Shown here: positions 1 to 64,000 of the stretch, piece by piece
How positions within the stretch are numbered: the stretch's first letter is position 1
Layout: each line of letters opens with the position of its first letter
Assembly: GCF_000426745.1 (NCBI RefSeq)
Contig: NZ_AUFY01000006.1
Location: 62,001-126,000 of the forward strand
Source of the DNA: Veillonella montpellierensis DSM 17217
Lineage (GTDB): Bacteria > Bacillota > Negativicutes > Veillonellales > Veillonellaceae
Reading direction: 5' to 3'
Length of the DNA stretch: 64,000 nucleotides
Program-made: the position numbers and the translations under genes
The notes under the pieces: model-generated
Database searches by the model: none
What the model saw: the letters and a program-made list of their open reading frames with translations, nothing else
Told to the model about the DNA's origin: nothing

Positions 1-264
1 AGTACCGGCTGGACCTCTTAAAATGAGGCCTTTACCGGCACTAATATTCTTTTCTAAATTGTCTGTATACTGCTTAACAACTGCATATGCTCCCGCATTT
101 TCTTTTGGGAATTTACCATGCTTACGCAACCATTCAAAACTCATGTCATAATATCGCTTTGGTATGCCAACAGCTGAATAATTAGCATTTGTATTCAATT
201 GCATAATGATGGGTTCATCATACACAGGATAAAAGAATTCATTGTTTGCCGTGCACTCTTTCAT
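1..264 (-). CDS. DnaC/IstB-like helicase loader, partial (prophage)
   Basis: This is the N-terminal 88 residues of a probable replicative-helicase loader; the rest lies left of the window. The reading frame runs open from the ATG at 264 to base 1. It contains IPKRYYDMSF at about residues 38-47 and ends in LILRGPAGT, the beginning of a Walker A motif, as in phage DnaC-like AAA+ ATPases. By family knowledge such proteins deliver DnaB-type helicase to an origin. The start overlaps the end of the DnaD-like gene by 26 bases, as expected for translationally coupled phage replication genes. The partner upstream (an initiator) supports the assignment. The catalytic half cannot be seen, so the family call rests on the N-terminal half and context. 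Confidence 0.75.
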   Translation of the reverse strand, partial: MKECTANNEFFYPVYDEPIIMQLNTNANYSAVGIPKRYYDMSFEWLRKHGKFPKENAGAYAVVKQYTDNLEKNISAGKGLILRGPAGT

Positions 265-1108
265 ATTCGGCTTGCCAGTCAACTGGCTCATCTTTCGTAT
301 TCGTTCTATTTCTGCTGTTACGTTTAGCTGCTCCATTTGCTGCCTCCTCTCTTATTTTGTTATTTAAAATCGCTGTAATGTATGCAGTACTTGCTTTTCC
401 CTCTTTACTAGCTTTACTAATCGCTGTAATGACTTCATCTTCACCAAAATCATCAACTAAGTATTCTAACTTCTCTTTTGTAATTGGTGAGATTTCACCA
501 ACATCATTCATGTAAATTTTAAATACGTTTTTATATGGATCATTTGGCATTTCTTTTTCGCGGGCGTCTTCTTCATATGAATATGAATATATATTCTTTC
601 CTTTCCTTTCCTTTCTTATAGCTTCGTTTGCTTCGTTTGCTTCGTTTGCTTCAAGCAATTGCTTCGTTTTGCTTCGAGCTTTGCCACTCTTAAGACCGCC
701 TAAACGCCCAGCCTCACTGCGTTTCTTAGATATTTCTTCTTGCTTTTTTTTACGAAGCAAATTTCGTCTAAGTAGTGATGGCGACCAAAAAAATTCACCA
801 TCTGTTTCAAGCAGTTCACACTCATTAATAAGCAAATTCACATATGCTTCAGCTTGGTTCGCGGTGCTTAATTTTGCTTCGTTGCTTGAAGCAATTGCTT
901 CATTTTGCTTCATTCCAAATGCTATTCCGAGTCCAGTAAAGGTAATTTTATCCATAGGAAGTTTGTATTCTTCTTGTGCTGCTAATTGCTCAATTAAGAT
1001 CCACCACCAGGCATACGATATAACACCGCACAATTCTTTCATAACAATGATTTTAGGGTCATTACTGGCATTAACATCGTGGCTAAAATAATATGTATCC
1101 TTTGCCAT
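239..1108 (-). CDS. phage replication initiator, DUF4373/DnaD-like
   Basis: Predicted 289-residue phage replication protein. The N-terminal part (MAKDTYYFSHDVNASNDPKI, then an SYAWWWILIE segment) matches the Lin1244/DUF4373 type of phage initiator domain. The segment around residues 195-260 (YMNDVGEISPITKEKL ... AYITAILNN) is DnaD C-terminal-like, and the middle is lysine/arginine-rich. These proteins bind origin DNA and recruit the helicase loader, which is the next gene. An ATGATG follows AAGGAG; the second ATG (1108) has the better spacing, but 1111 is possible. The start overlaps the stop of the MBL gene. An EANEANEANEA stretch is encoded by tandem 9-base repeats that may serve as origin iterons rather than protein function. 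Confidence 0.8.
   Translation of the reverse strand: MAKDTYYFSHDVNASNDPKIIVMKELCGVISYAWWWILIEQLAAQEEYKLPMDKITFTGLGIAFGMKQNEAIASSNEAKLSTANQAEAYVNLLINECELLETDGEFFWSPSLLRRNLLRKKKQEEISKKRSEAGRLGGLKSGKARSKTKQLLEANEANEANEAIRKERKGKNIYSYSYEEDAREKEMPNDPYKNVFKIYMNDVGEISPITKEKLEYLVDDFGEDEVITAISKASKEGKASTAYITAILNNKIREEAANGAAKRNSRNRTNTKDEPVDWQAEYERVHGKQ
575..915. repeat. iteron-like GCTTCGTTT repeats with two palindromes; candidate phage origin
   Basis: Inside the initiator gene, GCTTCGTTT is repeated in perfect tandem from 621 to 652, followed by the palindrome AAGCAATTGCTT (653-664) and further GCTTCGTTTT units to about 676. A second, less regular cluster at 875-915 (GCTTCGTTGCTTG, the same palindrome at 889-900, then GCTTCATTTTGCTTC) repeats the arrangement. 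Next to the first cluster lies an AT-rich stretch (575-598) and a pyrimidine-rich tract (595-618). Repeats plus an AT-rich unwinding region inside an initiator gene is how lambda-type and many Firmicute phage origins are organised. Function here is inference. Confidence 0.5.
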
Positions 1109-1827
1109 CATTGCTCCTTTTCTTTATGTACGATTACCAGCTTACCGGTTGCCACCTGTACAGCTTGTTTAAACTCTTTCTCATTCGAATTTTCATTTGA
1201 TAAATGAATCAAATGAATTGATTTGCATACAGTTAAATCCATAGATTGTAGAAATTTAATTACATTCTCTAACGCAAAATGTGATTGAATTAACCGTTCC
1301 ATTCTATGTTTAAGCAATACACCATCCGTCACTTTTTTGTTTAATATTTCATAAGAATGGTTACACTCAACTAGAATGTGATGTACACCTTTAAATGTGT
1401 ATTTACAATAATATGTATCAGTAATATATAAGAGTTTTTCCTCTCCATCAGTTATTAAATATCCGACATTAGGCACATCATGTTCTAATTCGAACGGTAA
1501 CACAGTAAATACGCCTATTTTTATCGACTGTTTCGGCATTATTTCAATCCATGTACGTTCATCAAGCACATGTAATGCTTGTGCTGTATCTCGTAACATG
1601 TATATCTTATGTCCCAACTTCAACATATCAACCACCGCCTTTGAATGGTCTCCATGTTGATGTGTTACTACAGCACCTAATAAATTAATGAAATTGTACC
1701 TACAAGCTCGTTGAACATCTTTAAAAGGTAAACCTACATCTAACAACAATTCATCACCATTTACGCTTGATTTAATTCGATAGCAGTTACCTTTTGAACT
1801 GCTACCGAACGCTTCAATATTAATCAT
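1108..1827 (-). CDS. MBL-fold metallo-hydrolase (prophage)
   Basis: A 239-residue metallo-beta-lactamase-fold protein. The metal-binding signature THQHGDH (HxHxDH) is at about residues 55-61, further histidines follow (ELEHD near 113, VECNHS near 155), and the N-terminus MINIEAFGSSSKGNCY is typical of YycJ/WalJ-like hydrolases. It probably binds two metal ions and hydrolyses a phosphodiester; the substrate is unknown. It overlaps recT by eight bases upstream and the initiator gene downstream, so it belongs to the prophage recombination/replication operon. No RecE- or YqaJ-type exonuclease is visible in the window, so this protein is a candidate nuclease partner for RecT, which is inference. 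Confidence 0.8.
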   Translation of the reverse strand: MINIEAFGSSSKGNCYRIKSSVNGDELLLDVGLPFKDVQRACRYNFINLLGAVVTHQHGDHSKAVVDMLKLGHKIYMLRDTAQALHVLDERTWIEIMPKQSIKIGVFTVLPFELEHDVPNVGYLITDGEEKLLYITDTYYCKYTFKGVHHILVECNHSYEILNKKVTDGVLLKHRMERLIQSHFALENVIKFLQSMDLTVCKSIHLIHLSNENSNEKEFKQAVQVATGKLVIVHKEKEQ

Positions 1828-2536
1828 TACTAAACATCTTTTCTGTATTTAGAATTTCACCCGTTTCACTATCAACAAATGTAGGTTCATCTTTAATAGG
1901 TACATCAATTACTTCGCTATTAGCATTATGCTCAATAGTGGTGGCTACATCATCAATGACATCACTTACTTTGCCCTCTACATCAATAATTTCATCAGTA
2001 GTTTGTAATCCCATTGAAATCTCGGGTGCAGTTGTTCTAATCAACCATGCAGCTGCACGATATCGCAACATTTGGTCAGGCATTGTTTTCCATTTTGACC
2101 CTTTCTTTTCGTACCAGCCTTCTTGTTTTGCAAGAGCAATGGTTACTTCGGGACCTGCTATAATCTCATCACTGCCTTTTTCTTTTGTGTAAGCAATAAT
2201 ACCTTGACTATCTGTCCCTTTTGTTCCAGTGGGTCTATATTTAATTGCTTCAAATCGCCCACATTGATTGAATGTAGCAATCAAGAATTTTGACGACCAC
2301 CCTGGGTTTCCATGCACAACATATAAATTCTGCATTACCATTAGTGGACTTGCTTCCATTCTCTGTGCCATTTCTAATGCAATAATTGTATTACCTAAAT
2401 TCTGTTCTCCTTGAAACTGCGGAGGCACAAGCGTTGAATGGGTAAACATCTTTGCTTGCCGTTGTAATAATTCAAATCCCTCTGCTGATTGAAAACCTGG
2501 TAAATTACTATTTCTTGTTGCCACTTCGTTTGCCAT
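1820..2536 (-). CDS. recT: RecT family single-strand annealing recombinase
   Basis: A 238-residue RecT-family protein. Diagnostic segments are ALEMAQRMEASPLMVMQNLY (about residues 52-71), the GNPGWSSKFLIATFNQCGRF stretch, and WKTMPDQMLRYRAAAWLIR with ATTAPEISMGL nearby, which make up the conserved core of this family. RecT proteins coat single-stranded DNA, anneal complementary strands and help repair or circularise phage genomes. The C-terminal tail is acidic. It follows the SbcC-like ATPase by 11 bases and overlaps the MBL-fold gene, so the three are probably co-translated as a recombination module. GGAGG precedes the ATG. Family assignment is confident. Confidence 0.92.
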   Translation of the reverse strand: MANEVATRNSNLPGFQSAEGFELLQRQAKMFTHSTLVPPQFQGEQNLGNTIIALEMAQRMEASPLMVMQNLYVVHGNPGWSSKFLIATFNQCGRFEAIKYRPTGTKGTDSQGIIAYTKEKGSDEIIAGPEVTIALAKQEGWYEKKGSKWKTMPDQMLRYRAAAWLIRTTAPEISMGLQTTDEIIDVEGKVSDVIDDVATTIEHNANSEVIDVPIKDEPTFVDSETGEILNTEKMFSND

Positions 2537-2547
2537 TTGTATTCCTC

Positions 2548-4449
2548 CTACGCTATTTTTAATGTTTTACAAGTTACATCAACGATAAGCTCTATCGTTT
2601 GACTATTCACATCAATAAATTCAGTTACCGCTTCAGCATTATCAATAAATACCGGTGCAGTTACTTTGTAATAATTGGTTAATGCATTGATAATATCTAG
2701 CCCCACATTGATACGTGCTGCATTATTCATGCTCCGATATGGCACATCTTTATATGTCGTTTCGCAGCACTCATCAATGTTGCCATTCACTAATACGTTG
2801 AACATCTTAAATCGTGCATATTTAAAATGACTATTAATCGACTGCTCTAGCATATCGACCTTTGCTTTTATAAACTCATCCATCAAGAACATAGCTTCAT
2901 CCAGCTCATTCTTATCATTTGCGAGTTGCTCTTGCTTGTGTTCAAGCTCTGCGATTCTTTTATCGATATCATCAACTAGCTTGTATTTATTTAACTCATG
3001 TTCGAATATATCCAGTTTTGCTTTTAATGTACAAATTTCAGCACTTTTCCTCTCAATTTCTTCTTCATTATCTTCATTGCTTGACGATTCAAGTAAGAAT
3101 AATTCACCTTGCAAGCGGGCATATTCATCATCACTATTTACATCAGGCTCTTGTAACGATTCAAACATTTCTTTGCTTGCTTTACATGCATTCTCTTTAT
3201 CTGTTAATTGATTTGTTAAACTATCAACTTTAACAGCAAGTAGTTCCTGTTCTTCGCTATATGTTTTTTTACTTTCAACAGCTCGATTTATTAAGCTTTG
3301 CAATTTATCAAGGTTATCAGCCTTTTGTTTATTAAATTGCTGTTCTAATGCTTCACGTTGATCACTCGGATATAGTTGGCCACATGTCGGACAAATTATG
3401 CCATCAAATTGTTTGGTGTTTAACTCATTAAATTCATCTTGTAGAGCCTTACTGTGTTCGTCTTCACGCTTGATGTTTTGTTCTACATCATAGCTTTGAT
3501 TTATAAGCTTTTGCCATTCTTCTTGTAACGACTTTACCTCTTTCAACAACAACTTATATTCGCTCTGCAAGCGTTTTTTATCCATACGATACATAGAAAG
3601 TATCTCGGCTTTTCTTGCCTCGCTTTTTTGTTGTATATCTTTAATTTTTAGCTGATTCTCTACTGCGCTCAATCCATTACTTAATAACGCTTTCTCTTCT
3701 TCAAGCTTTTTAATGTCATTATTAAGCGTTTCGATATTTTCTTTTAATACTTCTTTATTAGTTACTATCTCAGGCTTATTTTCAATTGCTTCATCAATCC
3801 GAACTGGTATCATATCCAATTCTTTGTTGATGGCTGCTTTTTTAGATGCAACGATTTTTTTATATTCTTCAACAGTACGACCATTTAGAATTGATGCTAA
3901 CTTTCTCAATTCTCCATGACAATGAATAACGCTTTCATCATCTACATTTCCGCACATTTCAAGTAGTAACTTACGCCTATTTTGCCAGCTATACTGCTCG
4001 TTAAAATAGAGCGGATTTGTAATTAACTTGAATACATCTTCATTGATAATGTTGTTGATGTACGCTTTATATTCTTTTTCTTTCACTGGTACTTCATCAA
4101 TAAAATAATCTGTAGTATGCCCCGTGAGCTTTACTTCTCCCCCTCTAGGATTACTATATTTCTCACGATATACACGTCTTAATGTGAAAGATGTACCATC
4201 ATCATTGATAAATTCTCCCTCTACTTCATGATTAACTTTATGAACTGGAGTTCCGTTTTCTATTGTCTTTATTTCAAAGTCAGCTCTATCTAGACTATCT
4301 TTGCCAAACAATAACCAGCACATGCTATCGAATACAGTCGTCTTTCCCGTTGCATTATCGCCACGAATAACAACATTATCTCCATTAAATTCGAATGTAT
4401 TTTTTTTGATCCCTTTGAAGTTTTTTATATTTAATTTTTTCAGTTTCAT
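2548..4449 (-). CDS. SbcC/Rad50-like AAA ATPase (prophage)
   Basis: A 633-residue SMC/Rad50-type ATPase. It has the N-terminal half of the nucleotide-binding domain with Walker A GDNATGKTT (residues 30-38), a long charged coiled coil, a zinc-hook-like CPTCG at about 353-357 in the middle, a second coiled coil, and a C-terminal lobe with Walker-B-like PVFIDNAEA near residue 600. The canonical DE pair of Walker B reads DN here, which could lower hydrolysis. Such small SbcC-like proteins tether DNA ends and control a nuclease. It sits directly upstream of recT and the MBL-fold gene in one operon, suggesting an SbcCD-like end-processing set. The cellular SbcC is much longer, so this is a phage-type variant. 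Confidence 0.85.
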   Translation of the reverse strand: MKLKKLNIKNFKGIKKNTFEFNGDNVVIRGDNATGKTTVFDSMCWLLFGKDSLDRADFEIKTIENGTPVHKVNHEVEGEFINDDGTSFTLRRVYREKYSNPRGGEVKLTGHTTDYFIDEVPVKEKEYKAYINNIINEDVFKLITNPLYFNEQYSWQNRRKLLLEMCGNVDDESVIHCHGELRKLASILNGRTVEEYKKIVASKKAAINKELDMIPVRIDEAIENKPEIVTNKEVLKENIETLNNDIKKLEEEKALLSNGLSAVENQLKIKDIQQKSEARKAEILSMYRMDKKRLQSEYKLLLKEVKSLQEEWQKLINQSYDVEQNIKREDEHSKALQDEFNELNTKQFDGIICPTCGQLYPSDQREALEQQFNKQKADNLDKLQSLINRAVESKKTYSEEQELLAVKVDSLTNQLTDKENACKASKEMFESLQEPDVNSDDEYARLQGELFLLESSSNEDNEEEIERKSAEICTLKAKLDIFEHELNKYKLVDDIDKRIAELEHKQEQLANDKNELDEAMFLMDEFIKAKVDMLEQSINSHFKYARFKMFNVLVNGNIDECCETTYKDVPYRSMNNAARINVGLDIINALTNYYKVTAPVFIDNAEAVTEFIDVNSQTIELIVDVTCKTLKIA

Positions 4450-4461
4450 AACGTACCTCTC

Positions 4462-6090
4462 TTAACTAGCTCGGGCTGTAACATCAATAGTAGTAGGTGT
4501 AATTTTCAATTGGTCTGCCCACTTCAAGACAGTGGCATTAATGCACTCATCTTTTGCTACACGTTTATTCGCGAATAATTTAGCTTGTACTAATTTTGAA
4601 AATGTACCATCACATCTTTCTAACTCTAAACATGCAATAGGTTTCATGTTTTCATTGGTTACAACAACAATGGCTGTATACCCCCTTAATACTCTATCTT
4701 TATATGAACCAACACAATTTTTTAATTGTTTGCCTACCGTCATTAAATCTGCAGCGGTTTTTGGCACTATAAAATGCATACCGTTCACATCTTTATTTAA
4801 TGCTGGTATAGCTGGTAAATTTACATCTCCATATTCTTGTTGGTTATAGATTTTCACGATTAAATCATGAAATTCTTTCAATTTGCATTTTCTATCCCAT
4901 ACCGATTTACGATATTCTTTATTCAACTTTTCATACATGATAGAAACGTCCCTAATATCATGCCTATCATTCGATAACAAATAATTTAAAATTGTACTTT
5001 CACCATGTCGCTTGATTAGCTGCAACCACATATCACGAATGAGTTGATTTTCAACTCTCATTGATTCGCAAATAGTTCGTGTTGTTATTCTGTAATACCC
5101 TGTTTCCTTTGTATTATGTGATAATAGCCTACGTCTAACATTCTCATCATTAAACAAATTTAAAATATTAGCTGTAGTAACTACCATGACATCTGTTGCC
5201 ATTGCTTTACGCAAGGCTTTCGAATTAGGTGCATTAAAACTTTTAATTAATGCGTCGATAAATCCAACACCTTTTTTTGTTTCATCAAGAACTGTATCGT
5301 CGATATTAACTACTATTTTTCGATAGCTACGATCCCCACTCCACCATTTTGTACTTTTAGATATTTCTGTAATTGGTGGCATATCAGGAGCTGATATTTT
5401 AAGTGCCATATTCGCTAACATAGTATTGTGATATCCGCCATACTCACAAATCTTAGGTGGTATATATATCTTTTTAACAGAAAATCCATATGTTTCTTTT
5501 AACCTACATTCAAATGTAAGCCGTAAAGTTTTAAATATCTTGTTTAATTCTGTTTTTCTGTTTCCGCACACTGCATATGAAGTACCTATATATTTAAGTA
5601 CAGGTAACACGCTCTCCGCTTCATTAAAATAACGTGGTGTTATTTTATGGTGCATTCTATTTCTATCAATTAAAAATGCACTTTTCTTTTTAAAATCAAA
5701 TCGAAGTTGTTCCGTGTATCCTCGTTCTTTACTTCTTGTTCCATCAGTAAAAAGCTGAATGCCTCGATAATCAACTCTCAAATCTAAAAAATTTTTATAA
5801 TTGATTACTTTTATCTCCATTGAGATAGGATATATCTCATCGGGATTGCGTGATATATGTATCTTATCTTTCCATGGATTAGAATGCGTTCCACATTCTG
5901 GACAATTATAATATTTTGATTCAGTAGAATATCCACTATAACTATGATATTTTTTCTTCCACGCTCCACCGAATGTGTGTCCACAATCAAAATGGTATAT
6001 AGTTGTGTAATTGCAAGTATAATCCGGTTCTAAAATGATGGAATCAAACATTTTGCGAATGCTTGTCCATGCTAGCCACTCTCCAGCCAT
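4462..6090 (-). CDS. PcfJ-like protein with N-terminal zinc-binding segment
   Basis: A 542-residue protein. The C-terminal region (about 435-530: LMTVGKQLKNCVGSY, then IVVVTNENMKPIACLELER and KLVQAKLFANKRV) matches the PcfJ family, first named from an enterococcal conjugative plasmid and common in Firmicute prophages. The molecular function of the family is not established. The N-terminus carries HFDCGH (about 29-34) and NCPECG (about 58-63), a probable zinc ribbon that may bind nucleic acid. It lies 12 bases upstream of the SbcC-like gene, in the replication/recombination operon. The middle (residues 100-420) resembles nothing I recognise. Confidence 0.7.
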   Translation of the reverse strand: MAGEWLAWTSIRKMFDSIILEPDYTCNYTTIYHFDCGHTFGGAWKKKYHSYSGYSTESKYYNCPECGTHSNPWKDKIHISRNPDEIYPISMEIKVINYKNFLDLRVDYRGIQLFTDGTRSKERGYTEQLRFDFKKKSAFLIDRNRMHHKITPRYFNEAESVLPVLKYIGTSYAVCGNRKTELNKIFKTLRLTFECRLKETYGFSVKKIYIPPKICEYGGYHNTMLANMALKISAPDMPPITEISKSTKWWSGDRSYRKIVVNIDDTVLDETKKGVGFIDALIKSFNAPNSKALRKAMATDVMVVTTANILNLFNDENVRRRLLSHNTKETGYYRITTRTICESMRVENQLIRDMWLQLIKRHGESTILNYLLSNDRHDIRDVSIMYEKLNKEYRKSVWDRKCKLKEFHDLIVKIYNQQEYGDVNLPAIPALNKDVNGMHFIVPKTAADLMTVGKQLKNCVGSYKDRVLRGYTAIVVVTNENMKPIACLELERCDGTFSKLVQAKLFANKRVAKDECINATVLKWADQLKITPTTIDVTARAS

Positions 6091-6103
6091 AATTACCTCC
6101 TAC

Positions 6104-6397
6104 TTATTCGCCACCGAACAAGCTTAATGCGTCATCTTCTGTATTGTCTTCTGTCTTAACTTCAGGAGCTTTTTTCTTTTTTTTCGCCTCTTTTTGCTTT
6201 TCTTTATTCTCTTCTTTATTAACAAGCTTTATAGCTTGTATAATCGCCGACGTTACAGCAATATTGGTTTGGCAAAAATCGATAGCCCTTTGATATTCAA
6301 TTGTGTTTGTAGGATCTAATTCAATTGCCTTTTGTAACACCTCTATCTGAGGTGTTACTTCATCTAATACTCTTTCGTATTGTGCATATTTTGCCAT
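6104..6397 (-). CDS. small prophage protein with acidic tail ending in a clamp-binding-like motif
   Basis: A 97-residue protein I do not recognise. Residues 1-60 are predicted helical; residues 62-78 are almost all Lys/Glu (a KEKQKEAKKKKK stretch); the C-terminus is acidic and ends EDDALSLFGGE. ALSLF resembles the QLSLF-type peptide that binds the bacterial beta sliding clamp, and the acidic tail also recalls SSB tips, so a role at the replication fork is possible but unproven. SD AAGGAG precedes the ATG. It is the third gene of a tightly spaced group running into the PcfJ-like gene (13 bases away). Confidence 0.6.
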   Translation of the reverse strand: MAKYAQYERVLDEVTPQIEVLQKAIELDPTNTIEYQRAIDFCQTNIAVTSAIIQAIKLVNKEENKEKQKEAKKKKKAPEVKTEDNTEDDALSLFGGE

Positions 6398-6412
6398 TCT
6401 CTCTTACTCCTT

Positions 6413-6901
6413 TTATGCAGCCATCAAAGCTTTTAATTCATTTACAATATCATCAGTCAATTGACTTGATGATGGTTTTTCTATGCCATGAGCTCTAAAG
6501 ATTTTCAACGCATTTGTCGCACGTTGGCCATCTTTGCCCATCCACGTTAATAACTCGACCCAAAACGCTTTAGGGTCAAATGGGGTAACGTCGATTTCTT
6601 CAGCTGGTGCATCCACTTTTTCTTGCTGTTTTTCTTCTGTAAAATCAACTACAGGAATTTCCTCAGCTGTAGGAACTTCCTCGGCTACAGGTGCAGCTTT
6701 AACCTCTTCAGTTGGTTTTTCTTCTACTTTTGGCTTTTCTTCTGTTTTTGCTCTTCTTTTTCTTTTTGTTGTGGCAGTATCTTCAGTTTCTTCTGCTACT
6801 GATTTACATTTACAACATGGTTTTTCTTGGAATACTTCATTCCATTTTTCTAGTTGTTCTTTTAATTCGCTTAATTCATTAAATTCAATTGTTAATTGCA
6901 T
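6413..6901 (-). CDS. charged low-complexity prophage protein
   Basis: A 162-residue protein of unknown function. The N-terminus (MQLTIEFNELSELKEQLEKW) forms a short helix followed by CCKCKS, then a long Glu/Lys/Pro/Ala-rich disordered segment (about 45-115), then a compact C-terminal domain (about 116-160: FWVELLTWMGKDGQRATNAL ... LTDDIVNELKALMAA) that looks like a short helical bundle. The start at 6901 was chosen because GGAGG lies six bases upstream; an in-frame ATG four codons earlier overlaps that SD and is unlikely. It is the first gene of the replication group after a gap of about 60 bases. Confidence 0.6.
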   Translation of the reverse strand: MQLTIEFNELSELKEQLEKWNEVFQEKPCCKCKSVAEETEDTATTKRKRRAKTEEKPKVEEKPTEEVKAAPVAEEVPTAEEIPVVDFTEEKQQEKVDAPAEEIDVTPFDPKAFWVELLTWMGKDGQRATNALKIFRAHGIEKPSSSQLTDDIVNELKALMAA

Positions 6902-6964
6902 AATTGCCTCCATGTGTTAAAATAAAAACGAACAGTTTTGTTTGCCTATTAACTAATGTCGCGG

Positions 6965-7291
6965 TTAGTTGATAGGCTTTTTTAATATCAGAACATCACC
7001 GGGATGTATATCTCGCACATGTTCGTTGATATTGTTGTCAAATTTGATATCGTATATTTCTCGGCGAACATCTTTTTGTTCGCCTACATTTTTATAGGCG
7101 ATACTCCACAAGGTATCCCCTGGTTGCACTACATATTCATATGTTGTAGTTGGCTGTTCTGTAGGTATCATTTGATATACCCCTATAGATATGCTACCTA
7201 CTACAGCACATATTATGGCTACTCTATCCCACCGTAAAACCCTATACCATGGAGCTTTACGCATGGTTATCGTTCTCTGTGCGTATCTCAT
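6965..7291 (-). CDS. LysM membrane protein, YneA-like
   Basis: A 108-residue protein with a basic N-terminus, one membrane segment at about residues 25-41 (VAIICAVVGSISIGVYQ), and a LysM domain at about 52-105 (YVVQPGDTLWSIAYKNVG ... IHPGDVLILKKP). The arrangement of one N-terminal membrane anchor and one LysM is that of YneA, the Bacillus SOS-induced cell-division inhibitor, so it could delay division during phage induction; this is inference from architecture only. AAAGGAG stands six bases before the ATG at 7291, which overlaps the preceding HTH gene by 35 bases. Its place in an early phage operon, away from lysis genes, argues against an endolysin role. Confidence 0.75.
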   Translation of the reverse strand: MRYAQRTITMRKAPWYRVLRWDRVAIICAVVGSISIGVYQMIPTEQPTTTYEYVVQPGDTLWSIAYKNVGEQKDVRREIYDIKFDNNINEHVRDIHPGDVLILKKPIN

Positions 7292-7727
7292 GTTTTCTCC
7301 TTTCTAAAGATACATTTACAACAATACATGCACCGGTTAACTCTTTTATTTTTGATTGCATGAAGTTTATTTCCTCGTCTGTACTTGGCTTTCCGCACGC
7401 AGTTTGTATCAACTCGTGCATTATTTCATTAATGCCGTTTAACTGTGTTTGAAACTTCAATACAGCCATTTCTAGAGTTACCAACTCTATATCAGGTAAA
7501 TACAATTTTCCAATCGGACAACAACTTGATAATTGAGCTACTGCTAACCTATGCAGCCCATACTCTTTTACCGCTTGTGCTACTACATCACAAGGCGGTT
7601 GTTGTTTACCACTTAAATAATTACTCAAGCTTCGGATACTTACATTTAGATCCTCAGCTATTTTGTTTTGATTCTTATCTACGCAACGGAGTGCCGAATC
7701 AAATTCACTCCGTGCAACTTTCTTCAT
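7257..7727 (-). CDS. XRE-type HTH regulator (prophage)
   Basis: A 156-residue protein. Residues 8-45 (FDSALRCVDKNQNKIAEDLN, VSIRSLSNYLSGKQQPP) form a Cro/CI-type helix-turn-helix: helix 2 around KIAEDLNVS and recognition helix SIRSLSNYLSG. The remaining two thirds are mostly helical, with two cysteine-containing segments (SSCCPIGK; GACIVVNV), and may form a dimerisation domain; I cannot name the family beyond HTH. It sits in the leftward early region between the MerR-like gene and the LysM gene and is preceded by AGAGGTGG. It probably modulates early phage transcription. Confidence 0.65.
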   Translation of the reverse strand: MKKVARSEFDSALRCVDKNQNKIAEDLNVSIRSLSNYLSGKQQPPCDVVAQAVKEYGLHRLAVAQLSSCCPIGKLYLPDIELVTLEMAVLKFQTQLNGINEIMHELIQTACGKPSTDEEINFMQSKIKELTGACIVVNVSLERRKHEIRTENDNHA

Positions 7728-7760
7728 AGCACCACCACCTCTCTATGTGCTATCTTGTAA

Positions 7761-8066
7761 TTAAGGTAAGTTTTCTATTAAATCACCTACCTCAACTGTG
7801 ATTACGTTTTGCACTTTCAAGAACTTAGCTTTTAAACGCCGGTTCTCTTCTTGCAAACGCTTAAACTCTCTCTTTAAAGCGTTATATTGTAACGGCGAAT
7901 ATTCTTCATCACCATCAATAAACGCTTGTACAGTACTAACGCTATACAACATAGGTTTTACTCCCTTAATGGGTTGCAAAACTCCACGATTTTTGTAATT
8001 CATCAGAGTACTTTTTGAGCAATGTAAAATGCTCATTACTTCTTCTGATGTATATGTCATTTTCAT
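7761..8066 (-). CDS. MerR/excisionase-type HTH protein (prophage)
   Basis: A 101-residue DNA-binding protein. Residues 4-55 (MTYTSEEVMSILHCSKSTLM, NYKNRGVLQPIKG, LYSVSTVQAFI) form a winged-helix MerR/HTH_17 domain of the type found in phage excisionases and transcription activators. The C-terminal part (about 65-88) is a short coiled coil (REFKRLQEENRRLKAKF). It follows the Cro-like gene, and its upstream region carries the palindrome TTAACTTAAAGTTAA, which recurs at the cro promoter. GAGGTG precedes the ATG. It may be an excisionase or an early regulator; the sequence does not distinguish these. Confidence 0.7.
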   Translation of the reverse strand: MKMTYTSEEVMSILHCSKSTLMNYKNRGVLQPIKGVKPMLYSVSTVQAFIDGDEEYSPLQYNALKREFKRLQEENRRLKAKFLKVQNVITVEVGDLIENLP

Positions 8067-8084
8067 ATTTCACCTCTTCTATTT

Positions 8085-8099
8085 TTAACTTAAAGTTAA
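8085..8099. promoter_or_regulatory. Cro-type operator candidate TTAACTTAAAGTTAA
   Basis: A palindrome TTAAC-TTAAA-GTTAA stands upstream of the MerR-like gene. Twelve bases of it (TTAACTTAAAGT) recur on the same strand at 8326-8337, between the -35 and -10 elements of the cro-like promoter. Two copies in front of two early genes suggest a shared operator for the small Cro-like protein. Confidence 0.45.
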
Positions 8100-8102
8100 A
8101 CA

Positions 8103-8291
8103 CTAAGGCAAAAAAATATTATCTATTGGAATTTTATAAATATCCGATAACAACTTTAAATTGCCTTTATCGATTTTACTTTTCCCAAGCTCCCAATTAA
8201 TCAGTGTTTGTTTGCTTTTACCTAACTTACATGCAACATCAACCTGTGTTAAATTAGCATTTATTCTTGCTGCTTTTAATGAAATTTTCAC
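8103..8291 (-). CDS. Cro-like HTH repressor
   Basis: A 62-residue protein that is almost entirely a Cro/CI helix-turn-helix: MKISLKAARINANLTQVDVA, then CKLGKSKQTLINWELGKSKI with a typical recognition helix, then LKLLSDIYKIPIDNIFLP. It starts at a GTG preceded by GGAGGTGATATA, an unusually strong ribosome binding site. It is the first gene of the leftward operon and is divergent from the CI-like repressor gene, the classical Cro position in a lysogeny switch. It probably represses the repressor promoter or its own promoter during the lytic phase. Confidence 0.8.
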   Translation of the reverse strand: MKISLKAARINANLTQVDVACKLGKSKQTLINWELGKSKIDKGNLKLLSDIYKIPIDNIFLP

Positions 8292-8320
8292 TATATCACC
8301 TCCTCTGTTATATGTATTTT

Positions 8321-8430
8321 AATATACTTTAAGTTAAAAATCAATACAATTTGTAAAAATATTTTACTTTTTTAGATGGTAAAAATATTTTACTTTTAGT
8401 ATTTACTAACTAAAAAAATACTGATACTAT
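8321..8430. promoter_or_regulatory. divergent cro/cI promoter-operator region
   Basis: Leftward promoter: TTGTAT (8344-8349) - N17 - TATATT (8321-8326), firing into the Cro-like gene, with the TTAACTTAAAGT motif in its spacer. Rightward promoter: TTTACT (8402-8407) - N17 - TACTAT (8425-8430), firing into the CI-like gene. Between them lie two copies of GTAAAAATATTTTAC (8353-8367 and 8379-8393), 26 bases apart, a palindrome with 6-base arms, and a looser pair AGTATTT/AAATACT (8398-8404, 8416-8422). The two palindrome types probably serve the two regulators. Confidence 0.55.
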
Positions 8431-8463
8431 AAAATATATAACTAATTTATTAAGAGGTATCTT

Positions 8464-8916
8464 ATGACTAATAAAGCAATATTTGCCAAAAATTTAAAGC
8501 ACTATATGTGGCTAAATAATATAAGTCAACGTGATTTAGCTAACTCATTAAAAGTTAGTGATGCTAGTGTGTCGCACTGGTTAAATGCAGCACGTATGCC
8601 AAGAATGGATAAATTACAATCTATAGCAACTATACTAGGAATAACACTTCAAGAATTAATAGAAGATTCCACACATAACAAACAAGAAAAACCATTCAAA
8701 CCTACTCTATCAAATCGTGATGAGTTAGACATTCAAAAGCGGTTAGAACGATTAATGAATGATTTAGATTCAGAAACGGGATTAGCATTTTATAATGGTG
8801 ATGAAGAAATCGACGATGAAACTAGAGAGCTGCTGCGTGCTTCGCTTGAATCATCGTTACGTATCACTAAATTAAAAGCTAAAGAGAAATTTACACCCAA
8901 AAAATATAGACGATAA
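8464..8916 (+). CDS. CI-like phage repressor (HTH_3)
   Basis: A 150-residue repressor. Residues 8-62 form the XRE helix-turn-helix (FAKNLKHYMWLNNISQRDLA, NSLKVSDASVSHWLNAARMP, LQSIATILGITLQELI). The C-terminal part (about 80-150) has the LERLMNDLDSE ... LAFYNGDEEIDDETRELLRA ... FTPKKYRR pattern found in short repressors that are controlled by an ImmA/IrrE metallopeptidase rather than by self-cleavage; no LexA-type Ser/Lys protease domain is present. The ImmA gene follows directly. AAGAGG precedes the ATG. A 10-bp hairpin (8906-8934) overlaps the stop codon and separates the gene from immA. Confidence 0.85.
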   Translation: MTNKAIFAKNLKHYMWLNNISQRDLANSLKVSDASVSHWLNAARMPRMDKLQSIATILGITLQELIEDSTHNKQEKPFKPTLSNRDELDIQKRLERLMNDLDSETGLAFYNGDEEIDDETRELLRASLESSLRITKLKAKEKFTPKKYRR

Positions 8917-8934
8917 CATATAGCTATCGTCTAT
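8906..8934 (+). promoter_or_regulatory. hairpin between repressor and immA
   Basis: ATAGACGATA (8906-8915) pairs perfectly with TATCGTCTAT (8925-8934) across a 9-base loop. The left arm includes the repressor stop codon. There is no uridine run after it, so it looks more like an mRNA processing or stability element that could set the repressor:peptidase ratio than a terminator. Confidence 0.4.
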
Positions 8935-8971
8935 CATGTACTTATTAAATTGTTAAATGAGGTCTATTTCA

Positions 8972-9412
8972 ATGAATGCCAAATCTATATCATTGATTAA
9001 ATCTAAAATAAAAAAACTAGTCGCTCAATATAATACACGTGATCCAATTCAACTGACTAGAGAATTAGATATACATGTTATTTATAATGAATTGGGCAAC
9101 ATAGGTGGTTATTGCTTTTACAGTAACCGTATCCGCTGTATTTGCGTAAACTCATCAGCTCCCAAAGAATATATACCGTTTATTGTTGCTCACGAGCTTG
9201 GCCACATCTTCTTACATCCTGATAGAAATATCCCTTATTTACATCATTATACCTATGCTAATATCGGAAGGATAGAACGTGAAGCTAATACCTTTGCTGT
9301 TGAGTTACTTGTTCCAGACAATGAAATAAACTTTAATAAATGTGTTACCTTTACATCATTATCTACAGAATATGGAGTGCCGATTAATTTTATTCATTTA
9401 AAACAATTTTAG
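8972..9412 (+). CDS. immA: ImmA/IrrE-type metallopeptidase
   Basis: A 146-residue zinc peptidase of the ImmA/IrrE family (DUF955). The HExxH motif is AHELGH at about residues 71-76, and the third ligand probably lies in REANTFAVELLVP (about 107-119), both hallmarks of the family. ImmA of ICEBs1 and phi105-like phages cleaves the cognate short repressor after DNA damage, inducing excision; the partner repressor gene is immediately upstream. The start at 8972 has a GAGG upstream; an ATG at 8957 in the same frame has none. A hairpin with a U-rich tail follows at 9410-9434. Confidence 0.88.
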   Translation: MNAKSISLIKSKIKKLVAQYNTRDPIQLTRELDIHVIYNELGNIGGYCFYSNRIRCICVNSSAPKEYIPFIVAHELGHIFLHPDRNIPYLHHYTYANIGRIEREANTFAVELLVPDNEINFNKCVTFTSLSTEYGVPINFIHLKQF

Positions 9413-9434
9413 CCGAACAGGCTATATATTTTTT
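9410..9434 (+). terminator. terminator after immA
   Basis: TAGCC-GAACA-GGCTA hairpin (9410-9424, beginning at the immA stop codon) followed by TATATTTTTT. The stem is short (5 bp), so termination may be partial. Confidence 0.5.
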
Positions 9435-9474
9435 ACCGTTTATAAGAACATATGTTTTACTAAAAGGAGCAACA

Positions 9475-10527
9475 ATGGCAAGCTATTCGATATCAACACG
9501 ACAAAAAGATAAAAACTGGCAAGTTATCGTCAGCTACAAAGATAGATACGGCAGATGGCGACAAAAAAGCAAGCAAGGATTTTTGACTAAACGAACTGCC
9601 AAGGACTACGGAGATATTATTGTTAAAGAAATAAAAGAAAATTTATTGCTAACAAATAATGAAGAACTAGCAAATATAACATTCCTCGAATTTTCAAAGA
9701 TATATTTTAATGATGTAAAAGATACCTTGCGTGCCAACTCATTAATAACTTATCAAAACTTAATTAAATATGTATCACCTATTTATAACTTGCGATTAAT
9801 TGAAATTACTCCGCTTATCATTAATACAACACTTAAAAATATTACATCATCAACCACATCTAAAAAATTTATTGTAAGCATTTTAAAAAGAATTTTCTCG
9901 CATGCTATAAAAGAATATAATTTGTTGCCAAAAAATCCTGTTACAGCTGCAGTGCCTTCAGAAAAAATAAATAAACCTATCAGAGTTATAACAAATGAAG
10001 AACTCGATCTATATTACAATACAGTCAATACATCTAATCAGATCTATGTTGCCATAAAAATATTACAATACACAGGAATTAGAATCGGTGAGTTATTCGC
10101 ATTAACACAAGATGATATCGACTATAAAGAAATGACCATATCAATTAATAAACAATTCGTTACAGTAGGTAAAAATAAAAATGGGATTGGACCATTAAAA
10201 ACAAAAAACAGTTATAGAACAATCCCAATTCCTAAATCATTAGCTGTTATATTATCAGAATATACAAGCACATGCACAACAGATAGAATTATTCCATATA
10301 AATCCACAAACGCTTTAAGGGGTCACATAAAAAAATACATCAACAACCATGCCCCACATGATTTTAGACATACCTACGCAACTAAATTATTAGCGAGTGG
10401 AATGGACGTTAAAACAGTAGCTGCACTACTCGGTGATACTGTAACTACTGTTATTAATACATATATACATTATTCTGATGAAATGAGACAGAACGCAAAA
10501 AAAGATATCCAAAGAATTTTTGACTAA
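9475..10527 (+). CDS. int: tyrosine site-specific integrase
   Basis: A 350-residue phage integrase. The N-terminal AP2-like arm-binding domain (about 1-55: YSISTRQKDKNWQVIVSYKD) is followed by a SAM-like core-binding domain (about 65-155) and the catalytic domain, with Arg203 in GIRIGELF, His295/Arg298 in HDFRHTYATK and the nucleophile Tyr330 in NTYIHYS. It integrates and excises the element at an attachment site. The gene is the last of the rightward module and marks the right end of the element; the crossover site should lie just downstream, but the other end is not in the window. AAAGGAG precedes the ATG. Confidence 0.95.
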   Translation: MASYSISTRQKDKNWQVIVSYKDRYGRWRQKSKQGFLTKRTAKDYGDIIVKEIKENLLLTNNEELANITFLEFSKIYFNDVKDTLRANSLITYQNLIKYVSPIYNLRLIEITPLIINTTLKNITSSTTSKKFIVSILKRIFSHAIKEYNLLPKNPVTAAVPSEKINKPIRVITNEELDLYYNTVNTSNQIYVAIKILQYTGIRIGELFALTQDDIDYKEMTISINKQFVTVGKNKNGIGPLKTKNSYRTIPIPKSLAVILSEYTSTCTTDRIIPYKSTNALRGHIKKYINNHAPHDFRHTYATKLLASGMDVKTVAALLGDTVTTVINTYIHYSDEMRQNAKKDIQRIFD

Positions 10528-11112
10528 ATTAATTAATTTTTGCCGTTTCTCTGCCGAATACTAAAAAAACATTGTTATATAGCGGTTATTTTCCTATATT
10601 AACATATATATATTATATACGATTTTATAAGAGTCGCAATATTTATTAAATAAATTGCTGTGTATGTATGTGTTAAATAAAATACTACTAACCTTGCTAA
10701 ATACTTTCATGCTCACTACTAATACATACCAAGGTATGGAATATAAATTTATTACATATCACTGATTTTCATATATTGTGTTACTTATTTGCAATTCATT
10801 TTTCATTGACTATGATGCGATTGCTATTACCAAAATCGATAAACTGCATTATACATCTGTATGCTAAAAGTTCGATATAAAATAAGCTCTGTTAAACCAA
10901 TTGTTATGTAAATGGTATAAACTCAACACTTAATAAAATGATTCATTCATTTTATTTACAAATCCACTGCATATGCATGATACAAATGTTGTATAACAAT
11001 ATCACAGAAGATAATTTTGTTATATATTATAATTATACGTTTACTAATCACTAAATGTATTATTGTATCTATTCACATACCTATTCATAGATACAATCAA
11101 ATACATCTATGA
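10528..11112. other. AT-rich intergenic region; expected prophage right boundary
   Basis: 585 bases between the integrase and niaP with no convincing gene, tRNA or rRNA. By position the attachment site should be here, but without the left end no direct repeat can be recognised. A weak hairpin with 10-bp arms and a 14-base loop (11063-11096) lies past the niaP stop codon and might help end that transcript; it has no clear U-tract. Confidence 0.4.
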
Positions 11113-12432
11113 TTATTCTTCTAAGGACGTATTTTTCTTTTCTATGCCTAATAATATTACAACAATTGCTATAATGACAAAAACAGTTGCAAACATAAAG
11201 AATATGCTGTCTACAGATATTTTATATGACAATAATGTGCCTACTAATAATGGTGCGATAATACCACCAATTCTACCTATACCTGCAGCCCAACCTGAAC
11301 CAAGCCCTCTAATACGAGTGGGATATAATTCTGGTGTGTATGTATATAGTACACCCCAAGCTCCTAAATTAAAGAATGACATCAAAGCACCCCACATAAG
11401 CAAAATCGTTTCTGTTTCTGCATGACCAAAAAAATAACTAGCGATACCACTACCTAGTAAAAAAATTGCTAATGTATATCGTCTACCGAGCCAATCTACT
11501 AACATGGCCGCACAATAATATCCTGGCAATTGCGCCAATGTCATTAGCAAAATGTATTCAAAAGTTTTTACCACTGTAAATCCTTGCTGATATACTAGTG
11601 TAGGTAGCCACAAGAATATGCCATAATAACTAAAAATAATTCCAAACCATAAAAGCCATAACATAATAGTACGAACTCGATAGTCTCTATTTAATAAGTC
11701 TTTTACATTCAAATGAGTCACTAACGAATTAGTATACACCTGACTATCATCATGAGTAACACTTCCCAAAGGTTGCTTAGTCTCTGATTCTAAGTATTGA
11801 ACAACCTTATTAGCTTCTAAAAGTTGTCCTGTTTTAAGTAAATATCTAAGCGATTCTGGTATATGTCTTCTAATAATACCTGTATACAAAGCTGGTATAG
11901 CCCCTACCAACAAACCAAAACGCCACCCATATATAGGTATGATCGCATACGCCACTAATGCGGCAGCTAGCCAACCAACAGCCCAAAAACTTTCTAGAGC
12001 TACCATAAAACGTCCTCGATATGCTTGTGGCGAATATTCTGTAAGTAATGTAGCTGCAACAGGTAATTCTGCGCCCAATCCTAATCCGACTAACAATCTA
12101 AAAAACAATAATAATTCATAATTAGGCGCTATGGCAGATAAAGCTGTAGCTACACCATATACAATCATTGACCATGTAAAAATCTTAGTTCTACCATAAT
12201 GATCAGCTAAGGTCCCTCCCAAAATAGCACCAATCGCCATTCCAAATAGGCCAATACTCCCTAAGAGTCCTATTGCACTACTAGATATGTGCCATTCTTT
12301 TACAAGCATAGGGATGATAAAAGAAATAATCCCTGTATCCATGGCATCAAACGCCCAACCAATACCTGCCAATACTAATAGTCGATAATGAAATCTGCAA
12401 ATTTTCATCGAGTTTAACGTATCTAATATCAT
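11113..12432 (-). CDS. niaP: MFS niacin transporter
   Basis: A 439-residue major facilitator with about 12 membrane segments. The N-terminal GIGWAFDAMDTGIISFIIPM and the inter-helix motif GGTLADHYGRTKIF place it in the metabolite:H+ symporter group that includes NiaP (YceI), the niacin/nicotinamide importer. A second motif, ALESFWAVGWLAAALV, and the GLGLGAELPVAATLL stretch agree. The specific substrate is supported by the neighbouring regulator gene, which encodes a NiaR-type protein. It has its own promoter inside a large inverted repeat (12447-12508), presumably the NiaR operator. The call of niacin rather than another small acid depends on this context. Confidence 0.75.
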   Translation of the reverse strand: MILDTLNSMKICRFHYRLLVLAGIGWAFDAMDTGIISFIIPMLVKEWHISSSAIGLLGSIGLFGMAIGAILGGTLADHYGRTKIFTWSMIVYGVATALSAIAPNYELLLFFRLLVGLGLGAELPVAATLLTEYSPQAYRGRFMVALESFWAVGWLAAALVAYAIIPIYGWRFGLLVGAIPALYTGIIRRHIPESLRYLLKTGQLLEANKVVQYLESETKQPLGSVTHDDSQVYTNSLVTHLNVKDLLNRDYRVRTIMLWLLWFGIIFSYYGIFLWLPTLVYQQGFTVVKTFEYILLMTLAQLPGYYCAAMLVDWLGRRYTLAIFLLGSGIASYFFGHAETETILLMWGALMSFFNLGAWGVLYTYTPELYPTRIRGLGSGWAAGIGRIGGIIAPLLVGTLLSYKISVDSIFFMFATVFVIIAIVVILLGIEKKNTSLEE

Positions 12433-12446
12433 TCTTCCTATCTCTC

Positions 12447-12524
12447 CTCGTATGTATACTAAAAACTATACACGTAACCATATGTATAGTTTTTAGTATA
12501 CATACGAGAGCTAAGAAAAGTCAA
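12447..12524 (-). promoter_or_regulatory. niaP promoter within a 26-bp perfect inverted repeat; candidate NiaR operator
   Basis: Two perfectly complementary 26-base arms (12447-12472 and 12483-12508) flank a 10-base spacer. Each arm contains GTATACTAAAAACTATAC or its complement, itself a partial dyad with GTATA/TATAC ends. A leftward promoter, TTGACT (12519-12524) - N18 - TATACT (12495-12500), has its -10 inside the outer arm, so a bound repressor would block it. NiaR represses niacin uptake genes when niacin is plentiful; linking this site to NiaR is inference from position and symmetry. Confidence 0.65.
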
Positions 12525-12537
12525 TACATACATAAGA

Positions 12538-12576
12538 AAAGCACTGATATATAATAAAATTATATATCAGTGCTTT
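12538..12576 (-). terminator. terminator after niaR
   Basis: A perfect 17-bp stem (12538-12554 with 12560-12576) and a 5-base loop, ending in AAAGCACTGATATATAA-type arms with a TTTTCTTA tail on the minus strand. It separates niaR from the niaP promoter. Confidence 0.75.
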
Positions 12577-12671
12577 AATATTATAAAAAATCTATAATTA
12601 CCAATACTACTATATGTTATGATAAGAGCTATAATTATACATAATGTAAAGAAGCTATCACTAGATTATAT

Positions 12672-13187
12672 TTAATGATAAATGATACCCAGCTCTTCTA
12701 ACTTTTTTATAATCATTTCCATAGTTTCTATACTATCCGCCTCAATCGTATGCATATGGATACCTGCACTTAAAGAAGATAATAGTCCACTATAGGATTC
12801 TTTTTGCTTGATTAAGTAATTTTCTACATCTTGTAACGATCGTAAATACAAAGAAACTCGTATAGAGCCATATACATCATGTTCAATTGTTACATCATGT
12901 ACGATTCCACCTAATTTAACAATAGTAGATAGCTCTAAGGAAACTTCACTAGCATCGTGCTTACATACAATTTCCCGTTTTACCATCGATTTAACATTTT
13001 GCAATAATTGATAGCCTCTAGCAGTAGACACAATAGGATATCTCTGACTACGCAATGCCGCCATATCACCTACTATAATCTGACGTGTTACGTTAAACTG
13101 TTCAGCTAATATGGTTCCTGAAATAGGTTGTTCGGTAGATTCTAATATCTGTAACAATTGTGTGCGTCGAATTTCTTTTTTCCCCAT
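12672..13187 (-). CDS. niaR: NiaR niacin-responsive repressor (HTH_11 + 3H domain)
   Basis: A 171-residue protein. Residues 5-58 form a winged HTH_11 domain (RRTQLLQILESTEQPISGTI, AEQFNVTRQIIVGDMAALRS). The remainder is a 3H domain, named for its conserved histidines: CKHDASEV (about 76-83), IVHDVTIEHDVYG (about 95-107) and IHMHTIEA (about 143-150). This two-domain layout is that of NiaR/YrxA, which binds niacin and a metal ion and represses niacin transport and NAD synthesis genes. It sits between leuS and niaP, with a terminator after it, and niaP carries a large symmetrical operator in its promoter. Confidence 0.88.
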   Translation of the reverse strand: MGKKEIRRTQLLQILESTEQPISGTILAEQFNVTRQIIVGDMAALRSQRYPIVSTARGYQLLQNVKSMVKREIVCKHDASEVSLELSTIVKLGGIVHDVTIEHDVYGSIRVSLYLRSLQDVENYLIKQKESYSGLLSSLSAGIHMHTIEADSIETMEMIIKKLEELGIIYH

Positions 13188-13242
13188 ATTTCTTATCCTA
13201 TCGTAATAAAAGCTATATAATTCTACTACTTACCCTGATTAA

Positions 13243-15717
13243 TTATTTTACAACAATATTAACTATTTTGGCTGGGATAACAATACATTTAACTACTGTT
13301 TTGCCCTCTGTAAATTCTTTAACACGAGAAGATGCGAATGCTAACGCTTCTAATTCTTCTTTATTAGCATTCACAGGAACTGTCAATTTATCTCGAACTT
13401 TACCATTTACTTGAATAGCAATTTCTACTTCGTCAACAACCAATGCATTATCTTCATACATAGGCCATTCTGCTTCATGAATACTACCGTCAAACCCTGC
13501 ACTATGCCAGAGTTCTTCTGTAATATGAGGCGTAAATGGAGCTAATAATAGGAGTAAGTTTTTTACAAGTTCATTAGCTAATCCGCCATTCATATTTTTC
13601 ACTGTATCTTTATATTGATACATAGCATTCACTAATTCCATAATAGTACTAATCGCCGTATTAAAGTTAAATCTACCATCTAAATCTTCAGTGACTTTTT
13701 TTATAGTTCTATGTAATTCACGACGCAATGCCACTTCTTCTTTTGTCAAATCACCATCATTACCTTGTTGTGCAATTTGATAGTATGTATCAACTATGCG
13801 CCATACGCGACCTAAGAAACGATAAGAACCTTCTACACCCTTATCACTCCAATCAAGATCACGATCAACTGGTGCGGCAAACAAAATAAATAAACGAGCT
13901 GTATCTGCCCCATATGTATTAATTATTTCTTCCGGCGATACGACATTTCCCTTTGACTTAGACATTTTACTGCCTTCTTTAAGAACCATCCCCTGTGTTA
14001 AAAGTCCTTTAAAAGGCTCGTTAGCTTCAATAAGTCCTAAGTCATGCAAAACTTTTACAAAAAATCGAGAATATAATAAATGCAAAATAGCATGTTCAAT
14101 GCCACCAATATATTGATCCACATTCATCCAATAATCAGCAATTTTTTTATTAAACGCTTCTTTATCATTACGTGCATCAGTATATCGTAAAAAATACCAT
14201 GATGAGTCAATAAATGTATCCATTGTATCTAATTCGCGACGAGCAGGACCACCGCATTTAGGACATGTACAATGTGAAAAATGCTCTGATGTGGCTAATG
14301 GAGATGTGGTTCCTGCCCCAAATTTTACATCTTCTGGTAATAATACTGGTAATTCTTCTTCCGGTACAAGTTGTTCTCCACAGTGTTCACAATACACAAC
14401 TGGAATCGGTACGCCCCAATAGCGTTGACGAGAAATTAACCAATCTCGTAATCTAAAATTAACTTTTCCTTCACCTATATGCATTTCTTCAAGACGATTG
14501 GTAATCGCCTTTCTTGCTTCTTCAGATGTTAAGCCATTAAATTCGCCAGAGTTAACGAGAATTCCATCTTCATGATTAACTGCTGTCATTTTATTAGGAT
14601 CTGTTTCTACTGTTCCTTCTTGATTTTGAATCACTACTTGAATCGGTAAATTATATTTTTTAGCAAATATAAAGTCCCGTTCATCATGTGCAGGAGATCC
14701 CATAACTGCACCTGTACCATAATCAACAAGCACATAATTAGCAATCCAAATAGGAATATCTTGTCCAGTGAAAGGATGCTTTGCATAAGCCCCTGTAAAC
14801 ATTCCCTCTTTTTCTACGTCTGTAGACGTACGATCAATATCACTCATATTGCGCATGCGTTCAATAAAAGCTTTTAATTCACTTTCATTTGAACGATTAG
14901 CAATTAACTCTTCCACATACGGATGTTCTGGTGCTAACACAATATAACTTACACCATAAATAGTATCCACACGCGTTGTATACACAGACACTTGTTTATT
15001 AATTTCTGGAATAGAAAATTGAAATTCTGTGCCTTCACTACGACCAATCCAATTTTTCTGCATAGCTTTAACTCGTGATGGCCAATTATCAAGTGTATCT
15101 AAATCCTGTAATAATCGATCTGCATAATCAGTGATTTTCAAAAACCATTGACTTAAATCTTTCTTATGCACTGGATTATCACAACGCCAGCATAGACCAT
15201 CAATAACTTGTTCATTAGCTAATACAGTATGACAATCATCGCACCAATTAACTTTAGCTTCCTTTTTATAAGCCAATCCTTTTTTATAAAATTGTTGGAA
15301 TAGCCACTGCGTCCATTTATAATAATCTTCTTTACATGTAGCAACTTCGCGGTCCCAATCATAAGATAAGCCTAATGCTTTTTGTTGCTTTTTCATGTTT
15401 TCAATATTATCCAACGTCCATGTTTTAGGAGCGATACCATGCTTAATAGCTGCATTTTCCGCAGGCATGCCAAATGAATCCCACCCCATTGGATGTAATA
15501 CATTAAAGCCTTTCATTTTCTTAAATCGTGCTACCACATCGCCAATTGAGTAATTTCGTACATGACCCATATGTAAATTTCCTGATGGATAGGGGAACAT
15601 TTCTAGTACATAATATTTTTCTTTACTTTCATCATATTCTGTTTTGCAAGTTTTATGCTCAGACCAATAATCTTGCCATTTTTTTTCAATATCTTGGGCT
15701 ACATATTTTTCGTTCAT
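13243..15717 (-). CDS. leuS: leucyl-tRNA synthetase
   Basis: An 824-residue class I aminoacyl-tRNA synthetase. HIGH-type motif HMGH at about 49-52 ([16 protein letters not shown]), KMSKS at about 583 ([11 protein letters not shown]), a CP1 editing domain (about 220-420) containing the family T-rich segment [11 protein letters not shown], a zinc-like CxxC ... CxxC insert (EHCGE ... CTCPKCGG), and an anticodon-binding C-terminal domain. It charges tRNA-Leu. The start at 15717 follows GGAGGAGGAG; earlier in-frame starts lack one. A promoter lies at 15890-15919, leaving a leader of about 165 bases without a T-box. Confidence 0.97.
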
Positions 15718-15889
15718 GCCCTCTCCTCCTCCACAATACAGCATAACACATGTCATTATTGTATATATTGGTGTATTATATATCCTAATCTCTCTACGTA
15801 ACCATAATTATATAATGACATATAGGACCTAACACATATAGATATAATAAATAACTATACATGTTAGTATAAATTAACACTTTCAGTCT

Positions 15890-15919
15890 ATTATAGTACT
15901 AATCAACAAATATCGTCAA
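15890..15919 (-). promoter_or_regulatory. predicted leuS promoter
   Basis: TTGACG (15914-15919) - N18 - TATAAT (15890-15895) reading leftward, giving a leader of roughly 165 bases. The leader can form an AT-rich hairpin from arms CTAACAT and TGTTAG (about 15828-15867); no T-box signature is present. Confidence 0.5.
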
Positions 15920-15930
15920 TTCTAGAACCT

Positions 15931-17820
15931 CTAATAATGATAGATAAAATCTAAGATATCTTCCGTTTCAAAATCTTTTCGCCACGCTGCAAAGCCAGCT
16001 AATGATAAATTCTTAATTAACTCTAATTTATACTGTAAAGAGTCTACATCTTCAAACCATATTGATTCTACTATCTTACTTCTCTTTTTTACTGTTTCCC
16101 TTTGTAGTGAGTTAACATGCTTTTCATTACCACTCATCGTCTTACCATCATAGATTTCTAACCGATGTGTCTTGAGTATATCATCCCACCAAATAGAATC
16201 TTTATACTTAGATAGGTAATCCATACTATCCTTAATGGTTAATGTCCTACCTTTTGTAATATTATTAGTAGTAGTCCATATACGTGTGTAAAAAGGAATA
16301 CCCAATACCAATTTATTAGCTGGTACTTCCTGCAATATATCGGTCACATTTCGTTTAACCCATGGATAGCTTGCTACTGGTCCTGGTTTAGGACTAGTAG
16401 CCCACGTTTCATCATAGGCCATTAGCACTACATAATCTACATTCTTAGACAATTGATACCTATCATATACTAATGACCAATTAGGACTATCAGAATATCC
16501 TGTTACATCAATAGAAGTGTATAAATTATACTTATGTAACTCTTCATTTAAATATGCCACAAAATCTACAAGCTGTTCTTTATCCTTAAGATAAATATTT
16601 TCAAAATCAAAATTATAGCCACTAAATCCATAGATTAGCGCATACTGTATTAATTGTTGTGCATAAATTTTCCATGCTCTCGGTGAATGTAAAATAGTAT
16701 GTGTTATATCTGGATCAAATTGATTCGTAATTAGTGGCCAAACTTGATACTTTTGTACTCCATAACTCATGACGTAATCAATATTCATACCTTTATTAGG
16801 TATAATACCATCTACTCCTAATTCAAACCAACTTGGAGAAATAACAGACTGTTGATTTGCGGTCAAGCTTTTCTTATATGGTTTACTTGGATATGGATCA
16901 AAGGCCCATGATATTGGTGTGTGCAACATGTTTTTTTCACGAAGTTTCCAGCTCTGATAAGATGGTTTAATATAAATACCATTCTTTCCTTCTTCTACGA
17001 TAACACCTAAAATGCCATTACCAATGGTGCCATTAATATACTTTATATTATCAATAGTAATTAATGGCACTTCGATTTTTGTTCTAGTCCTATCTTGTGA
17101 AAATCTAACATATGTATCTTGTAAATCTAATCTAGGCACTAACATCATTATTTTATCAGTTGCACTCTCTATAGCATGCACTTTCTCCAATGTAGTAATT
17201 TGTAAGTACACATCTAAAGGAATTAATACTTGAGAATTACGAATGAGTCCCTGCCCAAGCTTTTTATATGCTTTATTAGTCAGCTGCAATAAACTTGTGG
17301 TGACATAAATTGGTTTGCTATCAACATGAGAATCACACACTACAGATGAATTGATTTTCTTCATCTTCGTGCTATGTTCTGTAGTAGATTCATTCAATTT
17401 ATCTATATTTTTAACTAACAGAGCATCCTTATCCATCATACTATTTTTATACGGTCTAGTACTATCTATATGGATCGTCATTTTATCAGTCTGTTGTCTG
17501 CTTTTTTTATAATACTCCATCTTATCTCTAGCAAGTGATTTTCTAGGCATTATAGTAATGTGCTCATATAAAGCTTCTTTCTTACTCCCCTTAATGCGTC
17601 GCTTTTCCATTTCAGACGGGGTATAAGACTCTTCCTTGGTGATTAACTTTCCATAATCACTAGTAAAAGTATTAGCTACTTTCCCCTCATTCATACGTTG
17701 AAAATTCACTGATGTATGAGAATAATTTTCTATATCATTAATTATTGGCTCATCATTTGCTAAACAATTAACTGTAACTACAGTTAAAATAAAAGTGGCA
17801 GTAATTATTTTTTTTATCAT
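15931..17820 (-). CDS. secreted GH18 family glycoside hydrolase
   Basis: A 629-residue exported protein. N-terminal signal peptide (MIKKIITATFILTVVTVNCLA, cleavage after about residue 21), a long charged linker region (about 25-180) without recognised motifs, a possible copper-amine-oxidase-like or LytM-unrelated beta region (about 190-300), then a C-terminal GH18 TIM barrel (about 330-629). The catalytic motif is GYNFDFENI at about 400, with the glutamate as acid; VDYVVLMAYDE and LVLGIPFYTRIW are other family strands. The closest known type is the YaaH/SleL/YdhD group acting on peptidoglycan N-acetylglucosamine bonds. The ATG at 17820 with AAGGTG six bases upstream was preferred to an earlier GTG. 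Confidence 0.78.
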   Translation of the reverse strand: MIKKIITATFILTVVTVNCLANDEPIINDIENYSHTSVNFQRMNEGKVANTFTSDYGKLITKEESYTPSEMEKRRIKGSKKEALYEHITIMPRKSLARDKMEYYKKSRQQTDKMTIHIDSTRPYKNSMMDKDALLVKNIDKLNESTTEHSTKMKKINSSVVCDSHVDSKPIYVTTSLLQLTNKAYKKLGQGLIRNSQVLIPLDVYLQITTLEKVHAIESATDKIMMLVPRLDLQDTYVRFSQDRTRTKIEVPLITIDNIKYINGTIGNGILGVIVEEGKNGIYIKPSYQSWKLREKNMLHTPISWAFDPYPSKPYKKSLTANQQSVISPSWFELGVDGIIPNKGMNIDYVMSYGVQKYQVWPLITNQFDPDITHTILHSPRAWKIYAQQLIQYALIYGFSGYNFDFENIYLKDKEQLVDFVAYLNEELHKYNLYTSIDVTGYSDSPNWSLVYDRYQLSKNVDYVVLMAYDETWATSPKPGPVASYPWVKRNVTDILQEVPANKLVLGIPFYTRIWTTTNNITKGRTLTIKDSMDYLSKYKDSIWWDDILKTHRLEIYDGKTMSGNEKHVNSLQRETVKKRSKIVESIWFEDVDSLQYKLELIKNLSLAGFAAWRKDFETEDILDFIYHY

Positions 17821-18074
17821 CCATATCACCTTATAACATATACTACAATAATGCAGTTACAATATTATAGATAAGAACATAATCTATATATTTATTTATT
17901 ATATCACATACAGTTAATTGCCCTAAATACTATCAAATATCGTTACACACATATACTAGTATAGTATTATCCCATATTACTATCACTCTATGATAAAATT
18001 ACTATACCTTTTCTATAAAATTGGTATATACTACTTCATAGATTCAATTAACATAAGAGAAAGGACTGATTGTT

Positions 18075-18908
18075 TTGCATCAATACTTATTTTTTATAGG
18101 AAATTTTCCTATACGCGCCTATGGCACATTATTAGCTATAGCCATTATTTCTGGTGCCTGTGTTGCCTATTATTTAACCAAAAAAGATGGCCGAGGTTGG
18201 CATGTACATATCGTCGACTTTTCTATCTATGTAGGCATAGCAGGTCTTATTGGAGCACGATTATGGGATGTGCTATTCTTTGATTGGGCCTATTATCATA
18301 ATCATTTATTAGAGATTCCTTTTGTTTGGCAAGGCGGTATGGCTATTCAGGGTGGTGTTGTATTAGGCACATTAGTAGGTATCTGGTATACAAAAAAGCA
18401 CCATATTGACACATGGGCGTTTGCGGACTTATTTGCACCAGCACTTATCTTAGCTCAATCAATTGGCCGAATGGCTAACTTGATGAATGGAGATGCCTTT
18501 GGAACGCCAACAGGAAGCAACTTTGGTATTTTATATCCAGAAACCACATTAGCCTATCATACGTATGGCAATCAACCATTATGGCCTGCTGAAGTCTGGG
18601 AAGGACAAATTGATATTCTAATATTTGTAATTTTATTACTATTTAGTTCTTTTACTCATAAAAAAGGGCAAGTATTTTGCTTATATGCATTTCTATATTC
18701 ATTAGCTCGTTTCTGTTTAGAATTTCTCCGTGGTGATTATGCACAACCTGCTTTTTTAACATTTACATCAGCACAAACAACAAGTCTGATTGTCATATTA
18801 CTCAGTATAATTGTATTTACTTATTTACAAGTCGCAGGGACCAACCACAAAAATTTAACTACTATAGAAAACAAGAACTCCTATCCAACTAAAAAAAGAA
18901 AAAAATAA
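18075..18908 (+). CDS. lgt: prolipoprotein diacylglyceryl transferase
   Basis: A 277-residue membrane enzyme with about seven membrane helices that transfers diacylglycerol from phosphatidylglycerol to the cysteine of prolipoproteins. Diagnostic segments are FVWQGGMAIQGG (about 82-93; the usual first HGG histidine is Gln here) and the Lgt signature SIGRMANLMNGDAFG (about 129-143, normally GRxGNFxNxE). RFCLEFLRGD near the C-terminus is also family-typical. It starts at TTG, with AAAGGA 9 bases upstream and no ATG available. It is the only plus-strand gene in this stretch and ends at a strong terminator (19005-19043). Confidence 0.92.
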   Translation: MHQYLFFIGNFPIRAYGTLLAIAIISGACVAYYLTKKDGRGWHVHIVDFSIYVGIAGLIGARLWDVLFFDWAYYHNHLLEIPFVWQGGMAIQGGVVLGTLVGIWYTKKHHIDTWAFADLFAPALILAQSIGRMANLMNGDAFGTPTGSNFGILYPETTLAYHTYGNQPLWPAEVWEGQIDILIFVILLLFSSFTHKKGQVFCLYAFLYSLARFCLEFLRGDYAQPAFLTFTSAQTTSLIVILLSIIVFTYLQVAGTNHKNLTTIENKNSYPTKKRKK

Positions 18909-19004
18909 AAGCTCTGAGCTATATAGTAATCATCCGTATAGAAACATTAGCAACTACTAATACTTGTGTCACTTTAATTCTAAAATAATGCATATCGAAT
19001 ACTA

Positions 19005-19043
19005 AAATAACCCCTAAAATCATAAATATTTTAGGGGTTATTT
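19005..19043. terminator. bidirectional terminator between lgt and cbiO
   Basis: A perfect 16-bp stem (19005-19020 with 19028-19043), core CCCCTAAAAT/ATTTTAGGGG, loop of 7 bases. It serves the convergent lgt and cbiMNQO transcripts. Confidence 0.8.
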
Positions 19044-19090
19044 CATATTAGTAATCGTTTTTTATGTGAAAACTTCTTGTTGTAAATTAT

Positions 19091-19918
19091 TTATAGAAGT
19101 ATATCAAAATCTTCTACTGTTTTAGGATATGTCTCTGTATCTAACAATACACCATGTTTCAATAAAATATTTCGCATTGATAACAATGTAGGTGTCTTTA
19201 AATTAGCTTTTACTAAGATATCCTCTTGTTGAAATACATCTTCTGGTATTCCATCAGCAATAACCTGTCCATTAGAAAACACTATAATGCGGTTGGCCCA
19301 ACGATATGCAAAATCTAAATCATGTGTTGAAATCAACAAAGTTTTACCCTCATTCGATAACTTGTGAAGAACTGTTTCTAACGCACATACATTAACTGGA
19401 TCTAATGCTGCTGTTGGTTCATCAAAAACAATGACCTCTGAGTGCATAGCAATAATATCTGCAATAGTCACACGTTTTTTCTCGCCACCAGATAAATAAT
19501 GAGGTGCTCGTTCTTTAAAATCTGCTATATTCATATATGATAAAGCTTCTAGCACACGATTTTTGACTTCCGCTTTAGGTAATCCTAAATTCATAGGTCC
19601 AAAGCTAACTTCTCCCATAACTGTAGTAGCAATAATTTGATTATCCGCATCTTGAAAGACGATACCTATACCTCGACGAAGTTCCATCAAATCTTCTTTA
19701 GATTGTTCCATCTTGCGTCCATGAAAATGAATTTCGCCACTATCAGGTGTTAATACACCATTAAGATTTAAAAAGAAAGTGGATTTACCAGCTCCATTTG
19801 TACCTATAACAGCGATTTTTTCACCTTTCATAATATCAAGGGAAACACCTTTTAAAATTTCTTGCCCCATGCCATAGGAGTATCGCAAATCTTTTACACT
19901 AATAATAGGATGACTCAT
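19091..19918 (-). CDS. cbiO: cobalt ECF transporter ATPase CbiO
   Basis: A 275-residue ABC ATPase. Walker A GTNGAGKST at about 39-47, Q-loop FQDADNQI, signature LSGGEKKRV at about 144-152, Walker B VIVFDEPTAALD at about 164-175 and the H-loop STHD. The QDADNQI segment and overall length are those of CbiO-type energy-coupling-factor ATPases. It powers the cobalt importer formed with CbiM, CbiN and CbiQ encoded upstream in the same order, and it is the last gene of the operon. GGAAG precedes the start. Confidence 0.93.
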   Translation of the reverse strand: MSHPIISVKDLRYSYGMGQEILKGVSLDIMKGEKIAVIGTNGAGKSTFFLNLNGVLTPDSGEIHFHGRKMEQSKEDLMELRRGIGIVFQDADNQIIATTVMGEVSFGPMNLGLPKAEVKNRVLEALSYMNIADFKERAPHYLSGGEKKRVTIADIIAMHSEVIVFDEPTAALDPVNVCALETVLHKLSNEGKTLLISTHDLDFAYRWANRIIVFSNGQVIADGIPEDVFQQEDILVKANLKTPTLLSMRNILLKHGVLLDTETYPKTVEDFDILL

Positions 19919-19944
19919 ATCTTATCCCCTTCCCAACACGTCTT

Positions 19945-20748
19945 CTATTTTGTCATGATCCATATACCTAGAATTATTATCATGCTAACCAATACCGTTA
20001 CACTTTGTATAACTGTTATATCTTTTTCAGTTTCTAAAAATACTAAATTACCATCATAGCAACGTGCTTCCATAGCATCATAGTATCTATCTCCTTTTTT
20101 CATAGATACGATGAACAAATTGCTGGCAATACAGCCAAATGTCTTTAGTGAAGTACGGTAATTAACAAATCCTAATCTTGATTCTGCTGACTCATGCATA
20201 TGCAGAAAGGTTTCTATCATAACGAATACAAATCGATATACCATATTCATCAATTCAATCACTAATGTTGGAACATATAATTTACGAAGGACTGAAAATA
20301 TTTCATTCGATGGGGTTGATAATGACAACATAAACATGGCACTCATACCACCAAATGCTTTTCCCCACAAATGTAACACCGTATTCAAACTTTCATGACT
20401 AGCAAATATATACCCAAGTGGTGTCCACATACCAAATAATCCTCGTTCTACAGAATCTATGTTAAATGCAATAACAAGACTTCCAACGATCAAAAAGGTA
20501 ATAGGAACGGATAAAATAATCAAATATTCACGAAAATTCATCTTACCAATCACTACAGTAATAAACATACTAATAAGTATAATACTCATAGATACATATA
20601 GATTATCTAATACAATGCAAGAACAAATCATACATGTAGCTAATAGTAACTTTAATCCTGGATTCCAACAATTAATATTCGAATGATATGCATACATATC
20701 TATAGAAAAAGCATGTTTTTTATGTTTATATTTCTTGTTATGACTCAT
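19945..20748 (-). CDS. cbiQ: cobalt ECF transporter transmembrane subunit CbiQ
   Basis: A 267-residue membrane protein with about five or six hydrophobic segments. The cytoplasmic coupling motifs typical of EcfT/CbiQ are present: ESAESRLGFVNYR (about 184-196) and DAMEARCYDG (about 226-235; usually A-R-G). These contact the ATPase. It lies between cbiN (70 bases upstream) and cbiO (26 bases downstream), completing cbiMNQO. The N-terminus is rich in Lys and His (HNKKYKHKKHAF), an unusual feature whose role is unclear. Confidence 0.92.
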   Translation of the reverse strand: MSHNKKYKHKKHAFSIDMYAYHSNINCWNPGLKLLLATCMICSCIVLDNLYVSMSIILISMFITVVIGKMNFREYLIILSVPITFLIVGSLVIAFNIDSVERGLFGMWTPLGYIFASHESLNTVLHLWGKAFGGMSAMFMLSLSTPSNEIFSVLRKLYVPTLVIELMNMVYRFVFVMIETFLHMHESAESRLGFVNYRTSLKTFGCIASNLFIVSMKKGDRYYDAMEARCYDGNLVFLETEKDITVIQSVTVLVSMIIILGIWIMTK

Positions 20749-20818
20749 ATTCTATAAATGCTCCCTATTGATTAGATAAAAGACTATGCATTCCATAAAT
20801 AATTACTCTATCATGCGT

Positions 20819-21130
20819 TTATTTTACGTGATCCCATTTTTTACGTTCTACTAAGCGGCCCATTAAGAAAGCAAATACGCCAACACCAATACCTGTTTGT
20901 ACACAGAACAATAAACTTTCTACTTCTCCTGGTAGTTCACCACCAATTAAAGTTTCAGCTACAGGTTCAAACCAAGGTTCATATTCTGTACCAGTAATTT
21001 CTGTTACTGCATTACTAGCAGCGTCATCAGAACCACTAAATTCAGCATCTTTAATAAATAACAACGGAGCAATTGCTAAAAAGATAATTAATACAATAAG
21101 ACTGATAACAGTTTTCTTATTCCCGTTCAT
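20819..21130 (-). CDS. cbiN: cobalt transport protein CbiN
   Basis: A 103-residue auxiliary subunit with two membrane helices (about 8-26 and 76-95) and an extracytoplasmic loop containing EFSGSDDAASNAVTEITGTEYEPWFEP, the conserved CbiN pattern. It is thought to help CbiM take up Co2+. Its ATG overlaps the end of cbiM by one base (TAATG), so it is translationally coupled. Confidence 0.93.
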   Translation of the reverse strand: MNGNKKTVISLIVLIIFLAIAPLLFIKDAEFSGSDDAASNAVTEITGTEYEPWFEPVAETLIGGELPGEVESLLFCVQTGIGVGVFAFLMGRLVERKKWDHVK

Positions 21131-21906
21131 TATTTTCCCTCCTTATTAATAAAACCAATAGCTTCTAATTCTGGTTTAGCATATGTTTCAATACCAATTA
21201 CAATAATAACGGTAATTAAACCTTCAATAATAGCCAATGGCACTTGCGTAACAGCAAATATAGTTAGGAATTTTTCAAAAGATGCCATCAATCCGCCAAC
21301 TTCTGATGGATAAGCAAGAGCTAATTGGAAGCTAGTAACACAGTAAGTAATTAAATCGCCTAATGAAGCAGCTAAAAATACAGATACTAAACGACCTAAG
21401 CCAAGTTTGCTAGCAATTTTATAAATCGCATAGGAAATAAATGGGCCTGCAATTGCCATAGAGAAAGTATTAGCACCCAATGATGTTAATCCACCATGAG
21501 CTAATAAGATTGCTTGGAATAATAAAACAATAATACCTAAGATACTCATTGCTGCTGGTCCAAATAAAATAGCACCTAATCCTGTACCAGTCATATGTGA
21601 GCAACTACCTGTAACAGATGGAATTTTCAAAGATGAAATAACGAATACAAATGCGCCTGCCATTGCTAACAATGTAATCGCACGACGATTATGTTGTAAT
21701 GTTTTTCTAATTGAAAGATACCCAGCAATTAAAAATGGGATACAAATGGCTCCCCAAGCTATACAATATTGTGGTGGCAAGTAGCCTTCCATGATATGCA
21801 TAGCATTAGCAGATGGAATAATGCCAAACAAGGCAATAACTGTGGCAACAGTTTTCATTACCATCAATGAATTAATACGAAATTTCTTTACAGTTTTTTC
21901 TTGCAT
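21130..21906 (-). CDS. cbiM: cobalt transport substrate-binding subunit CbiM
   Basis: A 258-residue membrane protein. A cleavable N-terminal segment ends at [13 protein letters not shown]; after cleavage the mature N-terminus MHIMEGYLP carries the His residue that coordinates Co2+ in CbiM/NikM proteins. A second hallmark is [11 protein letters not shown], followed by several membrane helices. It is the S-component of the cobalt ECF importer. The start at 21906 has AGGAGG eight bases upstream; an in-frame ATG nine codons earlier contains that site and was rejected. No cobalamin riboswitch was seen upstream; a Fur-like 14-mer lies at 22059-22072. Confidence 0.93.
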
Positions 21907-22582
21907 ATATTCATAACCTCCTACCAAAGCCATATATCTTCATTCGATATATAACTTTTCTTAATAACAAAATGCATTATTTAAATACTGTAAAAGTCTT
22001 TACATTGATAATCTTTTCCCTAATTATTTACCATCAAAAACAGAAAAATACCAGATTGAATTTTCATTAATGATAATTAACTAAATCAAGAATACGCTTG
22101 TAAAAAGACTACACAGGGTAATATACATTCTAATTGAGAATAAATAAAATAAATATTTTTCATTTAAATATAACCATAAGTTATATGTTGATAAATATAA
22201 ATTTCTAAGTTATTATTTTTTTATGAGTGCCAAAATAAATATAATTAATATATTATCAAAATATATTGTATTATATATTCATATATTCATAATAAAAAAC
22301 TCCTTCATAGGCTTATTGTAAAACTACAAAAAGCATATAAAAGAGCTTTCTATATAAATAAAACTGATAAATGTAATTATAAAATTATATGGTGGTAAAT
22401 AAATATGTATAGTGCAGCATATAAATTCATGTATATCATTATTTTTTATCCTATATATGCTTCATCATACTGAATCTATTAGAAATAATCGAGTCATATA
22501 CTTGCACTATATTCTTTCTATCTATCATTTATACTAAATCGACCTGATAATCAATATATTCTATGTACACACAATACAATCC
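21907..22582. other. AT-rich intergenic region upstream of cbiM
   Basis: About 676 bases without a gene. Nothing resembling the cobalamin riboswitch core was found. The only recognisable element is AATTTTCATTAATGATAATTAA at 22059-22080 (the first 14 bases recur in front of the TonB receptor gene). The part next to hslU contains a weak AAAGC/GCTTT hairpin near 22330-22350, possibly relevant to mRNA ends. Confidence 0.5.
22059..22080. promoter_or_regulatory. Fur-like metal-responsive site upstream of cbiM (candidate)
   Basis: AATTTTCATTAATG (22059-22072) followed by ATAATTAA. The same 14-mer stands at 42499-42512 just before the TonB receptor start, and the TTAATGATAATTAA part resembles half of a Fur box. 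It is about 150 bases from the cbiM start. In DNA this AT-rich a 14-base match is suggestive only. Confidence 0.35.
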
Positions 22583-23989
22583 CTATAAAATATAATTAGA
22601 TATATCTATATCTTCAACAATACCACTTAGCCGATCTTCAACCATTTCTTTGGTAATAGTAATTTCGATTAGTTCAGAAGGTGGTGCATTAAAGGAAATA
22701 TCTTGCAATAGTTTTTCTAAAATAGTATGTAATCGTCTGGCACCAATATCTTCTGTTTCATTGTTAACACGATAAGCAAACTCTGCCACTTTATCAATAG
22801 CCTCTTCCGTGAAACGAATTGTTACATTATCTGCCTGTAATAATAAATAATATTGTTTAATGAGTGCCTGTTGTGGGGTCGTTAAAATAGATTTAAAATC
22901 TTCTTGTGTTAAACTATTTAATTCCACTCTAATAGGAAAGCGTCCTTGTAATTCAGGAATCAAGTCAGACGGCTTTGACACATGAAAGGCGCCTGCTGCA
23001 ATAAATAAAATATGTTCTGTCTTGATTGGTCCATACTTTGTAGTAACGGTAGCCCCTTCTACAATAGGTAAAATATCACGTTGTACTCCCTCACGAGATA
23101 CTTCTGGCGAACTTTGATGACTATGGCTAGCTATCTTATCAAATTCATCAATAAATATAATACCATCTTGTTCTGCCGCCTCAATAGCATGTTCTATGAT
23201 AGTATCCATATCTAATAATTTTTGTGCTTCTTCTTCACAAAAAATAGTTCTTGCTTTAGCAACTGTAGTATGTCTTTTCTTCTTTCGCATAGGAATAATA
23301 GAATTAATCATATCTTGCACATTATTACTAAGTTCCTCTACATTGCTACCTGCTAGAATACCTGTAAATGATTTTGGTGATTCTTCTACATCAATCTCTA
23401 TATCACGATCATCCAACAAACCATTGACTAATTCATCATATAATTTATCTTTGTCTAACTCTTGTATCTCAGGTGTACGACTAGTCTTTTCTGAATCTGC
23501 TAGTTCTTCCTTAGATTCTACCGAGACACTACTGGTTGTTTTTCTTGTATCATTAGGTTCATTAACTAGATGTGGATATAAAATAGCAAACAATCGCCGA
23601 TTAGCTAATTCTTCTGCTTTATTTTTTTGTTCCTCAAGCATTTTGGCTTTTATCATGCGAACAGAATTTTCTACTAAATCACGAACCATTTGATCTACAT
23701 CGCGACCAACATAGCCAACTTCTGTAAATTTAGTTGCTTCTACTTTAACAAAAGGAGCTTTTATTAATTTTGCCAAACGACGAGCAATTTCTGTCTTTCC
23801 CACGCCTGTAGAGCCAATTAATAAAATATTTTTAGGTACATATTCGTCTCGTACATCATCTGGTAGTTGTTTCGCTCTCCATCGATTACGTAATGCGATA
23901 GCAACCATCTTTTTTGCTTCCCCTTGTCCTACAATATATTTGTCTAATTCCTCTACAATCTGTCGAGGCGTATATTGACTCATATCCAT
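22583..23989 (-). CDS. hslU: HslU (ClpY) protease ATPase
   Basis: A 468-residue AAA+ unfoldase. N-terminal TPRQIVEELDKYIVGQGEAK, Walker A GSTGVGKTEIARR (about 58-70), Walker B IIFIDEFDKI, an I-domain (about 110-240) with HslU-type acidic linker, and the C-terminal ISYNxx-like end DISNYIL that inserts into HslV. It unfolds substrates and feeds them to HslV. The start at 23989 (MDMSQ) has AGGT six bases upstream. It is 178 bases downstream of hslV, an unusually wide gap for this operon. The I-domain carries an acidic/serine-rich insert (about 135-175). Confidence 0.95.
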   Translation of the reverse strand: MDMSQYTPRQIVEELDKYIVGQGEAKKMVAIALRNRWRAKQLPDDVRDEYVPKNILLIGSTGVGKTEIARRLAKLIKAPFVKVEATKFTEVGYVGRDVDQMVRDLVENSVRMIKAKMLEEQKNKAEELANRRLFAILYPHLVNEPNDTRKTTSSVSVESKEELADSEKTSRTPEIQELDKDKLYDELVNGLLDDRDIEIDVEESPKSFTGILAGSNVEELSNNVQDMINSIIPMRKKKRHTTVAKARTIFCEEEAQKLLDMDTIIEHAIEAAEQDGIIFIDEFDKIASHSHQSSPEVSREGVQRDILPIVEGATVTTKYGPIKTEHILFIAAGAFHVSKPSDLIPELQGRFPIRVELNSLTQEDFKSILTTPQQALIKQYYLLLQADNVTIRFTEEAIDKVAEFAYRVNNETEDIGARRLHTILEKLLQDISFNAPPSELIEITITKEMVEDRLSGIVEDIDISNYIL

Positions 23990-24167
23990 GTTATACCTCA
24001 TATCAATTTTAACTCTATATGTAAACGTAACACCCTAATTATTATTTTTTAATCAATCTGCTTACCTAAACACATCTAACTAAGGTGTGTATATTAATAA
24101 TCACCCATAAACCTGTCTACGAAAATATTCTATTATGGTTTTTCAATATTCAAATCTATATCTAGTA

Positions 24168-24707
24168 TCACAATTCTTCGACAATAATATTATGATTTGT
24201 AAACACACAAATATCAGCGGCGATATGTAATGATTTTTCTGCAATCTCTTTGGCCGTTAATTGTGTATTTAATTGTAATGCCCTAGCTGCAGCTAATGCA
24301 TAATTTCCACCAGAGCCAATTGCACAGATTCCATCATCTGGCTCAATAACTTCACCATTACCTGATACAAGTAATATATTCGTTCCATCTGTCACTAACA
24401 GTAATGCTTCTAAATTTCTTAGTATTTTATCACTACGCCATTCCTTTGCTAATTCTACTGCACTTCGTATTAAATTCCCATTATATTGATTTAATTTATG
24501 TTCAAATTTATCAAATAAAGTAAATGCATCAGCTACAGATCCTGCAAAGCCAGCAATAATTTTGCCATTATATAAGCGTCGTACTTTTTGTGCTGTATTT
24601 TTCATAACTACAGATTGTCCTAATGTTACTTGTCCATCTCCAGCAATAGCTGTTGCCCCATTTCGCTGCACAGCACATATAGTCGTCGCGTGAAATTCAG
24701 GTATCAT
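24168..24707 (-). CDS. hslV: HslV (ClpQ) protease subunit
   Basis: A 179-residue threonine-type peptidase of the 20S-proteasome family. The conserved core reads [20 protein letters not shown], and [15 protein letters not shown] and [16 protein letters not shown] are typical. By alignment with E. coli HslV (mature TTIVSV), the catalytic Thr is Thr8, so a seven-residue propeptide MIPEFHA would have to be removed. The start overlaps the trmFO stop (ATGA) with GAAAGGGA upstream, so a shorter start is not available. It works with HslU encoded downstream. Confidence 0.95.
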
Positions 24708-26017
24708 AGTTTTTCCCTTTCTTTCAAAATTTTTAAATCATCCAATGCTCGTTGTGCAATTTTAGGATTTTTTTCTCGTTTTTTTATCCGTTCTGGCCAA
24801 GGGTCAATAATGCCAAAATTAACATTCATAGGTTGGAAATTGCTTCCTTCATAGGCACTAATATAATTAGCAAGTGCACCACAAGCAGTAGTACGCGGGA
24901 ATCGTATAAATTCTTTTTTTGCAACATATCGACTTACCTGCAAGCCCACCATTAAACCAGATGCTGCCGACTCAACATATCCTTCTACACCTGTCATTTG
25001 CCCAGCAAAAAATAATCGTTTATCTTTTTGTAACTGAAATGCATGATTTAATAGTTCTGGTGAATTAATATATGTATTTCTATGCATAACTCCATATCTA
25101 ATAAACTCAGCATTCTCCAAACCGGGAATCATAGAAAAGACTCGTTTTTGTTCGCCCCATTTCAAATGTGTTTGAAAGCCTACTAAATTATATAATGTAC
25201 CTGCTCTATCTTCTTTTCGCAACTGAACCACAGCATATGATTCACGATTAGTTCGTTTATCAACTAATCCCACTGGCTTTAATGGTCCATATCGTAATGT
25301 ATCGCATCCACGAGATGCCATAATTTCTACAGGCATACATCCTTCGAAATAAATTTCTTTTTCAAACTCTTTCGGTCTGACTACCTCTGCGCTTAATAAA
25401 GCTTGTAAAAATTCTTTGTACTGTCCTTCATCCATAGGACAATTTAAATAATCTGCTTCTCCTTTGTCATAGCGAGAAGCAGAAAAAACTTTTTCATAAT
25501 CCAAAGACTCTGCAGATACAATAGGTGCCGCTGCATCATAAAAATAAAAATCTTTATGTCCTGTTAAATTTCTAATTTCTTCACCTAGTGGTTGTGCCGT
25601 CAATGGTCCTGTTGCAATAATTACAATACCATCCTTAGGAATAGTTGTTACTTCCTCACGAACAACAGTAATCAACGGATGATTAGAAACTTTCTCGGTT
25701 ACCATCTGGCTAAATAAATGACGATCCACTGCTAAAGCACCGCCAGCTGGTACTGATGTAGCATCAGCACATTCCATAATAATCGAATGTAACTGTCTCA
25801 TTTCTTCTTTTAATAAGCCTACAGCATTTTCAATATTTCCAGCACGTAAAGAGTTACTACATACTAACTCAGCAAATTGATCTGTATGATGTGCTGGGGA
25901 TTGTTGTACTGGCCGCATTTCATATAAACGAACGGCTATGCCTTGTTGTGCTAATTGCCAAGTTGCTTCAGATCCAGCTAATCCAGCGCCAATAACAGTT
26001 ACACTATCTGTATTCAC
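24704..26017 (-). CDS. trmFO: tRNA uridine-54 C5-methyltransferase TrmFO
   Basis: A 437-residue folate/FAD-dependent enzyme that makes m5U54 in the tRNA T-loop. The dinucleotide-binding motif [16 protein letters not shown] is at about 8-23; [35 protein letters not shown] and [17 protein letters not shown] are diagnostic (the last contributes to FAD binding). It forms the Firmicute trmFO-hslV-hslU cluster, with a 4-base overlap into hslV, and follows topA by about 70 bases. Confidence 0.96.
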
Positions 26018-26089
26018 GACTCTATCTATCTCCTTTTATTCATTCTTTAGTCTTCTAGCAACTTACTATAGTATGACACTTTACTAATA

Positions 26090-28417
26090 TCATTTCTTAT
26101 CATCCGTTGCCCGTGTATCATCTTTCTTCTTTTTTCTAGCTCGCTTTGGTGGTTGTGTTGGACATTCTGAGTTAGAACAGAATTTCTTAACCGTACCATT
26201 TTTATATTCTTTTTCTGTCATAATACTACCACAGGTTTCGCAAAATTCATTAATTGGTTTATTCCAAGTCATAAAATCACAGGTTGGATATGTATCACAA
26301 CCATAAAAAACCCGCCCTCGTTTAGACTTTCGTTCTACAATCATACCCTTTTTACATTTAGGACACTCTATACCTGTGCTAATAGTAATAGGCTTTGTAT
26401 TAGTACATTCTGGAAAATTTGAACATGCCAAGAATCGACCAAATCGTCCGAATTTATACACCATCGGTTTTCCGCAAAGCTCACAAACTTCTCCACTTTC
26501 TTCAGTAGAAATTTTAACTTTCTCCACATTATTAGCAATCGATAATTCCTGTAAAAAAACAGAATAAAATCTATCTAATACATCACGATAGGTATCTTGA
26601 CCACTAGCAATTTTATCAAGGTCATCTTCTAAATGTGCAGTAAAATCAGTGTTGATAATAGCACTAAAATGAGCCACTAAGAAGTCCACCACTATAAAGC
26701 CTAGTTCAGTAGGAATAAATTGTTTATCTTGCTTTTCTACATAATTTCTTCCAAGAATTGTATCAATAATAGGTGCATATGTACTTGGCCGACCAATTCC
26801 TTTTTCTTCTAACGTTTTTATTAAACTAGCTTCCGAATAACGTGCTGGTGGTTGTGTAAAATGCTGATTAGGTAGTACAGAGGAATTCGTAACGACAGTG
26901 TCTTTTTGCAATAATGGTACTTGTTTATTTCCACCATCACGTTTCTTGCTATCATCATATACTTCACTAAACCCTTTAAAGATAACCTTACTTCCCGATG
27001 CTTTAAGTGTATACTCACCACATTCTAATTGTATAGATAAGGATTCCGTTTGTTGTTGGCTCATCTGACTTGCCATAAAACGATTCCAAATTAATGTATA
27101 CAACTTAAGTTCATCACGATTTAAAAATGGCCTTACAACTTCTGGTGTTAATTCTAGTGTCGTCGGTCTGATTGCTTCATGAGCATCTTGCGCATTTTCT
27201 TTTGATCCATACACATTAGGCTTAGAAGGATAATACGCATTACCATATGTCTTAATGATATATTCCTTAGCAGCTTCTTGCATATCTTTAGAGATACGAG
27301 TGGAATCAGTACGCATATAAGTAATTAATCCCACATGTCCATATCCACCTATCTCTAACCCTTCATACAAATGTTGTGCTATCATCATAGTTCGTTTAGC
27401 CCCAAATCCTAATTTACGAACTCCATCTTGTTGCAAAGTAGATGTAGTAAATGGTGGTTGCGCTTTTTGTAGTCGCTTTCTTTTTACGACAGATGAAACA
27501 GTAGCAGATTGATGCTCTATATGAGATTTAATTAGCAACGCCATCGATTCATTTACAATTTTCGCTTTTTCTCCACGAATATGTGATAACTCTGCCGTAA
27601 ATTCTTCACCATCTGAAGTGCTATAGTTAGCTTCAATTGACCAATATTCTTCAGGAACAAAGGCTTGAATTTCTCGTTCTCTTTCACATATTAAACGAAC
27701 TGCCACCGATTGAACACGACCAGCACTAAGTCCTTTACATATTTTTTTCCATAATAATGGACTTAATTTATAGCCTACCAATCGATCAAGAATACGGCGT
27801 GCTTGTTGAGCGTCTACCATATTCATATCAATAGTTCTTGGATGTGCAATCGCTTTATCTACTGCACTTTTTGTAATTTCATTAAATGTGATACGACAAG
27901 TAGATGTATCATCTAAGTTTAAAATATATGCCAAATGCCATGAAATTGCTTCTCCCTCACGATCAGGGTCAGTGGCTAATAAAATGGCACGGCTTTCATC
28001 GGCACATGCTTGTAACTCTTTAATCAACTTTTTTCTAGTGACTAAGTTAGTATAGTTAGGAACAAAGCCATCTTCAATGTTAATACCTAAATTACTTTTA
28101 GGTAAATCGCGCAAATGCCCCATACTAGCTTTTACTATATAATCAGATCCTAAAAATTTTTCAATTGTTTTTGATTTAGCTGGCGATTCCACTATCACCA
28201 ATATTTTCCCATCTTTTTTAAACTCTCTAGGTTTATGTAACTCTGCTACCATTCCAATCGGCTTAATAATCGATTTATCTTGAATGGATCCTCTAATGAT
28301 TGAAGATTTACGAGAAACTTTATTCTTACTCTCCTTATCTTTCTGGTCAATTATTTCTTTTTCTACATGATTTGACGATAATACTTCGCCAATAACAATG
28401 GAACGCTTAATGGACAA
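26090..28417 (-). CDS. topA: DNA topoisomerase I
   Basis: A 775-residue type IA topoisomerase that relaxes negative supercoils. Toprim domain begins at KILVIVESPAKSKTIEKFLG (about residue 70), DPDREGEAISWHLA holds the acidic triad, the active tyrosine is in GLITYMRTDSTR (about 367), and three C-terminal C4 zinc ribbons follow (CELCGKPM, CPKCKKGM, CETCGSIM). The N-terminus carries about 65 extra charged residues before the usual start. Translation appears to begin at a TTG within the end of dprA (11-base overlap, GGAG upstream); a shorter protein from an internal ATG (MVAELHKP) cannot be ruled out. Confidence 0.93.
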   Translation of the reverse strand: MSIKRSIVIGEVLSSNHVEKEIIDQKDKESKNKVSRKSSIIRGSIQDKSIIKPIGMVAELHKPREFKKDGKILVIVESPAKSKTIEKFLGSDYIVKASMGHLRDLPKSNLGINIEDGFVPNYTNLVTRKKLIKELQACADESRAILLATDPDREGEAISWHLAYILNLDDTSTCRITFNEITKSAVDKAIAHPRTIDMNMVDAQQARRILDRLVGYKLSPLLWKKICKGLSAGRVQSVAVRLICEREREIQAFVPEEYWSIEANYSTSDGEEFTAELSHIRGEKAKIVNESMALLIKSHIEHQSATVSSVVKRKRLQKAQPPFTTSTLQQDGVRKLGFGAKRTMMIAQHLYEGLEIGGYGHVGLITYMRTDSTRISKDMQEAAKEYIIKTYGNAYYPSKPNVYGSKENAQDAHEAIRPTTLELTPEVVRPFLNRDELKLYTLIWNRFMASQMSQQQTESLSIQLECGEYTLKASGSKVIFKGFSEVYDDSKKRDGGNKQVPLLQKDTVVTNSSVLPNQHFTQPPARYSEASLIKTLEEKGIGRPSTYAPIIDTILGRNYVEKQDKQFIPTELGFIVVDFLVAHFSAIINTDFTAHLEDDLDKIASGQDTYRDVLDRFYSVFLQELSIANNVEKVKISTEESGEVCELCGKPMVYKFGRFGRFLACSNFPECTNTKPITISTGIECPKCKKGMIVERKSKRGRVFYGCDTYPTCDFMTWNKPINEFCETCGSIMTEKEYKNGTVKKFCSNSECPTQPPKRARKKKKDDTRATDDKK

Positions 28418-29585
28418 CTACACCACTCCCAAGTACACTGATTATATATCCTCGTGTATCAACTTTTTCTATATAATGTTTCATTTCTAACGTTAACAAT
28501 ATAGATTGAACTACAGACAATGCTAACTCTGTTTTTATGACAATATCATCGATATGCATCGGTATATCAGTTTGTAAAGTTGCTAAAACTTTACGCTCTT
28601 CCATAGTAAAGCTTACCATACTCGACTTATTATCGCCACTAGATTTTGATGGCAATTTTGATATATCCCATTGATACTCTTCTAAAATATCCATTGGATC
28701 TGTTAATACAGAGGCTCCTTGGCGCAATAACCAATGATTCCCCTCTGCATAATGATCCAATACATTACCGGGAATAGCAAATACATCTCTTCCATCATTA
28801 ATAGCCATATCTGCTGTAATCAAAGACCCACTGCTTGCCTTAGCTTCTACCACTACTACGGCTCTTGCTAAGCCACTAATAATACGATTTCTTGATGGAA
28901 AGTTCTTTCCATGTGGTGGCACGTGAGGTGGAAATTCAGAAACCAATAGGCCTCCATTTTCTATAATTTTATCAAATAAATATTTATTTTCTGGTGGATA
29001 GACTTGATCTAATCCACAACCCATAACTGCTATGGTTGCTCCTTTTCCATACAAAGCACCTTCATGACAAAATGAATCAATCCCTCTAGCACCACCACTC
29101 ACAATAATAACACCATTTTCTGCCAACTTTTTAGCAAAATGATGTGCCACATTGCGACCGTAAATACTACATTCTCTAGCGCCTACCATAGCAATCGATT
29201 TTTCTAGCATAGTCAGCAATTGAGCATTCCCCTTTAAAAACAATACTGCTGGAGGATTATAAATATTACTCAAACAGGTAGGAAAAATAGCTTCTTGATA
29301 TGTTACAAATTCAATACCATGCTGTTGTAAAGAAACCAATAATTCATCAATATGCGAGTCAACAACATATCCTTTAATAGCCGATTTTTGCTTTTGACTA
29401 ATCCCCTGTAACGAATCTATATTTTCATTCACTTGCAATGCTTGCCATGCCACATTAGCATTACCATAGGTATTGATAATTTCACGAATTGTTGTACCAC
29501 CCACACCTGGTATCGACTGAAAACCTGCAATACATTCTCTCTCAGTATATGTTTTTTCTTCATAATTGTCTCTATATGTTACCAT
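28407..29585 (-). CDS. dprA: DNA processing protein DprA
   Basis: A 392-residue DprA/Smf protein that loads RecA on incoming single-stranded DNA during transformation. Helix-hairpin-helix-like N-terminus (FQSIPGVGGTTIREI), Rossmann-like core with SIAMVGARECSIYGRNVA, VIIVSGGARGIDSFCHEGAL, GCGLDQVYPPENKYL and FPSRNRIISGLARAVVVVEA, then a C-terminal winged-helix (about 330-390). The start ATG shares its A with the comM stop (TAATG), so the two are coupled, as in many competence loci. Confidence 0.96.
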   Translation of the reverse strand: MVTYRDNYEEKTYTERECIAGFQSIPGVGGTTIREIINTYGNANVAWQALQVNENIDSLQGISQKQKSAIKGYVVDSHIDELLVSLQQHGIEFVTYQEAIFPTCLSNIYNPPAVLFLKGNAQLLTMLEKSIAMVGARECSIYGRNVAHHFAKKLAENGVIIVSGGARGIDSFCHEGALYGKGATIAVMGCGLDQVYPPENKYLFDKIIENGGLLVSEFPPHVPPHGKNFPSRNRIISGLARAVVVVEAKASSGSLITADMAINDGRDVFAIPGNVLDHYAEGNHWLLRQGASVLTDPMDILEEYQWDISKLPSKSSGDNKSSMVSFTMEERKVLATLQTDIPMHIDDIVIKTELALSVVQSILLTLEMKHYIEKVDTRGYIISVLGSGVVVH

Positions 29586-31141
29586 TATTGTATTCCCTCC
29601 CATGAACTTCTATATGTAATAGATTCTGCAATGTGTTCCACATCAATTACATCAGAATCAGATAAATCAGCAATTGTTTGTGCTACTTTAATAATCTTAT
29701 CGTATGCTCTAGCGCTAATATGATAGGTCCTAAAATATTCCTCTAATATCGTCTGTGCTTCCTTTGATAGAGAGCAAAAATACTCTATATCTCTATGCGT
29801 CATATGTGAATTAAACTGATACGATGTAGTTAAAAACCGTTCATATTGCCGATTCCTAGCCAACTGTACTCTGTTTACTATATCCTGTGACGATTCACTA
29901 TTTTCTTTCGTAGAAAGTAAATCTTCATACTTAGGCCTCTGTACATCCATAGAAATATCAATACGATCTAATAAGGGACCTGATAATTTATTTCGATAGC
30001 GCTTTATATCATTTCTTTTACATATACATGGATGCTCATGATCCCCATAAAATCCACATGGACATGGATTCATTGATATAATTAATAAAAAATCTGATGG
30101 ATATTCATAACATATACCTGCCCTAGAGACTTGAATAACTCGAGTTTCTATGGGTTGTCGTAATACCTCTAATATTTCACGTTTAAATTCAGCAGCTTCA
30201 TCTAGAAATAAAATACCTTTATGTGCTAATGTAATTTCTCCAGGTTTCGGAGGTATACCTCCTCCCGCCATGCCTTTTAATGTAACTGTATGATGCGGCT
30301 TTCTAAAAGGCCGATGTAATTGTAAGTTTCCACTCGGCAATAACCCTGCAATACTATAAATTTTACTAACTTCTAATACTTCTTCTTTTGTCATTCTTGG
30401 AAGAATTGTCATGAGCCTTTCAGCTAACATTGTTTTACCAGAACCAGGTGGACCTATCATCATGCTGTTATGAAACCCTGCAGCAGCAATCTCTAATCCT
30501 CGTTTCGCCAAAAACTGTCCCCGCACATCAGAAAAATCACAGTCCATATCTTTCATCTGTAACGTATCCATAGCACTATCTATTTCTGTAATGAATCTAG
30601 GCGCCACGTCTTGTTGTTTTTCGATAATAGACATAATCTCTTTTAGTGTGCCTGCGCCCACCGCACAATTCCCACCTATATAATTCGCTTCTTTTGCGTT
30701 ATCAACACTCGTATATACAGTCTGTATCGTATCAGACAAAACACCAAGTGTCATGGCTAATACGCCTGTCACAGGTCTGATATCGCCCTCTAAGGATAAT
30801 TCACCAATAAACACAGTACTACTACAAAATTTTTCTTTCTCTTTTTTGGGTAATTTCAACTGTCCTGTTGCCACAATAATTCCGATAGCAATTGCTAAAT
30901 CTAAAGCTGCTCCATCTTTACGCAAATCAGCTGGCGCCAAATTGACAATAATGCGACGCATCGGAAATTCATAGCCAGTATTTTTTAACGCTGCACGCAC
31001 ACGTTCACGTGCCTCTTTTACCGATGCGGCAGGTAACCCTACTATTTCAAATGTAGGCATTCCTTGCGCTATATCAATTTCTACCGTAATTAATTGCCCC
31101 TCTATACCTTGTATAGAAGCGCCATATACTTTTGCATACAT
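29585..31141 (-). CDS. comM: YifB/ComM family Mg-chelatase-like AAA ATPase
   Basis: A 518-residue protein. An N-terminal LonC-like domain (MYAKVYGASIQGIEGQLITV ... GMPTFEIVGLPAASVKEARE) is followed by a Mg-chelatase-type AAA core with Walker A GPPGSGKTMLAERL (about 233) and ILFLDEAAEF, plus the cysteine cluster NPCPCGFYGDHEHPCIC. ComM in Haemophilus and Vibrio is a hexameric helicase that promotes branch migration during natural transformation. Overlaps dprA by one base and is 23 bases after yraN, forming a yraN-comM-dprA-topA transcription unit. AAGGAGAG precedes the ATG at 31141. Confidence 0.94.
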   Translation of the reverse strand: MYAKVYGASIQGIEGQLITVEIDIAQGMPTFEIVGLPAASVKEARERVRAALKNTGYEFPMRRIIVNLAPADLRKDGAALDLAIAIGIIVATGQLKLPKKEKEKFCSSTVFIGELSLEGDIRPVTGVLAMTLGVLSDTIQTVYTSVDNAKEANYIGGNCAVGAGTLKEIMSIIEKQQDVAPRFITEIDSAMDTLQMKDMDCDFSDVRGQFLAKRGLEIAAAGFHNSMMIGPPGSGKTMLAERLMTILPRMTKEEVLEVSKIYSIAGLLPSGNLQLHRPFRKPHHTVTLKGMAGGGIPPKPGEITLAHKGILFLDEAAEFKREILEVLRQPIETRVIQVSRAGICYEYPSDFLLIISMNPCPCGFYGDHEHPCICKRNDIKRYRNKLSGPLLDRIDISMDVQRPKYEDLLSTKENSESSQDIVNRVQLARNRQYERFLTTSYQFNSHMTHRDIEYFCSLSKEAQTILEEYFRTYHISARAYDKIIKVAQTIADLSDSDVIDVEHIAESITYRSSWEGIQ

Positions 31142-31164
31142 AACATCTCTCCTTACTTTCTGTC

Positions 31165-31533
31165 TCAAAAACACATTTCATAATGCTCTATATCATAAGA
31201 ATCATCATCGTGCACCATAATAGCTATGACATCAAATCGTATATTCCTATCGTATAATCCCTCTTGCTCTATATAATGGAATGCTGTTTTTTTTATATGT
31301 TGCCGTTTTTTCCAATTGACCGCCTCAATCGGTATACCATATCGTATAGACGTTCTCGTTTTCACCTCTACAAACACAATCATCTCATCGATCATTGCAA
31401 TAATATCAATTTCCCCAAAAGGACACGTATAATTTGTTGAAAGAATGTGATATCCTTTCTTTATTAAATATGAAACTGCTTTTTCTTCACCATGTCGCCC
31501 TAACCACCGTTTGTTAAATAACTTAGAATCCAT
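31165..31533 (-). CDS. YraN family (UPF0102) endonuclease-like protein
   Basis: A 122-residue UPF0102 protein with the restriction-endonuclease-like core: GRHGEEKAVSYLIKKGYHIL, then NYTCPFGEIDIIA and VFVEVKTR (E-x-D ... E-V-K catalytic pattern at about residues 41-62). Family members are thought to act in DNA recombination or repair, though the substrate is not established. It leads the comM-dprA-topA run and follows rnhB, as in many bacteria. Confidence 0.92.
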   Translation of the reverse strand: MDSKLFNKRWLGRHGEEKAVSYLIKKGYHILSTNYTCPFGEIDIIAMIDEMIVFVEVKTRTSIRYGIPIEAVNWKKRQHIKKTAFHYIEQEGLYDRNIRFDVIAIMVHDDDSYDIEHYEMCF

Positions 31534-31634
31534 ACATACCTCGCCATTTATCTTTCATTCCTAGTATCACTATCTAGTATTATCATGATAGTTATATATT
31601 TATCATACAAACTATAAAACCCACACGTAAAGAA

Positions 31635-31663
31635 AGGCAGTCACACCACTGGTGTGACTGCCT
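31635..31663 (-). terminator. terminator after rnhB
   Basis: AGGCAGTCACACCA (31635-31648) pairs with TGGTGTGACTGCCT (31650-31663) and the minus strand continues TTTCTTTA. It ends the rbgA-rnhB transcript before yraN. Confidence 0.8.
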
Positions 31664-31709
31664 CATCAATTTTATATAAATTCTTCTAGTAAAAGAGATA
31701 TGTAATTTT

Positions 31710-32501
31710 CTATTTCGCAAATCCTGTAAGTGTTTTAATCGGTTCAAAACTACGCCTGTGAATCGGAGTAACGCCTTGATTTTCTAATGCTTCTCGATGT
31801 AATTCTGTATAGTACCCCTTATGAATAGAAAAACCATACCCAGGATACTCTCCTTCTAATGACTTCATATATCGATCACGCGTCACTTTAGCAATAATAG
31901 ACGCAGCTGCAATCGTAGCACTCTTGCTATCCCCTTTAATAATAGATTCTACAGGCATCGTTAAATTAGGTAATTTCATCGCATCAACGAGTACTGCCTC
32001 AGGTGCTACTGATAAAGTACTAACAGCTTCATACATAGCCTTTCTTGTAGCTTCATAAATATTAAGAGAATCAATGATTTCTGGGCCATACGAAACACAA
32101 GAAATAGCTATTGCTTTTTCCTGTATCTCTTCATATAAAGCTTCTCGTTTCTGTTCAGACAATTTTTTAGAATCATTTAAACCAAGTATACATGTATGAG
32201 GTGGCAATATGACAGCTGCCACCGTTACTGGTCCAGCAATAGGCCCTCTTCCTACCTCGTCAACTCCAGCTACATGGTACATACCTTGGTTATAAAACAC
32301 TTCTTCAAATGCATACATGCCATCGATTCTTTGCCGTTCTTTTACTAATTTTTTCTGTTTATTAATATATGACTGTGCTAATTGTCTAACAGAACTTCTC
32401 CTATCTTCCTGTGCCCATAATAGATAGTCTAGTGCTACTTCATCAACTAATAATTCTTTAATTGATGATACTGTTAACTTTTCAAATTCAGTCTTCAACA
32501 T
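31710..32501 (-). CDS. rnhB: ribonuclease HII
   Basis: A 263-residue RNase HII that removes ribonucleotides from DNA. The catalytic region begins AGVDEVGRGPIAGPVTVAAV (about 75-94) with Asp and Glu, then SKKLSEQKRE, VDAMKLP and KGDSKSATIAAASIIAKVTRD supplying the other carboxylates. An N-terminal 70-residue extension resembles that of Bacillus RnhB. The start at 32501 lies inside the end of rbgA (14-base overlap) with GAGG upstream; an earlier in-frame ATG includes that site. Confidence 0.95.
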   Translation of the reverse strand: MLKTEFEKLTVSSIKELLVDEVALDYLLWAQEDRRSSVRQLAQSYINKQKKLVKERQRIDGMYAFEEVFYNQGMYHVAGVDEVGRGPIAGPVTVAAVILPPHTCILGLNDSKKLSEQKREALYEEIQEKAIAISCVSYGPEIIDSLNIYEATRKAMYEAVSTLSVAPEAVLVDAMKLPNLTMPVESIIKGDSKSATIAAASIIAKVTRDRYMKSLEGEYPGYGFSIHKGYYTELHREALENQGVTPIHRRSFEPIKTLTGFAK

Positions 32502-33387
32502 AATACCGTTCCTCATCGACACGATCTAACGTCATAGCACCTAATTTCCCACTACGATAATCTGTCAAAATAATACGACGAGCTTTATCAATATCTACTA
32601 TACCGCCACTGACTAAGCACCCACGACGTCGTCCAATATGTTCAATAATAGAAGGTGCATCTATCAATTGTTCTTCTTTTAGTTTATATCGCTCTATCAA
32701 ACTCTGTGGATGTATGGTGAGTATCGTCTCTATCAATTGCTGTATGACGGACTCTAAATCGTACACATCATCAGAAATCGATCCAGTCATCGCAAGCCTA
32801 GCTGCAGCCCGCTGATCCTCTAGTTTAGGCCACAAAACCCCTGGTGTATCTAAAAGCTCTAAATTCTTCCCAATTTTCACCCATTGCTGCCCTCTTGTAT
32901 GGCCTGGTTTATTAGCAGTTCTCGTTGCTCCAGAGCCAGCTAATTGATTGATCAACGTAGATTTTCCTACATTTGGTATACCTAGAATAATGGTTCGTAC
33001 CGATCTCGGACGAATCCCTTTCTGTACCCATCGATTCATAATTGGTTGGCTCAATGTTTCTACCAACTTAATTAATTGCTTTTTCCCATTGCCCACTTTA
33101 GAATCCATCGCCAACACAGACAACTGCTTAGATTTGAAAAATTCAATCCATTGCTTGGTTATCATCGGATCCGCCAAGTCAGCTTTATTTAAAATAATTA
33201 TATGTGGTTTATTACCAATGGTATCAATCATAACAGGATTAGCACTACTTCGTGGTATACGAGCATCCAATAATTCAATGACCACATCAACCTTTTTTAT
33301 ATGTTCTTGAATCATACGCGTCGCTTTCGCCATATGACCTGGAAACCAATGCACTACAGGAAATAATTCTTTATTTTGATTCGCCAT
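32488..33387 (-). CDS. rbgA: ribosome biogenesis GTPase RbgA (YlqF)
   Basis: A 299-residue circularly permuted GTPase needed for late assembly of the 50S subunit. Motif order is G4 ILNKADL (about 62-68), then G1 GIPNVGKST (about 130-138), then G3 DTPGVLWP (about 177-184). N-terminal VVHWFPGHMAKATRM is the RbgA signature. The start at 33387 has GGGAGG upstream. Neighbouring rplS upstream and rnhB downstream is the conserved Firmicute order. Confidence 0.95.
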   Translation of the reverse strand: MANQNKELFPVVHWFPGHMAKATRMIQEHIKKVDVVIELLDARIPRSSANPVMIDTIGNKPHIIILNKADLADPMITKQWIEFFKSKQLSVLAMDSKVGNGKKQLIKLVETLSQPIMNRWVQKGIRPRSVRTIILGIPNVGKSTLINQLAGSGATRTANKPGHTRGQQWVKIGKNLELLDTPGVLWPKLEDQRAAARLAMTGSISDDVYDLESVIQQLIETILTIHPQSLIERYKLKEEQLIDAPSIIEHIGRRRGCLVSGGIVDIDKARRIILTDYRSGKLGAMTLDRVDEERYYVED

Positions 33388-33573
33388 ATATCCTCCCACT
33401 ATCATATATGCTAGATTGCCATAAGGACATGAAATTTTTCTCTCAAGTATATAAAACGCCAATGTATATACATAACTATATGTTCTAGTTCTATGATGCA
33501 ATGCAATAGAATTCTATCCATCGTATCGCTTTATTGTATTAATACTGTCATATATAGGTAATTCTATAAAAAT

Positions 33574-33600
33574 AAAGGGCTGCCTTTGGCAACCCTTTAT
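33574..33600 (-). terminator. terminator after rplS
   Basis: AAAGGG-TTGCC / GGCAG-CCCTTT hairpin (33574-33598, one wobble pair) with an ATTTTTAT tail on the minus strand, directly after the rplS stop. Confidence 0.85.
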
Positions 33601-33607
33601 TAAATAA

Positions 33608-33949
33608 TTAGCGTTTTTCACGAATACGTGCAGCTTTACCGGTAAGATTACGTAAGTAGTACAATTTAGCACGACGAACGATACCATGACGAAGAACTTC
33701 GATTTTAGCAAGACGTGGGCTGTGTAAAGGGAATGTTCTTTCTACACCAACGCCAGATGCAATACGACGAACTGTAAAAGTTTCACGAATGCCACCGTTT
33801 TGGCGTTTAATAACAAGGCCTTCAAACATCTGAATACGTTCGCGGCTGCCTTCGACTACCTTTACATGAACACGTACTGTATCTCCAGCACGGAACGCAG
33901 GAATGTCTGCACGAAGTTGTTCTTGTTCAAGCACATTAATAATATTCAT
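33608..33949 (-). CDS. rplS: 50S ribosomal protein L19
   Basis: A 113-residue L19. [69 protein letters not shown] and the C-terminal [20 protein letters not shown] are the conserved blocks. It sits at the 30S-50S interface. AGGAGG precedes the ATG at 33949. In many Firmicutes trmD-rimM precede it; here about 240 bases of non-coding DNA and glyS lie upstream, so it is transcribed separately. Confidence 0.98.
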
Positions 33950-34192
33950 TTTATTTCCTCCTATTGTAGACATTCTTACTCACACCTCATGAGCAGCGGA
34001 CTATCTCAAATTAACACTACAATTTTATCACAACTGATAGAAAAATAGCAAGTTTTTTTACATCATACACTATACATTGTGAAATGCACTACTCTAATAC
34101 ATACCTTTCGTAGATGTTAACAAGGATTCTATCTCCTCATCAATATAGTAAACAAAAATGTATTGCCATGTTCTTAAATCTATCAGCCTATA

Positions 34193-36244
34193 TTATTTTA
34201 ATGCACTAATATCACCGATAATTGCCATAGATTCATAGGCTAATCGAAGCAATTGTAATCGATTATTCTTAATAGCTTCATCTTTATCCATAACCATAAC
34301 TGCTTCGAAAAACTCATTAATCGAATCGATTAATGTAGCTGGCACGGCCACCACTTTCGCATATGCTTCCTGTTCCCATGCGCTTTGACTTAGGTTATAG
34401 GCTTCTAATGCCTTTTTAAATAAAGTAATTTCAGCCTGCTCTTGTAAGGCACTTTCATCAACACCACTATAAGAAATATCTTTCACCAAATTATACATAC
34501 GTGTGAAAGCTTGTACTAGTTCTTCCTGTTCATCAATGCGATTATTCATAATAGCTTGAGCTAATCCCTCTGCATCGGCTACAGTAGTACTATCATTAGA
34601 AAGTATTAATTCTATCACTGTATGAGGTAATTGGCGATCCAAGAAAATATGTTTCAACCGCAATGTAAAGAACGTTGTTACCTGTTTCATTAATTCACGC
34701 TGTTCTTCTTCAGGTACTTGTAATAATTCCATAGCTTTCGTGAAAATTGGAACTAAGCTTACATTCCATTCAGAGTCCATCAATATATTTAGTATACCAA
34801 TTGTTTGCCGGCGTAATGCATAAGGGTCTTGTGAGCCAGTTGGAATTAACCCACGGCTAAAAGTAGCTACAATATTATCGATTTTATCGATAATAGATAA
34901 TACTTTACCAGTGCTTGTTGTTGGCAGTACATCACCTGCGAAACGTGGTAAATACTGTTCATAAATAGCTTCTGCCACTTCAGGTGATTCTCCATCTAGC
35001 AAGGCATATTCTTTCCCCATGACACCTTGTAACTCAGTAAATTCTGTAACCATACCTGTCGTTAAATCAGTCTTTGCTAATTGTATAGCCCGTTCTAAAA
35101 TAACTAATTCTGATTCTTCTAAATTAACTGCTTCCCCTAATACTGCACCTAATTCTAATAAGCGCTTTGTTTTATCACTTAAATTTCCTAGACCCTCTTG
35201 GAATACAATTCGAGTCAATCCTTCACTACGATCCGCCAATGCTGTTTTTCTATCTTCTTTAAAGAAAAATTTTGCATCATCTAAGCGAGCTCGTAATACA
35301 CGTTCATTACCATGCTGTACTGTTTCTAAGGAATGATCAGATCCATTACGAACCGTCAAAAACATAGGTAATAGCTTTCCCTCTTTTGTCATCAATGGAA
35401 AATAGCGTTGATGATCTTTCATAGGTGTAACAATAGCAGCATCTGGCAATTCTAAATAGGATTCGTCAAATTCCCCACATAGAGCCGTAGGCCATTCTAC
35501 TAAATAATTAATTTCTTCTAGTAATTCATCATCCCAAACAATATGAGCATTCTTTTGCTCCGCTAAGTCAAATAATTGTTTCTTAATCAAAGAACGACGT
35601 TTATCTTGGTCGACCATGACAAAATTTTCTTCACAAGCCTTTTCATAACTTTTTGCATTCAAAATGGTAAAGTCCCCGTTACTTAAAAAGCGATGTCCTC
35701 GCGATACATTACCTGATTGTATCCTAGCAAATTCTACAGGAATCACTGTATCATCAAGTAATGCCACTAACCACCGAACAGGTCGAACAAACTTGTCATC
35801 TAAACTGCCCCAATGCATGGATTTAGGGAAACTCAAGCCATGAACCAATTCTGGTAGTATATCTTTTAAAATGGTTTCTGCTTTCACGCCCTGTGTCATA
35901 GTAACCGCATAGATATATCCATCTTTTTCTACTAACTTAGATACATCAATACCTTTTCCTCGTGCAAAGCCAATTGCCGCTTTTGTAGGTTGATGATCCT
36001 TGTCATAAGCAATCGACACAGAAGGCCCCTTATGTTCCTCATGCATATCGGCAGACTTTTCATCGAGTCCAAAAATTTGTAATGCGAGTCTTCGTGGTGT
36101 ACCTTTTGTAGCAATGCTTTCAAAAGAGAGATGATGGTCTCTTAATTGTTGTACAGCTAATTCTTTTAGCTGAGCAAGAACTTGATTCATAAAGCCCGCT
36201 GGAATTTCTTCACAGCCAATTTCAAATAAAAAATCCTTTGCCAT
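34193..36244 (-). CDS. glyS: glycyl-tRNA synthetase beta subunit
   Basis: A 683-residue beta subunit of the tetrameric (alpha2beta2) bacterial GlyRS. Conserved blocks include FLFEIGCEEIPAGFM at the N-terminus, KSMHWG, RPVRWLVALLDD, HRFLSNGDF and DPYALRRQTIGILNIL. It holds the tRNA-binding and HD-like domains. Two bases separate it from glyQ, and both are under T-box control. Confidence 0.97.
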   Translation of the reverse strand: MAKDFLFEIGCEEIPAGFMNQVLAQLKELAVQQLRDHHLSFESIATKGTPRRLALQIFGLDEKSADMHEEHKGPSVSIAYDKDHQPTKAAIGFARGKGIDVSKLVEKDGYIYAVTMTQGVKAETILKDILPELVHGLSFPKSMHWGSLDDKFVRPVRWLVALLDDTVIPVEFARIQSGNVSRGHRFLSNGDFTILNAKSYEKACEENFVMVDQDKRRSLIKKQLFDLAEQKNAHIVWDDELLEEINYLVEWPTALCGEFDESYLELPDAAIVTPMKDHQRYFPLMTKEGKLLPMFLTVRNGSDHSLETVQHGNERVLRARLDDAKFFFKEDRKTALADRSEGLTRIVFQEGLGNLSDKTKRLLELGAVLGEAVNLEESELVILERAIQLAKTDLTTGMVTEFTELQGVMGKEYALLDGESPEVAEAIYEQYLPRFAGDVLPTTSTGKVLSIIDKIDNIVATFSRGLIPTGSQDPYALRRQTIGILNILMDSEWNVSLVPIFTKAMELLQVPEEEQRELMKQVTTFFTLRLKHIFLDRQLPHTVIELILSNDSTTVADAEGLAQAIMNNRIDEQEELVQAFTRMYNLVKDISYSGVDESALQEQAEITLFKKALEAYNLSQSAWEQEAYAKVVAVPATLIDSINEFFEAVMVMDKDEAIKNNRLQLLRLAYESMAIIGDISALK

Positions 36245-36245
36245 C

Positions 36246-37121
36246 TTATTTATCTCCTTTCAAAAGTGGGAATCCTAATTCTTCTCGTTTTTTTAATTGT
36301 GCTTTTGCACATATACGAGCTAATGCACGTACACGACCAATAAACGCCGTTCTTTCACTAATACTGATAGCCCCGCGAGAATCAAGCAAATTAAATGTAT
36401 GCGAACATTTTAATACATAATCATAGGCTGGTAGCACATAGCCTAATTCACAAATGCGTTTTGCTTCCGATTCATACATGTCGAATAAGGTAAATAACAT
36501 ATCTGTATTGGCTAATTCAAAATTATAGGTAGATTGTTCCACTTCGTTGGCATGCCACACGTCTCCATAGGTAACCGTATCATTCCATTTCAAGTCGTAC
36601 ACATTTTCTACCCCTTGAATGTACATGGCCAATCGTTCTAAGCCATAGGTAATCTCTACAGAAACTGGCTTTACGTCTATGCTGCCAACTTGTTGAAAGT
36701 AGGTAAATTGTGTTACTTCCATTCCATCAAGCCAGACTTCCCAACCGAGGCCCCACGCTCCCAATGTAGGAGATTCCCAATTGTCTTCTACGAATCGAAT
36801 ATCGTGTTCTTCCGCATGAATTCCTAAGACCGCCAAACTCTCTAAATATAATTCTTGTATCGTATCTGGCGATGGTTTAATAATCACTTGAAACTGATGA
36901 TGTTGATATAAACGATTTGGATTATCTCCGTAGCGACCGTCTGCCGGACGACGTGATGGTTCTACATAACAAACAGACCAAGGCTCTGGTCCTATGGCAC
37001 GAAGAAATGTTGCTGGGTTCATGGTGCCCGCACCTTTTTCTACGTCATAAGGATTTTGCAATACACAGCCATGTTCGCCCCAGAATTTTTGCAAATTTAG
37101 TATGATCTCTTGAAATGTCAT
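36246..37121 (-). CDS. glyQ: glycyl-tRNA synthetase alpha subunit
   Basis: A 291-residue alpha subunit carrying the class II catalytic core: [80 protein letters not shown] and the motif-3 region SSRG-like [20 protein letters not shown]. It activates glycine and charges tRNA-Gly with GlyS. The start at 37121 follows GGAGG. An upstream in-frame TTG is unlikely. Confidence 0.98.
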
Positions 37122-37164
37122 AATCAATCCTCCACATACTCATAATCGATGGTAATTGAACAAA

Positions 37165-37368
37165 ATAAAACGTCCCTGCAACGAAATTCGCTACAGGGAC
37201 GAGAATAACCCGCGGTTCCACCCTACTTGGCAATATGCCCTCTTTTTTAATCGACCTTTACTAACCAATTGGCGTTCCTGTCAAAGCTCCACAGCGCCTT
37301 CGACTCAATTGTGAGCTTACACTATCCTCACTCGCTGATACGAGACTACTACTCTGTTTCTTAGCTAT
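37165..37368 (-). ncRNA. glycine T-box leader of glyQS
   Basis: The leader of glyQS contains the T-box sequence AGTAGGGTGGAACCGCGGG (37209-37227, minus strand), followed by a terminator hairpin with arms CGTCCCTG and CAGGGACG (37171-37201) and a TTTTATTTT tail. The T-box can pair instead with the antiterminator when uncharged tRNA-Gly binds. The specifier is probably GGC at 37296-37298, in the context GAAGGCGCTGTGG, which matches the short stem I known from glyQS T-boxes. Confidence 0.92.
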
Positions 37369-37375
37369 TATCATA

Positions 37376-37404
37376 ATTGTACAAGTTAGATGTTACGGTG
37401 TCAA
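37376..37404 (-). promoter_or_regulatory. glyQS promoter
   Basis: TTGACA (37399-37404) - N17 - TACAAT (37376-37381), near-consensus sigma-A promoter. Transcription should begin near 37368, at the 5' end of the T-box leader. Confidence 0.8.
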
Positions 37405-37523
37405 TATAAATATGTGTTTATATTGAGAAATATGGTAAATGTATTTTACTCTATATAAAATTTACTAGTATAACTAATACTATATTATACCATTGGAAAT
37501 AACTAAATAACTTTACTTCTACT

Positions 37524-40500
37524 TTAGAATTTATAAGTAGCTTGTACTCTTGCATAATCACCTAATGAGAAATTTTCAGGACCAAATAATGTATCTCGTT
37601 TATTAGTGCCTTTTGCATCAAAAGTATAGAACATTTCCCAAAGAACATTCTTCGTTGGCACATATCCAGTACCTATAGTAAAGCTACGTATACCATCTAA
37701 ATAGCGATCTGGTAAGGATTCAGTCCCGTTGCCACCAAAGAATGAACCGTGTTGGAAATATTTATAATCTACAAACATATTCCAGCTACGAGGGACATTG
37801 ATATCTGCTTTACCAATATCTAATCGTGCAGTCCAAAAATAAGGAGTGCCACCATCAACATGTCCTTTAGCTTGATAATCCCCAGAGTCAGCCTCTTGAT
37901 ACCCTACGGAATGACCATTCATATATCGTCCAAAATTAGTTTGATTACGTCCATAGTCAAAGGATAGAATAGCACTTCTACCAAATTGCCATTTAGCCCC
38001 TATGCCCCACACATTAGCTAAGTGATTAAATTTTGACATATCATTGTTCTTGCCATTAGCTGCACCAATAGTATATGTGTCATCATTAATGGATTGCAAA
38101 TACCAAGCATTGAAACCTAAATTATGATTCAACCTGTGCTTAACTTGTAAAAATACAGTTTGATGAATGGAAGGTATCACATCTTGCTCCATAACAGATC
38201 CTTCAGTTTTAACAATTAAACCGATTGCATCCCCTAATCCGGCTCGTGGTTGTTTACTTCCATCTTCAGCAGAATATAATACTTTAGTTAAATTATAAAG
38301 ATATGATAAAAATACTTGAGGGAGACGTCCTTCAGATCCATAAATAGTTAAACCTTGCGGTGAACCTTCACCTGTAAAGCTAGATTCATAGATAGATTCA
38401 ATTAATCTGTCACTATTGATAGGTTTATATGGACCTGCGGCCCAATCATCTGGTGGTATGATTGACTCTTCTAAATCAGCAATTGTCACAGTTTTAGGCA
38501 ACTCATAATCTCCCCATGTTTCATTGACCGTAATAGGCTTCCATGTTCCATCAGCAGTTTTTTCAACAGCTCGCGTAATCATTTCATTACGATATTCATC
38601 AGTATCATAGATTTTCCATAATTTACGGATCTCATGTTTTGCAAGTTCATTATATGCAGAAATAATAGAAGCCTTTTTATTTGCTGATTGTAGATAATTC
38701 CATCCCACTTTACCATCTTTATTCGTTTCTAATGCACTAATTTCCGAACCTTTAATACTTAATGCATCACCATATTTTTCAATAAATTTCAAGTCTTCAT
38801 CTGTTGTATTACTTGTAATCTGTGTTGAAAAATTAAGGTCTAGCCCTCTTACCATGAGTTCTTTTTTTGTTTTTTTATTAATTATTTTATATACAGGTTC
38901 AATTTTATTATCTCCATAAAGAGCTAATGGAATACGAATCTTATTCATTTCCTTTCCATAAGCTTTATTTACTATTGTTACTAATCTGCGTAATATGTCA
39001 GCTCGTTTTTCTAATGGTTCATTAGCATCAACAGAATCTCTCAATTGTTTATAAAAATTAATATTTTTATCTGCTCCTTTTATGACATCTGATGGTTCTA
39101 ATGGTTTATATGAAGAATCATAATTAGTACCAGTAGCATCAGGCTTAATTCCAAGTAGTTCATTCACAGTAACTGGTCGTTTGAACTTTTCATACAAAAT
39201 ATGAGTATATGGAGAATCAATAATACCAGTACTACCTTTTAAAGACCCATAGCCTATACGAATTTGGGAATTCTGGCCCGTCCAAATAGCACGAACTCCA
39301 TCAAATTCTTTACCAAACCAGTAGCCAGTTACGCCCATAGATTCTGTTAATCGGCCAATTGAAAAGTCCCAATGATTTACATGTTTTGTAACATCTAGTT
39401 TATCAATTCTCTGTTTGTTAAGTGATTTATTCTTATCTAAATCAAGCTTCGTATCTATATTAGATGTACTAGATGCACTGCCTACTACTTTTACATGCAA
39501 TGTATCATTCATTCTAGCATCAATTCCTAATCGAAGACGTTGTCCAAATGAGTGACCATCTGCATCATACATATTTTTGCTTCCTGTCGCCACACTCGTA
39601 TCTGTACGGAATATAACACCTGCACGATTAGATCCACCATGTGCATTCCACCTTGCACGATAGTCACCAATTAAAGTAACTCCACGTTGTTTATTGCTAT
39701 CAAACGATGATGCTACAAAATCATCCAATGATAACTTAGATAAGATAAAAGGACTTTCAAAATTGCCATCACTAGTTATATCACCACTGCCAAATTTCAT
39801 GTTAATACCAAAACGATATACTCGTGACTGTATAGCTCGATCATCATCATGGTGATTGAATATATTATTAACTCCTATATATGCCAATGAATCTTTACCG
39901 ATTTGTTTTTGCAATATAAAATTCCAAATACCAAATGTTTTCTTTTTATAATCTGAACGATGTGCATAAATTTGACTAGCTTGTTTGTCTAATCCCTCCA
40001 TACTCCAATAATTGGATGAATTTGCCAAAGAATTAGAGTCTAACATATTAATATAATAATTACTCCATAAAGAACCATTCCAACCAGATTTTTTATTCGT
40101 ATAGTTAATATTAATATCAAATTTATGTACTGGTTTGTCTAATAATTGATGTGGCATAGTAGGGTCTGATTTATTAATCGCATGAAGCCAAGTATAACCT
40201 AATTTAGTAGACCAGTAATGACCAAGCTTTTGTGTAACTTCAAACTCAAGTCCTGTAATATCAGCCTTCCCTATATTTTTAAAACTATAAATAAGATCAG
40301 GTGCCACTTTCCATTTTTCAGTAAAACTCAAATAAGGTGCAAAATCCTTAACTTTACCTGTAAAGTAAGTAGTCATATAGTTTTTAATCTGGTTATGAAA
40401 TATACCTACTCGCCAAGTTGTTTTTTTATTCTCTCCTTCTAAACTAATATCATAATTAACGGATTTTTCTGGTTTTAAATTAGGATTTCCATCCCACCAC

Positions 40501-42476
40501 CAACCCATACGAGCATATCCCATAGCAATTGGTGTACTACCAAACATTTCCCAGTTATACCACAGCTCACCCATTCCTGGTTCTGTATATCCTGTACCAA
40601 TATTAGTTTTTAATCGACGATGTGGATTCCCATGAACCATGTGCGTTATGCCAAGGTTTCCAGATATATTAAGTCCAAATAAGCTGCTCCAATCAGCACG
40701 AATAATTGGTGTAAAAATCGTGTCATCTGACACTTGCCAAGTATCACCAATATAAATATGTCGTTTTTTTATCTCTCCACTACCTACAGTGATTTGATTA
40801 TTACGTTCACGATACTCACCCATAAACTTTTTACCATTATAAATAGGTGCTGTCTTATTAATTCGTGGATCATGAGAGACACCTTCAGAAAAATACTTAC
40901 CTACTATATTAGTATATGATGTATTTGCTAATGTTGGGTTTTCTCGTTCTAATGCTTCTTTAAAAGGTTGATAATTATTTAAAAACCACGATTTTGACGG
41001 CGTATCATAACCACTATTACCAGAAATGCTCCCTGTATATTTTGACATAGAAATTTCGCCTTTTTCTAAGCCATATTTAACATAGTCATTATACGACACC
41101 AAAGGTTTACTATTATCTTTTAACCCATAATATTCATAATTTTGTTGCCACACATTATTTTCATTAAATGCATAATCATGAATATGAGACCATAATAATT
41201 TTCTATTATTAGCTGCTGTGTTTGATAGACCTTCAATATTATCAACGCTATCTACCATTAAATTTTTATCATAGTCCCACGGATTCACTTTCATCGTTTT
41301 TCTATGAGGAGATGCCTTCAAACGACTACCCTCTCCTGTTTCGATAGATTGTCCAAATCCATAACTCAATACATGTTGATCGTTAAGATCTGTCATAAAA
41401 TTTGCTTGTATCGTTTTCTGGCGATGATCAACATTATCTATATATTTTAATTCATTTTTTCCTTCATAACGTGATCGACCACTATAATTAGTAAGTGCCA
41501 CATCATCTTCTTTCATTTTTGTATAATTAGACTCAATAGTCCATGCTGTATGCCCTTTTTTATCTGACCAATTAAAAGTATAATTATCTCGTTCTGACTT
41601 GCGTTTATAAATTTGTTGTGGCTCTACTTCTGCATCAGTATGTTTAACATGTCTCGATAAGTCTTCTGTATAATGGCCTATATTAAAATCCATCTTGTTA
41701 TTTTTAGAAAACTCATACGAGCCAACAGCGCCTAATTGGATAGCATTACCGCTATATCTTAATTCATTGGTTTGAAAATTTTCTTGAAATGATTCATTTT
41801 CTCCCCAAACATGTCGCCGCTTTTCAGTGGCATACACGGGCATAATATCTCTTTTACTCCCAAATATACCAATAGTAGCATTACCCATTCGCCCAGAATC
41901 TGCACGCACATAATAATTGCTATGTGGAACAAATCCTCTATCACCTTTACCTCTCAAACTCTCCATGTTAAAGGCTATTTCTGGTGCTACATTAGCTTTT
42001 TTAGTAATAACATTAATAACACCACCTACAGCATCCGAACCATATTTAGCACTGGCTGCGCCTTGAATCACTTCAATGCGCTCTACATTTTCAGTTCCTA
42101 ACCTTAGTAACTCATCAGCAGCACCTGAATATTTTGATAAATCTCCCATGACTTGTTGTCCATCTACCAAGATTAATGTATGTCGTGGCTCTGCACCACG
42201 AATTGATACACCAACACGCCCCATGGCATCAACAGTTCGAGAAACACCTGTCTGATTAAAAATAATATCTTCCACAGATTTAGCTTGTTTATCTTGTATA
42301 TCCTTTTGAGTAATAATACTAACTTGTTGCGAATTCCATTTAGCTTCCTCAACTGCTTTATTAGCACGTACAGTAACTGCATTAAGTGTAGTGGCTGCAG
42401 ATACATTACACGTTACGCAACATGATGACATCCAACATAATATACCTAGTGATAATATCACTTTTCTTTTATGCAT
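37524..42476 (-). CDS. TonB-dependent receptor fused to a second porin-like beta-barrel
   Basis: A 1650-residue outer-membrane protein. Signal peptide about 1-27 (ends VSA), TonB-box-like TLNAVTVRA near 30-38, plug about 48-165 (QKDIQDKQAKSVEDII ... VSIRGAEPRHTLILVDGQQV ... VERIEVIQGAASAKYGSDAV), then a 22-strand-type barrel closing near residue 896 with YIGVNNIFN and VYRFGINMKFG, the normal C-terminus of the family. The chain continues for 754 residues as a second barrel: GVTLIGDYRARWNAHGGSNR, SFGQRLRLGIDARMNDTL, HWDFSIGRLTESMGVTG and a terminal ARVQATYKF, resembling Negativicute putative porins. That part holds a helix-rich insert of about 270 residues. ATG at 42476 with GGAGG; a Fur-like site lies upstream. 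Ligand unknown. Confidence 0.85.
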   Translation of the reverse strand: MHKRKVILSLGILCWMSSCCVTCNVSAATTLNAVTVRANKAVEEAKWNSQQVSIITQKDIQDKQAKSVEDIIFNQTGVSRTVDAMGRVGVSIRGAEPRHTLILVDGQQVMGDLSKYSGAADELLRLGTENVERIEVIQGAASAKYGSDAVGGVINVITKKANVAPEIAFNMESLRGKGDRGFVPHSNYYVRADSGRMGNATIGIFGSKRDIMPVYATEKRRHVWGENESFQENFQTNELRYSGNAIQLGAVGSYEFSKNNKMDFNIGHYTEDLSRHVKHTDAEVEPQQIYKRKSERDNYTFNWSDKKGHTAWTIESNYTKMKEDDVALTNYSGRSRYEGKNELKYIDNVDHRQKTIQANFMTDLNDQHVLSYGFGQSIETGEGSRLKASPHRKTMKVNPWDYDKNLMVDSVDNIEGLSNTAANNRKLLWSHIHDYAFNENNVWQQNYEYYGLKDNSKPLVSYNDYVKYGLEKGEISMSKYTGSISGNSGYDTPSKSWFLNNYQPFKEALERENPTLANTSYTNIVGKYFSEGVSHDPRINKTAPIYNGKKFMGEYRERNNQITVGSGEIKKRHIYIGDTWQVSDDTIFTPIIRADWSSLFGLNISGNLGITHMVHGNPHRRLKTNIGTGYTEPGMGELWYNWEMFGSTPIAMGYARMGWWWDGNPNLKPEKSVNYDISLEGENKKTTWRVGIFHNQIKNYMTTYFTGKVKDFAPYLSFTEKWKVAPDLIYSFKNIGKADITGLEFEVTQKLGHYWSTKLGYTWLHAINKSDPTMPHQLLDKPVHKFDININYTNKKSGWNGSLWSNYYINMLDSNSLANSSNYWSMEGLDKQASQIYAHRSDYKKKTFGIWNFILQKQIGKDSLAYIGVNNIFNHHDDDRAIQSRVYRFGINMKFGSGDITSDGNFESPFILSKLSLDDFVASSFDSNKQRGVTLIGDYRARWNAHGGSNRAGVIFRTDTSVATGSKNMYDADGHSFGQRLRLGIDARMNDTLHVKVVGSASSTSNIDTKLDLDKNKSLNKQRIDKLDVTKHVNHWDFSIGRLTESMGVTGYWFGKEFDGVRAIWTGQNSQIRIGYGSLKGSTGIIDSPYTHILYEKFKRPVTVNELLGIKPDATGTNYDSSYKPLEPSDVIKGADKNINFYKQLRDSVDANEPLEKRADILRRLVTIVNKAYGKEMNKIRIPLALYGDNKIEPVYKIINKKTKKELMVRGLDLNFSTQITSNTTDEDLKFIEKYGDALSIKGSEISALETNKDGKVGWNYLQSANKKASIISAYNELAKHEIRKLWKIYDTDEYRNEMITRAVEKTADGTWKPITVNETWGDYELPKTVTIADLEESIIPPDDWAAGPYKPINSDRLIESIYESSFTGEGSPQGLTIYGSEGRLPQVFLSYLYNLTKVLYSAEDGSKQPRAGLGDAIGLIVKTEGSVMEQDVIPSIHQTVFLQVKHRLNHNLGFNAWYLQSINDDTYTIGAANGKNNDMSKFNHLANVWGIGAKWQFGRSAILSFDYGRNQTNFGRYMNGHSVGYQEADSGDYQAKGHVDGGTPYFWTARLDIGKADINVPRSWNMFVDYKYFQHGSFFGGNGTESLPDRYLDGIRSFTIGTGYVPTKNVLWEMFYTFDAKGTNKRDTLFGPENFSLGDYARVQATYKF

Positions 42477-42492
42477 AAGCACCTCCAAAATC

Positions 42493-42535
42493 GATAATAA
42501 TTTTCATTAATGTTATAGTATAGTATCACTATTTC
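42493..42535 (-). promoter_or_regulatory. promoter and Fur-like site of the TonB receptor gene
   Basis: GATAATAATTTTCATTA (42493-42509) resembles a Fur box and includes the 14-mer AATTTTCATTAATG that also stands upstream of cbiM. Just beyond it, reading leftward, are TTTACA - N17 - TACTAT elements (about 42515-42543). The site would overlap the transcription start, consistent with iron repression. Confidence 0.45.
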
Positions 42536-42769
42536 TTTGTAAATATCAAAATCCAGAATAACTCCAAAAAGATAATAAATACATGCATTTTAATCCAAAA
42601 ATGTATAGTAAGGTATGTATATTTCCCCAAAATTACCCCTAATTTTTTAATTTTACAATCATATACGACGATAATTTTATTATTTATCATCATAATAAAG
42701 TGATATGTAGATTCCCTATATGTATGTGTATACTTAGTAGTATAACGAACAATTACTAGAAAATGACCG

Positions 42770-42995
42770 TGCATGAAAGTCCTGTCTGATTAAAAATAAT
42801 ATCTCCTTCAGATTTAGCTGGTTTATCTTGTATATCTTTCTGAGAAATACTAGTAACTTTTTGAGGACTCCATTTCGCTTTTTCTATATTACGATCAGCT
42901 TTCACCTGCACATCTTGTAATCGTGAAGCTCCATATACAGGTTAACATACATACAAACCAATTAACCAAGACGTTATAGCCATCGATACATTACT
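42770..42995 (-). pseudogene. remnant of a second TonB receptor N-terminus
   Basis: The minus strand encodes VYGASRLQDVQVKADRNIEK, AKWSPQKVTSISQKDIQDKP and AKSEGDIIFNQTG, clearly paralogous to residues 28-80 of the adjacent receptor (AKWNSQQVSIITQKDIQDKQ, AKSVEDIIFNQTG). The upstream part, a would-be signal peptide (MAITSWLIGLYVC), is cut by an in-frame TAA at about 42942-42944, and the similarity stops abruptly after NQTG. It is a decayed 5' end of a duplicated receptor gene. DNA identity to 42241-42370 is easily seen. Confidence 0.8.
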
Positions 42996-43203
42996 TATTG
43001 TATTTTCATACAAAATCTCTCTAAATACACAATTAATGAAAACAATAATTATTATTAATACATATAGTATACTAAGATATAAGCGTTGTAAATATAGAAA
43101 TTCTAAGAAATATACGATTCAAGCCAAAAAGATATAAAATATACACGAAACACTCCAAAAATATCGACAAAAGAGTACTTAGGTAGTTTAATTATTGATA
43201 AAA

Positions 43204-43245
43204 AAACTAGAGGAGCATGACAATTGTCAATGTTCCTCTAGTTTC
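43204..43245 (-). terminator. terminator after the ferric-reductase-like gene
   Basis: AAACTAGAGGAGCAT pairs with ATGTTCCTCTAGTTT (43204-43244) with a wobble and a bulge near the top of the hairpin; the minus strand continues TTTTTATC. It lies 77 bases past the stop codon. Confidence 0.7.
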
Positions 43246-43320
43246 TATAATTCTATATACTTTATAATAAAATAATAACTATGCCTATATATCTATACCA
43301 TGCTATAGGATACAATTGTA

Positions 43321-43920
43321 TTATTTATTCTTATACATCCAATATAGATAATATATCACTAATGCATAGGTAATAATATCATAAACTTGTAAAAATGGTA
43401 CCATTGCCACTAACCGTTTAAATCCATGAACATGGATATTAGCTGCAATCAAGGCCACTACATTCAAACGATGAAGCCAAATCACCTTCTTATGTGACAT
43501 AGAAGTAGCTAATTTTTTAACCCATGGTGACAAATAGATAACACCTACAACAAATGCAATAAACATGGCAACTAATGCTGTATAGCCACCCCACCAACCT
43601 AGTACGGATTTAGCAGCTTTACCAAAATATAAGTACCAATGAGCGGCAATCAACAAGGTGCATATAATACCAAGAATACGATGTACATTATACATCTCTT
43701 TTACATTATAACGTTGTATAAACCATTTAGGTTTTGTCGCCAAATATGTCATAACAATCCACGTTACATATGGTATAAGCCCCAAATAGATTTTCCAATG
43801 GCAATCAAGCTTACCTTGTAATGCATACCCATATTCCATCATGCCAATAAAAATAGCCGATAGTACTCCTATCCAAAGCAAAATATGATATTGACTCTTG
43901 TATTGTCTTGTAGTAACCAA
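43321..43920 (-). CDS. ferric-reductase-like heme membrane protein
   Basis: A 199-residue protein with about five or six membrane helices and histidines positioned as in the Ferric_reduct domain: NVHRILGIICTLLIAAHWYL (about 79-98) and KVIWLHRLNVVALIAANIHVHG (about 144-165), a two-heme-ligand pattern. There is no FAD/NADPH domain, so electrons would come from another protein. It probably reduces Fe3+ or another acceptor in the membrane. Starts at TTG with AAGGAGAG seven bases upstream. A near-perfect Fur box stands at 43998-44010, linking it to iron and to the adjacent TonB receptor. Confidence 0.75.
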   Translation of the reverse strand: MVTTRQYKSQYHILLWIGVLSAIFIGMMEYGYALQGKLDCHWKIYLGLIPYVTWIVMTYLATKPKWFIQRYNVKEMYNVHRILGIICTLLIAAHWYLYFGKAAKSVLGWWGGYTALVAMFIAFVVGVIYLSPWVKKLATSMSHKKVIWLHRLNVVALIAANIHVHGFKRLVAMVPFLQVYDIITYALVIYYLYWMYKNK

Positions 43921-43997
43921 AATTTTCTCTCCTTATTATGCTAAAAACAACTTATAAAACCATAAAAATTATAGCAATTTTCATTTTTATTGTAAAG

Positions 43998-44010
43998 GAT
44001 AATTATTATC
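43998..44010. promoter_or_regulatory. Fur box GATAATTATTATC
   Basis: A perfect 13-base palindrome GATAATTATTATC fits the Fur 7-1-7 pattern TGATAAT-N-ATTATCA at all but the two outer bases. It is about 78 bases upstream of the ferric-reductase-like gene. A second AATTTTCATTTTTA tract, like the cbiM and receptor sites, is next to it (43976-43990). Confidence 0.65.
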
Positions 44011-44120
44011 TATATGTTAAATTATAAAATTATAACGATTAACGCTAGACTTTTACAATAACACATATAGAAAGTATAAACTCTAGTCATCCCATACGCT
44101 AACTATACATGCTAAAAATG

Positions 44121-44157
44121 ACAGTATATAGTTCCCAACGGGTTCTATATACTGCCA
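44121..44157 (-). terminator. terminator after upp
   Basis: CAGTATATAG ... CTATATACTG arms with CCC/GGG above a small internal loop (44121-44156), and ATTTTTAG following on the minus strand, just after the upp stop. Confidence 0.7.
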
Positions 44158-44180
44158 TTTCCTAGTATTAATCCTATTCT

Positions 44181-44840
<660 letters not shown>

Positions 44841-46073
44841 TTAATATAAAGGGTATCTTTCACAAAGGTTAGATACGCGACGTTTAGCTTCTTCTTGTTT
44901 TTCAGTGTCTTCTGGATGTTGTAATACCATAGCTATAATATTAGCTATTTCTTTCATATCCATTTCTTGTAAACCACGAGAAGTTAATGCGGGCGTACCC
45001 AATCGGATACCGCTTGTGACAAACGGACTTGCTGGATCAAAAGGAATTGTATTTTTGTTGCAAGTAATATTTACTTCATCTAATATATGTTCCGCTTCTT
45101 TACCAGTCAAACCTGTATTGCGCACATCGACTAACATAACATGAGTATCTGTACCCCCAGAGACAATGGTTAAACCATTATCAATTAATTGATTCGCCAA
45201 GGCCTGTGCATTTTTTACAACTTGTGTAGCATATTCTTTGAAAGTTGGCTCTAAGGCTTCACCAAAGGCAACAGCTTTAGCTGCAATAACATGCATTAAT
45301 GGTCCCCCTTGGATGCCAGGGAAAATAGCTTTATCAATAGCTTTTGCATATTTCTCTTTACACATAATCAACCCACCACGAGGGCCACGTAATGTTTTAT
45401 GTGTTGTTGTTGTTACCACATCTGCATAGTCTACTGGATTTGGATGCAATCCTGCTGCTACAAGACCAGCAAAATGAGCCATATCTACCATGAAAATAGC
45501 ACCGACTGTATGTGCAATATCTGCAAATCGTTTAAAATCAATAATCCGCGAATAGGCACTACCGCCAGCGATAATTAATTTAGGCTTACATTCTTCTGCC
45601 TTCTTAGCCACTGCATCATAATCAATTCGTTGTGTAGTCGCATCCACCTGATAATCTACCACATTAAAATAGGAACCAGATACATTAACGGGAGATCCAT
45701 GAGTTAAATGTCCTCCATGCGACAAATTCATGCCCATAATCGTATCACCTGGTTGTAGCAATGCAAAATATACGCCAAAGTTTGCTTGTGAACCTGAGTG
45801 TGGCTGTACATTTACATGCTCTGCACCAAACAGTTTCTTAGCTCGTTCAATCGCTAATGTTTCAACCATGTCTACATATTCGCAGCCGCCATAATATCGT
45901 TTTCCTGGATATCCTTCCGCATATTTATTGGTCAGTACGCTACCTTGTGCCTCCATGACTGCTTCACTTACAAAATTCTCTGATGCAATCATTTCTAATT
46001 TATGACGTTGACGATGTAATTCTAAGTCAATAATCTTAGCAATTTCTGGATCTTGTGTTCTTAACATACTCAT
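44841..46073 (-). CDS. glyA: serine hydroxymethyltransferase
   Basis: A 410-residue PLP enzyme interconverting serine and glycine with tetrahydrofolate, the main one-carbon source. N-terminal [35 protein letters not shown], the [10 protein letters not shown] and DMAHFAGL blocks, and the PLP lysine in [17 protein letters not shown] (about residue 227). GAGG stands seven bases before the start. Together with upp downstream and rpiB upstream it forms a conserved Firmicute group. Confidence 0.98.
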
Positions 46074-46204
46074 ATGATAGCCTCTACTTTCTTCTCTCTA
46101 TGTATATTACCTTATATACGTCAATTATGGCAATATAATTTATAAAAGAATCTTATAAAATCAATCCATTATCTACTCTACTTATATAATAGAATTTCAT
46201 GCAA

Positions 46205-46651
46205 TTATGACTCATGTTCCTCAAGGGCCATAATCTTTTCTACTCGCCGTAAATGCCTACCACCTTCAAACTCAGTAGTAAGCCAAACATCAACAATATC
46301 TACTGCCAAGCCTGGTCCAATAATACGCTCACCCATAGTTAAAATATTAGCATCATTGTGTTCTCTTGATGCATGTGCTGAAAATGTATCATGACATAAA
46401 GCAGCACGAATACCTTTTACTTTATTAGCGGCTATGCCAATTCCAATACCAGTACCACAAATTAAAATTCCGCGATCATACTCACCAGATGCCACTGCGT
46501 TAGCTACTAGATTAGCTATATCCGGATAGTCAATAGACGCTTCTGAATAGCCCCCAAAATCATAAAAAGGGATGCCTTTTGACTCTAAAAAAGTCATAAT
46601 GACTTGTTTTAAATGAAATCCACCATGATCACATCCAATGGCAACCTTCAT
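46205..46651 (-). CDS. rpiB: ribose-5-phosphate isomerase B
   Basis: A 148-residue RpiB/LacAB-family isomerase of the pentose phosphate pathway. MKVAIGCDHGGFHLKQ, ASIDYPDIANLVANAVASGE, GILICGTGIGIGIAANKVKG (with the catalytic cysteine) and CHDTFSAHASREHNDANILT are the conserved blocks. It converts ribulose-5-phosphate to ribose-5-phosphate. It follows the phosphatase-like gene by 28 bases, the ywlE-ywlF order of Bacillus. Confidence 0.95.
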   Translation of the reverse strand: MKVAIGCDHGGFHLKQVIMTFLESKGIPFYDFGGYSEASIDYPDIANLVANAVASGEYDRGILICGTGIGIGIAANKVKGIRAALCHDTFSAHASREHNDANILTMGERIIGPGLAVDIVDVWLTTEFEGGRHLRRVEKIMALEEHES

Positions 46652-46679
46652 ACTATCAACTCCTTATCTATCTGTATCA

Positions 46680-47126
46680 CTATCTTAACGGTTTCATATT
46701 CGTAATAGCCTTAGCAATTAACTTTTGAAGTGTTTCTATATCTTTTTTAGCCACTCTGTCTATGGATAGTATACACGCCTCAGCATTCTCTGTATCTGCC
46801 CATTCACAAATAGTCTTAATCTTATTTGCCATGAAGATAAATTGTCGCAATAATACACGTTTATCAGTTTCTGTCATAGCAATTACTAAATCGGCCTCAT
46901 TCATTAGCCCGACGCTAAGCGGTTTTGAGCGATGTGTTGAAAGATCAAATCCCATAGATTGCATCAACTCTATGACTTTTCCCTTAACTTTAGCACCATT
47001 CGCACAAAATAAACCAGCTGAATCAACCACTAAATCTATAGATGATTCTGTAAGAATTGATTCCGTTATGGCTGCTGCTATAGGACTTTGATACGTATTA
47101 TCCGAGCATACAAATAAAATATTCAT
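46680..47126 (-). CDS. low-molecular-weight phosphatase-like protein, P-loop degenerate
   Basis: A 148-residue protein of the LMW protein-tyrosine/arginine phosphatase fold. The usual P-loop is C-x-G-N-x-C-R-S-P; here it reads FVCSDNTYQSPIA, keeping the nucleophile Cys7 but with Gln in place of the catalytic Arg, Asp for Gly and Tyr for the second Cys. VDSAGLFCANGAKVKGKVIE and FDLSTHRSKPLS match the family; the general-acid DPY-type motif is not visible. The position between sua5 and rpiB is that of Bacillus ywlE (arginine phosphatase). It is probably inactive or altered in activity. GAGG lies upstream of the ATG at 47126. Confidence 0.8.
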   Translation of the reverse strand: MNILFVCSDNTYQSPIAAAITESILTESSIDLVVDSAGLFCANGAKVKGKVIELMQSMGFDLSTHRSKPLSVGLMNEADLVIAMTETDKRVLLRQFIFMANKIKTICEWADTENAEACILSIDRVAKKDIETLQKLIAKAITNMKPLR

Positions 47127-47345
47127 CACCTATAACCTCATTACTTATTCTACTCACCGAATAAGTTAGTCCTGACTAGAATTTTGTCTTTTACAAAAAC
47201 ACATTAGTCCAACCAACATAAACTATTATAGCAAAGTATTAGAAATATTCCAATACTTATTTATAGAAATCATACTTTTGTTACTACAGTAGAAGAAGAA
47301 AATCTGTATATCAAGCTGTCAACACCATTTCCGACACAATGAGCA

Positions 47346-48392
47346 TTACTTCTTTACTATAACAATACGATGATCACTTGATTTTTCCATGCGATTCATA
47401 ATCGCCACACCCATTCCCTCAGATTTTACACCTTCTGCGAGTATATGTGTTACCCCTTGTTTGTTAAACTCTAATAATGATGCATATAGCTTATTTGCCA
47501 GTGAAGTATCATCTTGATGATGACCATAAATAATACAATGCACCTTAGATACATCAACCATCGTATGTAAAAATTCATATGCTTCTTGGCTAATTAATAG
47601 ACCAATAGGTCCTGATAATGTTGTCATCATACGAGCCATCTCACGAGCAACCGCTAGAGGATTGCCTACCAATGTTGTCATTTCTCCATCTGGTGCATAA
47701 TGTTTATATTTCATACCAGGCGCCTTGGGTACTCCGTTGCCAGTTACCATATGTGTATCATATACTACAGTATCTACTACTTTTTCTAACATATCTTTTG
47801 TGATCCCACCAGGGCGTAAAATGGTTACTTTGTTGTCATTAACTTCTACTACTGTTGATTCTACGCCGATTTGACAATTTCCTGCATCAACAATAGCATC
47901 GATTCGGCCTTTCATATCATGTAGTACTGCTTCTGCTGAAGTAGGACTCGGCCTACCAGATATATTGGCACTTGGTGCCGCAATAGGTACACCAGCAGCC
48001 TGCAAAATGGAGCGACATAATTCATGGTTAGGACAGCGCAATGCAACTCGATCTAATCCCCCCGTCGCACGATAAGGAACTAGATCAGATTTGGGTAATG
48101 TAATCGTTAATGGACCAGGCCAAAATGTTTCCATTAAACGATGGGCAGTTTCTGAAATTTCTCGGACTAACGGTGTAACCGCCTCCATAGATGGTACATG
48201 TAAAATTAGTGGATTATCTGAAGGTCTCCCTTTCGCCTGATAAATTTTATCCATCGCTCTTTCATCAAGGCCATTGGCACCTAGTCCATATACTGTTTCG
48301 GTTGGCAATGCAACCACACAGCCATCCCTCAACATTTTACCTATACATTCAATCTCTTTCTCTGTAGGATATTTATATATCTTTGTTTCCAT
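47346..48392 (-). CDS. L-threonylcarbamoyladenylate synthase (Sua5/YwlC)
   Basis: A 348-residue protein making threonylcarbamoyl-AMP for tRNA t6A. YrdC domain about 10-205: VVALPTETVYGLGANGLDE, AKGRPSDNPLILHV (KxR motif), WPGPLTITL, APSANISGRPSPTSAEAV. A C-terminal Sua5 domain (about 230-345) begins after KAPGMKYKHYAPDG, the linker that contacts the active site. Full-length Sua5 type rather than short TsaC. It lies between prmC and the phosphatase-like gene. Confidence 0.94.
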   Translation of the reverse strand: METKIYKYPTEKEIECIGKMLRDGCVVALPTETVYGLGANGLDERAMDKIYQAKGRPSDNPLILHVPSMEAVTPLVREISETAHRLMETFWPGPLTITLPKSDLVPYRATGGLDRVALRCPNHELCRSILQAAGVPIAAPSANISGRPSPTSAEAVLHDMKGRIDAIVDAGNCQIGVESTVVEVNDNKVTILRPGGITKDMLEKVVDTVVYDTHMVTGNGVPKAPGMKYKHYAPDGEMTTLVGNPLAVAREMARMMTTLSGPIGLLISQEAYEFLHTMVDVSKVHCIIYGHHQDDTSLANKLYASLLEFNKQGVTHILAEGVKSEGMGVAIMNRMEKSSDHRIVIVKK

Positions 48393-48493
48393 TGTACTTA
48401 GTGATAGCCACTTTATATCACTATACTCCTTCCTATAAAATGAAGCAGCATTGACACATCATATACGTTGCACGTAAATGATTGCATATATTC

Positions 48494-49357
48494 TCATACC
48501 TTTTGAAATACTAATACACGAATTACATTCGCCAAATCTCGCACTGTATCTATACACTTATATTGTGGTGCAGATGCAAATAACTGAATAATAGCCTCTT
48601 CTTGATGAATACCGATTTCTATAATAAGAAGACTGCCCTGTTGTAAGTAATGATGACTTTCACTTACTAAAATGCGATAAAAATCGAGTCCATCTTCGCC
48701 TCCATCCAGTGCCATATGTGGTTCATGGAGTACTTCGCTTGGCAATGTATCCATCTCACCTGTACGAATATAGGGTGGATTGGAAACAATAATATCAAAT
48801 AGCTTCTCTTTCTTTAAGGAAGTAAACATATTAGATTGTATCAACGTAGCTCGTTCTTCTAATTGCAAAGCCTTTCTATTTTGTTTAGCCACATCTAATG
48901 CTTTTTCTGATAGGTCTAATCCAATGCCAGTTGCTTGCGGCAAATAGTGTAATAGACTCAACAAAATTGTTCCTGGACCAGTACATACATCTAACACAGA
49001 TAGATCAGTTTTTTGTTTACATGACTCAATTGTGTATTCTACTAATGTTTCTGTATCAGGCCGTGGAATTAATACCTCTTCATTTACCATAAATGATAGG
49101 CCCATAAATTCCTTATGTCCCACAATAGAGGCCACACTATATCCATTGACGCGTTTAAGTACAAGTGCTTTATACGCACTTAATTCTTCTGTTGTTAAGG
49201 GTTGATCATAATGAATATATAAATAAATTCTATCTTTCCCCAACACATGAGAAAGCAGTACCTCCCCATCAAGTCGTGGTGTATCCAACTCCTTGTTATG
49301 AAAATACTGCTCTGTCCATTGAAGAATTCGACCGATCGTCCAAATCTCCTTATTCAT
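48494..49357 (-). CDS. prmC: release factor glutamine methyltransferase PrmC
   Basis: A 287-residue SAM methyltransferase that methylates the GGQ glutamine of release factors. SAM motif [17 protein letters not shown] (about 115-131; usually DLGTGSG) and catalytic [12 protein letters not shown] (about 184-195). The N-terminal helical domain ([20 protein letters not shown]) contacts RF1. It overlaps prfA by eight bases, coupling it to its substrate. Confidence 0.95.
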
Positions 49358-50435
49358 TTACATTAGCTCCTTGCATTTTAGCCGCCTGGTCAGCTGCAAT
49401 CAGTGCTTGAATAACTTCATTTAAATCACCATTTAATATGGCATCTAACTTATATAATGTTAAATTAATACGATGATCCGTTACACGCCCTTGTGGATAA
49501 TTGTATGTGCGAATACGTTCACTACGATCCCCCGTGCCAACTTGACTTTTTCGATCCGCAGCTACAGTAGAAGCGGCTTCTTGATCCGCCATGTCTTGAA
49601 GTTTTGCCGCTAATACTTTCATAGCTTTATCTTTATTCTTTAATTGAGATCGTTCATCTTGACACGCTACTACTACTCCAGTTGGTACATGTGTGATCCG
49701 TACTGCTGACTCAGTACGGTTTACATGTTGTCCACCAGCACCACTCGCACAATACGTATCAATTTTTAAATCTGCTGGATTAATTTGAATATCTACTTCT
49801 TCTACTTCTGGCAATACTGCTACTGTAACTGTCGATGTATGAATTCTTCCTTGCGATTCAGTATCTGGTACACGTTGCACACGATGTACCCCTGATTCAA
49901 ATTTCATCTTAGAATATACACTATCTCCATCCACAGAGAATACAACTTCTTTAAAACCACCTAATTCTGGTTCATTAGCATCTAAAATACTGCATTTCCA
50001 GCCTTGTGATTCTGCATATTTTGTATACATGCGGAACAAATCCCCTGCAAATAATGCCGCTTCGTCGCCACCAGCGCCACCACGAATTTCAATGATAATA
50101 TTTTTATCATCATTTGGATCTTTCGGTAATAACAAGATATGTAATTTTTCTTCCAGCACTTCTCGTCTTTCTTTTAACGACTTAAGTTCCTCTTGTGCCA
50201 TTTCACGAAATTCTTCATCCAAGGTTTTATCTTCTACTACTTCTAATGCTTCATCTAATTCATGGAGTACTTTTTTATAATCTCTAAAAGTATCTACCGT
50301 ATCTACCAGTGATGCGTGCTGCCGTGTCAATTTTTGCCATTCCTGCTGTTGTGCAATCACAGCTGGATCACTGATTCGTTGTTCTAAATCCATGAATTTA
50401 TCTTCAATTACTTGTAATTTATCTACCAAAGCCAT
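49350..50435 (-). CDS. prfA: peptide chain release factor 1
   Basis: A 361-residue RF1 that terminates at UAA and UAG. The peptidyl-hydrolysis loop [20 protein letters not shown] contains GGQ near residue 236. [20 protein letters not shown] is the family N-terminal signature, and the PxT codon-reading motif falls in the domain around [15 protein letters not shown] (about 190-205, PDTE region). prmC follows with overlap. This is RF1 rather than RF2, as no programmed frameshift is present. Confidence 0.97.
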
Positions 50436-50455
50436 TTAGTATATCTCCTTCATCA

Positions 50456-51346
50456 TTAATTTGTTTCATATGCCTCTGACTCAGGTGGTCTAACTTCCTG
50501 TAATGCACGAATAGCGACTTCAATTTGATCATCTTCTGGTTCTCGAGTCGTCATATATTGTAACCATAACCCAGGAGTAATAATTGTTTGTATCAATGAA
50601 TTTGTACTTTTCCCGGCTAAACGAATTATTTCATAAGAAACACCAGCTACCACAGGCATTAAAAGCACCCGTGATACAATACGTTCAATTAAATTGGGCC
50701 ATCCTAAAAAAGCAAATATAAAGATACTCACAATCATAACAATCAGTAAAAAGTTAGTGCCACATCTAGGATGTAAACGAGAGTGGCGTTTTACATTTTC
50801 CACATTTAACTCTTCATCAGCTTCATATGTATGAATTGTCTTATGCTCTGCCCCATGATATTGAAATACACGTTTAATATCTGGCGTTAAGCCAATACCC
50901 CATATATATAACAAAAATAGAGCTAATCGTATAACTCCCTCTACTAAATTTAATAGCACATGATTGTTTCCCACGCCGGGAACATATTTGGCAACAAATG
51001 TAGGTAAGGCTAAGAAAAAAATAATCGCAATAACACTTGAAACAATCATAGTCATAGCAATCTCTTTATTGGACATTTCTTCATTTGCTTCACCAGCTGC
51101 TTTAGCAGAGAATGCCAAAGCACGCATACCAATAACCAATGATTCTACAAGGGCAACACATCCACGAAGTAATGGTTTTTGTAGAATAGAATATCGATCA
51201 CTAATCGATGTAGTCGCATATTTATCAATAACAATACTACCACTTGGCTCTCTTACTGCTGTTGCTGTATATCCAGGGCCACGCATCATGACACCTTCAA
51301 TGACTGCCTGACCACCAACAAATTTTTTCATTTTTTTAGATTTCAA
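50456..51346 (-). CDS. DUF1385 membrane protein (YqhQ-like)
   Basis: A 296-residue member of the DUF1385/YqhQ family. MKKFVGGQAVIEGVMMRGPG is the family N-terminal signature; FQYHGAEHKTIHTYEADEEL and RLHPRCGTNFLLIVMIVSIF follow, with about four membrane helices in two pairs. Members are found next to rpmE and prfA in many Firmicutes; the function is not settled. The likely start is TTG at 51346 with GAGGAG seven bases upstream, the next ATG being five codons later. A hairpin (51376-51395) separates it from rpmE. Confidence 0.85.
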   Translation of the reverse strand: MKSKKMKKFVGGQAVIEGVMMRGPGYTATAVREPSGSIVIDKYATTSISDRYSILQKPLLRGCVALVESLVIGMRALAFSAKAAGEANEEMSNKEIAMTMIVSSVIAIIFFLALPTFVAKYVPGVGNNHVLLNLVEGVIRLALFLLYIWGIGLTPDIKRVFQYHGAEHKTIHTYEADEELNVENVKRHSRLHPRCGTNFLLIVMIVSIFIFAFLGWPNLIERIVSRVLLMPVVAGVSYEIIRLAGKSTNSLIQTIITPGLWLQYMTTREPEDDQIEVAIRALQEVRPPESEAYETN

Positions 51347-51375
51347 AGGATAACTCCTCTCTCTAAACAAATATA

Positions 51376-51395
51376 GGCAGAGCCCCAGCTCTGCC
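51376..51395 (-). terminator. hairpin after rpmE
   Basis: GGCAGAGC-CCCA-GCTCTGCC with TATATTTGTTT following on the minus strand; probable, perhaps partial, terminator of rpmE. Confidence 0.6.
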
Positions 51396-51425
51396 ATGTC
51401 ATTTGTATAGTAACATTTCAGTAAA

Positions 51426-51623
51426 TTATTTACCGTAACGTTTGTTAAATTGTTCAATACGACCACGAGCTTGTGCCGCACGTTGTTGCCCTGTGAAGAA
51501 CGGATGACATTTAGAGCATACGTCAACACGAAGATTACCTTTAACAGATCCAGTTGTAAATGTATTACCACATGCACAACTTACAGTGCATTCTTGGTAA
51601 TCTGGATGAATACCTTGTTTCAT
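51426..51623 (-). CDS. rpmE: 50S ribosomal protein L31
   Basis: A 65-residue L31 of the zinc-binding type: [11 protein letters not shown] and [14 protein letters not shown] provide CxC and CxxC pairs, so this is the zinc-containing form normally made when zinc is available. The start at 51623 has AGAGGTG six bases upstream; an in-frame GTG three codons earlier overlaps it. It begins the rpmE-DUF1385-prfA-prmC group. Confidence 0.97.
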
Positions 51624-51730
51624 TATATACACCTCTTTTCAGTGACTATTATTATTCTTACAAATTGTATCATAATAGTGGGGTAATTGCAAATTTTTAT
51701 TACAACATCTTGTATTATCTATGTTTAATT

Positions 51731-52009
51731 CTATTTTTCTGCAGCTTTAGCGGCTTGACGTTCTGCTATTGATTCATTATACGCTTGTTCTAAATCCACT
51801 TTATTTAATAAATCTTTCAGTGCCAACGCTTCTTCTAACGACAAGGTAATTCCCTTAGTCATAGTCGTATAATCACTATTCCAAGACCGCAAATCAAATT
51901 TAGGGTTATAGCGTCCCCAACTAATACAAGTTAATTGTTTGCTTTTTCCGTCTTTATCTTCTGATAAAGTCCCTAATACTTTATAAATTTCAAAATTTAC
52001 AACAGCCAT
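51731..52009 (-). CDS. YdbC/PC4-type single-strand DNA-binding protein
   Basis: A 92-residue protein. The pattern KVLGTLSEDKDGKSKQLTCI, SWGRYNPKFDLRSWNSDYTT and MTKGITLSLEEALALKDLL is that of the YdbC family, whose fold matches the PC4 transcription cofactor and binds single-stranded nucleic acid. The C-terminal helix (ERQAAKAAEK) is charged. GGAGG precedes the ATG at 52009. Role in the cell unknown; possibly transcription or replication stress. It stands alone between rpmE and the unidentified gene. Confidence 0.85.
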   Translation of the reverse strand: MAVVNFEIYKVLGTLSEDKDGKSKQLTCISWGRYNPKFDLRSWNSDYTTMTKGITLSLEEALALKDLLNKVDLEQAYNESIAERQAAKAAEK

Positions 52010-52115
52010 ATATATTCCTCCATTTTTACACAACCTCTATTATAATACACTATCTATGCCATAATTACCACATAGTAAGTATACTCAATTTATATAATAC
52101 TACTATAAAAGAAGA

Positions 52116-53513
52116 TTAAGGCAGTATATGTTCGCCTAATTGCTCTAAGATCTGATCATAATTAGTTTCTGCTTTTCTAAGAGTATCTGCATATCTTTTT
52201 TCTGCTGTATCAAGGGTCTCAATAATATCATTTTTTTCTGTATCACTAACTCTACGACGACGGCAACTGCTAATTAACTGGCAAAAAGCATCTTCTGATA
52301 AAACCATCTCTGCCAATCGCCCCGCTATGTCACGTCCCCGATCACATGTGAAATAAGCAAACCACATATAAGCGATTGCTTGACTAGGGAACATCCAAAA
52401 TGATACATCTTCTGGCTTTTCATCAGTTAATCCAAAGTTAATAGATAACCCATTACGTTCGCAGGTCAAGTACCATGCGTCTTCTTCTACGAGATGATCT
52501 ATAATACGTTCTGGCAAACGAGCATCGCGACAGTACAATCCTTCTTGCCCCATGGCTAGGTCATTCGATGTGCCCGGTAAAATAACAGAACATAAGGATA
52601 AACCATATCCGACTAACGAGAATACTTCTAATTCTGAAAATACCTCATGGGGTAAGGCAATAAAAGGCGTTGTTCGATACGTGTCATCTATGATTTCACA
52701 GATTTCTGCTTTCATTTTTTTGACTTCACTAGGGCCAAATACAAATTCATAAGTTCCAATAGGCGTCCATTCCCGAACTCGCTCTAGTTTTTTTTGTCCT
52801 AAAAAGAACTGTAACGCCATTCTATTAAGACCAGTTTGATTTTGAATTGCTGTCAACGGCAAAAATAAATGAGCCGTTCCATATTTAGAAAGATTATTCA
52901 TACCATTGGCCACTTCTTCCATGATATGTTCTGAATCCTGATACATGCCAACTGTAGCAGTTACTATGTGATCAAAATAGGTGGCACTTGGCCATTCATT
53001 TACAATTGTTGCCAACGGATATAATCGACTCAACACACTGTAACACACTTCTGAAGCAGTATATAAAACAACTCGCTTTTTACCAAAGGCTTGTAAAATA
53101 TCCTCTATTAGGCTCGTATATTCTTCTACATAAGCAAATAAAATAGTAGTATTGGATTCCGCCTTATACTGATTAATATATGCCATTAATGGAGTTTTCC
53201 ATTGATAGCCTGCATTCATGCCCTCTATAATGCCCGTATCACTAATAAAATCCATCACATCTACAGAAAAAGAGGGGCCATATAGTTTTTCAAATGTATC
53301 GATTGCATAGGAAATCTCCCCAAATGATTGTACTGTAGCCTCATGAGCTAAGGAAAATAATTTATCTGCCGTAATCCCCCACTCTTTTGTGGCAGGATGC
53401 GATGAAATCATTTGATCGAGCACTCTAAATCGCAAAAGTTCATTCACTATATCTATACCATCAATTCCGTTATCTTGAAATAATGCTATCATCTTTTGAT
53501 GACTTGTCTTCAT
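52116..53513 (-). CDS. unrecognised 465-residue protein, possible degenerate methyltransferase fold
   Basis: I do not recognise this protein. Residues 1-90 are helical. Residues 115-290 alternate strands and helices like a Rossmann-type methyltransferase (TILFAYVEEYTSLI, RVVLYTASEVCYSVL, YFDHIVTATVGMY, GTAHLFLPLTAIQN, LQFFLGQKKLERVREW), with a layout recalling N6-adenine methylases, but the catalytic NPPF/Y motif is replaced by TATV and no glycine-rich SAM loop is seen. The C-terminal 50 residues form a charged coiled coil with CRRRR. It starts two bases after the nth stop, so the two are co-transcribed. An HsdM-like ancestry is a guess. Confidence 0.5.
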   Translation of the reverse strand: MKTSHQKMIALFQDNGIDGIDIVNELLRFRVLDQMISSHPATKEWGITADKLFSLAHEATVQSFGEISYAIDTFEKLYGPSFSVDVMDFISDTGIIEGMNAGYQWKTPLMAYINQYKAESNTTILFAYVEEYTSLIEDILQAFGKKRVVLYTASEVCYSVLSRLYPLATIVNEWPSATYFDHIVTATVGMYQDSEHIMEEVANGMNNLSKYGTAHLFLPLTAIQNQTGLNRMALQFFLGQKKLERVREWTPIGTYEFVFGPSEVKKMKAEICEIIDDTYRTTPFIALPHEVFSELEVFSLVGYGLSLCSVILPGTSNDLAMGQEGLYCRDARLPERIIDHLVEEDAWYLTCERNGLSINFGLTDEKPEDVSFWMFPSQAIAYMWFAYFTCDRGRDIAGRLAEMVLSEDAFCQLISSCRRRRVSDTEKNDIIETLDTAEKRYADTLRKAETNYDQILEQLGEHILP

Positions 53514-53515
53514 AA

Positions 53516-54154
53516 TTACACAACCTTTCCTGCCGAAGGACACAACTTGGCTAATGGACATACATGACACAATGGTTTTCTCGCTTTACAAATTTTTCTA
53601 CCATGCCAAATAAGCCAGTGGTGGGCTGCAGCCCAGTCTTTCTTAGGAATCGCTTTCTGTAATTTACCCTCCATTTCTAAAGGAGTATTAGCAATTCCTA
53701 ATTTTAATCGATTAGCCACACGGAATACATGCGTATCAACAGCAATGGCTGGTATTCCCCACAAAACTGATACGACGACATTAGCGGTTTTTCTTCCTAC
53801 TCCGGGCAACTCTAGTAATGACTCAAAATCAGTTGGTACTTCTCCAGCATATTTATGAACTAATATGTCACATGTACCAATTAAGTTAGCCGCTTTTGCT
53901 CGATATAATCCACAATCACGAATTAATACTTCTAATTGTTTTACTCCTAACGCTAACATATCTGCTGGATCACTATATTGAGGGAATAATCGTCTTGTAA
54001 TAATATTAACACGTTCATCCGTACATTGGGCTGACAATATTACTGCTACCAATAATTCAAAAGGACTATTATATACCAATGCTGGTTTAGCATCCTTATA
54101 CACTTCTGATAGAATCTTTAACTGTTCTGATTTAATCGCTTTTGTGACTCTCAT
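53516..54154 (-). CDS. nth: endonuclease III
   Basis: A 212-residue DNA glycosylase/AP lyase for oxidised pyrimidines. Helix-hairpin-helix ELPGVGRKTANVVVSV with the catalytic lysine (about 120), the catalytic aspartate in AVDTHVFRVANRL (about 138), and the 4Fe-4S cluster C-x6-C-x2-C-x5-C in CKARKPLCHVCPLAKLCPSA near the C-terminus. All key residues are present. It precedes the unrecognised 465-residue gene with no gap. Confidence 0.97.
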   Translation of the reverse strand: MRVTKAIKSEQLKILSEVYKDAKPALVYNSPFELLVAVILSAQCTDERVNIITRRLFPQYSDPADMLALGVKQLEVLIRDCGLYRAKAANLIGTCDILVHKYAGEVPTDFESLLELPGVGRKTANVVVSVLWGIPAIAVDTHVFRVANRLKLGIANTPLEMEGKLQKAIPKKDWAAAHHWLIWHGRKICKARKPLCHVCPLAKLCPSAGKVV

Positions 54155-54657
54155 AGGAGCCTCCTTATGTACTTATCATAATTTTACTACTATTCTTTTA
54201 AAATAGTTTATAGTTGCTACCATATAATAACTTTATATCGATATCTCTCATTATATCATATCTAATAATAACAAATCACTTATACACCTCAAACTTTCTC
54301 CATTACCTTATCATCAGTAATTATTCCCCATTATAACTTTCATAATCTAAATGCTTTCTAGTGCATCACAACACGCATGAAACATACTATACTAATTATT
54401 TCTCCCTAAGGGAGTCATAACACTATCATTCTATATCATTATTTTTATCTATTCATCAAGTACTACTAACAGATATATTAGCTCGCTAGAGTAGATTCAT
54501 GCTATAATGTATATATTAAAATGAATGTGTACCATAAGAAAGAGAATAACTTTTTGTTATTTTATATAATAATGTCTATGTGACAGCATTCATATGTATT
54601 TAACGTGCTTATTCAAAGAAAGGATCCACAATAGATTTCAACTATTGTATATAAACA
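54155..54657. other. AT-rich intergenic region between nth and the DUF896 gene
   Basis: About 500 bases holding divergent promoters. A TATAAT (54503-54508) and a second near 54567-54572 could serve the DUF896 gene; neither has a clear -35. An inverted repeat CAATAG/CTATTG (54629-54634, 54642-54647) falls between an AAAGGA (54619-54624) and the ATG at 54658. No gene was found. Confidence 0.4.
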
Positions 54658-54885
54658 ATGGAAATTAACGAAACAATTAAACGAATCAATGAGTTAGCTA
54701 GTAAGAAAAAAAGTGGCCAACCACTAACAGAAGAAGAACTAGCAGAAAAAAAGAAATTATATGATATTTATCTTAAATTTATTCGTGGTCAAGTTACACA
54801 AACTCTTGATAAAGTAGAGTTTGTAGACATTGATGAAAATGGTAACCCTATTGATGTAAAGAAACCAGCTCATCCTACTCATTAA
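54658..54885 (+). CDS. DUF896 (YnzC/UPF0291) protein
   Basis: A 75-residue protein of the UPF0291 family. N-terminal INETIKRINELASKKKSGQP, LTEEELAEKKKLYDIYLKFI and RGQVTQTLDKVEFVDIDE match the family two-helix hairpin. In Bacillus ynzC is in the SOS-regulated yneA operon; the function is unknown. No good SD stands directly before the ATG: the nearest, AAAGGA, is about 34 bases upstream and separated from the ATG by a hairpin. A stop codon lies two codons upstream in frame, so no longer version exists. Confidence 0.85.
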   Translation: MEINETIKRINELASKKKSGQPLTEEELAEKKKLYDIYLKFIRGQVTQTLDKVEFVDIDENGNPIDVKKPAHPTH

Positions 54886-55039
54886 CATATGTATAATATT
54901 TTACTGTAAATAATTATGATATTAAAATGTAATAAAACTAGGTAACATAACCTAATGCCAAAAATTCAATATATAAAATTCATTTACTAATTATTAATAA
55001 AATATAATTAGTTTTTGCGGTTTTTTTACCCTCATAAAA

Positions 55040-55065
55040 AAGGACTATCATATTCGATAGTCCTT
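55040..55065 (-). terminator. terminator of the small HTH operon
   Basis: AAGGACTATC-ATATTC-GATAGTCCTT, with TTTTT following on the minus strand, located right after the 66-residue HTH gene. Confidence 0.85.
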
Positions 55066-55073
55066 AAAAAATA

Positions 55074-55274
55074 CTATTCTTCTAATTTCCCATATAGTCG
55101 TTCCATGCCTTGTCGTGTTACAAGCCACATTTTACCCGACTTTCTACATTCTACATCTATTTCTAATCGTGGTCCTCTTCCTTGCACGCCTGTACATAGC
55201 TGTTTGATAGATATAGGACTTTTCCCCCATAACTCTGCCGCCTCGCCAGTTGTCATTACATCTTCTAGTTTCAT
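55074..55274 (-). CDS. 66-residue HTH DNA-binding protein
   Basis: A small protein with an excisionase/HTH_17-like fold: MTTGEAAELWGKSPISIKQL (about 7-26) forms the helix-turn-helix, and ECRKSGKMWLVTRQGMERLY (about 42-61) the following wing and helix. I recognise the general pattern from small Firmicute proteins of unknown function. The ATG overlaps the stop of the 28-residue ORF (ATGA), so it is translated from the same mRNA as the tiny ORFs. It could be an autoregulator or the intended product of the operon. Terminator at 55040-55065. Confidence 0.75.
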   Translation of the reverse strand: MKLEDVMTTGEAAELWGKSPISIKQLCTGVQGRGPRLEIDVECRKSGKMWLVTRQGMERLYGKLEE

Positions 55275-55357
55275 AATACTCCTAATGCAATTAATAAATT
55301 ATATACTGATAATATAAAAGCAATAACACTAATTATTAAAGTTAATCTTGAAATCAT
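55271..55357 (-). CDS. 28-residue hydrophobic peptide ORF
   Basis: MISRLTLIISVIAFILSVYN ... ending ALGVL: one membrane helix with a single Arg near the N-terminus. Its start overlaps the preceding tiny ORF (ATGA) and its stop overlaps the start of the HTH gene (ATGA). GGTGAG is just upstream. Small enough to be chance, but the double coupling and the hydrophobic content support translation. Confidence 0.5.
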   Translation of the reverse strand: MISRLTLIISVIAFILSVYNLLIALGVL

Positions 55358-55377
55358 ATACTCACCATTGATATAAT
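55348..55377 (+). promoter_or_regulatory. predicted promoter of an antisense RNA
   Basis: TTGAAA (55348-55353) - N18 - TATAAT (55372-55377) reading rightward, opposite to the tiny-ORF operon. Transcription should start near 55384 in GGAAGGTGGGACTC, and a stable hairpin follows at once (55390-55407). Confidence 0.6.
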
Positions 55378-55419
55378 AGTTAGGAAGGTGGGACTCTTTC
55401 GAGTCCCTGTGGTTATCAT
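55354..55419 (-). CDS. 21-residue leader-like ORF
   Basis: MITTGTRKSPTFLTIISMVS plus Ile. The ATG overlaps the TGA of the 33-residue ORF and its stop overlaps the next start. It contains the GGGACTC/GAGTCCC hairpin sequence. It may merely carry ribosomes from the first ORF to the third. Confidence 0.3.
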   Translation of the reverse strand: MITTGTRKSPTFLTIISMVSI

Positions 55420-55517
55420 TTTAACAACTCTATTATCGCTATTGTCAGTTGGATAAGTGCTGTTATAATCGGTAGCCACTTTTTTATTATCTTCCTCAAC
55501 TTCTTTAACGATTTCAC
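55416..55517 (-). CDS. 33-residue cationic/hydrophobic peptide, type I toxin candidate
   Basis: The peptide begins MKSLKKLRKIIKKW (seven positive charges in 14 residues) and continues LPIITALIQLTIAIIELLK, a membrane-length hydrophobic helix. Translation would begin at GTG (55517), with AAGG seven bases upstream and a short leader of about 17 bases from the promoter at 55541-55569. Size, charge pattern and the opposing antisense promoter are those of type I toxins (Fst, TxpA, BsrG classes), though the sequence is not one I can match to a named family. It heads an operon of overlapping tiny ORFs and the HTH gene. Confidence 0.6.
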   Translation of the reverse strand: MKSLKKLRKIIKKWLPIITALIQLTIAIIELLK

Positions 55518-55540
55518 CGCCTTTCCTTAACTACATCTAC

Positions 55541-55569
55541 ACTATAACCTTTATCGATTATATTGTCAA
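55541..55569 (-). promoter_or_regulatory. promoter of the tiny-ORF/HTH operon
   Basis: TTGACA (55564-55569) - N17 - TATAGT (55541-55546), near consensus, about 24 bases from the GTG of the 33-residue ORF. Confidence 0.8.
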
Positions 55570-55601
55570 GTATTTTATTAATATTATTGCAAAAAAATAA
55601 G

Positions 55602-55643
55602 GCCTATCAACCTAGATATATTCTAACTTGGTAGGCTCTTTTT
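55602..55643. terminator. terminator upstream of the tiny-ORF promoter (ends antisense RNA)
   Basis: GCCTATCAACCTAGA (55602-55616) pairs with TCTAACTTGGTAGGC (55622-55636) allowing wobbles; CTCTTTTTA follows on the plus strand. No plus-strand gene precedes it, so its likely job is to end the antisense RNA. The minus strand also has a T-rich tail. Confidence 0.65.
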
Positions 55644-55756
55644 AGTATTATATTAATCATTTCAAATCATGCGACGAATCGTGTGAAATTCGTTATAAAT
55701 ATAGGATATACTCAAAATATACTAAGTACTATGCCATTTCACTAAGAGCTATACAC

Positions 55757-55790
55757 AAAAAGGCAGCACCATCTTGGTTGCTGCCTTTTT
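55757..55790 (-). terminator. terminator after the aminotransferase gene
   Basis: AAAAAGGCAGCA pairs with TGCTGCCTTTTT around a CCA/TGG-capped loop with one bulge; T-tract on both strands. The stretch 55644-55756 between the two terminators holds nothing recognisable. Confidence 0.75.
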
Positions 55791-55932
55791 ATAATATATC
55801 ATTCTATGAATCACTCATAACTAAAATCATACTATGAAAGTACTATAAACTATCCAATAATAAAATACATAGTTTATATAATGCTTGTATAGTAAACTGA
55901 TTGTAGTGTTGTTCTATATTGAACTATTTATT

Positions 55933-57183
55933 TTATAAACTATGTAGCTCTTTCATAGTTTCATATATACTCAATGCTAACCCTTTCATTTGTTTTTTGG
56001 GAATACTACATGCCGCCACGCGTATTCCTTTCACTAAAGGTATTACGTATATATGTTTTTCTTTCAATGCATCACAAATCTTTGTAGATTGTGTTGTAGG
56101 AATCGTTAAAAAGAATCCTCCCTTATATGGTAATAATGGTAATCCACAAGATTTCGCTTCCTCAACAAAAATAGCCGCTCTTTCATGAATCAATGAGTTA
56201 TATGCTTCTCGTTCTTCTTCGTAGGCAGCAAATTTTTTATCATCACTTACCAAATTAGCAATAGTTCGTTGTGCTGGTCGACATAAATTAGACCATGTAG
56301 CACGTGATGTAATTGCATTAATTTCATGAAATTCATCAATCACATCTTGATTAGAGGATATACCAATCATAGCCCCTAACCGTTGTCCATACATAGTAAA
56401 TCCTTTAGACACACTATAACAAATAACTGTCAAAATTTCTTTTGGCAATTGACTAAATTTTTTAAAGAATTGTCTAACCGCATGTTTTTCGCCTGCATAG
56501 TCAAGATATGCTACATCAACACCCAATATAATTTTAGTGGTAGTGGAAGCTACTAAACTAGATAAGAACGCTAAAATCTCATTCCAAGATGTATCGCTAA
56601 TACTAAATCCTGTAGGATTATTACCAGGTGTATTTAATAAAATTAGAAGATTTTCTTGTTCTTTCGATAGATGCATTACTTCTTCTTTGAAAGAATCTAT
56701 ATTAAATTCATTAGTATCAGTTAATAATGTAAATGTAGATAAGATGCGGCCAGAATCCTTACAAATGGTCTTATAATTGCCCCAATACCAGTCAGCAGTC
56801 AATACAGTATCGCCCAATGCAGTATAATTATGAACCAAATGATGAATACCACCAGTACCACCAGCAGTTGCTACTGCATCTATATAAGCATCAGGCTTAG
56901 CATCTTCAAAACAAGCTTTGTACACTGCGGATAGATACTCAGGTAATCCAGCAATAGGCGCATATGCAATATATTCATTATTCGGTAGATGTAAATATTC
57001 TTCTTTTACAGATTGTAAGAATACAATTTGCCCGTCTTCATCCAAAATAGATCCTACCGTACCATTCACTACATGATCTTTTCCATTTAATTTGATATCA
57101 CTTTGTGCTGCAGAACTAGCTGCAAAAATAACATCATTTTGTTTTTTTCCTCTAGCTTGTTTTGCTGCCATAGTCATTGACAT
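55933..57183 (-). CDS. class I/II aminotransferase (aromatic/aspartate type)
   Basis: A 416-residue PLP-dependent aminotransferase. AYAPIAGLPEYLSAVYKACF, AGGTGGIHHLVHNYTALGDT, NTPGNNPTG (about 195-203), the VDVAYLDYAG aspartate/tyrosine segment, and the PLP lysine in CYSVSKGFTMYGQRLGAMIG (about 265) with RVAACSIP near the C-terminus providing the carboxylate-binding arginine. The closest known type is the aromatic/aspartate aminotransferase family; substrate undetermined. The start at 57183 follows GGGGTGGTG. It stands alone between terminators. Confidence 0.88.
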   Translation of the reverse strand: MSMTMAAKQARGKKQNDVIFAASSAAQSDIKLNGKDHVVNGTVGSILDEDGQIVFLQSVKEEYLHLPNNEYIAYAPIAGLPEYLSAVYKACFEDAKPDAYIDAVATAGGTGGIHHLVHNYTALGDTVLTADWYWGNYKTICKDSGRILSTFTLLTDTNEFNIDSFKEEVMHLSKEQENLLILLNTPGNNPTGFSISDTSWNEILAFLSSLVASTTTKIILGVDVAYLDYAGEKHAVRQFFKKFSQLPKEILTVICYSVSKGFTMYGQRLGAMIGISSNQDVIDEFHEINAITSRATWSNLCRPAQRTIANLVSDDKKFAAYEEEREAYNSLIHERAAIFVEEAKSCGLPLLPYKGGFFLTIPTTQSTKICDALKEKHIYVIPLVKGIRVAACSIPKKQMKGLALSIYETMKELHSL

Positions 57184-57414
57184 ACTCAACACCACCCCAT
57201 CTTTATAACTCGATACACATCTATCATACACAAAAGTATGCTCTAATACAATAGAAAGCATGTAAGAATTCCCTAGTCTTCTTTATGAATTCTGTATACA
57301 TGTATTCAATATTGAATTTACTAATTGTATAATAATTTCCTACTACACAATCTATACTTACTGCATATCCATATATGCTAATCCCCTATTAGGAACAGCC
57401 AAGCATTATAAAAA

Positions 57415-57452
57415 ACCGTTATCAAAGGAATATAATCCCTTTAATAACGGTT
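57415..57452 (-). terminator. terminator after the small outer-membrane barrel gene
   Basis: AACCGTTAT ... ATAACGGTT arms extended by AAAGG/CCTTT (57415-57452); serves the 57475-58047 gene. Confidence 0.8.
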
Positions 57453-57474
57453 CTTAAAGTATATATAATTGTAA

Positions 57475-58047
57475 TTAGAATGTATAGCCTATACCTGCAT
57501 GTAACCCTTTAACCGTAGTATTTTTTTCATTCATGTTATAGTTATCATAACCATAATATACATTTAAATCTACGCCATCAGTCAATGCATAATTAGCACC
57601 AATCTGATAGGATTGTTTAATATCGTCGCCTAAGCCAACTTTTGCATATCCATTAATTTTATCAGAAATCGGCATATATCCAATAACACCTGCTTGTACT
57701 CCATAGTTATGACTATGAGTATCGATAAGAGTACCAGCACCATAGAAATTAATCATGTCATTATATTTATATACCAACGCTAATTGATGATCTTTAATAT
57801 TAGTAATGTTTTTATTATTTAATTTACTATACGAATACTGTGCCGCTAATCTATCACTAAATCCATGTTCTAAGGACACACCAAACCCATCTTTATGACC
57901 ACTGTCCCGTTGTACATGTTGAGCAAAATTATACTCAACATTAATTTTAGATGTATCAGTAGTAATATTAGTAACAGGAGCTGTTTGTGCAAAAGCCAAT
58001 GCACTTGTCATGGAAAGTATAGCCGTAACTAGTAATGTCTTCTTCAT
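57475..58047 (-). CDS. small outer-membrane beta-barrel protein
   Basis: A 190-residue exported protein. Signal peptide MKKTLLVTAILSMTSALAFA (cleaved after AFA), then about eight amphipathic strands (INVEYNFAQHV, FGVSLEHGFSDRLAAQYSYS, HQLALVYKYNDMINFYGAG, GVQAGVIGYMPIS, GYAKVGLG, YQIGANYALT, DLNVYYGYDNYN, LHAGIGYTF), ending in Phe as BamA substrates do. Size and layout suggest an OmpX/OmpA-like eight-strand barrel; function unknown. A good AAGGAG lies before the ATG. Evidence that the host has an outer membrane. Confidence 0.85.
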   Translation of the reverse strand: MKKTLLVTAILSMTSALAFAQTAPVTNITTDTSKINVEYNFAQHVQRDSGHKDGFGVSLEHGFSDRLAAQYSYSKLNNKNITNIKDHQLALVYKYNDMINFYGAGTLIDTHSHNYGVQAGVIGYMPISDKINGYAKVGLGDDIKQSYQIGANYALTDGVDLNVYYGYDNYNMNEKNTTVKGLHAGIGYTF

Positions 58048-58110
58048 AAAATGTCTCCTTATATATCATAAATTACTATATCAACTGTATAAACTGTTAA
58101 TGTCTACACA

Positions 58111-59127
58111 TTATCGTTTCATGAAAACTGGAATATCTGGTCCACCAGATGGAGCTGAGAAAGATTTTTTGCCAAATTCTGGAACGGATCGATTTGTTCC
58201 TCCAAAGCCTGTTGCCACTACAGTAATTTGTACTTTATCACCTAAATTATCATCAATAACAGAACCAAAGATGATATTCGCATCAGGATCTGTTGCTTCA
58301 GAAATAATTTCAGCGGCTTCATTAATTTCAAATAAACTCAAATTACTACTACCACTAATATTTAGTAAAATGCCTTTAGCACCATCAATAGATGTTTCTA
58401 ATAATGGACTATTAATAGCCATTTTTGCAGCATCAGCAGCACGATTTTCACCTTCACCAATGCCAATTCCCATTAGTGCTTCACCTTGATTAGTCATAAT
58501 TGATTTTACATCAGCAAAATCCAAATTAATCAATCCAGGAACGGTGATCAAATCAGAAATACCTTTAATTCCTTGACGCAATACATCATCAGCAGTACGG
58601 AATGCATCGCTTAAAGAACATTTTTTATCAACAACTTGTAGTAATTTATCATTAGGGATGACAATAATAGTATCAACTTTTTGAGTTAATAATTCCGCAC
58701 CTTTATCAGCTTGCGCACGGCGACGTTTTCCTTCAAAAGAAAATGGCTTAGTCACAACACCTACTGTTAAAGCGCCCATTTCTTTAGCACATTCAGCTAC
58801 TACAGGAGAAGCCCCTGTACCAGTACCGCCACCCATACCAGCAGTAACAAATACCATGTCAGCCCCTTCTAAGGCTTTCACAATTTCTTCACGACTTTCA
58901 TTAGCAGCAGCTTCGCCTACTGCAGGATCCCCACCAGCGCCAAGATTTCTTGTAACCTTTTCACCAAGTTTAATTGTTTTATCCGCTTTGGATAAATCCA
59001 ATACTTGACTTTCTGTATTAGCTGCAATAAATTCTACACCTTGTAAATTGCTTTCTACCATACGATTTACAGCATTATTGCCGCCACCACCAACACCAAT
59101 TACTTTAATATTTGCGAAATCAGACAT
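58111..59127 (-). CDS. ftsZ: cell division protein FtsZ
   Basis: A 338-residue tubulin-like GTPase. [17 protein letters not shown], the signature [16 protein letters not shown] (about 103-118), the T7 loop region [11 protein letters not shown] and the C-terminal peptide DIPVFMKR that binds FtsA/SepF-type partners. The linker between the GTPase body and this peptide is very short (about 20 residues). GAGGAGG precedes the ATG at 59127. It is the last gene of the division/cell-wall cluster here, about 190 bases after ftsQ; no ftsA lies between them. Confidence 0.98.
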
Positions 59128-59318
59128 TGAAGTTCCTCCTCTAATGTACATACAAATTCTATATTTATAATCAATTACAAATTTTGTATAAATACAAGCT
59201 CAATCAATATTATCATTGTACAATATTTTTGAAAAACTTTCTACCACATAAAATTTTAATTATTATCTATATAGGCTTATTATACACTATTTTTATATTT
59301 CTTAAAATAAATTAATTA

Positions 59319-60248
59319 TCATTGTTTAATAAAAGGTGATGTAACATTCACATCAATATATTCTGCATTTAAATTATTGTTTTTAATATCCTGTATCATA
59401 TTTTCTGAAAGTGCTGCTTTCTTTTCTAAATTTGTAGTGTCTCCAATATGAATTGGTAAGCCATCAACTGTATAGGCTACTAATTCGTTGGGATTTCCCA
59501 CATTCACTTCTGCTATCTTGGATAATCCCTCATCAGATAAGGCATTTAAAAAAGTAAGGGCCGACAAAATAGACTGATTAGTTAACTTATCTCCTAGCAA
59601 TACATTACCAGGCTTAATACCAGAAATAATTGGCACGGTTTCATCAGTAATTGCCGTCTCACTATTAATTGCTTGACCGTTTTTATCAAGTGTAATAAAA
59701 GCGAACTGTGTCGTAATAATAGCTATTGGCTTTCTATCAGTTATATTGACACACATCGTCAACGGGAATTTATAAGTAATTTCTACTTTTTCCACTCGTA
59801 AATCATGACTCATTTTCTCTTTAATTGTATCTGAGCGTATTTGTAATATATTTATCGGCTCATGAATATCTGCTGCCACCAAAACATCATTGGTGGTTAC
59901 TTTTTTACTGCCATTTACTTCTAAACTTCCAAACGGTATAGGTAGTACTAATAAGGCAACTATGATTATCAATATAGCAATCATAATTCTAAGAATCTTT
60001 TTCCTACGTTTATGCTTATAGCTTCTAATTTTTCTTTGTCGGACTTTCCGTTTTTCAAAGCTTGCATCACGATCAATATATTCTGGCGTATTCTCAATAG
60101 GAGTTGCACCGTCAAAATCAGATTCTCTATAAGGAAATGCCGTCCTACCTCGAAAGTCAACATATGTAGTGTCTTCTTTACTTGAAGTAAGCATTTCACC
60201 ATTATCATCTCGTTTAGGAGAAAATGAATGCTTATTATTTTTATTCAT
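59319..60248 (-). CDS. ftsQ: FtsQ/DivIB cell division protein
   Basis: A 309-residue bitopic protein. Charged cytoplasmic tail (about 1-85, ending KVRQRKIRSYKHKRRKKIL), one membrane helix (about 86-106, RIMIAILIIIVALLVLPIPF), then a POTRA domain (LEVNGSKKVTTNDVLVAADI, about 110-180) and the FtsQ beta domain. It is part of the divisome FtsQLB complex that activates septal peptidoglycan synthesis. The cytoplasmic tail is longer than usual. GGAG lies six bases before the ATG. Confidence 0.92.
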   Translation of the reverse strand: MNKNNKHSFSPKRDDNGEMLTSSKEDTTYVDFRGRTAFPYRESDFDGATPIENTPEYIDRDASFEKRKVRQRKIRSYKHKRRKKILRIMIAILIIIVALLVLPIPFGSLEVNGSKKVTTNDVLVAADIHEPINILQIRSDTIKEKMSHDLRVEKVEITYKFPLTMCVNITDRKPIAIITTQFAFITLDKNGQAINSETAITDETVPIISGIKPGNVLLGDKLTNQSILSALTFLNALSDEGLSKIAEVNVGNPNELVAYTVDGLPIHIGDTTNLEKKAALSENMIQDIKNNNLNAEYIDVNVTSPFIKQ

Positions 60249-60263
60249 AGAAAGCTCCTATCA

Positions 60264-61196
60264 TTAGAATTTACCTAATCCTGCGGAGTATAATATTTTT
60301 TCGCACAATTCAGGAAATGCTATGCCTACTGCATTAGCCGCTTTAGGAACTAATGATGTGGATGTCATGCCAGGAATTGTATTATATTCTAATACAAATG
60401 GATCACCCTTATCATTGGTCATAATATCGACACGAATAACGCCATTAGCTTGAATTTCTTCATATACTAATTCACCAATGGCTTGCATTTGTTTTGTTAA
60501 ACTATCGCTAATAGGCGCTGGCACTAAATAATCAGTAGCACCCGATGTATATTTAGATTCGTAATCATATTCTCCTGAATGAGGACGAATTTCTATAACA
60601 GCTAATGCTTTACCATCCAGTACAGATACGGTGAATTCTCGCCCTGTTAAATATTCCTCTACCACTAAGATGGGATCATATTTTATAGCTTCTTCAACCG
60701 CTGCTACTAAATCATCTGAGGACTTAACAACTGCAACACCTATACTTGATCCTTGTGTGGCTGCTTTTACAACAACTGGTATAGTAAACTTCTCATTAAT
60801 ATCCGCTACAATATCAGAAACCGAAGTAAGATTTGCATTGTAATTAATAGATCTAGCTGTAGGAATGCCTACTCCTGAAAAAACAGCTTTACTGATTTTC
60901 TTGTTCATACCGACAGCTTGTGCCATAATACCTGATCCAGTATATGGTATACCGGCCATTTCTAATGTTCCTTGTAATGCACCATCTTCACCAAACTTAC
61001 CATGTAAGGCATTAAAAACAATATCACCTTTCATTGATTTAATATCATCTAATAGTGTCGCTTCATGTAACTCCAAAATACTAGCATGATATCCTAATCC
61101 AATAAGTGCCTCTCTAATAGCCGACCCTGTGCGACGCGATACTTCTGCTTCTTTAGATGGTCCACCTACTAATACAATAATATGTTTATCTTTCAT
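60264..61196 (-). CDS. ddl: D-alanine-D-alanine ligase
   Basis: A 310-residue ATP-grasp ligase that makes D-Ala-D-Ala for peptidoglycan. HIIVLVGGPSKEAEVSRRTG, ALHGKFGEDGALQGTLEMAG, PVVVKAATQGSSIGVAVVKS and EYNTIPGMTSTSLVPKAANA are conserved; the DD-ligase signature ends near the C-terminus. Two adjacent ATGs (61199, overlapping the murC stop, and 61196) are possible; the second has the better distance from AGAGGG. It is coupled to murC upstream and ftsQ downstream. Confidence 0.97.
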   Translation of the reverse strand: MKDKHIIVLVGGPSKEAEVSRRTGSAIREALIGLGYHASILELHEATLLDDIKSMKGDIVFNALHGKFGEDGALQGTLEMAGIPYTGSGIMAQAVGMNKKISKAVFSGVGIPTARSINYNANLTSVSDIVADINEKFTIPVVVKAATQGSSIGVAVVKSSDDLVAAVEEAIKYDPILVVEEYLTGREFTVSVLDGKALAVIEIRPHSGEYDYESKYTSGATDYLVPAPISDSLTKQMQAIGELVYEEIQANGVIRVDIMTNDKGDPFVLEYNTIPGMTSTSLVPKAANAVGIAFPELCEKILYSAGLGKF

Positions 61197-62578
61197 CATA
61201 ATCCCTCTTCTAATAAAGCAAGTAATTTTGGTCCATATTGATTAATCGTACCTGCCCCCATAGTAATCACTAAATCATTAGGCCGTACTACATTTTTTAA
61301 TATACTAGGAACATCCTCTATGTTAGAAATATAATTAACTTTACGATGACTTTCTTTTTCTATCATATTAGGAATAGAATGTCCATCAATACCTGGAATA
61401 GGTTCTTCGCCAGCACTATAAATATCTGTCATATAAATTTCATCAGCTGCATTAAAAGCACGAGCAAATTCCTTGAGTAATAAACTAGTGCGCGTAAATC
61501 TATGAGGTTGAAATACACAAATAACACGATGTTTCTCTAATTCTTTCGCGGCCTTCAAGGTAGCTTCAATTTCTGTTGGGTGATGTGCATAATCATCCAC
61601 CACCCATACTCCAGCTACATGACCTTTGGTTTCAAATCTACGTTTAGCGCCTATAAATTTAGAAAGTGCTTTTTGAATCACTGTGATATCAACACCATAC
61701 ACCACATGAGCCACTACAAAGGCTGCCAAAGAATTTAATACATTATGTTTACCTGGAACACGCAATTGTATACGAGCTACAGTCACATTATCATGGACTA
61801 CATCATACATGAGTGTACTATCCACATAATGAATATTTTTAGCTATATATGTATTATATTCACTCGTTCCATAGGTAATAAAATCTCGTTGCACCTTAGG
61901 CATAACATGTTGAATATTAGGATTATCTCCGCAAACTATTGCCTGTCCTGATCTAGGTAATTTTTCTATAAACTTACAAAATGCCTGAAGCAAATTATCC
62001 ATAGTTCCATAATAGTCCATATGATCATTTTCTATATTAGTAATAACAATTGTTTGTGGATTTAATTTTAAAAATGACCCATCACTTTCATCAGCTTCCG
62101 CAATACTAATATCTCCCTTCCCTAATCGACTACTAGCATTGTCAAGATAATCAACTTGTCCGCCAATAATAATAGTAGGATCAATATTTGCTTCACAAAA
62201 TATTTGCCCTAACATAGATGTAGTTGTAGTCTTACCATGAGCCCCTGCGACAGCAATTCCCTTTGTTACATCTATAACAGCTTTAACAATATCTGATCGA
62301 TGTAAAATTGGAATACCTGCTTGTTTAGCAGCCACAATTTCAGGATTATCATCATGAATTGCTGTTGAACGAACTACTGCATCCACTCCATCTATATATG
62401 ATGCATCATGTCCAATATGAATAGTAGCCCCCATACTTCTAAACTTATCAATAATGGGAGACTCTTTAATATCAGAGCCTGTTACATCATAGCCTTTGCA
62501 AATTAATATGTTGGCAATTGCATTCATGCCTGAACCAGCAATGCCAATTAAATGTATTTTATGAATACCATCTAACAT
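61196..62578 (-). CDS. murC: UDP-N-acetylmuramate-L-alanine ligase
   Basis: A 460-residue Mur ligase adding L-Ala to UDP-MurNAc. N-terminal Rossmann HLIGIAGSGMNAIANILICK, ATP-binding AVAGAHGKTTTTSMLG (about 108-123), IAEADESDGSFLKLNP, and the C-terminal VWVVDDYAHHPTEIEATLKA. All Mur ligase motifs are intact. It overlaps ddl and follows murG by 19 bases. Confidence 0.98.
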   Translation of the reverse strand: MLDGIHKIHLIGIAGSGMNAIANILICKGYDVTGSDIKESPIIDKFRSMGATIHIGHDASYIDGVDAVVRSTAIHDDNPEIVAAKQAGIPILHRSDIVKAVIDVTKGIAVAGAHGKTTTTSMLGQIFCEANIDPTIIIGGQVDYLDNASSRLGKGDISIAEADESDGSFLKLNPQTIVITNIENDHMDYYGTMDNLLQAFCKFIEKLPRSGQAIVCGDNPNIQHVMPKVQRDFITYGTSEYNTYIAKNIHYVDSTLMYDVVHDNVTVARIQLRVPGKHNVLNSLAAFVVAHVVYGVDITVIQKALSKFIGAKRRFETKGHVAGVWVVDDYAHHPTEIEATLKAAKELEKHRVICVFQPHRFTRTSLLLKEFARAFNAADEIYMTDIYSAGEEPIPGIDGHSIPNMIEKESHRKVNYISNIEDVPSILKNVVRPNDLVITMGAGTINQYGPKLLALLEEGL

Positions 62579-62597
62579 AGATGTCTCTCCTATCTAA

Positions 62598-63704
62598 TTA
62601 TTTAGCAATTTCTAATACCAGCTTAGCAATATCATGAGCTGCTGTTGGTCTACCAAGCTCTAATGCGGCTTTAGACATATTCTTTAATCTATGTGAATCT
62701 GCCATACATGATTCTATTTCACTAATCAAATCCTGACTACTTAACATTTTATCAACAATCATGCGTGCTGCACCATGCTTAACTAATATTCTAGCATTAT
62801 AAGTTTGATGATCTTCTGCAGCATACGGATAAGGAATTAAAATAGATGGAATACCACGTACGGTTAATTCTGCTAATCCAACAGCGCCAGCTCTAAACAC
62901 TGCCAAATCTGCTGCTGCTAACGCTTTTGGCATATCATGCAAGTATGGCAAAATAATAGAAGCGCTACTGAAACTATTTCCCTCTGTAATATGCAAGGCT
63001 TGCATAACATTCTGATATTCACTATTACCAGTAATATGTATTAATTTAATACCATCTCGATTTTTAAAATGTTTATGTACATCAATCATAGCCGTATTAA
63101 TAGTTCTTGCACCTCTAGAACCTCCTGCTATAATAACAGCAAATTCACCATCTTGCAAATTAAAGTACTTACGTCCTTCTTCACGAGTATCAACAAGAAT
63201 TTCTGGACGAACAGGATTCCCGGTATAAACGACTCGCTTACAGCGAGAAAAAGAAGTACTTGCTTCTTTATACCCTACTGCTACTACGTCAACAAAACGA
63301 CTTAGTATTTTATTTGTAATACCTGCTATAACATTCTGTTCTTGAATCAATGTAGGAATTTTTTTTAATGCGGCAGCCAACAAAATAGGCCCGCATACAT
63401 ATCCACCAGTCCCGATTACCACATCAGGCTTAAATTTTTCTATAATTACAAATGCTTTTAGGACTGACAAAACAGATTTAACACCTGTAACGATTGTGCC
63501 CCATGAAAGCTTACGTTGTAACCCTTGTACAGGTAAGGTTTTAAAATGAATTCCTTCTTTAGGAACTAAGTCAGCTTCTAAGCCTTTCTCAGTACCAATA
63601 TATAAAACCTCGACATCTGCCATGGCCATCAGTTCTTTATAAATAGTAATGGCCGGATATATATGTCCACCTGTGCCACCGCCTGAAATAATAATGCGTT
63701 TCAT
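62598..63704 (-). CDS. murG: MurG transferase
   Basis: A 368-residue GT28 glycosyltransferase converting lipid I to lipid II at the inner face of the membrane. N-terminal RIIISGGGTGGHIYPAITIY, TGGYVCGPILLAAALKKIPT, VIIAGGSRGARTIN and the UDP-GlcNAc-binding RAGAVGLAELTVRGIPSILI are the family motifs. It directly follows murD (6 bases) with no ftsW between them, unlike many dcw clusters. Confidence 0.97.
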   Translation of the reverse strand: MKRIIISGGGTGGHIYPAITIYKELMAMADVEVLYIGTEKGLEADLVPKEGIHFKTLPVQGLQRKLSWGTIVTGVKSVLSVLKAFVIIEKFKPDVVIGTGGYVCGPILLAAALKKIPTLIQEQNVIAGITNKILSRFVDVVAVGYKEASTSFSRCKRVVYTGNPVRPEILVDTREEGRKYFNLQDGEFAVIIAGGSRGARTINTAMIDVHKHFKNRDGIKLIHITGNSEYQNVMQALHITEGNSFSSASIILPYLHDMPKALAAADLAVFRAGAVGLAELTVRGIPSILIPYPYAAEDHQTYNARILVKHGAARMIVDKMLSSQDLISEIESCMADSHRLKNMSKAALELGRPTAAHDIAKLVLEIAK

Positions 63705-63710
63705 TCTGTA

Positions 63711-64000
63711 TCACCCCTGCTGTGCTAATCTCATTACTTCACGTTTAAAATCATCGCCTCGTTCTTCAAAACAAGAATACCAATCAAAACTAGAACACGC
63801 TGGTGATAATAATACAACGTCATTAGGCACAGCTAATTTTTGTCCTAATTCAACCGCTTCTCGCATAGAATTAACACGGTAGATTGATAACACACCTGCT
63901 TCTCGAGCTGATTGTTCGAATCTATCCGCAGCTTCCCCCATCAATAGTAATGCTTTAGTTTTACACTTAATCAAATCCATCAAATCATGCAGTGGTGTCA
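63711..64000 (-). CDS. murD: MurD C-terminal part, partial
   Basis: The frame is open to the window end and covers about 96 C-terminal residues of UDP-N-acetylmuramoyl-L-alanine-D-glutamate ligase. LSPACSSFDWYSCFEERGDD is the MurD-type end, with the LLLMGEAADRFEQSA segment before it. The N-terminal and central domains lie outside the window. It continues directly into murG, giving the order murD-murG-murC-ddl-ftsQ-ftsZ. Confidence 0.93.
   Translation of the reverse strand, partial: TPLHDLMDLIKCKTKALLLMGEAADRFEQSAREAGVLSIYRVNSMREAVELGQKLAVPNDVVLLSPACSSFDWYSCFEERGDDFKREVMRLAQQG

Follow-up and report, generated by a model that had tools for sequence, protein, structure and literature searches.

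A TonB-dependent receptor fused to an OmpM-type porin barrel in Negativicutes: a probable two-barrel outer-membrane protein of heme iron acquisition

A fused gene and its neighbours in Veillonella montpellierensis

The window analysed here is a stretch of 64,000 nucleotides from Veillonella montpellierensis DSM 17217. Its minus strand carries a frame that starts at ATG 42476, ends with a stop codon at 37524–37526 and runs uninterrupted for 1650 codons; the plus strand over 37524–42476 contains many stops. The initial annotation had reported this interval and its 1650 intact codons without giving a strand, and both are borne out on the minus strand. A TTG lies in frame 12 bases 5′ of the ATG. 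The open reading frame, its Pfam matches and its homologues identify the whole gene (37524..42476, minus strand, 1650 aa) as encoding a TonB-dependent receptor fused to an OmpM-type porin barrel. Approximately residues 1–27 (42396..42476, minus strand) form a probable signal peptide, recognized by eye and from some homologue N-termini, and a TonB-box-like stretch comes next.

The V. montpellierensis gene lies outside any heme operon. It is flanked on one side by a ferric-reductase-like gene and then upp, and on the other by glyQ-glyS (glyQ, glyS and upp were named by eye). The ferric-reductase-like gene (43321..43920, minus strand) encodes a membrane protein whose match to PF01794 falls just under the cut-off. 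Just upstream of the intact fused gene sits a degraded remnant (42765..42989, minus strand) of the N-terminal part of another fused or receptor gene; it is 51% identical to residues 8–82 and contains one stop. The HutW cluster of this organism is on a different contig, with no receptor recognized beside it. In family f3, a fused gene precedes glyQ at one locus (L101) and upp precedes others (L096, L159); the glyQ/upp neighbourhood may be an old chromosomal site.

A Fur-box-like sequence just 5′ of the start (42492..42506, no strand assigned) has two mismatches to the Fur-box consensus TGATAATNATTATCA. Another site with two mismatches (43997..44011) lies upstream of the ferric-reductase-like gene, and these are the two sites of that quality in the window. 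With up to three mismatches allowed, the window contains 19 sites versus 20.15 expected in shuffles. Upstream regions of homologues contained such a site in 30 of 31 cases, compared to 188 of 3000 background pieces. The homologues in this comparison are related, the background was drawn from DNA in general and not just from intergenic regions, more than one site is involved, and some start positions merely mark the longest frame. Regulation by Fur is hence a weak lead. A search for riboswitches that might hint at the ligand, cobalamin ones among them, found none at gathering threshold either in the window or at four loci.

Two halves, a variable linker and an internal barrel-end signal

To analyse the protein, we used a family of 65 long fused frames (1503–1829 aa), the V. 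montpellierensis gene included, from 40 genomes of five Negativicute families. The N-terminal half contains a Plug domain at residues 49–153 (42018..42332, minus strand), which matches PF07715 above the cut-off (E = 7.2e-22) and includes a conserved histidine, His99, in all 65 proteins. The receptor β-barrel follows at approximately residues 166–896 (39789..41981, minus strand), as delimited by Pfam, hhalign and segment identities. PF00593 (TonB_dep_Rec_b-barrel) matches residues 419–872 with E = 1.1e-30 and reaches profile position 436 of 436, and alignment of the receptor half to 14 stand-alone receptors extends over template columns 14–688 of 688 (hhalign, 100%, E = 4.3e-99). In NCBIfam and PDB sequence searches the plug is nearest to CirA, FepA and BtuB; all NCBIfam matches are below their cut-offs, and the colicin I receptor CirA is the best match among solved structures. 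Mean pairwise identity across the 65 frames is 0.75 in the plug and only 0.29 in a variable loop at about residues 401–560. By homology, then, residues 1–896 are a complete TonB-dependent receptor, plug and barrel, the latter probably of the 22-strand type. ExbB-ExbD-TonB genes adjoin the fused gene in several genomes, and TonB-dependent transport itself is a prediction.

The initial annotation had ended the receptor near residue 896 and likened the remainder to a Negativicute porin with an aromatic terminus, and this reading stands. VYRFGINMKFG occupies residues 886–896 of the translation, 754 residues come after it, and the chain terminates in ...YARVQATYKF. Alignment of the second half to the OmpM barrel gives 99.9% and E = 6.8e-35 (hhalign); without a large insert described below, positions 3–406 of 406 in the query align with positions 13–300 of 300 in the template. 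A profile of the porin half alone (A1) found no credible porin match in the PDB. The best hits there, neither of them credible, were to part of a klebicin (E = 0.038) and to a designed barrel (E = 0.085). Because A1 alone matched no PDB porin, the OmpM identity rests on an intermediate profile of stand-alone porins (A2), to which A1 aligns at 99.8% and E = 3.9e-29 (hhalign). A profile of 11 stand-alone porin relatives matches the OmpM cryo-EM chains 8bys (E = 1.2e-107) and 8bym (E = 1.5e-97). Residues 926–1100 by themselves align to an OmpM-type profile at 98.5% (hhalign). For controls, we aligned across the halves: the porin half scored 0.2% against the fused receptor half and 1.4% against stand-alone receptors, and the receptor half scored 2.4% against OmpM.

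Direct sequence searches point the same way. With the porin half as query, blastp retrieved 12 stand-alone frames of 411–596 aa from genomes of the same order (two are cut at an end), which match parts of query residues 928–1119 and 1469–1650. Four such stand-alone relatives were scanned with Pfam; SLH was present in 4/4 and Porin_5 in 3/4 (one under the cut-off). In the fused protein, Porin_5 matches best at residues 1524–1577 (E = 2.5e-5, 23.5 bits versus a cut-off of 22), and Pfam detected no SLH match anywhere in the 1650 aa.

The OmpM-type barrel is thus represented by two blocks. N-terminal strands occupy residues 936–1088 (39213..39671, minus strand), based on hhalign and on blastp matches to SLH porins at 928–1080, and C-terminal strands occupy residues 1408–1650 (37527..38255, minus strand), based on hhalign and on the terminal Phe, F1650, which is the final residue in 62/65 fused frames. 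Between them lies an insert of ~320 residues (1089–1407; 38256..39212, minus strand), delimited by segment identities. OmpM alignments place it at loop 4, which would put it outside the cell. Among the large segments of the protein, the insert is the least conserved (mean pairwise identity 0.18; 220–384 residues in the 65 frames), and a Pfam scan at cut-off assigned it to no family. In family f4, several stand-alone SLH porins (OmpM; L113, L114, L116) also contain an insert, helical-looking and of varying length, which follows the strand that precedes the insert of the fused proteins. Based on these alignments, the porin half is a complete OmpM-type barrel that lacks the SLH peptidoglycan anchor and carries a large insert; the barrel is probably of the 16-strand type. 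The excerpted text of PMC10628300 describes VpOmpM1 as a trimer with a 16-stranded barrel. A plasmid search with the porin half returned no match.

At the join, residues 885–896 (RVYRFGINMKFG; 39789..39824, minus strand) form an internal barrel-end signal, marked by its conservation and recognized by the general pattern of such signals. R885 and G890 are present in 65/65 frames, K894 in 64/65, N892 in 61/65 and F895 in 55/65. The inter-barrel linker comes next in the family alignment, spanning residues 897–935 (39672..39788, minus strand). It has 39 residues here and 37–72 across the 65 fused frames, with a mean pairwise identity of 0.17; the conserved barrel parts have identities of 0.49–0.58. 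The linker is presumably flexible and on the periplasmic side. Two separately closing barrels would need an internal barrel-end signal and a free linker, and a merged barrel would need neither, which argues for the former.

Distribution, descent and heme-operon context

Both ends are present in 60 of the 65 fused frames. These 60 are 1552–1829 aa long and come from 39 genomes, with 19 in family f1, 11 in f24, 7 in f3 and one each in f29 and f31. The five frames that are short at one end (L099, L106, L109, L110, L193) were retained in alignments, trees and residue counts, and one non-homologous long frame (L058, position 12) was excluded before the first alignment. The join is also found in genomes assembled as a single contig (e.g. 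G012, G014, G015, G016 and G019). The two halves are not always separate genes; the join recurs in 40 genomes, and each half also has more distant stand-alone relatives.

To define the limits of the family, we scanned 380 genomes of the class with the porin-half profile. Forty-two genomes matched at E ≤ 1e-50, and all but two of these have an open frame of at least 1500 aa. The exceptions are a broken gene (G185, 1293 aa) and a 103-aa fragment (G008); matches in 27 further genomes were weak (best E = 3.7e-15). Among 398 genomes spread over the phylum, there was no match at E ≤ 1e-10 outside the class. A scan of genome contigs yielded no fused relative, only two Bacteroidota loci in which the plug alone matched, and a scan of viral contigs yielded no relative.

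Both halves tell a similar story of descent. In the receptor-half tree, a branch with SH-aLRT 100 splits the 65 fused proteins from 14 stand-alone receptors, and in the porin-half tree a branch with the same support splits them from 11 OmpM proteins; both trees are quick and long-branched, and their root position is not known. Distances between proteins calculated from one half correlate with those from the other at 0.912, compared to a maximum of 0.176 in 1000 shuffles. For 59/65 proteins, the nearest neighbour by one half is within the three nearest by the other. This pattern fits one old fusion followed by joint descent, duplication and probably transfer. Despite its long branch, the V. montpellierensis copy has retained nearly all residues on which the other 64 proteins agree, with 106 of 106 in the receptor half and 23 of 25 in the porin half. 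Judging from these sequence comparisons, the join is conserved and under constraint.

Copy number and integrity vary. Tandem pairs of fused genes are common in relatives, and broken fused copies occur in some. Two genomes, G040 and G042 (L107–L112, L146–L161), have many copies of the fused gene each, many of them split into overlapping frames, and in G040 matches are spread over 17 contigs. Arrays in decay, cassettes for gene conversion, phase-variable genes and assembly errors are all conceivable explanations. In the single-contig genome G191, which also holds one long fused frame, a second fused gene is split into several consecutive frames (L209:4936–9703, plus strand).

In 15 of 40 genomes, representing four families, the fused gene adjoins genes for ExbB, ExbD, TonB, a flavodoxin and ChuW/HutW, an enzyme that degrades heme anaerobically. 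This arrangement is most uniform in the genus of the window, where (own locus excluded) 12/12 fused loci adjoin ExbB-ExbD-TonB-flavodoxin-radical SAM. The gene order there is AraC, fused gene(s), ExbB, ExbD, TonB, flavodoxin and radical SAM, with one fused gene in eight loci and two in four, and the radical SAM protein is over the ChuW/HutW cut-off in all 12 genomes. At L041, for example, it scores 487.9 bits against a cut-off of 400, and the flavodoxin is BilS-like, below cut-off. An identical gene set is found at the fused locus of three genomes from three other families (G054, G365, G374). In G042, G047 and G048, ExbD and TonB lie by a fused gene, joined by ExbB in two of the three. Similar hmu clusters have been noted in Veillonella dispar and V. 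atypica in a paper on the Fusobacterium flavodoxin HmuF (PMC10404700). The products of such clusters include the TonB receptor HmuR, and a second barrel is unmentioned in the excerpted text of that paper. Several TonB family proteins are listed in the V. parvula outer-membrane fraction, without sizes in the excerpted text of PMC5491611, so that fused ones are not distinguishable.

Some related clusters contain a stand-alone receptor rather than the fused gene. In G043, which has no fused gene, a 656-aa receptor takes the same position in an AraC-receptor-ExbB-ExbD-TonB-flavodoxin-radical SAM cluster, and in sister genus g4 one receptor of 690–696 aa is present in 6/6 heme clusters examined, in a different gene order. 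We also asked how HutW is distributed. Across the order, HutW scored over its cut-off in 26/26 genomes with a long fused frame versus 13/35 without one (Fisher P = 7e-8, with kinship ignored). At 14 f24 loci, neither ExbB, ExbD nor TonB was found at the threshold used (0/14). Six g3 genomes have tandem fused pairs beside CbiK and DUF454 genes, and a YadA gene is there as well in 5/6. In G008 (L162), only a fragment of the fused gene was seen and no HutW over the cut-off. What remains of its operon is an AraC gene that is split, a short piece of the radical SAM gene and the 103-aa end of the fused gene; the heme operon has seemingly been lost.

Ligand, architecture and relation to known systems

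Classical heme receptors have a histidine between FRAP-like and NPNL motifs. We found this residue in 10/10 readable stand-alone receptors (4 of the 14 were not readable) but in only 5/65 fused proteins, with the V. montpellierensis copy among the 60 that lack it. Y640, W642 and M644, near the missing histidine, are present in 65/65 fused proteins. His99 of the plug is likewise present in all 65, and the same motif occurs in 12/14 stand-alone receptors and was not found in the other two. Considering these residues together with the operon context, we regard heme as the likely ligand.

The protein may instead bind something other than heme, such as a siderophore, a metal-protein or another iron source or nutrient, with the heme neighbours being only partly shared. 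This is possible, if unlikely, and several lines of evidence favour it. The FRAP-His-NPNL histidine is missing from 60/65 fused proteins, the plug has CirA as its best match among solved structures, and the window copy, as well as the g3 and f24 copies looked at, lie outside heme operons. Moreover, in some f3 genomes with fused genes (G040, G042, G046, G047) a stand-alone receptor also lies within or close to the HutW cluster, and it could be this receptor, not the fused protein, that takes up heme there. Arguing against a different ligand are the ChuW/HutW neighbours that the fused gene has in 15 of 40 genomes and four families, the plug histidine common to most stand-alone receptors and the presence of HutW in all 26 fused-gene genomes of the order.

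Alternatively, the single chain might be cut within the linker, either while still in the periplasm or once inserted, in which case the fusion would serve to provide equal numbers of two outer-membrane proteins. In favour of this idea, small or charged residues abound in the linker, which is long and variable, and each half ends in a barrel-end signal of its own. However, we saw no conserved cleavage motif in the linkers inspected by eye (a sample of the 65) and recognized no complete stand-alone gene for the porin half. Short porin-half frames do occur in G040, G042 and G191. The one in G191 is the end of the fused gene split into several frames, and those of G042 and part of G040 have other pieces alongside; three in G040 (L151, L153, L155) cover only the last ~220–270 residues of the family, with no receptor piece recognized nearby. 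On balance, these data make cleavage improbable.

A third idea, that receptor and porin strands form one very large barrel of ~38 strands with the plug inside, seems highly improbable. The available structure prediction has no bearing against it, as AF2 run on residues 896–1650 as a single sequence without an alignment gave a pLDDT of 31.2 and a pTM of 0.23. Yet the alignments match either half, over its full length, to a barrel family that is complete and closes on its own, and the barrel-end signal is conserved at the join, ahead of a 37- to 72-residue linker with an identity of 0.17. Finally, an assembly or annotation artefact, for which the single assembly of the window is the only argument, can effectively be discarded, since the same join is present in long open frames of 40 genomes, V. 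montpellierensis and some single-contig genomes among them.

We therefore favour a protein that derives from one old Negativicute fusion, has two outer-membrane barrels and probably functions in the acquisition of iron from heme or hemoproteins. Homology suggests that the two barrels close separately, with closure of the second suggested by its end-to-end match to OmpM. In this two-barrel protein, the receptor half would bind heme or a heme protein and import the ligand with TonB energy. The porin half would act as a tethered partner barrel beside the receptor, its outside domain capturing or presenting ligand, and such a helper role is presumed. It may also be an open pore, which could, as the initial annotation suggested, pass products of a ligand captured by the receptor. 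A more elaborate arrangement can be envisaged, in which the OmpM halves trimerise to give a three-pore core with three tethered TonB receptors around it; the loop-4 domain would hold a large heme protein while the receptor takes the heme. We consider this covalent supercomplex speculative and rather doubtful. If true, a gated active importer and an open pore would be coupled within a single natural chain, and the set of porins thought to be present in the Veillonella-type cell would grow.

In the fused proteins, two predicted outer-membrane barrels from different families share a chain that is natural and conserved. The barrel-end signal lies in the middle of this chain, so BAM would need to recognize an internal signal and close two barrels from a single substrate. 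The fused protein could thus be used to test directly how the assembly of a barrel begins and finishes. The stand-alone receptor of G043, located at the same operon position, offers a comparison for what the second barrel adds. The findings also bear on work in V. parvula (excerpted text of PMC10628300), as relatives, probably Veillonella, have OmpM-type barrels fused to receptors.

How new is this architecture? The initial annotation had judged that it would be new, which goes too far for the presence of several barrels per chain, as this has been proposed already (excerpted text of PMC8592465). For the pairing of a receptor barrel and a porin barrel in one chain, no title or abstract among the literature matches listed describes such a fusion. 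PMC8592465 credits the proposal of multi-barrel outer-membrane proteins to Solan et al. 2021, and the GfcD/YjbH model resembles the fused protein in having two predicted outer-membrane barrels in one chain. The GfcD model differs in that it consists of 12- and 13-stranded barrels with an alpha/beta domain between them, and the excerpted text of PMC8592465 mentions no plugged TonB receptor with an OmpM porin.

With HmuR-type heme receptors of hmuW/hmuF operons, the fused proteins share the plug, the receptor barrel and the plug His and, in 15/40 fused-gene genomes, the cluster of ExbB, ExbD, TonB, flavodoxin and ChuW/HutW. Unlike classical heme receptors, most of them have no FRAP-His-NPNL histidine. 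The stand-alone receptors in our comparison (656–696 aa) stop after one barrel, whereas the fused proteins add a second, and in contrast to usual TonB-dependent receptors the chain continues for 754 residues past the receptor barrel. Similarity to OmpM, the SLH-porin of diderm Firmicutes (VpOmpM1, 8bym/8bys), extends over the whole OmpM barrel. The fused protein differs from OmpM, which has an N-terminal SLH domain and stalk, in that no SLH domain was detected, a receptor precedes the barrel, and an insert of ~320 residues is present at the inferred loop 4.
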